Shown here piece by piece: positions 1 through 48,195 of a stretch of 48,195 nt of DNA. Position 1 is the stretch's first letter; every line of letters begins with the position of its first letter. The translations under genes and the position numbers were made by a program. Under the pieces are notes generated by a model. That model was not told the origin of the DNA and searched no databases. It was given only the letters and a program-made list of their open reading frames with translations. Where the stretch lies: assembly GCA_020247395.1 (NCBI GenBank), contig JADCJC010000018.1:1-48195 (forward strand), read 5' to 3'. This DNA comes from Rhodocyclaceae bacterium (GTDB lineage: Bacteria; Pseudomonadota; Gammaproteobacteria; Burkholderiales; Usitatibacteraceae).

Positions 1-516
1 ATTCGCGAGCGACTCAAACGGGATTTTGTTTTCGCCAAGTTGCGCCAGGTAGCCGTTCACTACGACGCCATACTTTTCTTTCAACCACTTCTTGGCCACC
101 GCTCCCGCCGCCACGGTTGGCGCGGTCAGGCGCGCCGAAGAACGCCCACCGCCGCGGTGATCGCGAATGCCATATTTTTGCAAATAGGTGTAATCAGCGT
201 GCCCGGGGCGGAACGCGTCAGCGATATTGCCATAGTCTTTACTCTTCTGATCTTCATTGCGAATCAGTAGCGCAATTGGTGTGCCGGTGGTTGTACCCTC
301 GTATACGCCGGACAATATCTCTACCCGGTCATCCTCCCGACGCTGCGTGACGTGGCGCGATGTACCGGGCTTGCGCCGATCCAAATCGGGCTGAATGTCG
401 TCGACTGAGAGCGCCAATCCTGGCGGGCAGCCGTCTATCACGCAGCCGATTGCGGGGCCGTGAGACTCGCCAAAATTTGTCACTGCAAAAAGTTTACCGT
501 GAGTGCTTCCGGACAT
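1..516 (-). CDS. aroC: Chorismate synthase, N-terminal part (cut by window edge)
   Basis: Chorismate synthase converts 5-enolpyruvylshikimate 3-phosphate to chorismate, the last step of the shikimate pathway, using reduced FMN in the cytoplasm. The translation opens [20 protein letters not shown], the family's N-terminal signature. It continues with the conserved RRKPGTSR segment, the [12 protein letters not shown] loop, the RPGHADYTY stretch and the GGGRSSAR motif. Only the first 172 codons are inside the window; the family is usually about 360 residues, so roughly the C-terminal half is missing because the sequence ends, not because the gene is broken. The start is the ATG at 516-514. No strong Shine-Dalgarno is visible. 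The upstream neighbour on the same strand is a decayed transporter gene whose reading frame runs into the aroC start. Confidence 0.95.
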
Positions 517-1256
517 GATCTAGGGACTGGCTGATGGGCAAAACAAGCGCACAGAGTCTAGCATGCAGCGCGCCAACCACGACGATCAAACCCGCATATC
601 GCACAGCAGAAACTATATAAAGTCCTTCACGGATGTGCGCCCACTTCTGTACAAACGTGCCGACACTCACCAGCGCCCCGCCAGGCGCAAGCCCGCGCGA
701 AGCGAAGTACAAGTCGACCGCAAACAGGGTCATACCGATAGAGCCAAACGGTACCAGCCCGATTTCGATTTTGTGCCCCGACAGCTTTTCATACAGCATG
801 CAGCTGGCACCAATACCGACGGTGAACAGGCCCATCAGCAACAGCACAGCCATTTCATCCCCGCCCAGCACCGCGTTGGCAAAGCCGCTCATCGACGTCA
901 AGAAGATGGTTTCCATGAACCAAAACCACGAGTTCCCAATCAGCGAGTTGAATACTGCCGGATTGCCGTGGGCGGTTTTTAGATTCGCCCGTGTTTCGGT
1001 GGCCGGATTCCAGTTGATCACAAGATCGGGGGCCGGTGGCGGTGACAACGACACCATTGCCGCAGCGATGCGGCCGACGATTGCCAAATAACATCGAAAT
1101 CGCTGCGGCATCGACGACACCATTGCCGTCGATTTTGACCAAGAAACCACCCAACATTGCGCCCAGAAAAAACGGCGCAAAGCGCTTTTCTGCGAGCAAA
1201 GTAAATTGGTTCTTGGCGGTTACAGCGGGCTGAACATCAGTCATAGCGTGAGTCAT
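494..1256 (-). pseudogene. LplT-type MFS transporter, decayed remnant
   Basis: Intact relatives are membrane transporters of about 400 residues or more, probably for lysophospholipids. The N-terminus (NQFTLLAEKRFAPFF) reads in the frame that starts at 1256. The middle reads in another frame, with NWNPATETRANLKTAHGN, LYEKLSGHKIEIGLVPFGSI and AVDLYFASRGLAP. The switch lies near 1090. About 120 residues expected between the N-terminus and the middle are absent, and the C-terminal half breaks off soon after GTFVQKWAHIREG. So one internal deletion, at least one frameshift and a C-terminal loss can be seen. The remnant keeps recognisable protein similarity, which suggests fairly recent decay. It lies just upstream of aroC on the same strand. 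The assignment rests on remembered family sequence, not an alignment. Confidence 0.75.
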
Positions 1257-1494
1257 ATCAGGTATGTTCCACTCACCAATGCGTCCACCGGGCTATCCCA
1301 AGCACGAGCCCCAAACAGCAGGCAGCCGGATGGCACGGCAATAACGTTGGCTCGCACAAAGCAGGCCGCACTCTATCCATCTTTGGATCGTCCGGCACCT
1401 GCAAGTGCGGAAGTATCAAAACCAAATATTCTCAGTCGATCAACTGGCAAGGTCGTATATCTTGCCGTGTTAGACTTCTCATAGGAGAAACTAC
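1257..1494. promoter_or_regulatory. Intergenic region upstream of maeB
   Basis: This 238-bp gap separates the decayed transporter (minus) from maeB (plus) and must hold the maeB promoter. A GGAG ribosome binding site stands about 8 bases before the maeB ATG. I see no convincing -35/-10 pair and no riboswitch-like structure. Confidence 0.4.
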
Positions 1495-3777
1495 ATGAAA
1501 ATGCGTGACGACTTGAAGCAAGGCGCCCTCGACTATCACCGGTATCCGGGTCCCGGCAAAATTGAGATCACCGCGACCAAACCACTTGCCACGCAGCGCG
1601 ATCTTGCCCTTGCGTACACACCGGGCGTGGCCACAGTATGCGAGGAAATTGCGCAAAACCCGAGCGAAGCACGCAATCTCACCGCACGCGGCAACCTGGT
1701 TGCCGTCATCACCAACGGGACGGCCGTTCTGGGCCTCGGTGCGATCGGCCCGCTCGCAGCGAAGCCAGTGATGGAAGGCAAAGCCGTGTTGTTCAAGAAG
1801 TTTGCCGGCATTGACGTGTTCGACATCGAAGTCAATGAACTTGATCCGGACAAGCTGGTTGACATCATCGCCTCGCTTGAGCCCACCTTCGGCGGGATCA
1901 ACTTGGAAGACATCAAGGCACCGGAGTGCTTTTATGTGGAGAAAAAACTCCGCGAGCGAATGAAGATCCCGGTATTCCACGACGATCAACACGGCACAGC
2001 CATCATTGTCGGCGCGGCCATCTATAACGGCCTCAAAGTGGTGGGGAAAGACATATCCAAGGTCAAACTCGTCTCCTCCGGCGCGGGTGCGGCGGCGTTG
2101 GCGTGTCTGGATATGCTGGTCGCGCTCGGCATGAGGATGTCGAACATTTGGGTGACGGATATTGCGGGCGTGGTCTACCAGGGCCGCAAGGAGGAGATGG
2201 ATCCAAACAAGGAGCGCTACGCAAAAGTTACCGACGCACGCAAGCTCGGCGAGGTGATTGACAACGCCGATGTGTTTTTAGGGCTCTCTGCCGGCGGCGT
2301 GTTGAAGCAGGACATGGTCAAACGTATGGCTGCAAAGCCGCTGATCTTGGCGCTGGCAAATCCGACGCCCGAGATTCTGCCGGAGGAAATCCGTGCGGTG
2401 CGCGACGACGCCGTCATCGCCACCGGACGATCCGACTACCCCAACCAAGTGAACAACGTACTTTGTTTTCCGTTCATTTTCCGCGGCGCGCTTGATGTTG
2501 GTGCCACCTCGATTAATGAGGCGATGAAACTCGCCGCTGTGCAAGCCATCGCTGAACTCGCGCAAGCCGAGCAGTCGGACATCGTTGCGATGGCCTACGG
2601 TGAATCGTCGGTCTCTTTCGGCAAGGACTACTTGATTCCCCGCCCGTTTGATCCGCGCCTGATCTCCAAGGTTGCGCCGGCCGTCGCCAAAGCGGCGATG
2701 CAGTCGGGGGTTGCGACTTCACCGATCACCGATTGGGAAGCATATCACCAACGTCTGGATCAGTTTGTGTACCACTCCGGGCTTATCATGAAGCCGGTAT
2801 TCACCAAGGCCAAGCAGAATCCGAAACGGATTGTCTACGCGGAGGGTGAAGAAGAACGTGTGCTTCGCGCCGTGCAGGTGGTGGTGGATGACGGGCTCGC
2901 AAAACCGATCCTGATCGGTCGGCCGAAAGTACTCGAAAAACGCATTGAAAAATTCGGCCTGCGAATTCGTCCGGGTATCGATTTCGAAATCATTAATCCC
3001 GAGTATGACGAGCGTTATCGCGACTACTGGGAGCAGTATTACGCGCTCACGGCAAGACGCGGTGTCTCTGAACAATACGCCAAGATAGAAATGCGTCGTC
3101 GATTGACCCTGATCGGCGCGATGATGATGCATCGCGGCGAAGCGGACGGCATGATTTGCGGCACGTTTGGCACACACGCCCTGCACCTGCACTACATCGA
3201 CCAGGTGATCGGCCGCCGTGCAGGTGCCAAGCATTACTACGCGATGAATTTGTTGATGCTGCCAAAACGCACCGTGTTTATCTGCGACACCTACGTCAAT
3301 GAAAACCCGACGGCTGAACAGATTTGTGAAATGGCCATCTTGGCCGCCGAGGAGATTCGCCGTTTCGGCCTTGTGCCGAAGGTCGCATTACTCTCACACT
3401 CGTCATTTGGCACGTCTGACGCACCAACTGCGGTGAAAATGCGCAATGCACTTGCGCTGATTCAGGCGCAAGCGCCGGAACTGGAAGTTGAAGGCGAAAT
3501 GCATGGTGATGCGGCGTTAGCAGAGGACGTTCGCCAGGCTGCGATGCGCAACTCGCGACTCAAAGGTGAGGCCAACCTGCTGATCATGCCAACACTTGAT
3601 GCCGCTAATATCTCCTTTAATCTGCTCAAAACGGCTGCTGGTGGCGGCATTACCATCGGCCCAATTCTGTTAGGTGCCGCCAAGCCGGCACATATCGTCA
3701 CCCCAACCGCAACCGTTCGTCGCATCATCAACATGACAGCACTTGCCGTGGTGGATTCTCAGGCGACGCGCAAGTAA
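1495..3777 (+). CDS. maeB: NADP-dependent malic enzyme with phosphotransacetylase-like C-terminus
   Basis: Oxidatively decarboxylates malate to pyruvate, making NADPH in the cytoplasm. At 760 residues it matches the large bacterial MaeB class. The malic N-terminal domain covers roughly residues 1-155, with the catalytic tyrosine in [14 protein letters not shown] (about residue 41) and the lysine region [15 protein letters not shown]. The HDDQHGTA motif follows near residue 165, then a Rossmann domain with [12 protein letters not shown] near 190-205. From about residue 430 to the end comes a phosphate acetyl/butyryltransferase-like domain, including the [19 protein letters not shown] region. 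In family members that domain binds acetyl-CoA as an allosteric regulator and is not known to catalyse phosphotransfer. The ATG at 1495 has a GGAG site about 8 bases upstream. ldcA begins 13 bases after the stop, so the two may be cotranscribed. Confidence 0.95.
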
Positions 3778-3790
3778 CCGCACCAGCAAC

Positions 3791-4732
3791 ATGAAGTCCT
3801 CACGTTACGCAATACCACGGCCGTTGCCGCGCGGCGGCACCATCGGCGTGTTTTCGCCGGCCGGGCCGCCGGTGGCCGAACGCGTGCAGCGCGGAATTTC
3901 AAGAATTGAGGCGCTTGGGTACCGTTGCCTGCTCGCCGATGAAGCGTTGGGCGCATACGAGTACTTCTCGGCACCGGACGACCAACGCTTGGCAAGTTTC
4001 AACAAGCTTCTGGCCGACCCGGAGGTCGATGCGATGATGATGACCCGCGGGGGGTATGGTGTTTCACGCATCGTGCATCGCATTGACTGGCAGGCCGTCG
4101 CGAAATCGGGCAAAGTCCTTTGCGGTTTCTCTGACTTCACGGCAATCAATCTGGCCGCGATTGCCAAGGGCAACTACGTGACGTTGGCCGGTTCGGGTGT
4201 GGCAACAGATTTCGGCGACGAGTCGTATACGGGCCAAATCGCCGACGATCATGCCTTTATGGAAAAACACTTCTGGCCGGTGCTGCGCGGGGAAATGGTT
4301 TCGGTGACGGTTGAAACCGATCACGCTTACACGCAACAAACACTTACCGGCCCGATCTGGGGGTCCAATCTCTCGTTGGTCAGCGATCTAGTCGGTACGC
4401 CCTTTATGCCCGATATATCGGGCGGCATATTTTTTCTCGAAGAGATCGGTGAACGGCCATATGCCGCCGAACGAATGATCTGGCAGTTGTACCACGCGGG
4501 GATCTTGCAAAAGCAACGCGCAATTCTTGTCGGCGACTTCAACGACTGCGAACCGGAGGCGAATCGCTTTCCCTACACGATGAAGCACGTAGTCACCACC
4601 CTTCGCAACATGGTGGACTGCCCGGTGCTGACAGACTTCCCGTTCGGGCATGTTGCGCGAAAACTCACCATTCCGTTTGGCGCGGACGCGACACTGACAG
4701 TTGCTGACGGACGTTACGGCGTTTCGTTCTAA
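3791..4732 (+). CDS. ldcA: LD-carboxypeptidase (peptidase S66)
   Basis: Family S66 enzymes remove the terminal D-alanine from murein tetrapeptides during peptidoglycan recycling in the cytoplasm. The 313-residue protein carries the family's N-terminal GGTIGVFSPAGPP strand, the TRGGYGVSR motif, and a probable Ser-Glu-His triad: Ser114 in CGFSDFT, Glu217 in FFLEEIGERPY and His287 in FPFGHVA. These positions nearly match those known for the Pseudomonas enzyme. I chose the ATG at 3791, which follows the maeB stop by 13 bases; a start at 3743 would overlap maeB and add non-conserved residues. No good Shine-Dalgarno is seen, so translation may depend on maeB. The molybdoenzyme gene starts 26 bases after its stop. 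Confidence 0.92.
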   Translation: MKSSRYAIPRPLPRGGTIGVFSPAGPPVAERVQRGISRIEALGYRCLLADEALGAYEYFSAPDDQRLASFNKLLADPEVDAMMMTRGGYGVSRIVHRIDWQAVAKSGKVLCGFSDFTAINLAAIAKGNYVTLAGSGVATDFGDESYTGQIADDHAFMEKHFWPVLRGEMVSVTVETDHAYTQQTLTGPIWGSNLSLVSDLVGTPFMPDISGGIFFLEEIGERPYAAERMIWQLYHAGILQKQRAILVGDFNDCEPEANRFPYTMKHVVTTLRNMVDCPVLTDFPFGHVARKLTIPFGADATLTVADGRYGVSF

Positions 4733-4758
4733 CCGCACGACTCCAACGGGGGGACAAA

Positions 4759-6867
4759 ATGAGTGAAGGTGCCTCAAGCAAGCAGTTTCGGACCGAATTC
4801 CGGGCGTGTAATCTCTGTGAGGCGATTTGTGGCCTTACCTTTAAGCTAAACGGAGAAACCATCACCGGCATCCGCGGCGACGATGACGATCCGTTTTCAC
4901 GCGGCCACATTTGCCCGAAGGCGGTCGCGTTGAAGGATATCCACGAAGACCCTGAACGATTGCGCACGCCAATAGTACGCAACGGGACTGAATGGCACCC
5001 CATTGAATGGGATGACGCATTTGCGTTGGTCGCAACGCAGCTGGCCGAGATCGTTCGCGAGCATGGGAACGACGCGGTTGCCCTCTATGCCGGCAACCCC
5101 AACGTTCACAATTTTGGCCATCTGCTGAATTTTCCGCCGGTGGCAAAGCTAGTTGGCAGCCGCAATATCTTCTCCGCGTCTTCTGTTGATCAAATGCCGC
5201 AACAGTTGGTGTCGTATTGGATGTTTGGGCATCAGTTCCTGATCCCGATCCCGGACATCGACCATACCGATTACTTTCTGATTCTTGGTGGAAACCCAAT
5301 CGCCTCCAACGGCAGCATGATGACCGTGCCTGACGTGGCCAAGCGGCTCAAAGCTATCCAGGCGCGGGGAGGCCAGGTCGTGGTGGTCGACCCACGGCGT
5401 ACCGAAACTGCGGAAATTGCATCAGATCACCACTTCATTCGCCCCGGCAGTGACGCCGCCTTTCTCGCGGCGCTAATCAACACCCTGCGCGAGGAGAATC
5501 TGCTACAGATTGCAGATGACGACAAGCTTGCGGGCTTGGATGTTGCGCTCGATGCAATCAAGGCGTTAACGCCAGAATACGTGGCCGTGTTCACTGGAAT
5601 CGCGGCGGACACCACGCGCTCCATCGCTCGCGCATTCGCAAGTGCAAAATCCGCGATTGCATATGGACGCATGGGGACCGCGACCCAAGCCTTTGGGGCA
5701 ACCAATCAATGGCTAATCTATCTGCTCAACCTAGTAACGGGCAATCTCGACCGTGCTGGTGGTGTTCTGCCAACCAATCCGGTACTACCGCTGACCGGAC
5801 CGGGCACCCGTGCCGGGGGGCATGGCCGCTGGCACTCACGGGTACGCAAGCTACCCGAAACCAATAGCGAGATTCCCGTCGCAGCACTTGCTGAGGAGAT
5901 GCTCACGCCGGGTGAAGGACAGGTGCGCGCCTTGTTTACAACGGCGGGGAACCCGGTGTTGTCGACACCGAACGGTAACCAACTCGATCGCGCGCTCGCG
6001 GGTCTGGCGTTTATGGTCTCAGTCGACATCTACATCAACGAGACGACGCGTCACGCTAGTATCATCTTGCCACCAACTTCAGCTCTCAATCACGACCACT
6101 ACGACTCGGTGTTTAACGCCTTTGCGGTGCGCAACGTGACGCGCTTCAACAAAGCGATTTGGCCGCGTGCTGAATACGAACGCTATGATTGGGAAATTTT
6201 TGCAGGTATTGGTTCGCGCCTGGCGGCGCTGCTGGAGCGCGAGTATCGGACACCACGCACTGTGAGAGACGTTGTCGCTGCGGCAGCGGCCCACTATCCG
6301 GGCGTGAGTTTTGCGCAGATGATGAATGCGCCGCACGGTATAGATCTGGGTCCACTTGCCCCGTCACTCTTCACGCGTCTGCAAACCGCCGACGGGAAAA
6401 TACAGTGCGCCCCGCCGCTGTTGATTGCCGACATCGCACGTGTCGAAGCCGCCGTTGAATCGGCACGCAATACCCCAGAGGCACTTCAACTCATCGGCCG
6501 AAGACACGTTCGCAGCAATAACTCATGGATGCACAACAGCCATCGATTAGTCAAAGGAAAGGCGCGTCACCAGTTGCTGATGCACCCGGCTGATCTGGCG
6601 AGCCGCAAACTTTCTGACGGGCAAACGGTCACCGTCACCTCGCGCGTTGGCAAGGTTACCATTGATGTCGTCGCGAGTAACGAGCTGATGCCCGGTGTAG
6701 TGTCGATCCCGCACGGGTTTGGCCACCAGCGGGTCGGCGTGAAACAGTCTGTCGCGGCGATGCATGCCGGTGTTAGCGCCAATGACCTCACCGACGAAAC
6801 GGTAGTGGATTCTGTGTCAGGAAATGCCGTTCTTAACGGAGTGCCGGTAGATATCTCTGCAGTATGA
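4759..6867 (+). CDS. Molybdopterin oxidoreductase, DMSO reductase family
   Basis: A 702-residue catalytic subunit that should bind bis-molybdopterin guanine dinucleotide and one [4Fe-4S] cluster. The cluster ligands are visible at the N-terminus: Cys17, Cys20, Cys24 and Cys52 (ACNLCEAICG, then GHICPKA). The molybdopterin core follows, with FLILGGNPIASNGSMM and VVVVDPRRTETAEIA. A C-terminal molydopterin dinucleotide-binding domain (about 590-700) includes MHNSHRLVKGK and VSIPHGFGH. Where formate dehydrogenases have Cys or Sec as metal ligand, this protein reads SASSVDQMPQ (residues 139-148), with no Cys. No twin-arginine signal is present, so it is probably cytoplasmic. No electron-transfer subunit gene adjoins it. 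The substrate cannot be told from sequence. It looks like the last gene of a maeB-ldcA-molybdoenzyme run. Confidence 0.88.
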   Translation: MSEGASSKQFRTEFRACNLCEAICGLTFKLNGETITGIRGDDDDPFSRGHICPKAVALKDIHEDPERLRTPIVRNGTEWHPIEWDDAFALVATQLAEIVREHGNDAVALYAGNPNVHNFGHLLNFPPVAKLVGSRNIFSASSVDQMPQQLVSYWMFGHQFLIPIPDIDHTDYFLILGGNPIASNGSMMTVPDVAKRLKAIQARGGQVVVVDPRRTETAEIASDHHFIRPGSDAAFLAALINTLREENLLQIADDDKLAGLDVALDAIKALTPEYVAVFTGIAADTTRSIARAFASAKSAIAYGRMGTATQAFGATNQWLIYLLNLVTGNLDRAGGVLPTNPVLPLTGPGTRAGGHGRWHSRVRKLPETNSEIPVAALAEEMLTPGEGQVRALFTTAGNPVLSTPNGNQLDRALAGLAFMVSVDIYINETTRHASIILPPTSALNHDHYDSVFNAFAVRNVTRFNKAIWPRAEYERYDWEIFAGIGSRLAALLEREYRTPRTVRDVVAAAAAHYPGVSFAQMMNAPHGIDLGPLAPSLFTRLQTADGKIQCAPPLLIADIARVEAAVESARNTPEALQLIGRRHVRSNNSWMHNSHRLVKGKARHQLLMHPADLASRKLSDGQTVTVTSRVGKVTIDVVASNELMPGVVSIPHGFGHQRVGVKQSVAAMHAGVSANDLTDETVVDSVSGNAVLNGVPVDISAV

Positions 6868-7060
6868 CCCGCTCTAATCGCCGAATCATGAGCCCACCGC
6901 CAGCCAGCCAAAGCTAGTCAACCGACCTCGTGATTGCGGCGTTGATCAAGTTGCCATGGTATTCAACAGCGGACATCCGCGAGGCGGTGACAAGTGCAGC
7001 AAACACGCCGCCGCCAAGGTTGATACCGCTCTACTCACCCCAACGAACGAGGAGAATCAA

Positions 7061-7348
7061 ATGAAGACAGCATTTGCTGCAGTGATGATTGCGATCCCAC
7101 TCTGTATCAGTGCAATGACCGCATCGGCGGAGGAAAAAGCCGCCGCAACCCAACAGAACAAAATGGCTAGCTGCAATAAAGAGGCAGGCGACAAAAAAGG
7201 GGATGAGCGCAAGGCGTTCATGAAAGAGTGCCTCACCGACAAACAAGCGCGTCAGCAAGACAAGATGAAGTCGTGCAACAAGGAGGCAGAAGGAAAAAAG
7301 GGCGACGAGCGCAAGGCATTTATGTCGGAGTGCCTGAAGAAGCAGTGA
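7061..7348 (+). CDS. PsiF-repeat family exported protein
   Basis: A 95-residue protein with a cleavable signal peptide (hydrophobic stretch about residues 5-18, probable cleavage after ASAEE's alanine) followed by two tandem PsiF repeats. Each repeat has the pattern K-M-x-S-C-N-K-E-A, then KKGDERKAFM and a C-L end; the first is near residues 34-58 and the second near 68-93. The family is named after a phosphate-starvation-inducible gene of Escherichia coli, and its function is unknown. The two cysteines per repeat suggest disulphides in the periplasm. The start at 7061 is preceded by a clear GAGGAGA ribosome binding site; a reading-frame extension to 6956 is not supported. A gap of 193 bases separates it from the upstream molybdoenzyme, so it probably has its own promoter. 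Confidence 0.85.
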   Translation: MKTAFAAVMIAIPLCISAMTASAEEKAAATQQNKMASCNKEAGDKKGDERKAFMKECLTDKQARQQDKMKSCNKEAEGKKGDERKAFMSECLKKQ

Positions 7349-7384
7349 TCCGACCATGAGCAATGCGGCGTAGACAGCACAAAA

Positions 7385-7405
7385 CGGGCGACGAATTGTC
7401 GCCCG
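7385..7405 (-). terminator. Stem-loop terminator between convergent genes
   Basis: A perfect 8-bp stem, cgggcgac paired with gtcgcccg around a gaatt loop. On the minus strand the stem is followed by a short T run (GTTTTGTG), so it best serves the lemA-ygcG-TPM operon that ends at 7499. It may also stop transcripts of the convergent PsiF gene. Confidence 0.6.
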
Positions 7406-7498
7406 CGTTACATCAAACCCCAACACTGGTGGGCATCTTGTGGCAAAAGTGCCTGAAAACGTCGGCGCAATGGCAAGTTCGCCTAGTTGCTGAAAACC

Positions 7499-7999
7499 TT
7501 ACAACATTACCGGTTTGTCCGACTGCTCGTTGGTAAGTTGCCCGTGAGGCGGGAAGTAGAACGCGAGTTCCACGCCCACTTTGTGAATCGCGTTCACGCT
7601 ACCCTCGCGGAAATCGCCTTTGCGGAAATTTAACTCCATCTCCTTGCAAATCGCCCGCCAACGTTCGGTCCCGACCTTCGCGTGGATGCCGCGGTCGGCG
7701 ATGATCTCGACCTTGCGATCAGCCAGCAGCACATAGATCAGCACGCCGTTGTTTTCTTCAGTATCCCAGACGCGCAAACCGGAGAAAACCTCCAGTGCAC
7801 GTGCGCGCGAGGTCAGTCCCGCCCACAATTGATGCGTGTGTAATTCCGCCTCGACAACAAAACGCACTTGCCCGCGATGCGTTTGTTCGCAGGTGGCCAC
7901 GGCGGCCTCGATTGCCCTGAGTGTTTCCTCGGTGAATGCCCGCCTAGCGATCAACGGCGACATCCAAACGTGGCGCATGAATCGTTTAAGCCAAGTCAT
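7499..7999 (-). CDS. TPM-domain protein (short YgcG relative)
   Basis: A 166-residue protein with one TPM domain. It has the strand VRFVVEAELH, a conserved RALEVFSGLRVWDTEENNGV segment, the VLIYVLLADRKVEIIADRGI core and the FRKGDFREGSVNAI end typical of the family. There is no signal peptide; the N-terminal WLKRFMRHVW is basic and amphipathic. TPM domains occur in proteins paired with LemA; the plant member supports photosystem II repair and a phosphatase activity has been reported, but the bacterial role is unclear. The start is translationally coupled: the upstream gene's TGA (8001-7999) shares a base with the ATG at 7999-7997. A GTG at 8002 is an alternative. It is the last gene of the lemA operon. 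Confidence 0.85.
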   Translation of the reverse strand: MTWLKRFMRHVWMSPLIARRAFTEETLRAIEAAVATCEQTHRGQVRFVVEAELHTHQLWAGLTSRARALEVFSGLRVWDTEENNGVLIYVLLADRKVEIIADRGIHAKVGTERWRAICKEMELNFRKGDFREGSVNAIHKVGVELAFYFPPHGQLTNEQSDKPVML

Positions 8000-8934
8000 C
8001 ACCAATCTCCCGAGGCACCGCCGCCGTCAAAACTGCCGCCGCCGCCAGAGAAACTATCCGATCCGCCGCCACCAGACCAACTGCCGCCACCGATGCCGCC
8101 ACCCCACCCGCCACCACGTCCGCTGGAAAAGTTCAGCAGACCCGCGAACAGCGCAATGATGAAAACGATGACGCCGATAAATATCGGAAATACCATGCCG
8201 CCCAGCAAGAACCATACGGCGACACCCGTCACGCCACCAGTTGCTATCGCACCGAGGAAACGACCAAACATGCTCCGAAACAAAGGGGCGACAAAGATCG
8301 CGGCAAAGATTCCAAGCGTCAAGAATTCTCCGCCATCAAGGGATTTCGACGATTGTTTTTTCCTCGGCGGCGGCGGCAGCGCCTCGCCGTCAATGACGGA
8401 GGCGATCATGTCGACGCCGTTGTAAATGCCCTCACCGTACTTGCCTTCGCGGAAACGCGGCGCAACGATCTCGGCGATGATGCGTTTGCTCGCGGCGTCG
8501 GTCAGCGACCCTTGCAAGCCGGGGCCGGTGAGGATCTGCATTTTGCGGTCGCCTTTGGCGATGACAAACAAGACTCCATCATCAACGCCTTTGCGCCCTA
8601 GCCTCCAACTATCCGCAACGCGGAGGGAGTAATCGAAGATGGCCTCCGGCGCGGTGGTGTCGACAATCAACACGGCAATCTGGCCGCCCTTGTTTTGCTC
8701 AAAGACGCGAATACGCTCGGTGATACGCGCCTGCTCGTCCTGACCAAGCGCTGCCGCCAAGTCAGTCACCCGCTTTTCAAGTGCGGGAATTTTTTGCAGA
8801 TCCCCTTCCGCGGCGCCAGCAGTTAGCGGAATTGCGGCAACCATTAACAGCAGTATCCAAACAATAGACACTACCCTCGCAGTGACATACGGGGGTAGCT
8901 CAGCTGATTGCAGGTGTATCCGCCGATTGCTCAC
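7999..8934 (-). CDS. YgcG/TPM-domain membrane protein with glycine-rich tail
   Basis: A 311-residue exported and membrane-anchored protein. It has a signal-like hydrophobic segment (about residues 22-40), then a TPM domain (about 48-175) with LAAALGQDEQARIT, GGQIAVLIVDTT, WRLGRKGVDDGVLFVIAKGD and FREGKYGEGIYNG. Next come two or three transmembrane segments (about 208-275) and a tail of glycine and serine repeats ending GGASGDW. This arrangement is standard for YgcG-type proteins encoded beside LemA; the function is not established. The start is taken as the GTG at 8934-8932. The spacing from lemA is 36 bases and no strong ribosome binding site is seen, so the start is less certain than the rest. 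A GTG further in, just before the hydrophobic segment, is possible. Confidence 0.85.
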   Translation of the reverse strand: MSNRRIHLQSAELPPYVTARVVSIVWILLLMVAAIPLTAGAAEGDLQKIPALEKRVTDLAAALGQDEQARITERIRVFEQNKGGQIAVLIVDTTAPEAIFDYSLRVADSWRLGRKGVDDGVLFVIAKGDRKMQILTGPGLQGSLTDAASKRIIAEIVAPRFREGKYGEGIYNGVDMIASVIDGEALPPPPRKKQSSKSLDGGEFLTLGIFAAIFVAPLFRSMFGRFLGAIATGGVTGVAVWFLLGGMVFPIFIGVIVFIIALFAGLLNFSSGRGGGWGGGIGGGSWSGGGGSDSFSGGGGSFDGGGASGDW

Positions 8935-8970
8935 GGGCGCGAACGGCTTGGTGTTGGCTTTGCTGGCGAA

Positions 8971-9606
8971 TTACTTCGTTGGCGCGGGTGTCGGTGCGGG
9001 GGCGGCTGGTACAGGCGTCGTGCCGAAATTCACTTTGGGTGGCGCTGCTATCGCTTTCTCATTTTCCACCGTGAATTGCTCCTTCACCTTGTAGCCAAAC
9101 AACATGGCCGTCAGGTTAGTCGGAAACTGGCGCGTGAGTACGTTGTAGCCCTCGACCGACTCGGTGAATCGTTTGCGAGCAACGGCGATGCGGTTTTCGG
9201 TTCCTTCCAGTTGCGACTGTAGATCGCGGAAATTGGCGTCAGATTTGAGCTGCGGATAATTCTCCGAAACTACCAACAAACGCGACAGCGCCGAAGACAA
9301 CTCGCCCTGTGCGGCTTGGAAATTCTTTATCGCCTGGGGGTCGGTCAGCGCCTCGGCGGTCATATTGATCGAGCCGACTTTGGAACGCGCGTTGGTCACG
9401 CCAAGCAGGACATCTTTTTCTTGCGACGCAAAACCCTGCACGGTGGCGACCAGATTCGGGATTAGGTCCGCGCGACGCTGGTACTGGTTGAGCACCTCAG
9501 CCCATGCTTTTTTAACCGCCTCGTCTTTCGACTGAAAATCGTTGTAGCCACAGCCGCTCAACGTCAACGCGGCGGCCAGACCAAACAGTACAAACAGTTT
9601 GCGCAT
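8971..9606 (-). CDS. lemA: LemA family lipoprotein
   Basis: A 211-residue protein with a lipoprotein signal: basic N-terminus MRK, a hydrophobic stretch and the lipobox LSGC (cysteine at about residue 19). The mature part is the LemA helical domain, with the signature VLNQYQRRADLIPNLVATV, then helices that include LSRLLVVSENYPQLKSD and the RKRFTESVEGYN region. It ends in a proline/alanine tail. LemA proteins have unknown function but are regularly encoded beside TPM-domain proteins, as here. The ATG at 9606 is preceded by AAAGGA at good spacing; a longer frame to 9726 would destroy the signal peptide and overlap the next gene. It heads the lemA-ygcG-TPM operon. Confidence 0.92.
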   Translation of the reverse strand: MRKLFVLFGLAAALTLSGCGYNDFQSKDEAVKKAWAEVLNQYQRRADLIPNLVATVQGFASQEKDVLLGVTNARSKVGSINMTAEALTDPQAIKNFQAAQGELSSALSRLLVVSENYPQLKSDANFRDLQSQLEGTENRIAVARKRFTESVEGYNVLTRQFPTNLTAMLFGYKVKEQFTVENEKAIAAPPKVNFGTTPVPAAPAPTPAPTK

Positions 9607-9697
9607 GATATTCCTTTGGAAAAAGACACGGAAAAATTGGCGGTAACTCAACAACAACGTCACCGCGACAAATAAATGAGGGCAACTATGTGTTTTA

Positions 9698-10507
9698 CTA
9701 GTCCCCCGAAAATGTCCGTTTGGCAAGCTGCAGATCTTCCCATGCCTTTAGCTTTTCAGGCAGGTTACGTAACAAATAGGCAGGATGATAAGTGGCAATG
9801 ACCGGGATGTTTCGGTAGGTATGCGCCCGACCGCGCACAGCCGCCATTGCCGCCTCCGAGCCGGTCAATCGAGCAATAGCCGTCCTGCCCAGCGCCACGA
9901 TAATTTTCGGTCGGATAAGCTCGATCTGTCGATCCAGCAGCGGCGCACAGGCGGCGGCCTCCTCTGGAAGCGGCGTGCGGTTTCCCGGCGGACGACATTT
10001 CACTACGTTGGCGATGTACACCTCCCGCCCGCGTTGCAGCCCAGCCGCCGTCAACATGGCGTCTAGCAGCTTGCCGGCCTGACCAACAAACGGCTCACCC
10101 GATTCATCCTCCTCGGCACCCGGGCCCTCACCAATGAACAGCCACTGCGCCGACTGGGCACCGACGCCAAACACAACTTGTTTGCGCTGCTTGCAAAGCG
10201 TGCACACGGTGCAGTTGGCCGAGATTTCCGCCAGCGTCGTCCAGTCTGCGCGGGAGATCTTTTCCAAACGCGCTGGATCGACCGGCATGGGGGCATCAAC
10301 TCTTGCCTGCCTCGCAGCCGCAGGCTGCGGTGTCGCCACCGAAGGCGCAGCCACCGATGTCTTGGCGGTGGGGTTCGCAACTGCTCGGGCAGGAGCCACT
10401 GCGGATGTGGCAGCCTGGCTGGGCGCTGGCGCAGATGTCGGTGGGGGCGGCATAATTTTGTGCCCCAAACTGCGCAGCTCAAAATGGGACCAGAGCTCCA
10501 GCTCCAT
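9698..10507 (-). CDS. Uracil-DNA glycosylase, family 4 type with 4Fe-4S cluster
   Basis: Removes uracil from DNA to start base-excision repair. The catalytic domain (about residues 90-269) has the family hallmarks: VVFGVGAQSAQWLFIGEGPG, EDESGEPFVGQAGKLLD, YIANVVKCRPPGNR and YHPAYLLRNL. Cluster cysteines are visible: 99, 102 and 105 in NCTVCTLC, then Cys171 and Cys187 separated by 15 residues. One of the three N-terminal cysteines is surplus to the usual four ligands. Residues 20-80 are a proline/alanine-rich linker joining a short conserved N-terminal segment to the enzyme, a layout seen in many betaproteobacterial members. I chose the ATG at 10507, which has AAGGAT upstream, over the one at 10531, which would overlap rimI. 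Last gene of tsaB-rimI-udg. Confidence 0.92.
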   Translation of the reverse strand: MELELWSHFELRSLGHKIMPPPPTSAPAPSQAATSAVAPARAVANPTAKTSVAAPSVATPQPAAARQARVDAPMPVDPARLEKISRADWTTLAEISANCTVCTLCKQRKQVVFGVGAQSAQWLFIGEGPGAEEDESGEPFVGQAGKLLDAMLTAAGLQRGREVYIANVVKCRPPGNRTPLPEEAAACAPLLDRQIELIRPKIIVALGRTAIARLTGSEAAMAAVRGRAHTYRNIPVIATYHPAYLLRNLPEKLKAWEDLQLAKRTFSGD

Positions 10508-10517
10508 CAAATAATCC

Positions 10518-11015
10518 TTATCGAGGCGCATGTTCAGCTGGTGCCTTAATGTTTAAGCCAAGGAACAGGGCGTCCTCGCGACCGGTGACGGCGGGATAGT
10601 AGTCGCGGCGCACCCCGAGACGCCGAAAACCGAAGCGCTCATACAACCTTAGACCGACAATGTTGCTCGGACGGACTTCAAGATAAATCACTTCACACGC
10701 GGTTCGCCCGGCGCGGTCGATCACATGCTGCAATAGCGCCGCGCCGACACCTCTTCCCTGCCAATGTTTCGCCACGGCAACGTTGAGCAGATGCATTTCT
10801 TCGAGCGCCGGCATGGTGATCGTGTAGCCCACCAGTTCGCCATGGCACCACGCGCCGATACAATCGTAGCCCGAATACAACGAGTCGCGAAAATTACCGT
10901 GGGTCCACGGGAACGCGTAGACACTCGACTCAATCGCCACCACGCCCGACAGATGGTGTTCTTCCAGCTTCCGAAAACTGAGCGAGATCGTTTGCGTTTT
11001 TGGCCGTGCACTCAC
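10518..11015 (-). CDS. rimI: Ribosomal protein S18 alanine N-acetyltransferase
   Basis: A GNAT-fold acetyltransferase of 165 residues; RimI acetylates the N-terminal alanine of ribosomal protein S18. Visible are the N-terminal region with YAFPWTHGNFRDSLYSGY, the central LLNVAVAKHWQGRGVGAALL acetyl-CoA loop (Q/R-x-x-G-x-G/A pattern, about residues 77-95) and the C-terminal LEVRPSNIVGLRLYERFGF with the conserved YY region after it. The start is a GTG at 11015-11013. It overlaps the tsaB stop by four bases (GTGA), so translation is probably coupled. Placement between tsaB and a uracil-DNA glycosylase is a known betaproteobacterial arrangement. Confidence 0.92.
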   Translation of the reverse strand: MSARPKTQTISLSFRKLEEHHLSGVVAIESSVYAFPWTHGNFRDSLYSGYDCIGAWCHGELVGYTITMPALEEMHLLNVAVAKHWQGRGVGAALLQHVIDRAGRTACEVIYLEVRPSNIVGLRLYERFGFRRLGVRRDYYPAVTGREDALFLGLNIKAPAEHAPR

Positions 11016-11842
11016 GATGCAAACCCGGCGAGCGGCGGGCTGGTCGAATGAGCTTTCGCTTCCACGGCACTTTCAGCCTTGGCCCGTGTAATCAAGAGTC
11101 GCTCCTCGATAGTCAGCGCAACCTTGTTCCGAACGTACAGCGGTGCAGCGTCGTGCGGACGAATGGTTGCGGCGTCACCAACGCGGTTAAGCAAACGCCG
11201 TGCAACACGAACCAGATCTGCCGCTAATGGAAACGCCGGCGCACCTGACACCACAATTGAAATTAACCTGCTGGCCGTAAGCGCATCGGTCAGCGTAGGC
11301 ACGGCAAACGCACTCCCAACACCGACCCAGCGACTGGCCAAATGTCTCGCCGGTAGCTGAGGAATGATCAGTTGCTCGAACTCCTCAGGCTTCAACAAAC
11401 ATGGCGATACCACCTCACCAAAGCCAGTTGGCTGGGTGGAATCTTGCACATAGGCCGCGAGATAGATTTCTCCCATGCGCGCATCGGCTGCAACCAGAAT
11501 ACGCTCGGCGCCGCCACGCGTCGCGGCTTCTGCTAGCGCCAACGGTGTAGGCAAGGCAATCACCGGCTTTCCCAATCCATAGGCGAGTCCCTGAGAGACA
11601 GCACAGGCCACACGCACACCGGTAAACGAGCCGGGGCCTTGGCCAAACACCACCACATCAAGTTCTGCCAGACAAAGGCCAGCCTCGGCTAGCAGCGCGT
11701 GCATCGTCGGCAACGCCAACTCACCACTTAATTGACAAGCCTCGGTGATTTCGCGTGAGACAATTTGCTCCCCGCGCGCGACGGCAACGGAGATCGTTTC
11801 CGACGATGTTTCAAACGCGACGACATTGGCGGGACGGCTCAT
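11012..11842 (-). CDS. tsaB: tRNA threonylcarbamoyladenosine biosynthesis protein TsaB
   Basis: TsaB partners TsaD and TsaE to make the t6A modification at position 37 of ANN-decoding tRNAs. The 276-residue protein has the ASKHA-fold start VVAFETSSETISVAV, the GELALPTMHALLAEAG stretch and the family signature FGQGPGSFTGVRV, followed by AVSQGLAYGLGKPVIAL. I chose the ATG at 11842; the frame is open to 11926 but the extra residues are not conserved. Downstream it overlaps rimI by four bases. A small hairpin (11957-11994) lies upstream of the start. Confidence 0.93.
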   Translation of the reverse strand: MSRPANVVAFETSSETISVAVARGEQIVSREITEACQLSGELALPTMHALLAEAGLCLAELDVVVFGQGPGSFTGVRVACAVSQGLAYGLGKPVIALPTPLALAEAATRGGAERILVAADARMGEIYLAAYVQDSTQPTGFGEVVSPCLLKPEEFEQLIIPQLPARHLASRWVGVGSAFAVPTLTDALTASRLISIVVSGAPAFPLAADLVRVARRLLNRVGDAATIRPHDAAPLYVRNKVALTIEERLLITRAKAESAVEAKAHSTSPPLAGFAS

Positions 11843-11956
11843 AGCGGGATTATAACGGTCGCACACCTGGCAACCTTGGCAGGACAGCCTAATCACGCAC
11901 TGGCTTGGCCACCGCACTGAGCACATACGGTGCCAAGAAAGGTAACTCTCCGACTG

Positions 11957-11994
11957 ACGGGCGTTTTCAGGCGGAAACGTCTGAAGGCGCCCGT
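11957..11994. repeat. GACGGGC-type intergenic hairpin (copy E)
   Basis: Two 17-base arms, acgggcgttttcaggcg and cgtctgaaggcgcccgt, pair around a gaaa loop with three mismatches. No T run follows on either strand, so it is not a textbook terminator. It lies between the DUF1501 gene's end (12059) and the tsaB start (11842). Its arms resemble the hairpin at 31254 and the repeats at 45521, 46955 and 48008. Confidence 0.5.
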
Positions 11995-12058
11995 ATTTAA
12001 TGGACTTTCAAATATCAATGCCCGAGTTAACGGCTCGCGCCCACCGGAAAGTGACGAG

Positions 12059-13270
12059 CTAGGCGAGGAAGTCCATGGTTGCAAAACGACCATTCAGCAC
12101 ACGCGACGAATCCAAGCCCCACCATTTGCTGATGATGGTGCTGTATGCCAAGCGGAAATCGACCGCGAACGGCAGATTGCCATTACCATCGAGGCGTGCC
12201 AGTTGCGGTGCCTCACCGTACATTCCGCCGAGCACTTTTCCACCAACGGCGAACTGCACATTGGCGGTGCCATGATCAGTGCCATTGCTCTGATTCTCTT
12301 TTGGGCGACGACCAAATTCGCAGTAGGTCATGATGAGTGAGCTATCCCACCGGTTGAGTTCTTGCAGTGCAGACTTCAAGGCGGCGATGCCGTCCGCCAG
12401 ATCACGCAGCAAATTGGCGTGTGTTCCCAGCTGATTGGCATGGGTATCAAAACTTCCCAACGTTAGTCGAATCACCCCGATCCCCGCGTTACTGGCCGCC
12501 AATTGCGCGGCTGTCCTCACCTGACCGGCGAATGCACTGGTCGGAAACGTCGTCTTGAATTGATAGTTGGTATTCAGCTTGGAGGCTGCGTGTACCACCT
12601 CGCTTTCCACCGCCAAGATATGCCTGAGCGCACTGTTACGCTCATCGCGCCCGGCCTGCGCCAGACGAGCCGTGCGCAGAAACTGGGCGGTGTCTGCAAG
12701 CGCGATGGTGCGTGCGGCATAACCCGACAGCGGTCCCATGTCATTTGAGCCCACCACCACGCCGTCCGCCGCATAAGCCTTTGGTGCAGGATTCAGCGCG
12801 AAGGTGCGAGCCAGCCACCCCGCATCCAGATACTCGTCACTTTTTGAGGCGGTATCCCAGATTTCAATTGACCGGAAGTGCGAGAGATTGGGATGGGGAT
12901 AACCCAGGCCCTGAATGATGGCGAGTTGCCTGTCCTCCCACATTGTCATGAGAGGCTTTAATGATGGATGCAGCGCCGCACGTTCGGTCAAATTGATGAG
13001 GCTGGCTGATTCCAAGCGTACACGCGGGCGTAATGTCGCATACAACGGATCAGTAAATGGCACGACCGTATTCAGGCCATCATTCGCCCCCTTTAGCTCG
13101 ATCAAAATCAGCAAGTTACTGTAGGGCGATGGTGGCAACGTCGTTGTCCTGACGACACCGGATTGGCTTGGAGACTGTGCCCAGACCACACCATTGACGT
13201 TGCCGAATAGCGGTGCGGAGGTTGCGAGTGCAGACACGCCTGCAGCACGCAAAAAATTTCTGCGATTCAT
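12059..13270 (-). CDS. DUF1501 exported protein
   Basis: A 403-residue protein with a twin-arginine signal (NRRNFLRAAG followed by a hydrophobic stretch), so probably exported folded. The mature part shows DUF1501 features: LIELKGANDGLNTVVPFTD, LHPSLKPLMTMWEDRQLAII, SHFRSIEIWDTAS and the C-terminal GTDHGTANVQFAVGGKVLGG. The family is related in fold to the sulfatase/alkaline phosphatase superfamily, but no activity is established. It follows the DUF1800 gene by 42 bases on the same strand; the two families are commonly encoded as a pair. The ATG at 13270 starts exactly at the Tat signal and has AAAGGAACGTTC upstream. The frame extends to 13300 without support. Confidence 0.9.
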   Translation of the reverse strand: MNRRNFLRAAGVSALATSAPLFGNVNGVVWAQSPSQSGVVRTTTLPPSPYSNLLILIELKGANDGLNTVVPFTDPLYATLRPRVRLESASLINLTERAALHPSLKPLMTMWEDRQLAIIQGLGYPHPNLSHFRSIEIWDTASKSDEYLDAGWLARTFALNPAPKAYAADGVVVGSNDMGPLSGYAARTIALADTAQFLRTARLAQAGRDERNSALRHILAVESEVVHAASKLNTNYQFKTTFPTSAFAGQVRTAAQLAASNAGIGVIRLTLGSFDTHANQLGTHANLLRDLADGIAALKSALQELNRWDSSLIMTYCEFGRRPKENQSNGTDHGTANVQFAVGGKVLGGMYGEAPQLARLDGNGNLPFAVDFRLAYSTIISKWWGLDSSRVLNGRFATMDFLA

Positions 13271-13312
13271 GAACGTTCCTTTAGCTCTGCAAGCCAGCAA
13301 TTCACATCACAT

Positions 13313-14848
13313 TCACTTCAAATGGAAGGCAGGATCCGCGACGAATGTCCGCGCCCAATCGGAGGGGTTGCCACCAACTGGAAGCCGACTCGGCGTTACT
13401 GCCAACACCACTTTTGACATATTGGTGACATTGTCCCTGAGGCTCGGTTGATTGAAAGTCGATGACCATGCGTCCAAGTTCCAATTCAGCGCGGCCATGG
13501 CGCGCTCGGCCAATCGTTGCTGCCGTTGCGCCCGCCCCGGCGGTGGCGGCGTGCCACTGCGGTCCGCCATTTCATCGAGCGCATTCATCACCGGCTCCAT
13601 CCGGTCTTCATTGCGGAACAGTCGATCAACAAATTGCTTACGTCCGAGCAGCGTTGCTGAGTTAATCCACGTCTCACCACCCGGCCAGCCCTTTACGTTC
13701 GGCGGCGCAAACAGGTTTTGCCCGAGCAACGCGGAGGCAAAGACGAAGGGACGCAGATTCGGCGTTTTGATGTCAAACATCTTCAGCGTACCGACCACAA
13801 ACTCAACGGGTGACTTGACAAGTGCGCCGCGATTTTCAGGTGCATAAAATGCATCCGAGGCCAGCATGGCTTGCATCAGCCTGGCGATGTTGTATCCGGA
13901 ATCTCGAAATACCGTCGCGAGCTCCGCCACTTCCGCCTCATCGGGCGCAGGCGAGACAAACTCGCGCCACAGTTTTTTCGTAATGAAACGCGCTGTTTCT
14001 GGGCGTTTGAGCAACAAATCGAGCGCCTGGTCCCCGTCAAAATTACCGCGCTTACCAAATATCGTCTTTACCTCCGTGTCGTGAATCGCGCGCCGAAACA
14101 AGAATTCGCCCGTCTCGCGGTCAAGCGACCAACCGGTAAACGCGCGCGCCATTTCCTTAATATCCTGCTCCGTGTAGTTACCCTCACCGAGGGTAAAAAG
14201 TTCCATGACCTCGCGGGCGAAGTTTTCATTCGGCTGCTCGCGCCGACTGTTGGCATTATCCAAGTAGATCAGCATCGCCGGATCGCGCGCCACCTGTCGC
14301 AGCATCGAGCCAAAGTTGCCGAGTGCATTTTTCCGTAACAGCACGTGCTGCTGATACATCAAGTTGCTGAATCGTACTTTCTGCTGACTGGTGGCGAAGT
14401 GGTTATGCCAGAACAAGGTCATCTTTTCCGTCAGCGGTGAGGGGGTAGCCAACATCTCACGAAACCACCATTCGCGTAAATCAATCGCACGTTCAATGTT
14501 GAGACGTTGCTCAGCCTGACGCTCTTCCGGCGTCATATCACGCAGCTTGCTAGCAGGCGTGATCGGCGTGGTGACCCATGCAGGCGGCGGGGTGACTGCC
14601 ACTTCTCGAGTCGCCACGAGCAACTTGTCCGCTGCCTGTCTACGGCTCAAACCCGCGAGGGCATTGATATCCGCCATGGAGGCAGCGAAGCCTGTCCGGT
14701 TCAGCAGGTGGCGTACATCGTCTTGCGTCAGTTTGTCGTCTGATTTCCCGTATGCCACACGCCCAACTCCAAGCAGCGCAAAGAGCACTGACACCATAAG
14801 AGCAGCCAGATAACTTTTCCAGACAATTCTTCCCGGTAAGGTTGTCAT
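13313..14848 (-). CDS. DUF1800 exported protein
   Basis: A 511-residue protein with an N-terminal hydrophobic signal or anchor (about residues 10-32). The DUF1800 domain shows RHLLNRTGFAAS, LREWWFREMLATPSPLTEKM, LFWHNHFATSQQKV, the signature FAREVMELFTLGEGNYTE with its continuation AFTGW, and NVKGWPGGETWINSATLL. The molecular function is unknown; the histidines in FWHNHF are a conspicuous feature. It lies upstream of the DUF1501 gene in an apparent operon. The ATG at 14848 is preceded by GGTGAA at 4-5 bases; an ATG at 14872 in the same frame has a worse site. Confidence 0.9.
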   Translation of the reverse strand: MTTLPGRIVWKSYLAALMVSVLFALLGVGRVAYGKSDDKLTQDDVRHLLNRTGFAASMADINALAGLSRRQAADKLLVATREVAVTPPPAWVTTPITPASKLRDMTPEERQAEQRLNIERAIDLREWWFREMLATPSPLTEKMTLFWHNHFATSQQKVRFSNLMYQQHVLLRKNALGNFGSMLRQVARDPAMLIYLDNANSRREQPNENFAREVMELFTLGEGNYTEQDIKEMARAFTGWSLDRETGEFLFRRAIHDTEVKTIFGKRGNFDGDQALDLLLKRPETARFITKKLWREFVSPAPDEAEVAELATVFRDSGYNIARLMQAMLASDAFYAPENRGALVKSPVEFVVGTLKMFDIKTPNLRPFVFASALLGQNLFAPPNVKGWPGGETWINSATLLGRKQFVDRLFRNEDRMEPVMNALDEMADRSGTPPPPGRAQRQQRLAERAMAALNWNLDAWSSTFNQPSLRDNVTNMSKVVLAVTPSRLPVGGNPSDWARTFVADPAFHLK

Positions 14849-14923
14849 GTATTCACCGTTCTTTCCAATCAAGTTTGGTGTTCATCTGCGATCTCGTTTA
14901 CGCCAACGTCACCGGCAAGAATG

Positions 14924-15997
14924 CTATTTGAACTCGTAGCGATCCGCCGCGCCCAGCACCGCCTGTAGGGAAGACCGATCATTGCGCTTCGCCGCAATCA
15001 ATCTCTTCGCCTGTGAGTCACCTTTGAGATACGCATCCCAGAACAGCAGGCTTGCAGCCTTTACGATTCCTCGAATCTCTTCGTCACGCGGCGTGGTCTT
15101 CCTGCGGGTAAACGTCTGGCCACCAAACACCATATGGTCCCCCCCATCCAGCACCAGTAAGTACTTATCCCCCGAAGGCATATGACTATAGGGCAAGGTG
15201 CGATCCTCCATTATCGTACCATCGTTGAGTACAGCGCCGTCTTTGGTCCCGGTAATAGAGAAGAACGGCGTACGGATGTCGCCGAACTGTTTATCCAATT
15301 TGGCTTTATTGCGCGCGTTCGGGCTAAAGGCGATCGCCGCAGCAACACGTTTATCAAAACCGGATTGTCCTCCCACCGCAGGATTGACCTGACCGGCAAT
15401 TGATAACGTCGTTTGCGCACCAAACGAATGGCCGGACATGCCAATTTTATTGGTATCGACATTCTTAAAGACGACCTCTGTGCCAAGAGCGCTACGACGT
15501 ACGATTTCGTCGATGACAAAATGCACATCCCCCACCCGAAGTCCTAGGTTGGTCATGGTCATGGCGCTTTTGAGGCTAGATTCCGCCTGCCCAGCAGGTT
15601 TGTCTTTCCAGACAGATTCATCACTACCCGGGTGCTGGATGTGAACGACGACATAGCCGTGGCTTGCCCAGTGTTCGCCCCACAGCTTGCCCGCCGCCTT
15701 GCTCCCACCTAGCCCGTGTGAAAACACGATCACCGGAAACGCTGTGGTCTTTTCAGCTTGCGCCGCAGCGGGGAACAAAATGCGGATTGGCAGCTTGCGC
15801 TTTCGCATTTGATCTTCCCATGTCTCGTCAACTGACTCAAGTTGATAGGGCCCAGCGTTTTCGTAGGAAAAACTTACCGCAGGAGCCGGTGTTGTGGCCG
15901 CGCGACCTTCACGTGAAATGAAAAACGCGAGTAGACAGGATGCTGCGACCACCAGCATATAACGCCAGAGTATCGGCATGGCCTTGCGCATGGTCAT
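14924..15997 (-). CDS. Exported alpha/beta hydrolase
   Basis: A 357-residue protein of the platelet-activating-factor acetylhydrolase/dienelactone hydrolase-like alpha/beta fold. The N-terminal hydrophobic segment (about residues 12-28) is a signal peptide or anchor. The oxyanion region is VIVFSHGLGGSKAAG (about 89-103). The probable triad is Ser191 in GMSGHSFGAQ, Asp252 in TGTKDGA and His287 in DGGDHMVFGG. The substrate is unknown. A paralogue with the same plan lies at 37465 as a lipoprotein. It precedes the DUF1800-DUF1501 pair on the same strand with a 75-base gap. The ATG at 15997 has GAGG upstream at normal spacing. Confidence 0.88.
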   Translation of the reverse strand: MTMRKAMPILWRYMLVVAASCLLAFFISREGRAATTPAPAVSFSYENAGPYQLESVDETWEDQMRKRKLPIRILFPAAAQAEKTTAFPVIVFSHGLGGSKAAGKLWGEHWASHGYVVVHIQHPGSDESVWKDKPAGQAESSLKSAMTMTNLGLRVGDVHFVIDEIVRRSALGTEVVFKNVDTNKIGMSGHSFGAQTTLSIAGQVNPAVGGQSGFDKRVAAAIAFSPNARNKAKLDKQFGDIRTPFFSITGTKDGAVLNDGTIMEDRTLPYSHMPSGDKYLLVLDGGDHMVFGGQTFTRRKTTPRDEEIRGIVKAASLLFWDAYLKGDSQAKRLIAAKRNDRSSLQAVLGAADRYEFK

Positions 15998-16065
15998 TGG
16001 AAACCTCTAATCGTGATTCGATGAAAAATTGCTTAGCATGGACATATGAAAACGATACGCGACGC

Positions 16066-16512
16066 CTAGTGCCGCCCCGCCAGTTTTTTCCGCGCGACTG
16101 CCAGTTCATCCTGCGAGATGTAGCCATCGTTGTTGGCATCCACCATGGTAAAGCGATTTGCCAGCTGCGGCGCCTTGGCGTCCGCTTCAGCTTTGCTGAT
16201 GCGGCCATCGTTATCGGCATCTAGTCGCTTGAACATGACCGCAACCGCTTTGGCGCGCGCAACTTTCATTTCGTCGGTCGTGATAAAACCATCTTTGTTG
16301 ATATCAATTGTGTCAAATCGTTTGGCGAGGCGTGGAACGGCCGCTGCTTCGGCACGCGAAATCTTGCCGTCACCGTCTTTATCCAGCGCCTTCAACTTCT
16401 GAGATCGGCCGACCGGGTCGTCCGTCGATGCTGCGTTTGATACAGACGGCAAGGCCACAGCCACACTTAACAGCGCTGCGGCCACGAAAAAATGCAATTC
16501 TTGTTTGTTCAT
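16066..16512 (-). CDS. Exported EF-hand protein with four calcium loops
   Basis: A 148-residue protein with a signal peptide (cleavage probably after SNAAS's alanine, about residue 28). Four canonical EF-hand loops follow: DKDGDGKISRAE (44-55), DINKDGFITTDE (70-81), DADNDGRISKAE (98-109) and DANNDGYISQDE (125-136). All have the expected acidic residue at positions 1 and 12. The protein is therefore very likely a periplasmic calcium-binding protein; its role is unknown. It lies upstream of the exported hydrolase on the same strand, 68 bases away, and is divergent from the two-component system. A GAAGGAATCGAC site precedes the ATG. Confidence 0.93.
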   Translation of the reverse strand: MNKQELHFFVAAALLSVAVALPSVSNAASTDDPVGRSQKLKALDKDGDGKISRAEAAAVPRLAKRFDTIDINKDGFITTDEMKVARAKAVAVMFKRLDADNDGRISKAEADAKAPQLANRFTMVDANNDGYISQDELAVARKKLAGRH

Positions 16513-16620
16513 GTCGATTCCTTCTAGGTCGTTCGGGAGAGGTCTTATCCACCATATTGCGGTACGACTTGCACCTTACGCCGAACAACGCCAAATATCG
16601 TTTCAGGCTGACGAGAATTC

Positions 16621-16676
16621 GTAACGCGCTGTAACTGAGCCCACCGACATGTGATGGGGCTTACAATTGATTACAA
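16621..16676. promoter_or_regulatory. Candidate response-regulator operator with 10-bp direct repeats
   Basis: Two pairs of short repeats stand exactly one helical turn apart: gtaac at 16621 and 16631, and ttacaa at 16661 and 16671. All four are in one 10-bp register. OmpR-family regulators bind direct repeats spaced 10-11 bp. The site lies in the divergent region between the EF-hand gene and the regulator gene, so autoregulation is plausible. This is pattern reading only. Confidence 0.35.
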
Positions 16677-16722
16677 ATCACCCCTAACTGCAGCTGCATC
16701 GGCGATATCTCCGCCCTATGAT

Positions 16723-17487
16723 ATGGACATGAATACGACTACCAACGCGATCTCTTCTGCCGCCCCGCGTCACCGCATTCTGGTTGTTGACGATGATCTC
16801 AGGCTGCGGGACTTGTTGAAACGGTACTTGACCGAACAAGGATTTGCCGCCGACACCGTCCCAGATGGCCAGGCGCTCGATCGTGCGTTGACGCGTAACC
16901 GTTACGACCTGGTGGTATTGGACGTCATGCTGCCAGGCGAAGACGGCTTTGCCATCTGTAGAAGAATCCGCGCGGGCGCGGTACCAGACGCGGCGGAGGC
17001 CAATATCCCGATCATCATGCTGACAGCGAAGGGGGACGACATCGACCGCATACTTGGATTGGAGATGGGAGCAGATGACTACCTAGCCAAGCCGTTTAAC
17101 CCGCGCGAGTTAGTCGCGCGCATCAGCGCAGTGCTGCGCCGCCAGGCACCCCTGCCAACTCCGGGCGCGCCTTCCTCCAGCGACGAGTTGGTAACTTTCG
17201 GCCCGTTCACATTAAATCTTGGCACTCGGGAGTTGCGTCGCGATGGCGTCGCGCTGCCGATGACGACCGGTGAATTCGGGCTGCTTAAAGTCATGGCACA
17301 ACACCCTAAGGCACCCCTGTCTCGCGACAAACTGACTGAACTCGCGCGAGGGCGGGAGCACGATACGTTTGACCGCGCGATCGACGTACAAGTCTCGCGC
17401 CTGCGCAAACTGCTCGGCGAAGACCCGGCGAATCCGCGCTACATTCAAACCGTGTGGGGTCGGGGTTATGTGTTCATACCGGATTGA
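16723..17487 (+). CDS. OmpR-type two-component response regulator
   Basis: A 254-residue DNA-binding regulator. The receiver domain (about residues 17-135) has the acidic pocket VVDDD, the phosphorylation site Asp67 in VVLDVMLPGEDG, the Thr in IIMLTAKG and the Lys in YLAKPFNP. The winged-helix output domain (about 155-250) shows the family's GEFGLLKVMAQHP, RAIDVQVSRLRKLL and IQTVWGRGYVF. The start is uncertain: ATG codons at 16723 and 16729 both lie shortly before the receiver domain and neither has a clear ribosome binding site; the frame is open back to 16651. The partner kinase begins 42 bases downstream. The target genes are not evident, though the 10-bp repeats upstream could be its own site. 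Confidence 0.9.
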   Translation: MDMNTTTNAISSAAPRHRILVVDDDLRLRDLLKRYLTEQGFAADTVPDGQALDRALTRNRYDLVVLDVMLPGEDGFAICRRIRAGAVPDAAEANIPIIMLTAKGDDIDRILGLEMGADDYLAKPFNPRELVARISAVLRRQAPLPTPGAPSSSDELVTFGPFTLNLGTRELRRDGVALPMTTGEFGLLKVMAQHPKAPLSRDKLTELARGREHDTFDRAIDVQVSRLRKLLGEDPANPRYIQTVWGRGYVFIPD

Positions 17488-17529
17488 CGCGGCATTCGGT
17501 TCGGCTGTCGCACAAAGTTTAACCTGCAC

Positions 17530-18879
17530 ATGCGTCTAATTCCTCAGTCCCTTCTGGCCAGGGCAGCCCTCGTACTGTTGTTCGCGTTGATGGCAAGCCA
17601 ACTTGTGTCCATTGCGCTGTTTCGCTACTACAGCCGGGAGCCGCGCGTCCAACTCGCCGCCATCGGTTTTGTTGGCCAATTGAAAACCATACGCGCCGCG
17701 TTAGAAATCATTCCGCCAGAACAGCAGCGTGAATTCCTACAACGTTTGCGAGAGGAACGCGGGATGCGGGTTTTTCGGCTGCGGGACGAGGAGCCGATGG
17801 AAGTTGCACCGGACATACAGGCATTACGTGTTGCCCGAGAGAGACTACGTGAAGAGTTTGGCGGCGAGTCAGAGATTTTTGTCCGCTCGCGACCGCAGAA
17901 GCCGGACGCCCCGCCCCTATTGATCACGCGCTTGCCAGTTCGGGATGGCGTGTTCTATGTCGTGTTTCCACGTGGCCGCGTGGTGGAGCCGGACTTCACT
18001 TGGGCGTGGGTTGGCTGGGGCCTATTTGGCGGCGTGATCGCGCTCGCCAGTGCGGTATTCTTGATGTGGCGAGTAAACCAACCTCTAAAGGCGTTGGCAG
18101 CTGCCGCGCAAGAATTTGGCCGTGGTCATTCACCCCCTCTAGTGACGGAAGCGGGGCCAACCGAAGTGCGCGCCGTGGCGGTGGCGTTCAATCAAATGCG
18201 CCGCGATCTTGAACGTGTTGATCGGGAACGTGCGACGTTTCTTGCCGGCGTCTCACACGACCTCAGAACGCCTCTCTCGCGCCTGCGTCTCGGCGTGGAA
18301 ATGCTGCCAGCAGACCCCGCCACTCGCAGCGATATCGAGCGAGACATCGCCGATATCAGCGGTGTGGTCGATCAGTTCATGGACTTCGCGCGGGATGAAG
18401 GCACCGAAGTGCCTGAGCCCACCAATCTCAATCAATATGTAGAAGCCATCGCCGAACGGGCAGGACGTGCTGGTGCCGATATCACCTTGGAGCTGGGAGC
18501 CTCTTTTGTTGCGCCGATCAGGCGGCAGGCATTCAAGCGCTTATTAAACAATCTCATCGACAATGCGGTGAAACACGCAAAATCAGCGATCACCATCCGC
18601 TTGCAGCCAAGTGCACAAAGCGCACCCGGCGGGTGTGGCGTGTTTTCCATCAGTGTGCTTGATCGTGGGCCGGGAATCGCACTCGACCAAGTTGACCGGC
18701 TCAAACAGCCATTTACCCGTTTGGACTCGTCGCGCACCGGGGCCTCCGGTGCGGGACTGGGTTTGGCCATCATTGAGCGTATCGCGAAGATACATAACGG
18801 CACATTCGAGTTATTGCCGCGCGAAGGTGGCGGAACGGAAGCCAGGGTCACGTTGCGTGAAACACCAGTAATCCGCTAG
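17530..18879 (+). CDS. EnvZ-type sensor histidine kinase
   Basis: A 449-residue inner-membrane kinase. A transmembrane segment (about residues 10-32), a periplasmic sensing region of roughly 120 residues and a second transmembrane segment (about 160-180) precede a HAMP linker. The dimerisation domain has the phospho-acceptor His243 in GVSHDLRTPLSRLRL, as in EnvZ. The ATPase domain shows the N box LLNNLIDNAVKHA, the G1 box LDRGPGI, the F box QPFTRLD and the G2 box GAGLGLAII. All catalytic motifs look intact. It is cotranscribed with the regulator. Its stop codon overlaps the stop codon of the convergent TRAP binding-protein gene (shared CTA/TAG at 18876-18879). Confidence 0.93.
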   Translation: MRLIPQSLLARAALVLLFALMASQLVSIALFRYYSREPRVQLAAIGFVGQLKTIRAALEIIPPEQQREFLQRLREERGMRVFRLRDEEPMEVAPDIQALRVARERLREEFGGESEIFVRSRPQKPDAPPLLITRLPVRDGVFYVVFPRGRVVEPDFTWAWVGWGLFGGVIALASAVFLMWRVNQPLKALAAAAQEFGRGHSPPLVTEAGPTEVRAVAVAFNQMRRDLERVDRERATFLAGVSHDLRTPLSRLRLGVEMLPADPATRSDIERDIADISGVVDQFMDFARDEGTEVPEPTNLNQYVEAIAERAGRAGADITLELGASFVAPIRRQAFKRLLNNLIDNAVKHAKSAITIRLQPSAQSAPGGCGVFSISVLDRGPGIALDQVDRLKQPFTRLDSSRTGASGAGLGLAIIERIAKIHNGTFELLPREGGGTEARVTLRETPVIR

Positions 18880-20036
18880 GGTTTGGAGGCCTGGCCCGGC
18901 CTAGAGGATTGACTGCGACTGGTCGCAAAAGTGGCGGAGGCCATAAATCGATCAAAGTTCTGTTCGGCGACGCGGGACCATACAATCTGCTCGTCGCGGT
19001 AAGGTTTCCAAGAGTCGTAGATCTTTTTGAAACCGGGATTCTTGGCAGACTCCGCCGCACACACTTCAGCGGTCGCTTGCCAGCAAGCCTCCATGATTTC
19101 CCGACTGAAGGGTCTGAGCTGGACGTTGTGGTTTACGACCAGCCGTCGCATGGCGGCCGGGTTCAATGCATCATACTTAGCAAGCATTAACAGATTCGCC
19201 TCAGCACATGCACTTTCAAGCATCGACCTGTACCCAAGCGGCAGCCCGTTCCAGGCCTGCTGATTGACGAACAGGTCTAACTGCGGACCACCGTCCCACC
19301 AGCCTGGGTAGTAGTAATTTTTAGCGATTTTGAAGAAACCCAATTTCTCATCGTCGTACGGCCCTACCCATTCGGCAGCGTCGATGGCACCCTTTTCGAG
19401 CGCAGGATAGATATCACTCGCCGCGATTTGCATCGGCACCGCGCCCAGCCGCGACAAAACTTGGCCGGCGAATCCGCCAATCCGAAACTTGAGTCCTTTC
19501 AAATCCGCGACGCTGCGAATCTCCTTTCGAAACCAGCCACCCATTTGCGCACCGGTGTTGCCAGCTGGGAAATTGATGATGTTGTATTTCGCATAGAAAT
19601 CACGCATCAATTCGAGGCCACCACCGAAGTACATCCAAGCGTTCTGCTGACGCGCGTTCAGGCCGAAGGGCAGTGCACAGCCAAAGGCAAACGTCGGGTC
19701 TTTTCCAAAGTAGAAGTACGATGCGGTGTGTGCACATTCCACAGTGTTGTTTTGTACCGCATCCAACACTTGCAACGCGGGAACAATTTCGCCTGCGGCA
19801 AACACTTGGATTTGAAATTTCCCCCCCGACGCAGAAGCAACACGTTTGGCGATGCCTTCCGCAGCACCGTAAATGGTATCAACGCTCTTCGGAAAGCTCG
19901 AAGTCATTCGCCACTTCACCACTGGCAGCGTATTTGACTGCGCCGCTTGGGCGTTCACGTCATGGGGCGACATCGCCAAGCCTGCAATGCCTGCCAGCCC
20001 TCCACCAGTTCCCACCAGGAATCGACGCCGACTCAT
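18876..20036 (-). CDS. TRAP-type transporter substrate-binding protein (DctP family), orphan
   Basis: A 386-residue periplasmic binding protein with a twin-arginine signal (SRRRFLVGTGG). The mature part has DctP features: WRMTSSFPKSVDTIYGAAE, FAAGEIVPALQVLDAV, the FRKEIRSVADLKGLKFRIGG segment with the usual carboxylate-binding arginine, and EKGAIDAAEWVGPYDDEKLG. This closely resembles members that bind keto acids or similar carboxylates (TakP-type). No DctQ or DctM membrane genes are in the window, so the permease must be elsewhere or be lost. The gene is 3 bases downstream of pmbA on the same strand, an apparent operon, and converges on the sensor-kinase gene with overlapping stops. Confidence 0.88.
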   Translation of the reverse strand: MSRRRFLVGTGGGLAGIAGLAMSPHDVNAQAAQSNTLPVVKWRMTSSFPKSVDTIYGAAEGIAKRVASASGGKFQIQVFAAGEIVPALQVLDAVQNNTVECAHTASYFYFGKDPTFAFGCALPFGLNARQQNAWMYFGGGLELMRDFYAKYNIINFPAGNTGAQMGGWFRKEIRSVADLKGLKFRIGGFAGQVLSRLGAVPMQIAASDIYPALEKGAIDAAEWVGPYDDEKLGFFKIAKNYYYPGWWDGGPQLDLFVNQQAWNGLPLGYRSMLESACAEANLLMLAKYDALNPAAMRRLVVNHNVQLRPFSREIMEACWQATAEVCAAESAKNPGFKKIYDSWKPYRDEQIVWSRVAEQNFDRFMASATFATSRSQSSRPGQASKP

Positions 20037-20039
20037 GGG

Positions 20040-21362
20040 TTATTCTCCGGCTATTGCCATTTGTTCGAGCAGGATTGAGCCGACCCGCTTGGAACCATAG
20101 GGTAGCGCATCGTTTGCCACTGCAAGAATGCCTTTGAACATATCCCGAAGGTTTCCAGCGATCGTGATTTCTTCGACCGGGTAGGCAATCTCACCGCCTT
20201 CGATCCAGAATCCTGCGGCACCTAACGAATAATCGCCGGTGACATTATTGGCCCCGTGCCCCATGGTCTCGGTAACGTACAGTCCGCGCCCCATCCTGCG
20301 GAACAAGTCTTGAAGCGACATGCCATCGTCGGTCACGATCAAATTGTGGTTACCCCCGGCGTTGCCCGTCGATTTGAGCCCTAACTTGCGCGCCGAGTAA
20401 GTCGACAAGAAATAGCCCTGCAACACACCAGCCGTAACGACATCACGCTTAACCGTTGCAACTCCCTCCGCATCGAAAGGGCCACTCGCGAGCCCTTTCA
20501 ACATAAAGGGGTCCTCAACAATAGAAATTCGGTTTGAAAAGACCTGTGTGCCGATACTGTCGAGGAGAAAGCTCGACTTGCGATACAGCGCCGAGCCACT
20601 CACCGCTCGGACAAAAGCGCCGATCAGACTCGGCGACACTGTCGCGTCGAACACCACTGGCGCTTCCCGGGTCGCCGTACGCTTGCTGTTGAGCCTCGCT
20701 ACTGCACGCTGCCCGGCGCGCATACCAATTGTTTTGGCCGATTCAAGATCCGTTTTGGCCCGCGCCACGCTGTACCAGTGGTCTCGCTGCATACCGGTAT
20801 CGGTCGTGGCGATGACGGTCACACTCGCGCTATGACGCGTGGTGGCGTATCCGCCCATAAAGCCGAGCGAATTCGCGTAAATGAAATCTGATTCGTAGGT
20901 TGATAACGTCGCGCCTTCGCTATTATCAACGCGCTTATCCACTGCAAAGGCCGCCGCTTCCATCTCGCGACAAATCACCACTGCCTCATCAATTGACGGC
21001 TGCCAGGCATGGTAAAGATCGAGCCCCGGAAATGGTCCCTTTGCGAGCATTTGCACGTCCGGCAAGCCTGCAAACTCGTCCGCAGCCGTGTATTTGGCAA
21101 TCGCCAACGCGGCGTCTACCGTATGTTCGATTGCCTGCCGCGACAAGTCGGTGGTAGACGCATTGCCCCGCTGCTGACCGAGATAAACGGAAATGCCGAG
21201 GCCTTTGTCCCGGTTATGCTCGATGGTCTCGACTTCATCCAACCGAACCGTTACGTTCTGCCCGACAGACGTTGAGACCTCTACATCGGCAGCGGTTGCG
21301 CCGCGCGATTTTGCGTAATCGATGGCCAAGGTTGCTGCGTCCTGCAATCCGCTATTTTTCAT
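20040..21362 (-). CDS. pmbA: Metalloprotease PmbA/TldE homologue
   Basis: The TldD-TldE complex is a cytoplasmic metalloprotease that matures modified peptides such as microcins and degrades unfolded tails. In the known complex TldE has no metal site of its own. This 440-residue protein matches PmbA over its length: ADVEVSTSVGQNVTVRLDEV at the start, RDKGLGISVYLG, then YSARKLGLKSTGNAGG, ETMGHGANNVTGDYSLGAAG and the end FKGILAVANDALPYGSKRVG. No TldD gene lies in the window. It is divergent from darP, a placement common in Betaproteobacteria. The TRAP-binding-protein gene follows by 3 bases. Confidence 0.95.
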   Translation of the reverse strand: MKNSGLQDAATLAIDYAKSRGATAADVEVSTSVGQNVTVRLDEVETIEHNRDKGLGISVYLGQQRGNASTTDLSRQAIEHTVDAALAIAKYTAADEFAGLPDVQMLAKGPFPGLDLYHAWQPSIDEAVVICREMEAAAFAVDKRVDNSEGATLSTYESDFIYANSLGFMGGYATTRHSASVTVIATTDTGMQRDHWYSVARAKTDLESAKTIGMRAGQRAVARLNSKRTATREAPVVFDATVSPSLIGAFVRAVSGSALYRKSSFLLDSIGTQVFSNRISIVEDPFMLKGLASGPFDAEGVATVKRDVVTAGVLQGYFLSTYSARKLGLKSTGNAGGNHNLIVTDDGMSLQDLFRRMGRGLYVTETMGHGANNVTGDYSLGAAGFWIEGGEIAYPVEEITIAGNLRDMFKGILAVANDALPYGSKRVGSILLEQMAIAGE

Positions 21363-21594
21363 ATCTTAATCATTTGCTTTGGTGCGGCTGGGTGAAATTA
21401 CCCGCGTATGGGCTGGCGGGTGGCGCGTGCTATTCGCTCATCAATTTCGGTAGTATGACGCGCCGAAGGCGACGCAACCAAATGGCCTAAATTCCCGTTA
21501 AGCGTCATGTGTCAGGTATGATTCGCGATTGGATAAATCCAAGGTCAGCCCAGTGCGATGCTGCGCCATAGCGGCCATAGTTTGGACAATTAGC

Positions 21595-22125
21595 GTGGAA
21601 AACGAAGTCGAAAAAAATTCTATCAGCAAAAGCGAGATGAAGCGCCGCAGCCTAGCGCTGCAGTTGGTCGGCGAAGAACTGGCCCGACTTTCGCCTGAGA
21701 CGTTGCGCAAGTTTGAACTCCCGGAAAATCTGCTCGAAGCAATTCTGGAAGCCAAGCGCATCAATCCAAACAAGCACGGCGGTATGAGCCGCCAGATGCA
21801 ATACATTGGCAGGTTGATGCGGCAAGTCGACGCGGCCCCGATCGTCGAAAAACTCGATGCCATGAAAGCGCCTTCGCAAAAAGATACGGCGCTCCATCAT
21901 CTTGCAGAACAATGGCGCACCCGGCTGCTGGCTGACCCAACGGCAGTAGGCGCATTTAAGAACGACATCATGCCGGACGCAGAGCCGGCTGATATTGATG
22001 CGCTGTCGGCCCTTATTGCCAGCGCCAGGGAGGAATATCTGAAACGCAAGCCACCCAAATTATTTCGACAGCTGTACAGGTTTTTATTGAAGCGCATCAC
22101 TGATAAAGCGGCGGCACCGATATGA
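21595..22125 (+). CDS. darP: Dual-action ribosomal maturation protein DarP (YjgA, DUF615)
   Basis: DarP acts in late assembly of the 50S ribosomal subunit, near the peptidyl-transferase centre. The 176-residue protein has the family's KSEMKRRSLALQLVGEELAR start, the central AKRINPNKHGGMSRQMQYIG segment and the FRQLYRFLLKRI C-terminus. The start is taken as GTG at 21595, which places the conserved KSE motif about 11 residues in. The frame runs upstream to a TTG at 21529, and the true start is uncertain because neither has a strong ribosome binding site. It overlaps mog by four bases (ATGA), and is divergent from pmbA. Confidence 0.92.
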   Translation: MENEVEKNSISKSEMKRRSLALQLVGEELARLSPETLRKFELPENLLEAILEAKRINPNKHGGMSRQMQYIGRLMRQVDAAPIVEKLDAMKAPSQKDTALHHLAEQWRTRLLADPTAVGAFKNDIMPDAEPADIDALSALIASAREEYLKRKPPKLFRQLYRFLLKRITDKAAAPI

Positions 22126-22721
22126 GCGGCGCTGGTATTGAATCGGTAAAAGTCGGCCTGCTTTCCGTCAGCGACCGCGCATCAACGGGCGTCTACCAAG
22201 ACCAAGGCCTGCCCGCGCTAGAAGAATGGCTGCGCGCTGCGCTAAAGAATCCCATCACCGTGGTTGCCAAGGTGATTCCTGATGAACGCGCGTTGATTGA
22301 GTCCACACTAATCGAATTTGTTGATGTAGAGCACTGCGCGCTGGTGCTGACTACCGGCGGCACCGGACCGGCACCTCGTGACACAACGCCCGACGCCACA
22401 CTTGCGGTTGCCGAGCGCGTGATGGAAGGGTTTGGTGAACGGATGCGCCAAATCTCACTTCGCTTCGTCCCGACGGCGATACTGTCGCGCCAGACTGCGG
22501 TGATTCGAAAATCAAGTTTAATTGTGAATCTCCCCGGCCAACCGAAGTCGATTCGCGAAACCTTGGAGGGTTTCCGCGACACCAGCGGTGTGGCCGTTGA
22601 GGTCGGCGTATTCGCAGCGATACCCTATTGTATTGATCTGATCGGCGGCCCCTACATCGAAACCAACGACGACATAATCAAAGCATTTCGGCCAAAGTCG
22701 GCGATTCGTCCTCCGCAGTAA
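22122..22721 (+). CDS. mog: Molybdopterin adenylyltransferase
   Basis: Activates molybdopterin by adenylylation, so that MoeA can insert molybdate. The 199-residue protein has the MogA hallmarks: KVGLLSVSDRASTGVYQDQG at the N-terminus, VLTTGGTGPAPRDTTPDAT at the active site (about residues 76-94), and VNLPGQPKSIRETLEGF near the C-terminus. The length fits MogA better than the shorter MoaB. It is translationally coupled to darP and is followed 31 bases later by an esterase gene. The window carries several users of the cofactor (molybdoenzyme at 4759; hydroxylase at 34283). Confidence 0.93.
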   Translation: MSGAGIESVKVGLLSVSDRASTGVYQDQGLPALEEWLRAALKNPITVVAKVIPDERALIESTLIEFVDVEHCALVLTTGGTGPAPRDTTPDATLAVAERVMEGFGERMRQISLRFVPTAILSRQTAVIRKSSLIVNLPGQPKSIRETLEGFRDTSGVAVEVGVFAAIPYCIDLIGGPYIETNDDIIKAFRPKSAIRPPQ

Positions 22722-22752
22722 TACTCAACCCCGCTCCGTCTTCGAAAGACTT

Positions 22753-23442
22753 ATGATAGAACTTATTCGGCATCTTGAACTCAGCACCGGCGTCGAGCCC
22801 AAGGGTAGTATCGTCTGGATGCACGGGCTTGGTGCCGACTGTTGGGACTTCGTGCCGATCGTCAAAGAGCTGGCAATGCCGGAGGACCTGCCGTTGCGCT
22901 TCATCTTTCCGCAGGCCCCCTCACGGCCAATCAGCATCAACCGCGGCCAGATCATGCCGGGCTGGTACGACATTTCAATTGCCGAGTTGGAGCGAAAGGC
23001 GGACGAGGCAGGCATCCGTGAATCGCAAACCGCTATTGACGCACTTATTGAGCACGAAATCACGCGCGGCATCGCTCCCCACAATATCGTGCTTGCAGGC
23101 TTTTCCCAAGGCGGCGCAATCGCGCTGCAATGCGGCCTGCGTTCCAAGCACCGGCTGGGCGGCATTATGGCGCTCTCCACCTACCTGACGCTGGCGGATT
23201 CGCTTGGGGCGGAGAAGTCGGTTGCAAACTCAAACATCGCCATCCTGATGGCACACGGCACACAAGATCCAGTAGTGCCGCTATCGTTGGCGCGTACGTC
23301 CAAAGCTACGCTTGCTTCGCACGGCTTCCACGTCGAGTGGCATGAGTACCCGATGCAGCATGCAGTTTGTGGCGAAGAAATTAAGATGATCGCCGCTTGG
23401 CTGGAGAAGCGCTTTCAATCGCCAATCATCCTTGCGCGATAG
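22753..23442 (+). CDS. Carboxylesterase/phospholipase, LysoPLA-like alpha/beta hydrolase
   Basis: A 229-residue cytoplasmic serine hydrolase of the carboxylesterase 2 family. It has the oxyanion motif WMHGLGADCWDFVP, the family's PQAPSRPISINRG and MPGWYDI segments, and a full triad: Ser118 in LAGFSQGGA, Asp172 in HGTQDPVVP and His203 in YPMQHAVC. The family hydrolyses short-chain esters or lysophospholipids; the substrate is unknown here. It is the third gene of the darP-mog-esterase run. The ATG at 22753 follows a GAAAG site. Confidence 0.92.
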   Translation: MIELIRHLELSTGVEPKGSIVWMHGLGADCWDFVPIVKELAMPEDLPLRFIFPQAPSRPISINRGQIMPGWYDISIAELERKADEAGIRESQTAIDALIEHEITRGIAPHNIVLAGFSQGGAIALQCGLRSKHRLGGIMALSTYLTLADSLGAEKSVANSNIAILMAHGTQDPVVPLSLARTSKATLASHGFHVEWHEYPMQHAVCGEEIKMIAAWLEKRFQSPIILAR

Positions 23443-23485
23443 ATGGTAGACGACTCACGATTAACGACGAATTGTCGCGCCAGCA

Positions 23486-24760
23486 CTAAGGCGTTGCCGC
23501 GGTCTGTTGGGAGACGTCCGGGTTAAATCGCGGTAACGGAATTTCGACAGATGGCGGGGTGGCTGCTGGATCAAAAAAGATTGCCAGCTCATCGTGGCGC
23601 TTGATGGTGTTTTGGTAGCCCATCTTGATCAGCGCCTGGCAATAGCTCTTGTCAAACAGCAGATAACTCGCCAGGGCCGCACCGCCCTTCCGCATCGCGC
23701 CGATTGAACGCATCAGAAACCGGATGGAAGCTGGCAGATTGCCGACGTGCAAATGTGCCAAGCCTTCGAGTGGCGTATCTGGACATGCTACACAGCAGTC
23801 AACATGGTGTAGCGGCATACCGGAGGCCTTGAGTCGCTCCTGATCCACTAGAGCAATGGTTGAATTTACACGTTGCAGGAGCTCCAAATCCATGGCCAAA
23901 GAGTCTAGAAAAATCGATGACATGGCGTGCCCGGCGATCTGCGCCAATGAAGGATAGGTATCACTACGAGAGCGTGATGGTACGTCCTTTACCAGCTTTG
24001 CCGTACCAACGACAAAAATCCTCGACGCGCCTAGATGTAGGGCCGGGCTCACCGGTGCCGTCTGGCGAATTGAACCATCACCAAAGTATTCGCGGTTTAT
24101 TTTAACGGCAGGAAACGCAAACGGGATCGCCGAGGATGCCATCAGGTGCTCAGGCTTAAGCGCAGCCACGCGTATGCCAACACGTTGCGAACGAGTCCAA
24201 CCATGAATGTCCGGGGCCGCTTGGAAAAATGCACAATTCTGCCCCGAGGTATAACCGGATGCGGTGATGGCAAGTGCGCGAAGATGGCCGCCGTCAATAT
24301 TCGCTTGAATTCTTGCCGCATCCATACTGTCGGCCAGCAGCACCTCTAGCGGCGAATTGTCAAACAACGACACCCGGTGGCTTTTGGTCAACGCCCCCAA
24401 CAAAAATGCGGACAACCATCGCGCGCTGCAAGCGACGACACCCGGAAGATCAGTTCGGTAGACCTGACTCGGATCAAGCGAGGCCCAGATTCGTTCTAGG
24501 GTTGCAACCGCCTCAGAAAAATTCGACGCGTTTGACGCCAACACCGCCGCATTTATCGCACCAGCTGATGTACCCGTGATGAAGGGAAAGGGATTTTCGG
24601 CCGGATAATCTAGGATTTCCGCCAGCGCCTTTAGCACCCCGACCTGATACGCAGCTCGGGCCCCGCCGCCCTGCAAGACTAAGGCGACGCCGGGGAAGCG
24701 CCGGTTAAGCTTTAGCAACTGGGCGTCGTGCCTCCTAGAGTCGGCATCGTTGTCACGCAA
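23486..24760 (-). CDS. Patatin-like phospholipase
   Basis: A 424-residue lipid acyl hydrolase of the patatin family. The oxyanion loop is LQGGGARAAYQVG (about residues 29-41), the nucleophile Ser65 lies in GTSAGAINAAV, and the catalytic Asp228 is in YFGDGSIRQTAPVSPA, so the Ser-Asp dyad is intact. A C-terminal region of about 150 residues goes beyond the patatin core and is not recognised. No signal peptide is seen. The start is a TTG at 24760-24758, supported by AAGGAAG upstream at good spacing; no ATG precedes the oxyanion loop. It lies 53 bases downstream of the adenylate cyclase on the same strand and may be cotranscribed. Confidence 0.88.
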   Translation of the reverse strand: MRDNDADSRRHDAQLLKLNRRFPGVALVLQGGGARAAYQVGVLKALAEILDYPAENPFPFITGTSAGAINAAVLASNASNFSEAVATLERIWASLDPSQVYRTDLPGVVACSARWLSAFLLGALTKSHRVSLFDNSPLEVLLADSMDAARIQANIDGGHLRALAITASGYTSGQNCAFFQAAPDIHGWTRSQRVGIRVAALKPEHLMASSAIPFAFPAVKINREYFGDGSIRQTAPVSPALHLGASRIFVVGTAKLVKDVPSRSRSDTYPSLAQIAGHAMSSIFLDSLAMDLELLQRVNSTIALVDQERLKASGMPLHHVDCCVACPDTPLEGLAHLHVGNLPASIRFLMRSIGAMRKGGAALASYLLFDKSYCQALIKMGYQNTIKRHDELAIFFDPAATPPSVEIPLPRFNPDVSQQTAATP

Positions 24761-24813
24761 AGCGACTTCCTTGGCCTTAAATTTGCCCTGCTATTGCCAT
24801 TTGATGCCCCGTT

Positions 24814-26091
24814 TTACTGGCTTTCTGCTAGCGGCGGGGAATTTGACGAATCGCCGCGCACCCTGCCCAGCAGGTTGTATACCTGCATTTGCCCTTTGCC
24901 TTTGACCTGAATCTGATGGGGCTCATCAAAGCTGAATCGACTATGCAGGCGCCGGAACGTCACTGAATCAACCTGAATATGCCCCGATAGCGCTTCTGTA
25001 CACATCCGGCTGGCGATATTGACGGTATCTCCCCAAAGGTCGTAACTGAACTTGCGGCGCCCGATCACTCCTGCCACGACCGGCCCGGTCGCGATACCAA
25101 CGCGCAACGCCAAACGTTCCCCGTTGGGCGCAATGTAACCTGAAACAAAAGCCTGCATATCCAGCGCCATTGCCGCTACCGCGTCAACATAATGGCCGGA
25201 TTGATCAGTCAGTCCGCCAGCAACCATGTAAGCGTCGCCGATGGTCTTGATCTTCTCGACCTGACAACGTTCGGCCAGCGTATCAAACTCCGAAAAAATA
25301 TCATTCAAAAGTAACACCGTCTCGTTAGGCGACATCTGTCCCGTCAAATAGGTGAAATTCACAAGGTCGGCGAACAGCACGCTAACGTCCGCGTGGCCAT
25401 CGGCAATGTTTGTCTCTTGGCGTTTTAGCCGATCGGCAATGTTGATTGGCAAAATGTTTAACAATAGCCGGTCAGACAGTTCTTTCTCCGTCGTCACCGC
25501 TTGGCTCTTGGCCTCAACCACCATGAGCAGCTTGCTTTTCTCGCGGGAAAAGTACCAAAGCAGCACATAGATCATCCCCGAAATCGACACAAAATTTAGC
25601 ACGAAGAAAACCGCAACGGTTGTCATATCCAACAGTTTTACATCGTAGGTCAACACGTAGTCAAAAAAGCCCGACATGGCCGTCATAAAGATATAGGCGA
25701 CAAACCAAGGAACGGATTCACGAGTACCGAGGATCACTATTGCGCCGACCGGGGCCAAGAGCGCCCAGAGCGACACCCCGCTGGCGTTGACAAAGTTACC
25801 GATAGACCACTGCAATACAAATGGTGTGAACAAGAACAACGACAACTGCATTGCGCAGAACACACCAAGTTTCTTGGTTCGCAGGTAGAAAATAATGGTG
25901 CAGGTCGAGAACCCTTGGAACAGTAACGGGATCGTGGTTGAAAACGTCTTTCCGAAGCTCCAGTAGATCGCAAGCCACAGGACCGAGGCAAACATCATCA
26001 GCCCCGTCGAGAAAAGCAGCATATCGCCCGCAAGCTTTTGATCAGGCGTCAGTTCCCCGCTGTTGTTCAAAATGTCCGGCGTAAAACCCAT
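24814..26091 (-). CDS. Membrane class III adenylate cyclase
   Basis: A 425-residue protein with six predicted transmembrane helices (about residues 24-182), a short coiled linker, and a class III cyclase domain (about 235-410). The two metal-binding aspartates are Asp242 in VLFADLVNF and Asp286 in TIGDAYMV. The base-specificity pair is Lys282 in EKIKTIG and Asp351 in YDLWGDTVN, the adenylate pattern; guanylate cyclases have Glu and Cys there. Asn358 and Arg362 in NIASRM complete the transition-state site. It should make cyclic AMP in response to an unknown membrane signal. The start is uncertain: the ATG at 26091 or one at 26118; a GAAGGA lies 12 bases before the former. Frame open to 26205. 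Confidence 0.9.
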   Translation of the reverse strand: MGFTPDILNNSGELTPDQKLAGDMLLFSTGLMMFASVLWLAIYWSFGKTFSTTIPLLFQGFSTCTIIFYLRTKKLGVFCAMQLSLFLFTPFVLQWSIGNFVNASGVSLWALLAPVGAIVILGTRESVPWFVAYIFMTAMSGFFDYVLTYDVKLLDMTTVAVFFVLNFVSISGMIYVLLWYFSREKSKLLMVVEAKSQAVTTEKELSDRLLLNILPINIADRLKRQETNIADGHADVSVLFADLVNFTYLTGQMSPNETVLLLNDIFSEFDTLAERCQVEKIKTIGDAYMVAGGLTDQSGHYVDAVAAMALDMQAFVSGYIAPNGERLALRVGIATGPVVAGVIGRRKFSYDLWGDTVNIASRMCTEALSGHIQVDSVTFRRLHSRFSFDEPHQIQVKGKGQMQVYNLLGRVRGDSSNSPPLAESQ

Positions 26092-26381
26092 AACTACCAA
26101 AGGTTCCTTCAGGCGCATGCAACTGCTAACGCCATGCAAACTGTTGTTGTTCACGGCAGGCAGGCTTTGTAGCCGACGACTGCCTGACACCACATGTCCG
26201 GACAATTATGGCATACGCGAACAGCCAACCGTACCTCGGCATCTTGATCTAACCGGCCAACCGACGTCTGGTCGGCAGGCCCCAAAGCCACCCGACTCAG
26301 CGTGTTCGCAAGGCGCGAGTTGAGCGAATCAGCTAGAATTTACATCGTGATAGTAATCCTGCCGTAACTGGAGAAATTGAT

Positions 26382-27314
26382 ATGTCGATGGCTGACCGAG
26401 ACGGTGTTGTTTGGTCTGATGGAAAACTCATTCCTTGGCGTGAGGCCACCACTCACGTCCTCACCCACTCGCTGCATTATGGACTCGCTGTTTTTGAGGG
26501 GGTACGCGCGTATAAGACCGAGTCACCGGCATTAGGCACGGCCATCTTTCGTTTGCGCGAGCACACCAAACGGCTGTTTAACTCGGCCAAGATTTATCAG
26601 ATGGCCATGCCTTTTTCTTTGGAAGAAATAATCGAGGCGCAGCGCATGGTGGTGCGCGAAAACAACCTAGAAAGCGCATATCTCCGGCCGTTGGCGTTTT
26701 ATGGCTCCGAAAAGATGGGGGTATCGCCGAAAGGTGCGAAGGTACATATCGCGATCGCGGCTTGGCCTTGGGGCGCGTACTTGGGCGAAGACGGCCTCAA
26801 GAAAGGCATTCGTGTCAAGACCTCGTCATATGCCCGCCATCATGTCAACGTGACGATGCCGCGGGCAAAGGTGGCCTCAACCTACGCAAATTCAATTCTG
26901 GCCAATAACGAAGCGCTAGACCACGGCTACGACGAGGCGCTGCTGCTCGATACGGAGGGCTACGTCGCCGAAGGAGCTGGTGAGAACTTGTTCATCATTC
27001 GTGATGGCAAGATTGCGACTCCCGAGCTTACCTCAGCCTTGGACGGCATCACTTGGCGCTCAATTCAAACTGTTTGTGCAGACCACGGCATTCCGGTTGA
27101 AGCGCGCAAAATCACCCGCGACGACGTGTACATTGCCGACGAAGCATTTTTTACTGGTACTGCTGCCGAAGTCACGCCGATTCGCGAGCTTGATGGTCGC
27201 ATCATTGGTAATGGCGCACGCGGTCCGATCACCGAGAAGCTGCAGGCAGCGTTTTTCGATATTGTGTACGGGCGCAATGCCAAATACCACTCCTGGCTTA
27301 CGCCCGTAAATTAA
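26382..27314 (+). CDS. ilvE: Branched-chain amino acid aminotransferase
   Basis: Catalyses the last step of valine, leucine and isoleucine synthesis, using pyridoxal phosphate. The 310-residue protein is a class IV aminotransferase with VVWSDGKLIPW at the start, HYGLAVFEGVRAYKT, FRLREHTKRLFNSAKI, the cofactor lysine Lys163 in PRAKVASTYANS, and the phosphate-binding regions near EGAGENLF and FFTGTAAEVTPI. The ATG at 26382 has GGAGAA upstream. It is followed within 13 bases by a zinc-finger gene and then waaF, a block common in Burkholderiales. Confidence 0.95.
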   Translation: MSMADRDGVVWSDGKLIPWREATTHVLTHSLHYGLAVFEGVRAYKTESPALGTAIFRLREHTKRLFNSAKIYQMAMPFSLEEIIEAQRMVVRENNLESAYLRPLAFYGSEKMGVSPKGAKVHIAIAAWPWGAYLGEDGLKKGIRVKTSSYARHHVNVTMPRAKVASTYANSILANNEALDHGYDEALLLDTEGYVAEGAGENLFIIRDGKIATPELTSALDGITWRSIQTVCADHGIPVEARKITRDDVYIADEAFFTGTAAEVTPIRELDGRIIGNGARGPITEKLQAAFFDIVYGRNAKYHSWLTPVN

Positions 27315-27327
27315 GGATCGGCGTTAC

Positions 27328-27528
27328 ATGAGCGCGTCAAACGATAACAGAATCAAGCCGATCAAGGTGACCGCTACCGATCTTCCGTTGCACTGCCCGA
27401 CGCCGTCGATGAAGCTGTGGAATAGCCACCCGCGCGTGTTCATTGATGTCATCACGACCGGTGAAGCCAAGTGCCCCTACTGCGGGACGGCCTATCAGTT
27501 CGAAGGCCCCGCCCGGACAGGCCACTGA
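27328..27528 (+). CDS. Small CHCC-type zinc-finger protein
   Basis: A 66-residue protein with the zf-CHCC pattern also found in the mitochondrial complex I subunit NDUFS6. The probable zinc ligands are Cys23 in PLHCPTP, His34 in WNSHPRV, and Cys49 and Cys52 in KCPYCGTAYQF. The bacterial role is not established. The position between ilvE and waaF is conserved in Betaproteobacteria. It begins 13 bases after the ilvE stop, so the three genes are likely one transcript. Confidence 0.9.
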   Translation: MSASNDNRIKPIKVTATDLPLHCPTPSMKLWNSHPRVFIDVITTGEAKCPYCGTAYQFEGPARTGH

Positions 27529-27555
27529 ACAGGTGGTGCGCTTCATCGCCAAGTC

Positions 27556-28599
27556 GTGAAACGCGCCGTCGTTATTGCGCCATCTTGGATCGGCGACGCC
27601 GTATTGTCGCAGCCAATGTTGTCGCGCCTGAAGGCGCTGCACCCGGGACTACTGATTGACGTCATCGCTCCGCCATGGGTGATACCTGTGTACCGTCGAA
27701 TGGTGGAAGTCAACCGGGTACTCACCAATCCATTCGGCCATGGCGAGCTGCGGTTGTTCGCGCGTCGGCGCTTCGGCAAAACAGTCGTGCGTAACGGCAA
27801 TTACGATCAGGCTTACGTGCTCCCCAATTCGCTGAAGAGCGCTCTCATTACCTGGTTTGCCGATATTACAGTTATCACCGGCTTCCGCGGCGAGGCGCGC
27901 ACTTGGCTGCTGACGGACTGCCGAATCCTAGATAAGCGGGCACTGCCAACCATGTCGGAACGATTCGCCTCGCTGGCAGAGCCCGCTGGGAATCCGCCCC
28001 ATCGCCCAGTGGCGACGCCGCGTGTTAGTACCGATGACGAAAACCGCGCCGACGTCATGCGTAGACTCGGTCTTGATCACCACCAACCGATCATCGCACT
28101 TTGCCCCGGTGCCGAGTATGGGCCAGCAAAACGCTGGCCTCCGACGCATTTTGCTGCGTACGCAAATCAACAAATTGCCGCAGGCAACCAAGTCTGGATC
28201 TTAGGTAGCAAAGCCGATCGCACCATCGGTGAGCAAATCAATCAACTCTGCAACTACACCTGCAAAAATTTATGCGGCGAAACGGCGCTGGCTGACGCCA
28301 TCGACTTGCTCAGTCTGGCAAGTATTGTCGTCACCAACGACTCCGGGTTAATGCACATCGCTTGTGCGGTTGGCGCACCGGTTGTGGCACTTTACGGGTC
28401 ATCATCGCCAGACTTCACGCCGCCACTTTCGCGAAAAGCGCGCATCGTTTCGCTGAAGATTGAGTGCAGCCCTTGTTTCCAGCGCGTCTGCCCGCTGGGA
28501 CATTTCAAGTGTATGACCGACATTACCCCGGCGATGATCGGCGGCGCGATACCCACCGTCGAATCATCCGCCGACGTCGCCCAAGCAGGCGGTGCATAA
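27556..28599 (+). CDS. waaF: Lipopolysaccharide heptosyltransferase II
   Basis: Adds the second heptose to the inner core of lipopolysaccharide, using ADP-heptose, at the inner membrane. The 347-residue protein is a GT-B fold glycosyltransferase of family 9. It opens with [17 protein letters not shown], has [19 protein letters not shown], and the donor-binding half starts at [20 protein letters not shown]; the [20 protein letters not shown] motif and [13 protein letters not shown] follow. The start is a GTG at 27556, 27 bases after the zinc-finger gene's stop; the first conserved residues follow at once. Confidence 0.93.
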
Positions 28600-28644
28600 T
28601 TTAGCCTCTGTTCAAACTCGTATACCGCTAGCGGAGATATCGCA

Positions 28645-29670
28645 ATGCCAGGCCAATTTACTTCCAGCACCAGCCTCGACGCACCAGTCGTGTCCCATGG
28701 CGGCGTTAGGCGGTGTTGGCCATTCGTCGGCCTGGTTGTTTTGGCGCTGACACTCGCCCCTTCACAAGTCGTACTTGCGACAACGGCAGCGCCCGCAAAA
28801 GCGACGGCAAAACAAGATTCCCCGCCAATTGATCTCGAATATCTTGCCGACCTTGAGGCGTGGCGCGACCGCGTAGAGCAAAGCCTGCGACGCGATAACG
28901 GTTGGCTGACACTCGCCGGTCGATTTGTGATGAAAGAAGGTGTCAACACCTTCGGCACCGACGCTGGCAACGATATTGTGTTTCCGCCGCAACTTGCCGG
29001 GGTTGGTCCCGCACGTCTGGGCAGCATCACGGTCGACGGCAGGAACAAGACAGTTACCCTGCAGCCCGCCGATGGCACCAATTGGACGTCGGAAGGCAAG
29101 GCCTTCCAAGGAGAACGAAAACTCAGCGCATCTTCGAGCAAGCGCGACTGGGTGGCGCTCGACCGCATTTCGATGCACGTCATCGAGCGCGATGGCAAGT
29201 ACATCCTGCGGCTTGCCGACAATAAGTCCGACGTTCGGGCCAATTTCAATGGTCGAATCTGGTATCCGCCCACCACCGCATTCAAAACAACAGCGAAGTT
29301 TATCCCCTACCCGGCGGGCAAGACCATTCCAATCATCAATGTCATCGATGAGGTCAGTGATGAGCCCTCGCCCGGTTACGTCGAATTCACCATCAAAGGA
29401 AAGAAGTACAAATTAGATGCAGTTGGTGACGATGGCGGTCTATTTTTTGTCATTCGCGATGCTACCGGCGGCGATACCACCTATCGCCCATCACGTTTTT
29501 TGTACGTCGAAAAAAAGCCCGAACCGAACGTTCCTTTCGCACTGGACTTTAATCGCGCCTACAACCCACCTTGTGCGTTCTCCGAATTCACCACCTGCCC
29601 GCTTCCTCCCAAGCAAAACATACTGCCGTTCCGTATTGAGGCAGGAGAAAAATACCGCAAGCCAACCTGA
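28645..29670 (+). CDS. DUF1684 exported protein
   Basis: A 341-residue protein with a hydrophobic segment at about residues 27-46 that should act as signal peptide or anchor. The DUF1684 domain shows the typical LRRDNGWLTLAGRF start, the NTFGTDAGNDIVFP strand, IWYPPTTAF, and the C-terminal signature LDFNRAYNPPCAFSEFTTCP with LPPKQNILPFRIEAGEKY. The conserved cysteines in this signature suggest a disulphide or metal site. The function is unknown. It follows waaF after 45 bases and has AGCGGAGAT upstream. Its stop abuts the stop of the convergent transferase gene (29670/29671), leaving no room for a terminator. Confidence 0.88.
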   Translation: MPGQFTSSTSLDAPVVSHGGVRRCWPFVGLVVLALTLAPSQVVLATTAAPAKATAKQDSPPIDLEYLADLEAWRDRVEQSLRRDNGWLTLAGRFVMKEGVNTFGTDAGNDIVFPPQLAGVGPARLGSITVDGRNKTVTLQPADGTNWTSEGKAFQGERKLSASSSKRDWVALDRISMHVIERDGKYILRLADNKSDVRANFNGRIWYPPTTAFKTTAKFIPYPAGKTIPIINVIDEVSDEPSPGYVEFTIKGKKYKLDAVGDDGGLFFVIRDATGGDTTYRPSRFLYVEKKPEPNVPFALDFNRAYNPPCAFSEFTTCPLPPKQNILPFRIEAGEKYRKPT

Positions 29671-30246
29671 TCAACCGGCATGAAGATCGGCTTGGGTGTC
29701 GATGTCGATTAACACTCCGGCATCGTCAACTGGCAACACCCGCACCGCCGCCGAATGATCCTGAACCACGGAGCGGGCCCCAGTGTCACCAGTGAGCGCG
29801 GTGAGTCGTTCAAAGTAGTCGCGGCCAAACCCCACCGGGTGGCCACGCTGCTGCCGATACTCAGGCACGATGATTGTTGACGTCGAGCGGATCTGTTCGG
29901 CTACATCGCGAACCGTTGACGGCAGCACGAATGGCATGTCGGCCAGCGCGATTAGCCATCCAGAAGCACTCGGAGTCGCCTTGACACCTGCGCCAATCGA
30001 AGTCGCCATGCCCTCGTCTGCGCGAGGATTAATCAGCAGTCGAGCACCTAACGCCGCAGCAATACGTTCGGCCGAGTCGACCAATTCAGCATCGTCGCGA
30101 ACCACGATCGTGACGTCAACTACCGCCCGGCGTATTGCGCGCGCGCTCGTCTCCAGAATCGTCTTGCCAGTGTCTAACTTGGCCAGCAGTTTTCTGCCAC
30201 CAAAACGCTCGCCTCGCCCCGCTGCCAAAAGAATGCCAGCAATCAC
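29671..30246 (-). CDS. MocA-like nucleotidyltransferase
   Basis: A 191-residue nucleotidyltransferase resembling MocA, which makes molybdopterin cytosine dinucleotide for xanthine-oxidase-type enzymes. The N-terminal nucleotide-binding loop LLAAGRGERFGGRKLLAKL is intact, and the metal aspartate lies in LIALADMPFV. The GHPVGFGRDYFERL substrate segment and DIDTQADL at the end are family features. It overlaps XdhC by four bases (ATGA), so they are cotranslated. Encoded with XdhC and once in one operon with the hydroxylase subunits upstream, it most likely matures their cofactor. That operon is now interrupted by an insertion sequence. Confidence 0.85.
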   Translation of the reverse strand: MIAGILLAAGRGERFGGRKLLAKLDTGKTILETSARAIRRAVVDVTIVVRDDAELVDSAERIAAALGARLLINPRADEGMATSIGAGVKATPSASGWLIALADMPFVLPSTVRDVAEQIRSTSTIIVPEYRQQRGHPVGFGRDYFERLTALTGDTGARSVVQDHSAAVRVLPVDDAGVLIDIDTQADLHAG

Positions 30247-31235
30247 GCGATACGATGCTGGCTTGCGTCACCTGCGGGTGCCGTAGCTGACAGGGTAATT
30301 TTGTTACGCGCCGCCACTAGTTCGGCTGCAATCGCCACCGCGATCTCCGGCGGGGTGCGGCTGCCGATCGCCAGTCCCACCGGCCCACGAAGCCTTTCGG
30401 TCTCGGCAGCGGAAACATCAAGTGTTTGTAGTCGGCGACGCCGTTCTTCACTGGTGGCCTTGGATCCAACCGCGCCGACATAAAAGGCCGGTGTTTTGAG
30501 TGCCTCCATCAACGCCATATCGTCGAGTTTGGGATCGTGTGATACCGCAACGACCACGGAACGTGCGTCTGGCTTGAAGGCGATCACGGCGTCATCTGGC
30601 ATGGCGTCAACAAACGACGTACCCGCCACACGCCAGGCTCGACGATATTCGTCTCTCGGGTCGCAAACACTCACTCGAAAATCGAGCGTCTTGGCGATCT
30701 CGGCAAGATAGACCGAGATCTCGGCGGCACCGACGATCAACATGCGCCAGCGCGGGCCGTGCAAACAGACAAAGCGCGCCTCGCTGATGTCCGTCTTGTC
30801 GCTCGCCAAGGCGTCACGGTAGGACCAGCCTCCGGTTGCCAAATCGACCTCGCGAAAAAACACATCGCCAGTCGAAATATGCGCCAGCAATTCCTCCACG
30901 TCTTGGAGGAGGGGTCGCGTTTCGATCAGCACCTCCAACACACCACCACAGGGCAGCCCATACCGCCGCGCGTCATCGCTGGTGACACCATAACGCTGGC
31001 GAATCGGCTGGCCATTCGCCGCGAAGAATTCGCCTCGACGCGCCAGTAAGTCGTCTTCGATACAACCACCCGAGACCGATCCAATCAATACGCCGTCATC
31101 GCGAATTACCAACATCGAACCCGGCGGACGCGGACTGGCACCGAAAGTTTGCGTAACCGTCACCAGCGCCACGGAATGGCCGGCTCGCAGCCAATCGCGC
31201 AAATGATGGAGGACGTCAAGATCTAGTGATTGCAT
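30243..31235 (-). CDS. XdhC family molybdenum-cofactor insertion protein
   Basis: XdhC-type proteins bind the molybdenum cofactor, promote its sulphuration and insert it into xanthine-dehydrogenase-family enzymes. This 330-residue protein has the N-terminal XdhC/CoxI domain with VTVTQTFGASPRPPGSMLVI and GSVSGGCIEDDLL, and the C-terminal Rossmann domain with MLIVGAAEISVYLAEIAKTL, VAVSHDPKLDDMALMEAL and FYVGAVGSKATSEERRRRL. The ATG at 31235 is followed by the fused overlap with the MocA-like gene. Upstream lie a hairpin repeat (31254-31293), a small frameshifted frame and the tail of the interrupted transporter gene. Confidence 0.92.
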   Translation of the reverse strand: MQSLDLDVLHHLRDWLRAGHSVALVTVTQTFGASPRPPGSMLVIRDDGVLIGSVSGGCIEDDLLARRGEFFAANGQPIRQRYGVTSDDARRYGLPCGGVLEVLIETRPLLQDVEELLAHISTGDVFFREVDLATGGWSYRDALASDKTDISEARFVCLHGPRWRMLIVGAAEISVYLAEIAKTLDFRVSVCDPRDEYRRAWRVAGTSFVDAMPDDAVIAFKPDARSVVVAVSHDPKLDDMALMEALKTPAFYVGAVGSKATSEERRRRLQTLDVSAAETERLRGPVGLAIGSRTPPEIAVAIAAELVAARNKITLSATAPAGDASQHRIA

Positions 31236-31253
31236 TCATTAAGCTCTTTTATT

Positions 31254-31293
31254 GACGGGCATCTTCAACCATTTATGGCTGGAAACGCCCGTC
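31254..31293. repeat. GACGGGC-type intergenic hairpin (copy D)
   Basis: Arms gacgggcatcttcaacca and tggctggaaacgcccgtc pair over 18 bases with four mismatches or wobble pairs around a ttta loop. It lies 18 bases upstream of the XdhC start. The right arm (tggctggaaa) is shared with the repeats at 45521 and 46955. It could affect translation or transcription of xdhC. Confidence 0.55.
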
Positions 31294-31310
31294 CCGTAAG
31301 GACTCTACTA

Positions 31311-31465
31311 TTATTGCTTAGATAAGTGGCGCGCACCGGATGAGTTGGCTTCAGTCAGCCGGAAAAACTGCTCGCCCTGCTGCATTTCGGCATAGGCGCA
31401 CCGGCTGCCGACCAGCGTGGCAAGCAGCACAAAAAAAACAACACCACGGCGGTTCGGTTCATCAC
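31311..31465 (-). other. Possible small exported-protein gene, frameshifted in a homopolymer
   Basis: Reading minus from an ATG at 31462 (GTG at 31465), a basic and hydrophobic start MNRTAVVLFF runs into an eight-T tract (31431-31438). In frame, the rest loses signal-peptide character and stops late. With one extra T the frame becomes VLLATLVGSRCAYAEMQQG and so on, a good signal peptide with AYA cleavage site, ending at a stop at 31311 after about 50 residues. This could be a decayed small gene, a sequencing error or programmed slippage. I do not recognise the protein. It lies between the transporter remnant and xdhC. Confidence 0.35.
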
Positions 31466-31506
31466 GGTTATGCGCGCAGTGCTGCGGTTGCTGTTGGACA
31501 GGGCGT

Positions 31507-31629
31507 CTATTTTGACGGGATTTGATCTTTGGTCGTGCGAAACGTTATCAGCATGAGGCCGAGTGCAAGCAAGGCGACGGCGGCGGCGGTCCAGCCGAGA
31601 CTCGCCATGCCATGGCCCGCAAGCATGAA
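31507..31629 (-). pseudogene. MFS transporter, 3' fragment separated by the insertion sequence
   Basis: Forty codons and a stop that encode FMLAGHGMASLGWTAAAV, LALGLMLITF and a short charged tail: a small turn, the last membrane helix and the C-terminus of an MFS transporter. The 5' fragment at 33174-34214 breaks off exactly where this helix is expected. Joining 33174 directly to 31629 gives a continuous frame (GGVT, then FMLAG). A separate ATG at 31635 with GGGAGG upstream exists only because of sequence at the insertion boundary. Confidence 0.8.
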
Positions 31630-31636
31630 AATCATC

Positions 31637-31645
31637 TAGCTGGCC
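31637..31645 (+). repeat. Left subterminal inverted repeat of the insertion sequence
   Basis: tagctggcc, an exact reverse complement of 33162-33170. It lies 7 bases inside the proposed left end, as in the IS1111 group. Confidence 0.7.
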
Positions 31646-31713
31646 TCCCGCTGCCGAGGGGGCAGCGGGGATAAAGTGAGTTTGCGAACTTACCTTTATC
31701 AACGGAGGCCAAG

Positions 31714-32733
31714 ATGAAATATAGCGCGATTGATTTGCATTCGAATAACAGTGTTGTCGTTGTCACCGACGAGCAGGATCGGGTGTTGGCACAGAAGCGA
31801 CTGCCGAATGACTTGTCGGTGATTGTGGCGTTTCTCGCCCCACATCAAAGCGAACTGGTTGGCGTGGTCGTTGAATCGACCTACAACTGGTATTGGCTGG
31901 TCGATGGCCTGATGGCCGCAGGCTTTGCCGTGAAGTTAGCCAATACCGCAGCCGTCAGAACTTACGATGGCCTCAAGCACAGTGGCGACGAAGCTGACGC
32001 TCGCCACTTGGCACAGATGCTGCGATTGAACATCCTGCCCACAGGCTACATTTGCCCACCGGCGAAGCGCGCGTTACGCGACTTGGCGCGCCGTCGACTG
32101 CAACTGGTACGCAATCGCACCCTGCACATTCTGGCCGTCGAGAACCAAGTCACGCGGCAGACCGGGCGCAATATTCGCAGCAACGACGTAAAGCGATTGA
32201 CGGCTGAGGCAGTCGATGGCTGGAAGCTACCGCCTGATGTGGCCACCGGCATCAAGGCCAACGTCGCCATCATTGGTGTACTCAACACCGAGATCGACAA
32301 ACTCGAATCCCGCCTAGATGCGGCAATCGCCGCCACTGACGAATGGAAGCTGATCAATACCGTGCCAGGCATTGGCAAGACCTTGGCGCGCGTGATCTTG
32401 CTGGAGATTGGCGAGATTGGCCGATTTGACGATGTCGGCTGCTTTGCCTCCTATGCGCGCTGCGTGGACAGTGCGCGCATGAGCAACGGCAAGAAGAAAG
32501 GCGAAGGCAATCGCAAGAATGGCAATAAATACTTGAGCTGGGCGTTTGTCGAGGCCGCGCACTTTGCAGCACGCTTCTACCCTGAGGCTAAGCGCTTCTA
32601 CCAAAAGAAGTTGGCCACGACCAATGGGGCGGTGGCGACCAAGGCCCTGGCGCACAAGCTGGCGAGGGCGAGTTACCATGTGCTCAAGACCGGCAAGTCA
32701 TTCGAGATGCAACGCTGTTTTGCCCGCATGTAG
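31714..32733 (+). CDS. IS110-family transposase, intact
   Basis: A 339-residue transposase of the DEDD/serine type. The N-terminal RuvC-like domain has Asp7 in AIDLHS, Glu54 in VVVESTYNWYW, and Asp92 and Asp95 in HSGDEADARHLA. The C-terminal Tnp domain has the VPGIGKTLARVILLEIGEI helix-hairpin-helix-like motif and the region CVDSARMSNGKKKGEG, whose serines (Ser253 and neighbour) are candidates for the nucleophile, with GNKYLSWAFVEAAH after it. All motifs look intact and the length is normal, so the element may still be active. The ATG at 31714 has AACGGAGG upstream. It is transcribed against the direction of the interrupted operon. Confidence 0.93.
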   Translation: MKYSAIDLHSNNSVVVVTDEQDRVLAQKRLPNDLSVIVAFLAPHQSELVGVVVESTYNWYWLVDGLMAAGFAVKLANTAAVRTYDGLKHSGDEADARHLAQMLRLNILPTGYICPPAKRALRDLARRRLQLVRNRTLHILAVENQVTRQTGRNIRSNDVKRLTAEAVDGWKLPPDVATGIKANVAIIGVLNTEIDKLESRLDAAIAATDEWKLINTVPGIGKTLARVILLEIGEIGRFDDVGCFASYARCVDSARMSNGKKKGEGNRKNGNKYLSWAFVEAAHFAARFYPEAKRFYQKKLATTNGAVATKALAHKLARASYHVLKTGKSFEMQRCFARM

Positions 32734-33161
32734 GGCTGGCGAACAAAGTTTGGCAAGGGGGTGTTGAGCCAGAAATGGGGTCTGGTGCCGAGGCGAACAT
32801 CACCCGGTAACCACCAGCCTGAATGGACACGCCTCCTTTCCACCTGACCAGTTTCCGATTCGCCTGTGAAATGAGCCCACTGCGGTTTGGCACCAAAGGG
32901 GAGCCACAATACTGAACGAAACCATCCATGGACATGACACGGCACCAACGTTCTTCTGGGGCAAGCTTGCTTGCCAGGGCTGCGTGCAGAACAGCGCACG
33001 CGGCTTGATCCTGATGGGTGACTGGCGCGATTCGGGTTTTACCCGAGTAGGCAGCCAATGTATCGAAGAAACGGATGTGATGAAGAAACTTGGAACAGGA
33101 GCAGTATTTGAATTAGCCTGATCGCATCAACAGCGAGAAATTCGTTCGCTTACTTGACACG
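32734..33161 (+). other. Right non-coding end of the insertion sequence
   Basis: A stretch of over 400 bases with no convincing gene on either strand. In IS1111-type elements this end encodes the guide RNA that selects the target. Three consecutive hairpins lie between 32960 and 33046; see the separate entry. Confidence 0.6.
32960..33046 (+). ncRNA. Candidate guide (seek/bridge) RNA segment of the insertion sequence
   Basis: Three short hairpins stand in a row: ggcaag/cttgcc (32960-32975), gcgtgc/gcacgc (32982-33001) and tcgggt/acccga (33032-33046). Between and within them are two short matches to the insertion site. tgcttgc (32968-32974) equals the bottom strand of the left flank at 31619-31625. 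atgggtgac (33014-33022) equals the right junction at 33171-33179. One bottom-strand and one top-strand match is what guide RNAs of this family show. The matches are short and may be chance; the RNA ends are not known. Confidence 0.35.
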
Positions 33162-33170
33162 GGCCAGCTA
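33162..33170 (-). repeat. Right subterminal inverted repeat of the insertion sequence
   Basis: ggccagcta, an exact reverse complement of 31637-31645, 3 bases inside the proposed right end. Confidence 0.7.
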
Positions 33171-34214
33171 ATGGGTGACCCCGCCAACAAAAGCACCGAG
33201 GGCTTGGCCAACATAAACCCCGCTGGCGTGCAGCGTGATGCCCGCATTTGCCGACGTGCCCGCCACTAGGATGACCCGGGTTTGCTGCGCGGGCTGGAAC
33301 GCAAAACCGAACACACCCCACAGCGCCAACACCAGCATCACCAGCGGAACCGACGCGGGAATCCAGCTAAAACTGGAATGAATCAGGGCAAGCGCGATCA
33401 GCAACACCACCATCAATTTATGGTTGTTAAAGCGCTGCATGAGTTCGCCGGAACCGAACACACCAATGGTGCCAAATAACCCAAACCAAAGCAACATGCC
33501 GGTCACCGCCTGCTGGGATAACGCGAGCGTTACGGTTAGCCAAGCAGTCAGATAGGTGTAGACGACAAACACCGCGGCCATTTGCAGCACCACAATAAAC
33601 ACCACCGCCATCTTGCGCCAATCGATTAGAAAGGCACCGAGCACCGCGAAATTGCTCGGCGGTACCCGGATGCCGCGCGGCAGGTATTCGCCTACCATTA
33701 ACGCGGCGGTGGCACTGACGCCCGCCGCGTACCAAAGCGCCATATGCCAGTCACCAAGGGCGGCGATCATTACGCCAAGCGGTAAGCCGATCACATTGGA
33801 TAAGGCAAACCCACCGAATACTTTGCTGATGGCCTTGCCGCGCGCCTCGGGTGTCGTCAGAAAGGCCACCACAGATAAGGTCGTCGGCGTGACCACGGCG
33901 CTGGCGACCGCAAACACGACGCGCGAGATGAGTACCACCGTGTAGTCGGTAGAGCAGGCACCAACGACACTTGCAACCGTCATCAGCCATAGACCACCGA
34001 GCAAAACCAGTTTGCGATCAATCCGCCAGAGCGCGGCACCGAGCAGCGGGGCACCAAGCGCATACGCAATCGACGAATAGCCCAACAGGGCGCCAGCCTG
34101 CGGCAAACTCACTACCAAACTAGCGGCGATCTGCGGCAACACACCCGCGATGAGAAGTCCGCCAGTACCGACGCCAAAATTGGCAAGCGCCAAGGTAAAG
34201 GTGATCAGCTTCAT
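33168..34214 (-). pseudogene. MFS transporter, 5' fragment interrupted by the insertion sequence
   Basis: Encodes about eleven of the twelve membrane helices of a drug/metabolite-type MFS permease: FGVGTGGLLIAGVLPQIAAS in helix 1, GYSSIAYALGAPLLGAALWR in helix 2 and its cytoplasmic loop, and VGQALGAFVGGVT at the break. The native sequence ends at 33174; the last codon and stop (33168-33173) come from the element. With the fragment at 31507-31629 the original would be 387 residues. The start is taken as ATG 34214, at the first helix; a GTG at 34250 is possible. It follows the molybdopterin subunit in the operon, so the carrier may have moved that enzyme's substrate or product. Without its last helix it is probably not functional. 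Confidence 0.85.
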
Positions 34215-34282
34215 GTCTGGAAAAACCAAACGCCGCAACGGCGATGACACACCGCCGCGGCGCTACCGGGTTGGCGCTCGCG

Positions 34283-36475
34283 CTAGGCTTTTAGCGAAGC
34301 AAGGTCAAACGGCAACGTACGCAGGCGTTTGCCGGTCAATGCAAATATCGCATTGGAAATGGCCGGCGCGATCGGCGGCAGGCCCGGCTCTCCAACGCCG
34401 GTAGGTGTCTCACCGCCGGGCACGATATACACCTCAACCTTTGGCATCTCGGCCATACGCAATAAGGGATAGTTGTGGAAGTTCGATTGCTCAACCACAC
34501 CGTCCTTGAGCGTAATCTTTCCATACAATGCGGCGCTCATGCCATACACCGCCGAGCTTTCAACTTGTGCCGCAACCGTCAGCGGATTGACCGCCAAGCC
34601 ACAATCGATGGCGGAGACAATGCGATGCAGCTTGAGCTCGCCCTTGTCCATCGAAACTTCGACGACGTGGGCAACAACGGAGCCAAACGACTCGTGTACC
34701 GCCACGCCGCGCGCTCTACCCTTCGGCAGGGCGCTTGCCCAGCCAGCTTTCTCCGCCGCCAGGTTGAGCGTTTTGAGCACCTTCGGATGTTTGCCCAGAT
34801 AGACGCGCCGGAACGCAACCGGATCTTGACCGGCCAGTTGGGCCAAGTCATCCATCGCGGTCTCCATCGCATACGCAGTGTGTGAGTGGCCGACGGAACG
34901 CCAGAACAAAACCGGAACGCCGATTTTGGTGGTGTGCAAGGTGGCATGCAGGTTGGGAATGTCATACGGAGTATCGACAATACCCTCCATGCTGCTGCCG
35001 TCAATTCCGTCTTTCACGAACGCCTGCTCAAACGGTGTCCCGGCAACCAACGACTGTCCCACGACGGTGTGATTCCAAGCGGAGATCTTGTTGCTCGCAT
35101 CCAAACCGGCTTCAATACGATGCACGTACATCGGCCGATACGACCCCGCCTTCATGTCATCTTCGCGTGTCCAAACCATCTTTACCGGCACGCCGACCCT
35201 TTTGGCAATCGCAACTGCTTCGACGACGTAATCAGAACTTAGGTTGGTGCGACGACCAAATCCGCCGCCTGCCAGCATGGTGTTGAGTTTTACGTTCGCC
35301 GGAGGCACATCCGCCGCTTTGGCGGCGGCAAGAACGTCGAGGGTTTGCAACTGCGAACCGACCCATAGCTCACACTTGTCGCCGCTGACCGATACCGTGC
35401 AGCTCAGCGGCTCCATGGCTGCATGCGCCAAATATGGCATCTCAAATTCAGCAACCAGTGTCTTTGCCGCGCCCTTGAGCAGGTCCGGGTTGCCTTTTTT
35501 CGCTACCAGCCCGGGGGTTCTTGCTGTCTGTCGATAATTGTTCGACATGGCAACGGAGTCCGCCTTACTGCCAGGCTCCAGATCCCACTCAATTTGCAAC
35601 GCATCACGCCCTACCTTCGCCGCCCAAAACGATTTGGCGACCACGGCAATGCCGGAATCGAGCTGCACTACGTGTGTGATGCCCGGGATGCCATTAACTT
35701 TATCGGCGTTAAACTTGACCGCCCGCGCACCAAAAATTGGCGGATGGGCAACCACCGCCGTGTGCAAATTCGGGATCTGTTTAGCGGTAAGGTCAAGACC
35801 GAAACGCGCCGTACCGTTCACCTTTGCCGGCGCATCAATTCGACGGGTCGGTTTGCCGATAATGGTGAAATCCTTTGCCGACTGCAGCACCACTTTCTCA
35901 GGTGTCGGCAACTTAGCCGCCTCTTCGGCAAGTTCGCCGTAGCCGGCCTTTTTCCCGCCCGGGCCAGTGACCATGCCGTTCGCAGCACGACACTGGCCAG
36001 CAGCTACCTTCCAGCGGTTAGCCGCAGCCGTCACCAACATTGTCCGCGCCATCGCCCCGACAGCGCGCAGCTGTTCCCACGAGTTGGATACGGACGACGA
36101 TCCGCCGGTAATTTGCATGCCAAAACTGCTGTGCGCATAGACCGGGGCGGCGGGTGCCAGCTCCGCACGGATTTTTGTCCAATCACATTCCAACTCTTCG
36201 GCGAGCAACATCGGCAGTGAGGTCATGACACCCTGCCCAAACTCTAAATGTTTGACCTGAACCGTGACGGTGCCATCAAGTGCGATACGTAGAAACGCAT
36301 TGGGTTGGTTGAGATTCGGTGCTGGCGCTGCTTGCGCCAAGGCAAGTTTGTTGCCAAGACTCAAGTTGAAACCAATCACCAGTCCACCACCGGTCGCGGC
36401 GCTGACCTTTAGAAAATCACGGCGTGAGGTGTTTGGCACGGCTCTAGATTTAGCTGCTGTGAACAATTTATCCAT
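34283..36475 (-). CDS. Xanthine-dehydrogenase-family molybdopterin subunit (isoquinoline 1-oxidoreductase beta-like)
   Basis: The catalytic subunit (730 residues) of a molybdenum hydroxylase that oxidises an aldehyde or N-heterocycle. A twin-arginine signal ([11 protein letters not shown], about residues 16-26) shows export as a folded complex. The cofactor-binding features are [57 protein letters not shown], and [13 protein letters not shown] near the end, whose Glu696 is the expected catalytic glutamate. Enzymes of this type normally use molybdopterin cytosine dinucleotide, consistent with the MocA-like gene in the operon. It starts 9 bases after the 2Fe-2S subunit. The substrate is unknown. 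No cytochrome gene is present nearby to accept electrons. Confidence 0.92.
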
Positions 36476-36484
36476 GTAGTCCGC

Positions 36485-37000
36485 CTATGCCTTTACCGAT
36501 TTTCTTGCCGCCGCAGGAGCGCCGGCAGGCTTCACAGAGGCGGCCGGTTTCAAACCCGCAGCAACCTTGATCGCCGCACGAACACGGTTGTAGGTACCGC
36601 AACGACACACATTGCCGCTCATCGCCGCATCAATGTCCGCATCCGATGGGACTTTGTTTTTGGTCAACAACGCGGCGGCGGCCATGATCTGGCCGGATTG
36701 GCAGTAGCCACACTGGACCACATCTTCGGCAATCCAAGCGTCCTGAACCTTCTTGCCGACGGCAGACTTGCCGACGACTTCGATAGTCGTCACTTTTTTG
36801 CCGACAACTGCTGATATCGGCGTTGAACACGAGCGCGTCGGCTCGCCGTTAACGTGTACCGTACACGCGCCGCATAGCGCCATACCGCAGCCATATTTGG
36901 TGCCGGTTAACTGCAGGTTATCGCGCAAAAACCAAAGAAGAGGGGTAGAGGGATCGACGTTGGTCGAAATTCGTTCGCCATTGACGGTAATCAAAATCAT
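36485..37000 (-). CDS. 2Fe-2S subunit of the molybdenum hydroxylase (isoquinoline 1-oxidoreductase alpha-like)
   Basis: A 171-residue electron-transfer subunit with two [2Fe-2S] clusters. The plant-ferredoxin-type cluster uses Cys38, Cys43, Cys46 and Cys58 ([14 protein letters not shown], then RSC). The helical C-terminal cluster uses Cys97, Cys100, Cys132 and Cys134 ([18 protein letters not shown]). An alanine/proline-rich tail of about 25 residues follows the conserved domain. It has no signal of its own and would be exported with the Tat-bearing large subunit. The ATG at 37000 has GGAG upstream; the open frame to 37300 carries no conserved residues. It is the first gene of the operon. Confidence 0.93.
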
Positions 37001-37464
37001 AAATGACTCCAAAAGAGAACCACCCCGGCGACATAGCCGAGGCATCGGCGTGCAAAACTTACGTTTGCATTCTAACCGAGGCTCAGTGCCTGTCTGAGCA
37101 ACAGCCGTATTGGCGCGATTGGGGGGCAATCCAAAAGTGCGTCGCCGCGGCCAACAACGGCGGGGGTTGTGCCGGGCTGGGTGGCAGCCGTTCATGACCA
37201 ATCGATCCTCCGATCGACCGAGGTCCAGCGCGGTTGCGTAAATGAGCTGGGATGACGACAAGATAGTGGTTTCCAATAGTAACCACTGACAAAAGTCCAC
37301 TCAGGACGGCTATCTTCAGGCGATACGCGTCGGGACAGCCCGCCCGAGCTTATTGTTTTACTACACTTGACGTTGTCATAATACTCTCGCCCAGCAGATT
37401 GAATTTTTGCGCAGTTGGCGCATCTATAAAGGCATGTTGCGTAACTTAAACTGACCAACGACCA
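37001..37464. promoter_or_regulatory. Divergent intergenic region, hydroxylase operon and lipoprotein hydrolase
   Basis: A 464-bp gap without a credible gene. It must hold promoters for both directions. For the plus strand, ttgttt at 37353 and cataat at 37377 with an 18-bp spacer could be a promoter, 83 bases before the hydrolase start; this is weak. No clear operator or RNA structure is seen. Confidence 0.3.
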
Positions 37465-38571
37465 ATGAAAAGCCTTAAAACTAGAAACAGCTTCACAGCC
37501 AGATCCCTGGGCTTCACCCTTGCCACGAGCCTTGTTTTGTCTGGCTGCGCCATGTCAGCCCGCGACGCGGCCGTCATTGCCGCCGAACGTGAGGCGGCAC
37601 TTGCCGCCGCCCAGCTGATGCCCGACCCAACGCGGTATTCGACACAAACTTTTGAGTGGCGTGACGAGAAGCGCAACCGGATGGTTCCCGTGCGCTTGTA
37701 TTTGCCATCGGCTGAAGCGAACCGTGGTGTCGGCAACATGCCCCTGATCGTGTTCTCACACGGCATCGGCGGCTCACGCGAGGGCTACAAATACCTTGGC
37801 CGCAGTTTTGCGGCGAACGGCTATGCGAGTTTGCATCTCCAGCACGTCGGCAGCGACCGCCAGCTATGGGCGGGCAATCCATTCAGTTTGCTGTCCCGGC
37901 TTAGCGGCGCTGCACAGGAAAGTGAAGCCATTGAACGGGTACAGGATCTGAGCTTCGCGCTCGATCAGCTTCTCGCTAGTCCAGTCGGAGTCCGAATCGA
38001 CCGGACCCGTGTCGTCGCAGCCGGTCATTCCTATGGCGCAAACACGTCCATGCTGGCGGCGGGTGCCGTCGTCGAACGTGATGGTCGCAAAATCGACCTG
38101 CGGGATCCACGCATTAGCGCCGCGATTTTGCTTTCCGCCCCGCCCTTCTATGGCGCGGGCGACCCAACGGCAATCTTGGGCGGGATCGATATTCCGACCC
38201 TGCATATCACCGCCACCGAAGATGACATCGCCATCCCCGGCTATCGTTCCGGCGTTGCTGATCGTCTAGACGTCTATCGTGCGATGGGAGCCGCCAATGC
38301 GTTGTCCAAACGTGCTGGTAAGGCGATCGCGGTATTTAATGGCGGGTCACACAGCATATTCACCGATCGGTTGGGCACCGGTGGTGTTGAGCTAAATCCC
38401 AAGGTAAAGGCTGCAACACGCGACCTGACGCTGGCGTTTTTGGAAACGCTCGCTGCACCCGATCAACAGGCCGTCGACAACAATTCGGGCCATGATCGGT
38501 TTCTCCGCAATTGGCAGCAGAAATATGCGCCGTTACTGGCAAGTTTTGAACACGTTGGCATGGGAAACTAG
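37465..38571 (+). CDS. Lipoprotein alpha/beta hydrolase
   Basis: A 368-residue hydrolase anchored by a lipid: signal with lipobox LSGC (Cys28). The alpha/beta fold shows LIVFSHGIGGSREGYKYLG (oxyanion region), Ser189 in AAGHSYGANTS as nucleophile, an acid in TATEDDIAIPG and a histidine in NGGSHSIFTD. The layout and loop sequences (LQHVGSDRQLW against IQHPGSDESVW) mark it as a paralogue of the hydrolase at 14924. The substrate is unknown. Residues 31-50 after the lipobox are alanine/arginine/glutamate-rich and probably a short spacer helix. It is transcribed away from the hydroxylase operon and is followed 53 bases later by another predicted lipoprotein gene. Confidence 0.88.
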   Translation: MKSLKTRNSFTARSLGFTLATSLVLSGCAMSARDAAVIAAEREAALAAAQLMPDPTRYSTQTFEWRDEKRNRMVPVRLYLPSAEANRGVGNMPLIVFSHGIGGSREGYKYLGRSFAANGYASLHLQHVGSDRQLWAGNPFSLLSRLSGAAQESEAIERVQDLSFALDQLLASPVGVRIDRTRVVAAGHSYGANTSMLAAGAVVERDGRKIDLRDPRISAAILLSAPPFYGAGDPTAILGGIDIPTLHITATEDDIAIPGYRSGVADRLDVYRAMGAANALSKRAGKAIAVFNGGSHSIFTDRLGTGGVELNPKVKAATRDLTLAFLETLAAPDQQAVDNNSGHDRFLRNWQQKYAPLLASFEHVGMGN

Positions 38572-38624
38572 CACTCTACGTACAACAATGACCGAACAGT
38601 GTTCAGTTGGGCACCCGGTACCCA

Positions 38625-39788
38625 GTGACGACTCCGCAATATCATCAGGCCGCAACAAGAATCGGCCAATCGTCGGCCAATCTGCAACTCATCGCAGGCG
38701 TTGTCATTACGCTGGTCGCCGTTAGTCTCGGTGGTTGTGGCACCTCGCAGACGCCACGCCGAGTGGAGCCGCCGCCCCAACCCCGACTCGAAACAGCCGC
38801 AACTTCGCCAGTACGCACGGCAACTCAGCAAAAGCTAATCAATGAAGCGGATGCGCTCGCGCCGCTCGCCGTGACTGAACTTGGCAAGAAATTCTTGCGT
38901 GCCACTGAGGCACTGCCGGCGGTGGCATCGCGAACCGTATACCGTGACGACAACACGCGTGAATACTTTTCACCAAGCGAAGCCGCCGCACTTGCAGAGG
39001 AACGGCGCAAGAAACTTGCAAGCATCGAACTTGACGAGTACCGCTTCTACTACACAAAGTATGGTTCACCACTGGCCTACTTGCGGGCGCTTGAGTTGGC
39101 CAGTGGATACGGCTTGACCGAAGTCGGAAAAGCGAACATCCTCGACTTTGGCTACGGCTCGATTGGCCATTTGCGCTTGCTGGCAAGCCTTGGTGCGAAC
39201 ATGGTCGGCGTTGATCCAGACAGCTATCTCAACGCGTTATACAGCGAATCGTCTGACCAAGGTTCGGTGGCTGCAGCGGGTACTGTTTACCGCGGAGCCG
39301 CCGGTTCGGTTACCCTCGTCCACGGTCGCTGGCCAGCCACAGCAGCGATTGCGCAGAAGGTGGCAGGCAAAGCACCCTATCAGCTTATCGTCTCAAAAAA
39401 TACTCTCAAGCGCGGATACCTCAAGCCCGAGCGACGTGCGCCAAAAAACCAGCTGATTGAACTCGGCGTGAGTGATGATGTTTTTCTGAAAACAGCATAC
39501 AACGCCCTCTCCCCCGGAGGCTTGCTTGTCATCTACAACCTCGCGCCCAAACAAGCAGCTGTCGACAAGCCTTATCTGCCGCACGCTGATGCGCGCTCGC
39601 CATTCAGCGCAGAGCAGTTCCGCAAGGCGGGGTTGGAAGTCGTTGCACTAAATGTCGAGGATCATGAATTTGTACGGCAGATGGGTGCTGCGCTTGGCTG
39701 GGACAAGAACGATCAGGGCGAAGTGGTAAACGACCTCTCCACAAATCTATTCGCCATCTACACGATCGTCCGGCGCGGTAGTGAGTAG
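38625..39788 (+). CDS. Predicted lipoprotein with class I methyltransferase-like domain
   Basis: A 387-residue protein with an N-terminal hydrophobic stretch and lipobox SLGGC (Cys38 from the GTG start), a proline-rich spacer (about 43-60), a helical region and a Rossmann-type domain. That domain has a complete motif I, NILDFGYGSIGHLRLLASLG, an acidic end of strand 2 in MVGVDPDSYL, and a late strand ALSPGGLLVIYNLAP. These are the marks of SAM-dependent methyltransferases. A periplasmic enzyme would have no SAM, so either the domain binds something else or the N-terminus is a membrane anchor facing the cytoplasm. The start may instead be a TTG at 38607; neither has a good ribosome binding site. 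It follows the lipoprotein hydrolase. Confidence 0.7.
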   Translation: MTTPQYHQAATRIGQSSANLQLIAGVVITLVAVSLGGCGTSQTPRRVEPPPQPRLETAATSPVRTATQQKLINEADALAPLAVTELGKKFLRATEALPAVASRTVYRDDNTREYFSPSEAAALAEERRKKLASIELDEYRFYYTKYGSPLAYLRALELASGYGLTEVGKANILDFGYGSIGHLRLLASLGANMVGVDPDSYLNALYSESSDQGSVAAAGTVYRGAAGSVTLVHGRWPATAAIAQKVAGKAPYQLIVSKNTLKRGYLKPERRAPKNQLIELGVSDDVFLKTAYNALSPGGLLVIYNLAPKQAAVDKPYLPHADARSPFSAEQFRKAGLEVVALNVEDHEFVRQMGAALGWDKNDQGEVVNDLSTNLFAIYTIVRRGSE

Positions 39789-39816
39789 TTCTCGGCCTTG
39801 CTAGGCCACGCTTGTT

Positions 39817-41199
39817 TCAAAGCGCTTGTTTCGCTTTTTTCCGCTTCGGCAATGGCTTCACCGACCAAGGGGACGCAGCAGCACGCGGCAGCGTTGAACC
39901 CCGCTTCAGCGCCGGACTGGCCGACACTGGTGCCCCCCACCCAGTCCCGCTTGAACTTGCGGATTTGGGCGGTCGCGCTGCGCCTTTTTCTGCTTTTTTT
40001 ACTATTTCTCCTTTTGCCCCCACGTTGCCGTTGGCATCACCATGCGCTTTTTTCGGCCGGTACTGTGAAGCACTGGCAGACTTGTCGCGGGCCACAACAT
40101 TGTGGGCAAACCGTTCCCCGCGCGACGGCAGCATGACAAAGCCAGTCACTTCTTCGCGATCATGATACAGCTGCTTCACTTGCAAGATGTAGGACTTACC
40201 CGCCTCCCCCAACGCCTCTCCAATAATCTGACGGCAACGCTCGACTTCCTCATTGCGCCTTTTCATCGGCAACTTCAAGTTAAAGATGGCACAACGTGCC
40301 CACCCACTGGCCAACCACTTGGCAACCAGTTTGGCAACTCGCGCGGGTTGCTCAACCATGTCACACACCAACCAATCGACCGGTACGTTGGGCGCGTACT
40401 TAAAACCGTCAGCTCGTATATGTTTGACCATCGCGTTGTTCACCAAGTCCCCTTTGAGGGATGCGTTATCAACGGCCGTGATGCGTAAGCCGCGCTGCAT
40501 CAATTGCCATGTCCAACCTCCCGGTGCAGCACCCAAATCTACCGCTCGCATGTCAGGCTGCAACGCTTCGTCTTGGCCGCTACCGAGGAACACATGAATC
40601 GCCTCAGCAAGTTTGAGCGTGGAGCGTGAAGGAGCGTCGGCAGGCATGCGAAAACGCGGGATGCCGAGCCGATCTTGGGAGGAAAGTTGCATTTCTGCGA
40701 CACCGATGTGAGCTCGCTTGTCCGGTGTGAGTAAAATCATCGCGCGATACTTGGAATCACCGGCAAGCATGCCGGCCTCTGTGAGCAACTCTCGGATTCT
40801 GGGCTCAATGGCCTTCGCCGACCGCGACAGCGCCTTACCGTCGTTCGTGTCGGGATACTCGACACGACAATCGACCACATGGTCGATCCCCTGCGAGGCG
40901 AGGAATCTCGTCAGCGCCTCAAAGATCGGGTTAACCCGGTCGTTCGATGTCAACGCAACCACGCTGTCGCATGTCAACAACAACTGGCGCGCAAAAATGA
41001 GGTCGTGAACGGAAGCGTGGAATTTGGCTCGACCGATTGGACAAGAGATACGGACGAATCCCGCGTTTGCTTCTGCCTCGATGATCGCACCGCCTAAACG
41101 CCCTTGTAGTTCGATACCCAAGTCGCGCTCAAAACCGGCCCGGCAGTAACCTAACCATGCCAGTTCGGGGGCCGTTGTTGCAACATTTTTGGTCGTCAT
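39817..41199 (-). CDS. rlmM: 23S rRNA 2'-O-methyltransferase RlmM with long basic tail
   Basis: RlmM methylates the ribose of C2498 in 23S rRNA. The 460-residue protein has an N-terminal THUMP-like region and a Rossmann methyltransferase domain with MRAVDLGAAPGGWTWQL (SAM site), VDWLVCDMVEQPARVAKL, FNLKLPMKRRNEEVERC and VKQLYHDREEVTGFVM, covering the K-D-K-E type catalytic set. Escherichia coli RlmM is about 366 residues; the extra 90 or so here are a C-terminal tail rich in Lys, Ala, Ser and Pro that starts after FAHNVVARDK. It may add RNA affinity. It converges on the preceding lipoprotein gene, 28 bases from its stop, and is divergent from the TPR gene. Confidence 0.92.
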   Translation of the reverse strand: MTTKNVATTAPELAWLGYCRAGFERDLGIELQGRLGGAIIEAEANAGFVRISCPIGRAKFHASVHDLIFARQLLLTCDSVVALTSNDRVNPIFEALTRFLASQGIDHVVDCRVEYPDTNDGKALSRSAKAIEPRIRELLTEAGMLAGDSKYRAMILLTPDKRAHIGVAEMQLSSQDRLGIPRFRMPADAPSRSTLKLAEAIHVFLGSGQDEALQPDMRAVDLGAAPGGWTWQLMQRGLRITAVDNASLKGDLVNNAMVKHIRADGFKYAPNVPVDWLVCDMVEQPARVAKLVAKWLASGWARCAIFNLKLPMKRRNEEVERCRQIIGEALGEAGKSYILQVKQLYHDREEVTGFVMLPSRGERFAHNVVARDKSASASQYRPKKAHGDANGNVGAKGEIVKKAEKGAARPPKSASSSGTGWGAPVSASPALKRGSTLPRAAASPWSVKPLPKRKKAKQAL

Positions 41200-41300
41200 T
41201 TGAACACTTTACATCCGATACCGCATCTCAAAGCGTCCAATACGCGCCAGCTGCCACTATCCTCGGCGTATCGCCGACAAAAGATCCGTACTACTCTGGC

Positions 41301-41337
41301 TTCAACACCAAACCAAAAATTCAACACCAAACCAAAA
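41301..41337. repeat. Tandem duplication before the TPR start codon
   Basis: The 18-base sequence ttcaacaccaaaccaaaa occurs at 41301-41318 and 41320-41337, a period of 19. The second copy ends on the first base of the ATG. It occupies the place where a ribosome binding site is expected and contains none. Confidence 0.7.
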
Positions 41338-42323
41338 TGACACGACCATTTCTCGCTATTGTCCTCTCCCTATGCGTACCCCTGCTTGCCGTGCCGGCAT
41401 TTGCTACTTCAACCGACGCCGAGTTCATCGGCCTAGCCAAGGCGCGTAAGCTCGCCGAGGTGGAAGCCTTGGCGCGCGAGAAGTTAGCCAGAAATACCAA
41501 GGATGACGTTGCCCTTTGGTATCTAGCTCGTTTTGCCGGGGGAGACGCCAAGAAACGCGATGAGCTGATCCCGCGCGCCGAGCAGTGCATTAAGGAATTG
41601 CCACAGTCCGCACGTTGCCACCATATACTCGGCTCGCTTTACGGGGCGGCGGCCATGTCGGCGGGTATCGCCGCCGGGCTCAAGTACGCTGGAAACATAA
41701 AAGATATGTTTCAAAAGGCGGTTGAGCTTGATCCAAAACACTTCGACATGCGGCGCGATCTGATTCAGTTCTACCTGCAAGCCCCTGGCATCGTCGGCGG
41801 CAGCGTACGCAAGGCGATTCAAAACAGTGCCGACTTTGCAAAGGTGGATCCAGCGCGGGCGCAATTGCTGCGCGCCGAGGTGCATATCTACGAAAAAGAG
41901 TTTGATAAGGCGGAAGCCATCCTTGCCAATATCAAGCCGGGGACGGACGGCGATCTGGCCGACTCATTAAGCGGCGCGACGTCGTCACTAGGATTCGCGA
42001 TGGTAAACGCAAATGAGGCGGCTAAAGCGCAGAAACTATTTGAACGACAGATCGCCGCTGACGCCTTCAATGCCAACGCACACTTTGGCCTAGGCCGTGC
42101 CCTACTCGAGCAAAAACAAATTGACGCGTCAATCGCGTCGATGGAGCGAGCACTACAGATTGACCCAAAACTAACCGCACACTATCGCCTAGGCATCGCG
42201 TACCAAACCAAGGGCGACAAGCCCAAAGCAGCCGCGATGTACAAACAATTCCTAGGGTATTCAGCGCAAGGCCGTGCCGCCGACGACGCGCGTAAACGAC
42301 TGGACGAATTGAAAGCGGACTGA
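41337..42323 (+). CDS. Exported TPR-repeat protein
   Basis: A 328-residue protein with a signal peptide (MTRPFLAIVL start, cleavage probably after AFA, residue 21). The mature part consists of helical repeats; tetratricopeptide features are clearest at FNANAHFGLGRALLEQKQID, IASMERALQIDPKLTAHYRL and GDKPKAAAMYKQFL. An upstream pair (KDMFQKAVELDPKHFDMR) also fits. It likely scaffolds a periplasmic complex; no partner is evident. I chose the ATG at 41337 because it begins the signal peptide. The frame extends to 41157 without support. There is no Shine-Dalgarno; the 5' region is an A/C-rich tandem duplication. Confidence 0.88.
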   Translation: MTRPFLAIVLSLCVPLLAVPAFATSTDAEFIGLAKARKLAEVEALAREKLARNTKDDVALWYLARFAGGDAKKRDELIPRAEQCIKELPQSARCHHILGSLYGAAAMSAGIAAGLKYAGNIKDMFQKAVELDPKHFDMRRDLIQFYLQAPGIVGGSVRKAIQNSADFAKVDPARAQLLRAEVHIYEKEFDKAEAILANIKPGTDGDLADSLSGATSSLGFAMVNANEAAKAQKLFERQIAADAFNANAHFGLGRALLEQKQIDASIASMERALQIDPKLTAHYRLGIAYQTKGDKPKAAAMYKQFLGYSAQGRAADDARKRLDELKAD

Positions 42324-42325
42324 TG

Positions 42326-42367
42326 TTGTAGCCGCGAGTGTCGCTTCACAGTGGAGCGCCTCCTACA
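42326..42367. repeat. Weak REP-like inverted repeat
   Basis: tgtagccgcgag at the left and gcgcctcctaca at the right form an imperfect, gapped palindrome between the TPR gene and the MFS gene. It resembles the TGTAG-type REP elements of other proteobacteria. It could serve as a transcript end; no T run follows. Confidence 0.3.
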
Positions 42368-42399
42368 GGAGAACCGGCGCGTCGTTTAAAATAGCGCCA

Positions 42400-43782
42400 A
42401 TGAATGACGCACCTTCTTCTCACAACAGCGAGTTGATCTCGGCTGGAAGCAGCTCCGTGCCGCACCGATTTGACAAATACTTGGGCACATTGTGGCGTAA
42501 TCGCGACTTTAGAGTGCTATGGGTATCGCTAACAATCACCCATTTTGGTGGACAGGTCACCTTCTTAGCGTTGCCACTCACGGCCGCGCTCGTCCTGCAC
42601 GCTACACCGACCCAAATGGGCATCCTGACGATGATGCAGGCGCTGCCCTATACCCTGTTCGGACTCTTTACCGGCGTGTTGGTTGACCGCTCACGCAAAC
42701 TTCCGCTGGTTATCTTGGCGGACGTGGGTCGCGGCACCATTCTGCTCCTCATACCAATTACAGCTTGGCTGGGATTTCTCGGCATGCCGATCCTCTATCT
42801 GGCAAGCTTCTTCGTTGGCTTAGGAGGCATCATTGGTTGGGCAGCGTATCAAGTGTTCATGACCGAGCGAGTCGGTCGCGCTAATCTGGTCGAGGCGAAT
42901 TCCCGAATCGCACTATCAGATTCCTCCGCACAGTTGCTTGGGCCCGGTATCGCCGGTGCACTCATTCACGCACTGACCGCGCCGATGGCCATTCTTTTGG
43001 ACGCAGCAGCATTCTTCATCTCCGCGATCATGTTGCGTGGCATCAAGCCACAGGAGAGCGATGCCCCAAAACAAGTGGGCCACGCGACGTGGGAGAGCAT
43101 CTGGGGTGATGCCAAGGAAGGTCTAGCGCTGATTTGGCGCAACCCAATACTTCGCGCCATCGCATGGGGGCTCGCGCTTTGGCAGTTGCTGCGCCACGCT
43201 TACGTCGCCATCGTCATTCTGTTCGCAGTGCGTGTGCTGGACATTTCTCCGGGCAAGTTGGGTGCCTTGTACATGATCGCCGGGATAGGGTTTTTGCTTG
43301 CCTCCTTTACCTGCCAGCTTTTAAATGATCGATTCGGCGTTGGACGCGTGATGCTTGCTGGTATCGGCCTGACTGCCATCGCTTGGGTAATGATTGCTGC
43401 AATCGTGAAAAGTGAGTTTGCGTTTTTTCTACTCGGTACTGCCCTCTTCCTGTTCGACTTTGGGGCCATGTTGTTTTTCATCAATTACTTGTCGTTACGA
43501 CAATCCGCGACGCCTGATCATCTGCTCGGTCGCGTGACCTCGACCATGATCTTTCTAGCCCTTTCCCTCGCCCCGATTGGCTCAGTGTTAGGCGGTGTGC
43601 TTGGGGAATGGCTGGGATTGCGCGCCACCATTGGGCTTTGTGGTGTCGGTGCGGCCCTTCTGGTGTTGGCGCAGTATCGGCTAGGGCCACTTCCGGGCAT
43701 GCTGACGCTGCCAACGCCAGATGCCCAGCATCGGTCGAACAGTCCGACACCATGTGCCCCGGGCGCTGAAATTGCCGCATGA
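42400..43782 (+). CDS. MFS transporter, EntS-like (MFS_3) exporter
   Basis: A 460-residue permease with twelve predicted helices. Typical for the siderophore/macrolide-exporter branch are LWRNRDFRVLWVSLTITHFG before helix 1, LFTGVLVDRSRKLPLVILAD at the helix 2-3 loop, and GRANLVEANSRIALSDSSAQ after helix 5. A long central loop (about 220-250) separates the two halves. The C-terminal 35 residues are hydrophilic and not conserved. The substrate is unknown; no siderophore genes are near. The gene has TTTAAAATAG just upstream of the ATG that could be a -10 region. Confidence 0.9.
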   Translation: MNDAPSSHNSELISAGSSSVPHRFDKYLGTLWRNRDFRVLWVSLTITHFGGQVTFLALPLTAALVLHATPTQMGILTMMQALPYTLFGLFTGVLVDRSRKLPLVILADVGRGTILLLIPITAWLGFLGMPILYLASFFVGLGGIIGWAAYQVFMTERVGRANLVEANSRIALSDSSAQLLGPGIAGALIHALTAPMAILLDAAAFFISAIMLRGIKPQESDAPKQVGHATWESIWGDAKEGLALIWRNPILRAIAWGLALWQLLRHAYVAIVILFAVRVLDISPGKLGALYMIAGIGFLLASFTCQLLNDRFGVGRVMLAGIGLTAIAWVMIAAIVKSEFAFFLLGTALFLFDFGAMLFFINYLSLRQSATPDHLLGRVTSTMIFLALSLAPIGSVLGGVLGEWLGLRATIGLCGVGAALLVLAQYRLGPLPGMLTLPTPDAQHRSNSPTPCAPGAEIAA

Positions 43783-44080
43783 GGCCAATCCGAGCGGTGG
43801 TGCGGCTAAGGCGCGCTGGAGTTGTTAGGTTACCTACGCTTGCGCGTAGGTGGAAATCCCGCCCCGCGTTTGTCCTCGCTCCCGCCCGGATTTGGCAATT
43901 AAGCGGGATGACCACGTAGTTTTGCCTGGCCGAACGAAACGACATGCCGAGACCGGTTTGCGATTAAATGCGCTTGTCTTGCATCCAAAACCATCGGATG
44001 CAGCGTCTCACCGTACATTGTTCACCTCACCCCTTGGTTTCACCACCTAGTTTCGCCACCAAATTACCGCGAGCGCCGCC
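43783..44080. other. Intergenic region with a perfect hairpin
   Basis: About 300 bases with no credible gene. It contains the perfect 8-bp hairpin acctacgc/gcgtaggt at 43832-43851 with a ttgc loop. No T run follows, so a terminator is possible but not certain. The rest is unremarkable, and should include the promoter of the sigma-factor cluster. Confidence 0.4.
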
Positions 44081-44455
44081 ATGGAAAGCATCAAGCTTCT
44101 TATCCCTCTTTCGGGCATTTTGTTTGGCACGCTGATGCCAGTCACGATCGTCTGGCTTGTGTTGAGGTACCGAACATCTCGCAACCAATTGGTCTATGAC
44201 ACGGCGGTGAAACTCGCAGAAAAAGGCCAGCCAGTACCCGTCGAGTTGTTCGTCAGCGCCAATCCGAGGGGCTCAGACCTGCGGCGCGGTTTTGTACTTG
44301 TCATGCTCGGTGTGGCGATTTGTATCTGCCTTTACGAACTTGGTGTGCCATGGACATTTGGCCTCATCCCATTGTTAATGGGTGTTGGTTTTCTGATTGT
44401 CTGGCGTCTGGAGCCACGCGAAGGGGCTAAAACTGCAAGAGAGCCGTTGGCCTGA
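44081..44455 (+). CDS. DUF6249-like small membrane protein
   Basis: A 124-residue protein with three predicted membrane helices: about residues 5-28, 71-87 and 90-108. The loop between helices 1 and 2 carries AVKLAEKGQPVPVELFV, typical of the DUF6249 group, and then a basic stretch SDLRRGFVLVM. The function is unknown. It is followed 32 bases later by an ECF sigma factor gene and then a putative anti-sigma gene. In related bacteria proteins of this type are often encoded beside ECF sigma factors, so it may belong to an envelope-stress sensing unit; this is inference. Family assignment is from memory. Confidence 0.7.
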   Translation: MESIKLLIPLSGILFGTLMPVTIVWLVLRYRTSRNQLVYDTAVKLAEKGQPVPVELFVSANPRGSDLRRGFVLVMLGVAICICLYELGVPWTFGLIPLLMGVGFLIVWRLEPREGAKTAREPLA

Positions 44456-44487
44456 ATTCCAAAGGGTAACCCGCGTCTCGGTAACCC

Positions 44488-45105
44488 ATGACTTCGCCAC
44501 CTGCGCAGTCGGATCACGAGCTGATTGCCCGCGTCATCGCGCGGGGCGATCAGTTCGCCTTTTCCGAACTCGTCAAGCGTCATCAATCGGCGCTGCGTGC
44601 TAGCCTGCGCAAGATGACCAACGGCCACGCAGAATTGTCGGACGACATCGCGCAGGAGACCTTCATTTTGGCGTGGAAGAACATCGGCAAGTTTCGCTTT
44701 GAGGCGAAATTTTCGACTTGGCTTTACCGCATCGCCTTCAATGCATGGCAGTCCGATATCCGTCGCAAGAGCGAAGTCTTGATGGACGAAGAGTCGATGC
44801 CGGAGCAAGGGTCGATCGACTCTGATGCCGCCACAATCGCCACGCGGCGCGATCTCGAACGTGCCATGGTGGATTTGAGTGAAGCCGAACGCGCCGCGAT
44901 CCACCAGTGCTTTTACAACGACCTATCCCATGACGAAGCCGCCTATGTGTTGCAGATGCCGCTGGGCACACTGAAGACACATGTGCTGCGTGCGAAAGAC
45001 AAAATGCGGCAGCGGCTTGCCGCATATGCCGCAGAGCCTGGGCTTAAACTCGGCAACACGCGCGAAGCCGCGGTAGAATCATGCGAACAAGGAACTTTGA
45101 TATGA
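44488..45105 (+). CDS. ECF RNA polymerase sigma factor
   Basis: A 205-residue sigma-70 family factor of the extracytoplasmic-function group. Region 2 spans about residues 25-95 (FSELVKRHQSALRASLRKM, DDIAQETFILAWKNIGKF, STWLYRIAFNAWQSDIRRK). Region 4 spans about 125-185 (MVDLSEAERAAIHQCFYN, LSHDEAAYVLQMPLGTLKTH, LRAKDKMRQRL). The usual acidic linker lies between them. About 20 extra residues follow region 4. It overlaps the next gene by four bases (ATGA), the coupling typical of sigma/anti-sigma pairs. I did not find a convincing ECF-type promoter upstream. Confidence 0.93.
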   Translation: MTSPPAQSDHELIARVIARGDQFAFSELVKRHQSALRASLRKMTNGHAELSDDIAQETFILAWKNIGKFRFEAKFSTWLYRIAFNAWQSDIRRKSEVLMDEESMPEQGSIDSDAATIATRRDLERAMVDLSEAERAAIHQCFYNDLSHDEAAYVLQMPLGTLKTHVLRAKDKMRQRLAAYAAEPGLKLGNTREAAVESCEQGTLI

Positions 45106-45506
45106 TTCTTAATCACGACCTTGGCCATTTACCCAACGACCAAGCCCAACAGCTCGCGGCAGATCAAGCGCTTGAAGCCATGCTGCGTGCCGACGCCGCT
45201 GAGTGGCGTGCCGCCTACATTCACAACGACGGATTTAGTGATGCAGTCATGCATCGCGTGGCGCAACTGCCCGCGACAACGACAGCCCGAACGTTTGGCA
45301 GGTATGTCACACCTAGGCTGGTCATCGTTTCTGCCGCGGCTGTGATCGGCGCTCTGCTGGCCATCTTTAGCTCCGGCGGCAATCTGCTGATAGATGCCGT
45401 GATGGATTTGGCTACCTTTACCGTCACGCCATCAGTTGTGGCCATCGGCGGAATGTTGTTGGTGGCAAGTACGGCGACGATCATCACTGCCACAACAGAA
45501 CGATAA
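45102..45506 (+). CDS. Putative membrane anti-sigma factor
   Basis: A 134-residue protein with a hydrophilic N-terminal half and two predicted membrane helices, about residues 70-90 (LVIVSAAAVIGALLAIF) and 108-126 (VVAIGGMLLVASTATII). No database-type anti-sigma motif such as a zinc-binding H-x3-C-x2-C is visible, so the name rests on position and topology. It is translationally coupled to the sigma gene. The ATG at 45102 has AAGGAA at good distance, better than the ATG at 45081. The N-terminal cytoplasmic part (about 65 residues) would hold the sigma factor at the membrane. Confidence 0.65.
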   Translation: MILNHDLGHLPNDQAQQLAADQALEAMLRADAAEWRAAYIHNDGFSDAVMHRVAQLPATTTARTFGRYVTPRLVIVSAAAVIGALLAIFSSGGNLLIDAVMDLATFTVTPSVVAIGGMLLVASTATIITATTER

Positions 45507-45520
45507 CAATCCCTAATAGG

Positions 45521-45575
45521 GTCGGCGCTTTCCAAGCAAAAGTGGCTGGAAATAGCCGTGGATGCTGGCGTTTCG
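45521..45575. repeat. Dispersed hairpin repeat, copy A
   Basis: ggcgctttccaagca pairs imperfectly with tggctggaaatagcc, followed by a conserved tail gtggatgctggcgtttc. The same plan appears at 46955-47006 and 48008-48063. It lies 15 bases after the putative anti-sigma gene and could be its transcript end. Confidence 0.65.
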
Positions 45576-45589
45576 GAAAGGGGAACTTC

Positions 45590-45735
45590 TATTGATCCGG
45601 CAGTTAAATATGGTGAATTCCTGCCCCCGCGCAGGCGGGGGCCCAATTTTCTATATGTGCCGCGCTAACAAAATTGGGCTCCCGCCTGCGCGGGAGCAGG
45701 GGACTTTTTCACCATATTTAATTGCCGGGTCAATA
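45590..45735. mobile_element. MITE/BIME-like palindromic element
   Basis: A 146-bp sequence whose two halves are inverted copies. The outer 28 bases (from tattgatccggcagtt at the left; its mate ends gccgggtcaata) match at 26 positions. Each half also carries a GC-rich REP-type hairpin: one at about 45621-45645, and gctcccgc/gcgggagc at 45679-45698. The halves join through cccaatttt and aaaattggg around an 18-base unpaired centre. It codes for nothing. The structure fits a miniature transposable element or a paired REP (BIME). Confidence 0.75.
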
Positions 45736-45951
45736 ATAACCTACTGCGCGGGCGAATCTGTCAGTTCCGGTGCTCGCCGTACACTGGGTACGTGTCCGCT
45801 CCTCACTGCCAACTTCACCCGCTCGCGACGGTTTTTAGAAGTTCCCAAAGCCGACGACGCTCATCCGTTTTGCTCTGGTGGTAGGGATTGTGGAAAACGT
45901 TCGTGGTGCGTACCCAGTTACGCCCCCTATGGTTCGCTGCAAGGTGTCCTG
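45736..45951. other. Intergenic sequence with no feature seen
   Basis: Between the palindromic element and the end of the convergent FNT gene. I see no gene, no T-run terminator and no further repeat. Confidence 0.4.
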
Positions 45952-46788
45952 TCACTTGGTTGGCGGCGAATCGGACGCGTTGCGTCGATAAATGAGCCAA
46001 TAGACCAGCGCAACGAGCACGCTGCCACCGACCAAATTTCCCGCGATAACCATGCCCAGGTTGGAGAACATGGTGTCGATAGTGGCTTCACCCGCGCCGT
46101 GCGGATATGCGCCATTCGCCTTAATCATGAGCGCGAGAGGAAAGAAATACATATTCGCGATCGAGTGTTCAAACCCAGCTGCGACGAAGGCCGAAATCGG
46201 CAGCACGACGGCGACGAACCGATCAATCACGGTGCGCCCACCCATGGCCATCCATACTGCCACGCACACGAGCAGATTGCACAGGACACCGCGCGTAAAA
46301 GCTGTCAAAGGATCTAGCGCGGCTTTGCTCGCGGCAATGTTCAGATAGGTTGAGCCAATTGCGCCACCGTTCATCGTCCAGTGCCCGGACCAATACACCA
46401 GCGCTGCGATAAACACTGCGCCAACAAAGTTGGCGACGCACACAATAAGCCAGTTGCGCAGCAACTCGAATGAACTAATGCTGCCTTCGGCCCACGCCAT
46501 CGCGAGAAGATTGTTGCCTGTAAACAACTCGGCCCCGGCCACCACTACGAACAGCAAGCCCATTGAAAAGCATACGCCGCCGATGACGCGTGCGGTGGAG
46601 TAGCCCAAGCTGCTGTCGCTCACTACAAGCGTATAGAACATCGCGCCTAAACCAATGAAAGCGCCCGCGAGCACCCCGAGCATCACCGTTTGCAGCAACG
46701 GCAGTCGAGCCTTTGCCACGCCGGCACTTTGCACACGCGTGGCGATCTCTTTGGGGGAATAAGCGTCAAATCCGAATACTTCAGGCAT
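45952..46788 (-). CDS. Formate/nitrite transporter (FNT) family channel
   Basis: A 278-residue pentameric-type membrane channel for small monovalent anions such as formate or nitrite. Six helices are visible. The family signatures are present: VVAGAELFTGNNLLAMAW in helix 3, with the first broken helix, and AAGFEHSIANMYFFPLA in helix 5, containing the conserved histidine region. The N-terminal FDAYSPKEIATRV amphipathic segment is also typical. No pyruvate-formate-lyase or nitrite reductase gene adjoins it to indicate the substrate. An FNR-like box lies 34 bases upstream of the start, which suggests oxygen control. Confidence 0.92.
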   Translation of the reverse strand: MPEVFGFDAYSPKEIATRVQSAGVAKARLPLLQTVMLGVLAGAFIGLGAMFYTLVVSDSSLGYSTARVIGGVCFSMGLLFVVVAGAELFTGNNLLAMAWAEGSISSFELLRNWLIVCVANFVGAVFIAALVYWSGHWTMNGGAIGSTYLNIAASKAALDPLTAFTRGVLCNLLVCVAVWMAMGGRTVIDRFVAVVLPISAFVAAGFEHSIANMYFFPLALMIKANGAYPHGAGEATIDTMFSNLGMVIAGNLVGGSVLVALVYWLIYRRNASDSPPTK

Positions 46789-46821
46789 GCTTAAACATTA
46801 GCAAAATCTGGGCCAGCACGC

Positions 46822-46835
46822 TTAACCTGGATCAA
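46822..46835 (-). promoter_or_regulatory. Candidate FNR/Anr box upstream of the FNT gene
   Basis: On the minus strand ttgatccaggttaa matches the FNR consensus TTGAT-N4-ATCAA at 8 of 10 positions, and is closer still to the TTGATCCAGGTCAA form I recall from Betaproteobacteria. It is centred about 40 bases upstream of the ATG. focA-type genes are FNR-controlled in other bacteria. Confidence 0.45.
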
Positions 46836-46954
46836 CTAATCTGCGTGTGAATAAACCATCGGCTCGAGACGGCAGTGGTAATTTCATCCAAGCACGTCGC
46901 GGTTGCCAGACACAAATAATCGATTGTGCGTGGCTTAGTTGATTGTCTCAGGAG

Positions 46955-47006
46955 CCATGGGTTTCAGGCAAAACTGGCTGGAAATGGCCGTAGATAGTAG
47001 TGTTTC
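46955..47006. repeat. Dispersed hairpin repeat, copy B
   Basis: gtttcaggcaaaactggctg continues as gaaatggccgtagatagtag and tgtttc, matching copies A and C in order and spacing. It lies in the gap between the FNT and MarC genes. Confidence 0.65.
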
Positions 47007-47153
47007 AGAAAATAACCGACCGCCGGAGTTACTCCCGTGTCGGGTTTGTGAAAAGTATTCGTGGGATGTCCGCGAGGCTGTTTCGAGTTGTAGAAGGCTT
47101 GCGCCGCCGCAACGCACGGTAACTCGATCACGGCGATGCGGCCTATCGGTTGC

Positions 47154-47753
47154 TCACTTCACCTGCAATAAAAACTGCTTGATGCCGCCCAACAGCATTT
47201 CTACTGCGATAGCCGTGAGGATCAAGCCCATCAGCCGCTCGATAGCTTCCATGGCACGTTGGCCGAGGAGTTTTTCGATCTTCTCACCCAGAATCAACAA
47301 CGTGGCGGACACCACCACGGCTGCCGTCATGGCCGCGACCCACACACCCAGCTTTGCGGGCTCGCGCGAGACCATCAGCATCACCGTGGCGAGTGCGGAA
47401 GGCCCGGCGATGAGCGGAATCGCCAGCGGCACGATGAAGGGCTCGTGATCGAGCGACTCACCAAACACGCCGTCTGCTTTCTTGAACACCATGTTGATGG
47501 CAATCATGAACAAGATCACGCCACCGGCGATCGAGAGCGAAATTTCGGAGAGATGCATCACATCCAAAAACTGCCGGCCACCAAACATGAACGCAAGCAA
47601 GATGAGATAGGCGATCAAGCATTCGCGCGCGACGACGCGCGCGCGGCGTTTGGAATCGACCTGCTTTAGGAGTGAGGCCACTACGGGCAGATTGCCGAGA
47701 GGATCCAGCACCAAAAACAACAGCACGAAGGCGGAGATGAGGTCGGCGTTCAT
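47154..47753 (-). CDS. MarC family integral membrane protein
   Basis: A 199-residue protein with six predicted helices. MarC features are the N-terminal LFLVLDPLGNLPVVASLLK motif, ISLSIAGGVILFMIAINMVF in the middle and the VPLAIPLIAGPSALATVMLM motif in helix 4, with MGLILTAIAVEMLLGGIKQF at the end. The family was once linked to multiple antibiotic resistance, but that link was not upheld and the function is unknown. The ATG at 47753 begins at the conserved N-terminus. No operon partner is evident. Confidence 0.92.
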   Translation of the reverse strand: MNADLISAFVLLFLVLDPLGNLPVVASLLKQVDSKRRARVVARECLIAYLILLAFMFGGRQFLDVMHLSEISLSIAGGVILFMIAINMVFKKADGVFGESLDHEPFIVPLAIPLIAGPSALATVMLMVSREPAKLGVWVAAMTAAVVVSATLLILGEKIEKLLGQRAMEAIERLMGLILTAIAVEMLLGGIKQFLLQVK

Positions 47754-48120
47754 GCGGGGAGTTTAACTTGCGGCAATTCAAGGGTTGAAATGCAAGACTT
47801 TGTGTTCAGACCCAAGACAGTGGTGCCTGCCGATGACAAATTGAATGCGCCGGATATGGGTTTTCAATCCACATGCATAAACGACAAGGTCGAATAAATT
47901 GCGGGCGTGGATATTGGAAGTGCAAAGCCGACGAAGAAGCCCAGGTGACTTCGCTGCGTTACTAACGACGGCATTTTGCTAACTTGAAAAACTAAAATTG
48001 CCGACCCGACGGGCAGTTTCAGACAAAAATATCTGGAGATGGCCGTGGATGCTAGGGTTTGCGACTTATCGAGCCCGTTTGATCTTAATTCTGTTGCGAA
48101 ATACCTAGCGGCTAAATGAA
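47754..48120. other. Intergenic region with one hairpin repeat
   Basis: About 370 bases with no gene I can support. It contains copy C of the dispersed repeat (48008-48063). A 35-codon open frame at 47790-47897 with AAGGG upstream was considered and not accepted. Confidence 0.45.
48008..48063. repeat. Dispersed hairpin repeat, copy C
   Basis: gacgggcagtttcagaca, then a right arm tatctggagatggccgt and the tail ggatgctagggttt. The GACGGGC left end links it with the hairpins at 11957 and 31254; the tail links it with copies A and B. Confidence 0.65.
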
Positions 48121-48143
48121 CAACGCCCGCAATGCGGGCGTTG
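48121..48143 (-). terminator. Rho-independent terminator-like hairpin
   Basis: A perfect 10-bp stem caacgcccgc/gcgggcgttg with a 3-base loop. On the minus strand TTCATTT follows directly; on the plus strand an eight-T run starts ten bases after the stem. It most likely ends the transcript of the gene whose last codons are at 48172-48195. Confidence 0.65.
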
Positions 48144-48171
48144 GGTGAATGCTTCTTTTTTTATAAAGAGA

Positions 48172-48195
48172 TTAAGCAGCGGGATTTAATTCGAG
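48172..48195 (-). CDS. Possible C-terminal end of a gene continuing beyond the window
   Basis: Reading minus, the last seven codons give LELNPAA followed by TAA at 48174-48172. A strong terminator hairpin follows within 30 bases, which suggests this is a real gene end. The sequence is too short to identify. Confidence 0.35.
   Translation of the reverse strand, partial: LELNPAA

What the first reader, a model, noticed from the sequence alone, without database searches (positions are those of the whole stretch)
31507..34214. An IS1111-type element splits an MFS gene, and removing it restores the frame exactly
The MFS frame on the minus strand ends abruptly after VGQALGAFVGGVT. The missing last helix (FMLAGHGMASLGWTAAAV onward) lies in the same orientation beyond the transposase gene. 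Inverted repeats of 9 bp were found at 31637 and 33162. With the IS1111-group offsets (7 bp left, 3 bp right) the element is 31630-33173. Joining 33174 to 31629 then gives one open frame of 387 residues, a normal MFS length. Shifting a single boundary by one base breaks the frame, so the frame supports the boundaries.
Basis: partly seen in the sequence, partly recalled or inferred. Interest (0 to 1): 0.75.

Follow-up and report, generated by a model that had tools for sequence, protein, structure and literature searches.

The report
Jumping gene splits transporter gene
A mobile DNA element of a known RNA-guided kind has cut a bacterial transporter gene in two; a sister species still has the gene whole, which shows where the element really begins and ends and corrects the first guess by six bases.

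Summary
The insertion is real. A 339-aa IS110/IS1111-type transposase (31714-32733) sits in an element that splits an MFS transporter gene lying between a molybdenum-hydroxylase subunit gene and xdhC. One same-genus genome (G013) has the locus uninterrupted, about 94% DNA identity on both sides, with a continuous frame. That empty site corrects the ends: the inserted DNA is 1550 bp (for example 31628-33177), not 1544 bp (31630-33173), placed at one TG (TGA stands at both junctions). The frame could not show this: 170 of 961 boundary pairs within 15 bp stay open. A second empty site, for a relative at 64% transposase identity in another genus, also has a single TG. In the non-coding region downstream of tnp, the two bases after a conserved GGGTG equal the two bases right of the junction TG in 48 of 60 elements; of 29 disjoint pairs with different RNA bases, 21 match in both members and none is swapped. 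No left-flank guide was found. Verdict: an ordinary, recent insertion of a known type, with the ends mis-set.

The parts
31628..33177 (.). Inserted element, 1550 bp, counted with the right-hand TG; 31626-33175, 31627-33176 and 31629-33178 are equivalent because TGA stands at both junctions
   Evidence: Empty site in G013
31714..32733 (+). IS110-family transposase gene, 339 aa
   Evidence: PF02371 6e-16, PF01548 3.4e-14; NF033542 176 bits, cut-off 140
31637..31645 (+). Left subterminal inverted repeat TAGCTGGCC
33162..33170 (-). Right subterminal inverted repeat (GGCCAGCTA on +)
31626..31628 (.). TGA at the left junction; TG is the shared core
33176..33178 (.). TGA at the right junction; TG is the shared core
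33178..34250 (-).
   Evidence: PF07690 7.3e-32; colinear with G013
31507..31627 (-). 3' part of the split MFS gene: last 39 residues and stop
32936..33080 (+). Candidate guide-RNA region in the non-coding right end; limits are my choice
   Evidence: Folding z -3.2 for this stretch, but -0.75 for 32936-33030 and -0.17 for 33030-33175
33011..33022 (+). CTGATGGGTGAC: conserved motif whose last two bases vary with the two bases right of the junction TG

Best explanation
A 1550-bp insertion sequence of the IS110 superfamily, IS1111-like (short left end, long non-coding right end downstream of tnp, subterminal inverted repeats), inserted recently at a single TG inside an MFS transporter gene. Shown: the empty site, the single TG, the transposase family, the same end structure in other copies. 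Shown statistically: a segment of the non-coding region varies with the two bases right of the TG. Inferred: the element moves as a circle by RNA-guided DEDD recombination, an RNA from the right end reads the core TG and the right flank, and the shortened transporter (360 aa from the GTG, last 39 residues lost, two residues T and H read from the junction and element) does not work.
For: Transposase family. Gap-free colinearity of both flanks with G013, meeting at the same TGA. Continuous 385-aa frame in G013 from the same ATG. Second empty site with one TG (L155 and L158 of G489 against L033). Ends conserved in relatives with unlike flanks. 14 right junctions of close copies in the genus. RNA-flank link: 50 of 58, 49 of 57 and 54 of 57, 48 of 60 and 21 of 29 pairs. 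Element copies in the two species 97.8% alike against 93.7-93.9% for the flanks and mostly synonymous differences in the gene point to a recent event.
Against: One empty site for this very element. The core is not always TG: L034 has CG on the left, L013, L037, L066 and L076 have CG and L072 has AG on the right. No guide for the left flank was found. 8 of 29 pairs are mixed. No reads, RNA data or circle junction.
Confidence: 0.92

Rival explanations
1. The reader's ends (31630-33173, 1544 bp, 7 and 3 bp beyond the repeats) are right, and G013 lost 6 bp between two TGA at this very place.
For: The 7/3 rule is published for IS1111 (PMC11187229, passage); TGAAGGTGA to TGA is a plausible deletion; the frame stays open. 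Three of four readable MFS homologues have one residue more than G013 a few positions further on, so the protein alignment alone does not settle it.
Against: The second empty site, in an unrelated gene and genus, also shows one TG and no extra 6 bp. None of the four homologues has two more residues at the junction.
Confidence: 0.05
2. Assembly chimera: the element was wrongly placed in the MFS gene.
For: Draft of 133 contigs; contig C97 ends inside a similar right end.
Against: Both flanks are colinear with one G013 contig for kilobases and meet at the same TGA.
Confidence: 0.02
3. Two separate genes: the MFS protein ends naturally at GGVT and the 3' piece is unrelated.
For: The frame does stop there in the window.
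Against: G013 reads through as one frame over both pieces, and four of five homologues found in other genera continue past this point; the fifth, L125, gave only a short frame.
Confidence: 0.01

Closest known systems
IS1111 group with seekRNA (ISEc11, ISPa11, ISKpn4; PMC11187229: abstract, passages and sections 9 and 13 seen)
   Same: DEDD transposase, long non-coding region downstream of tnp, subterminal inverted repeats, precise insertion, a stretch of the non-coding region with the top-strand sequence of the right side of the target
   Different: Exact repeat of only 9 bp against 11-13 bp reported there; the 7/3-bp extensions do not fit that repeat; only the right-side guide was found here
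IS621 and bridge RNA (PMC11208160: passages seen)
   Same: Related recombinase (7.2e-13); a dinucleotide core common to target and element (TG here, CT in IS621)
   Different: In IS621-type elements the RNA lies mostly in the left end, upstream of the recombinase gene; other core; no long subterminal repeats

Membership tests
IS110 superfamily | DEDD N-terminal domain and Transposase_20 C-terminal domain | tested here: met
   PF01548 and PF02371; NF033542 above cut-off. E54, D92, D95 and S257 are invariant in 8 sequences, D7 is not (L072 has G); that these are the catalytic residues is recalled
IS1111 group | Longer non-coding region downstream of tnp | tested here: met
   444 bp downstream (32734-33177) against 86 bp upstream (31628-31713) with the ends
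IS1111 group | Subterminal inverted repeats (11-13 bp in PMC11187229; 7-17 bp in PMC11208160) | tested here: inconclusive
   9 bp exact; 13 bp only with three mismatches (read from the sequence)
IS1111 group | Extensions of 7 bp left and 3 bp right beyond the repeats | tested here: inconclusive
   Not met with the 9-bp repeat. Met only if the 13-bp imperfect repeat is used and TG is counted at both ends, in which case one TG must stay behind
IS1111 group | No bases added at the target | tested here: met
   Two empty sites: each carries one TG, each insertion has TG at both ends; this can equally be written as a 2-bp duplication or a shared core
IS1111 group | Non-coding region holds matches to both strands of the target | tested here: inconclusive
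   Right side supported; left side not found in 52 elements
IS1111 group | RNA made and bound by the transposase; circular intermediate | not testable with these tools
   Needs RNA sequencing and PCR

The most novel reading that the evidence does not exclude
This IS1111 lineage reads its target asymmetrically: the guide specifies the TG core and bases to its right, while the left flank is read weakly or not at all. That would explain the unlike left flanks (AAGCA, AAGCG, GTCGC, ATCGC at the four distinct left junctions seen in the genus), the missing left guide, and a landing inside a coding gene that offers TGACCCC.
Probability: 0.15. Interest if true: 0.45.

Novelty: new member of a known kind. 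Interest (0 to 1): 0.22.

Why it matters
It is a worked case in which an empty site, not the reading frame or a rule of thumb, fixes the ends of an IS1111-like element. PMC11187229 (section 13 read) says that wrong ends spoil target logos in this family and that uninterrupted targets or circle junctions are needed; here are two uninterrupted targets. Otherwise the biology is ordinary: a mobile element broke one transporter gene in one species.

Tried and rejected
Left-flank guide: tested as covariation in alignment columns, at fixed offsets and as alignment-free pairing or identity of eight left bases, with and without the core, with seven stretches of the non-coding region in 52 elements against 2000 permutations. 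The best of 42 values was z 2.7; I treat this as negative. Matches that I picked by eye (CACGC, CAGCTTGA) did not hold across elements.

Empty sites were sought for four relatives. L130: 12 genomes of that genus, only its own matched. L132: 8 genomes, only its own. L023: 3 of 98 genomes matched, its own and two that do not reach the junction. L033: 13 of 98 matched, its own included; the site was read in two copies of G489 (L155, L158), and nine further homologues printed in the same orientation keep the same spacing by eye (L142, L144, L146-L150, L154, L156).

Rfam gave three matches, all far below the gathering scores. The plasmid search found 63 records, none covering 80% of the query; the listed transposase matches are at 64-71%. 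The idea that sister copies sit in a repeated extragenic sequence was tried with TGDCCCCWTTTA: 15 sites in G010 (2 in the reversed control), 2 in G000 (2), 2 in G013 (1). It is suggestive for G010 only.

The MFS gene was not filed as a drug pump: the best NCBIfam match, Cmx/CmrA, has 161.7 bits against a cut-off of 400.

Selection and dropped rows: the loci are the best 80 of 382 plus those; one search lists 86 element rows with at least one recognisable end. Searches left out L093, L045, L070 and L095 (masked bases, spurious anchor or doubtful end), one search also L028, and all three left out rows without the anchor motif or a readable flank. One search did not exclude L070 and L095. The end searches used motifs holding TGA or GGGTG with 2-3 mismatches allowed, so the counts of TG are partly built in.

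Full report
What was claimed.

The element. The gene 31714-32733 encodes a 339-aa IS110-family transposase (PF02371 6e-16, PF01548 3.4e-14; NF033542 176 bits, cut-off 140). Its solved relatives by sequence are the IS621 and ISCro4 transposases (7.2e-13 and 1.5e-11). The exact subterminal repeat is 9 bp, a length that chance also gives in this stretch; relatives keep it in place. In the window's own assembly the only other match found is at the end of contig C97, whose last 56 bases match 33127-33182. Of 28 family genomes five have a match at 1e-8: the window's own, G010, G013 and G014 of the same genus, and a weaker one in G009. L003, from a record titled 'Rhodocyclaceae bacterium' MAG, shows the same letters as G013:C88 at the left end, so the host is taken to be near that MAG (inference).

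The empty site. Of the 27 other family genomes one, G013, has the MFS gene at E<=1e-20, at 97% aa identity and with an open frame. Its DNA aligns without gaps to window 35744-33176 and on to 31628-30127, at 93.7 and 93.9% identity, the two alignments overlapping by three bases, TGA. G013 therefore lacks 1550 bp. From the ATG at 34214 the uninterrupted length is 385 residues, the same as in G013.

Why the frame did not show it. 1544 and 1550 differ by six and neither leaves a stop. The frame excludes many pairs but does not choose one.

Could G013 have lost six bases instead? The MFS alignment helps only in part. Five distant homologues were found in 250 genomes of the order (30-33% identity). 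L125 gave only a short frame. Of the other four, L126 aligns across the junction with no extra residue, and L123, L124 and L127 have one residue more a few positions on; none has two at the junction. The stronger test is a second empty site. A relative of the element (L033, 64% transposase identity, a Bradyrhizobium record) reads GCAC-TG|AAGATC at its left end and GGG|TG-TCGCCG at its right end. In another genome of that genus, G489, two copies of the target (L155, L158) read GCAC-TG-TCGCCG, and nine further homologues keep this spacing. A single TG thus holds at two unrelated sites.

The ends in this lineage. Left ends of relatives mostly read TGAAAATCATCTAGC after unlike flanks, right ends GGCTAATGGG|TG before unlike flanks. 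Exceptions: CG on the left in L034; CG on the right in L013, L037, L066 and L076; AG in L072. At 14 right junctions of close copies in the genus the base after TG is A in 9, G in 4 and T in 1, then C in 14 (three of the 14 lie in one tandem array, and the search motif contained GGGTG). The 7/3 rule can be kept only with a 13-bp repeat that has three mismatches and with TG counted at both ends (read from the sequence).

A guide in the non-coding region. One strong link to the flanks appeared: the base after GGGTG in a conserved motif (CTGATGGGTG in the window) equals the first base right of the junction TG in 50 of 58 elements (22.7 expected). Without alignment it is 49 of 57, and 54 of 57 for the second base (46.7 expected). 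To allow for kinship I took disjoint closest pairs that differ in the RNA base: 29 pairs, 21 with both members matching their own flank, none swapped, 8 mixed. The RNA base changed at least 11 times and the flank base 14 times on the transposase tree; both bases match in 48 of 60 elements. This fits the bottom-strand match of seekRNAs (PMC11187229, section 9). The 145 nt 32936-33080 fold better than shuffles (z -3.2; 1 of 200 as good), but the shorter 32936-33030 (z -0.75) and the rest of the region (z -0.17) do not. No guide for the left flank was found, so the published two-sided scheme is only half shown here.

The gene that was hit. The minus-strand order is [2Fe-2S] subunit (36485-37300), molybdopterin-binding subunit (34283-36475), MFS, XdhC (30243-31235), MobA-like transferase (29671-30246). 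The transporter thus sits inside a molybdenum-hydroxylase gene cluster; that it serves this enzyme is inference. It lost its last 39 residues; two residues, T and H, and a stop are read at the junction and in the element. Codon differences to G013 are mostly synonymous: 51 against 11 of 356 codons in the 5' part, 1 against 1 of 40 in the 3' part. Together with 97.8% identity between element copies in the two species this suggests a recent insertion. Loss of function and any effect on xdhC are inferred.

Verdict. A real, probably recent and ordinary insertion of a known, RNA-guided kind.

Noticed in passing
L135 (G010:C1:1026000-1032000), minus strand, about 3188-3294; also L011 4401-4472: Three right ends of the element stand in tandem, 56 and 40 bp apart, each followed by its own TGxCCCC flank and without a transposase gene between them; L011 has two right ends 71 bp apart. 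How such solo right ends arise is unexplained.
   Followed up: partly
L089, L114, L075, L062: right flanks after the junction TG: By eye, the right flank of several elements is followed at once by a near-copy of itself (for example TGACCCCTGATGTTGG then ACCCCTGATGTTCG). It may reflect targets in short repeated DNA; no count was made.
   Followed up: no
G013 contigs C2, C14, C57, C71, C88; window assembly C97: Contigs that start or stop inside the element, which suggests several unassembled copies in G013 and at least one more in the window's genome.
   Followed up: partly
window 33183-33230: Two adjacent 24-bp stretches, 75% alike, in the MFS coding sequence beside the insertion point; G013 has similar letters there, so the element probably did not cause them.
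   Followed up: no
window 29671-37300: Molybdenum-hydroxylase gene cluster: [2Fe-2S] subunit, molybdopterin-binding subunit, MFS transporter, XdhC, MobA-like transferase.
   Followed up: partly
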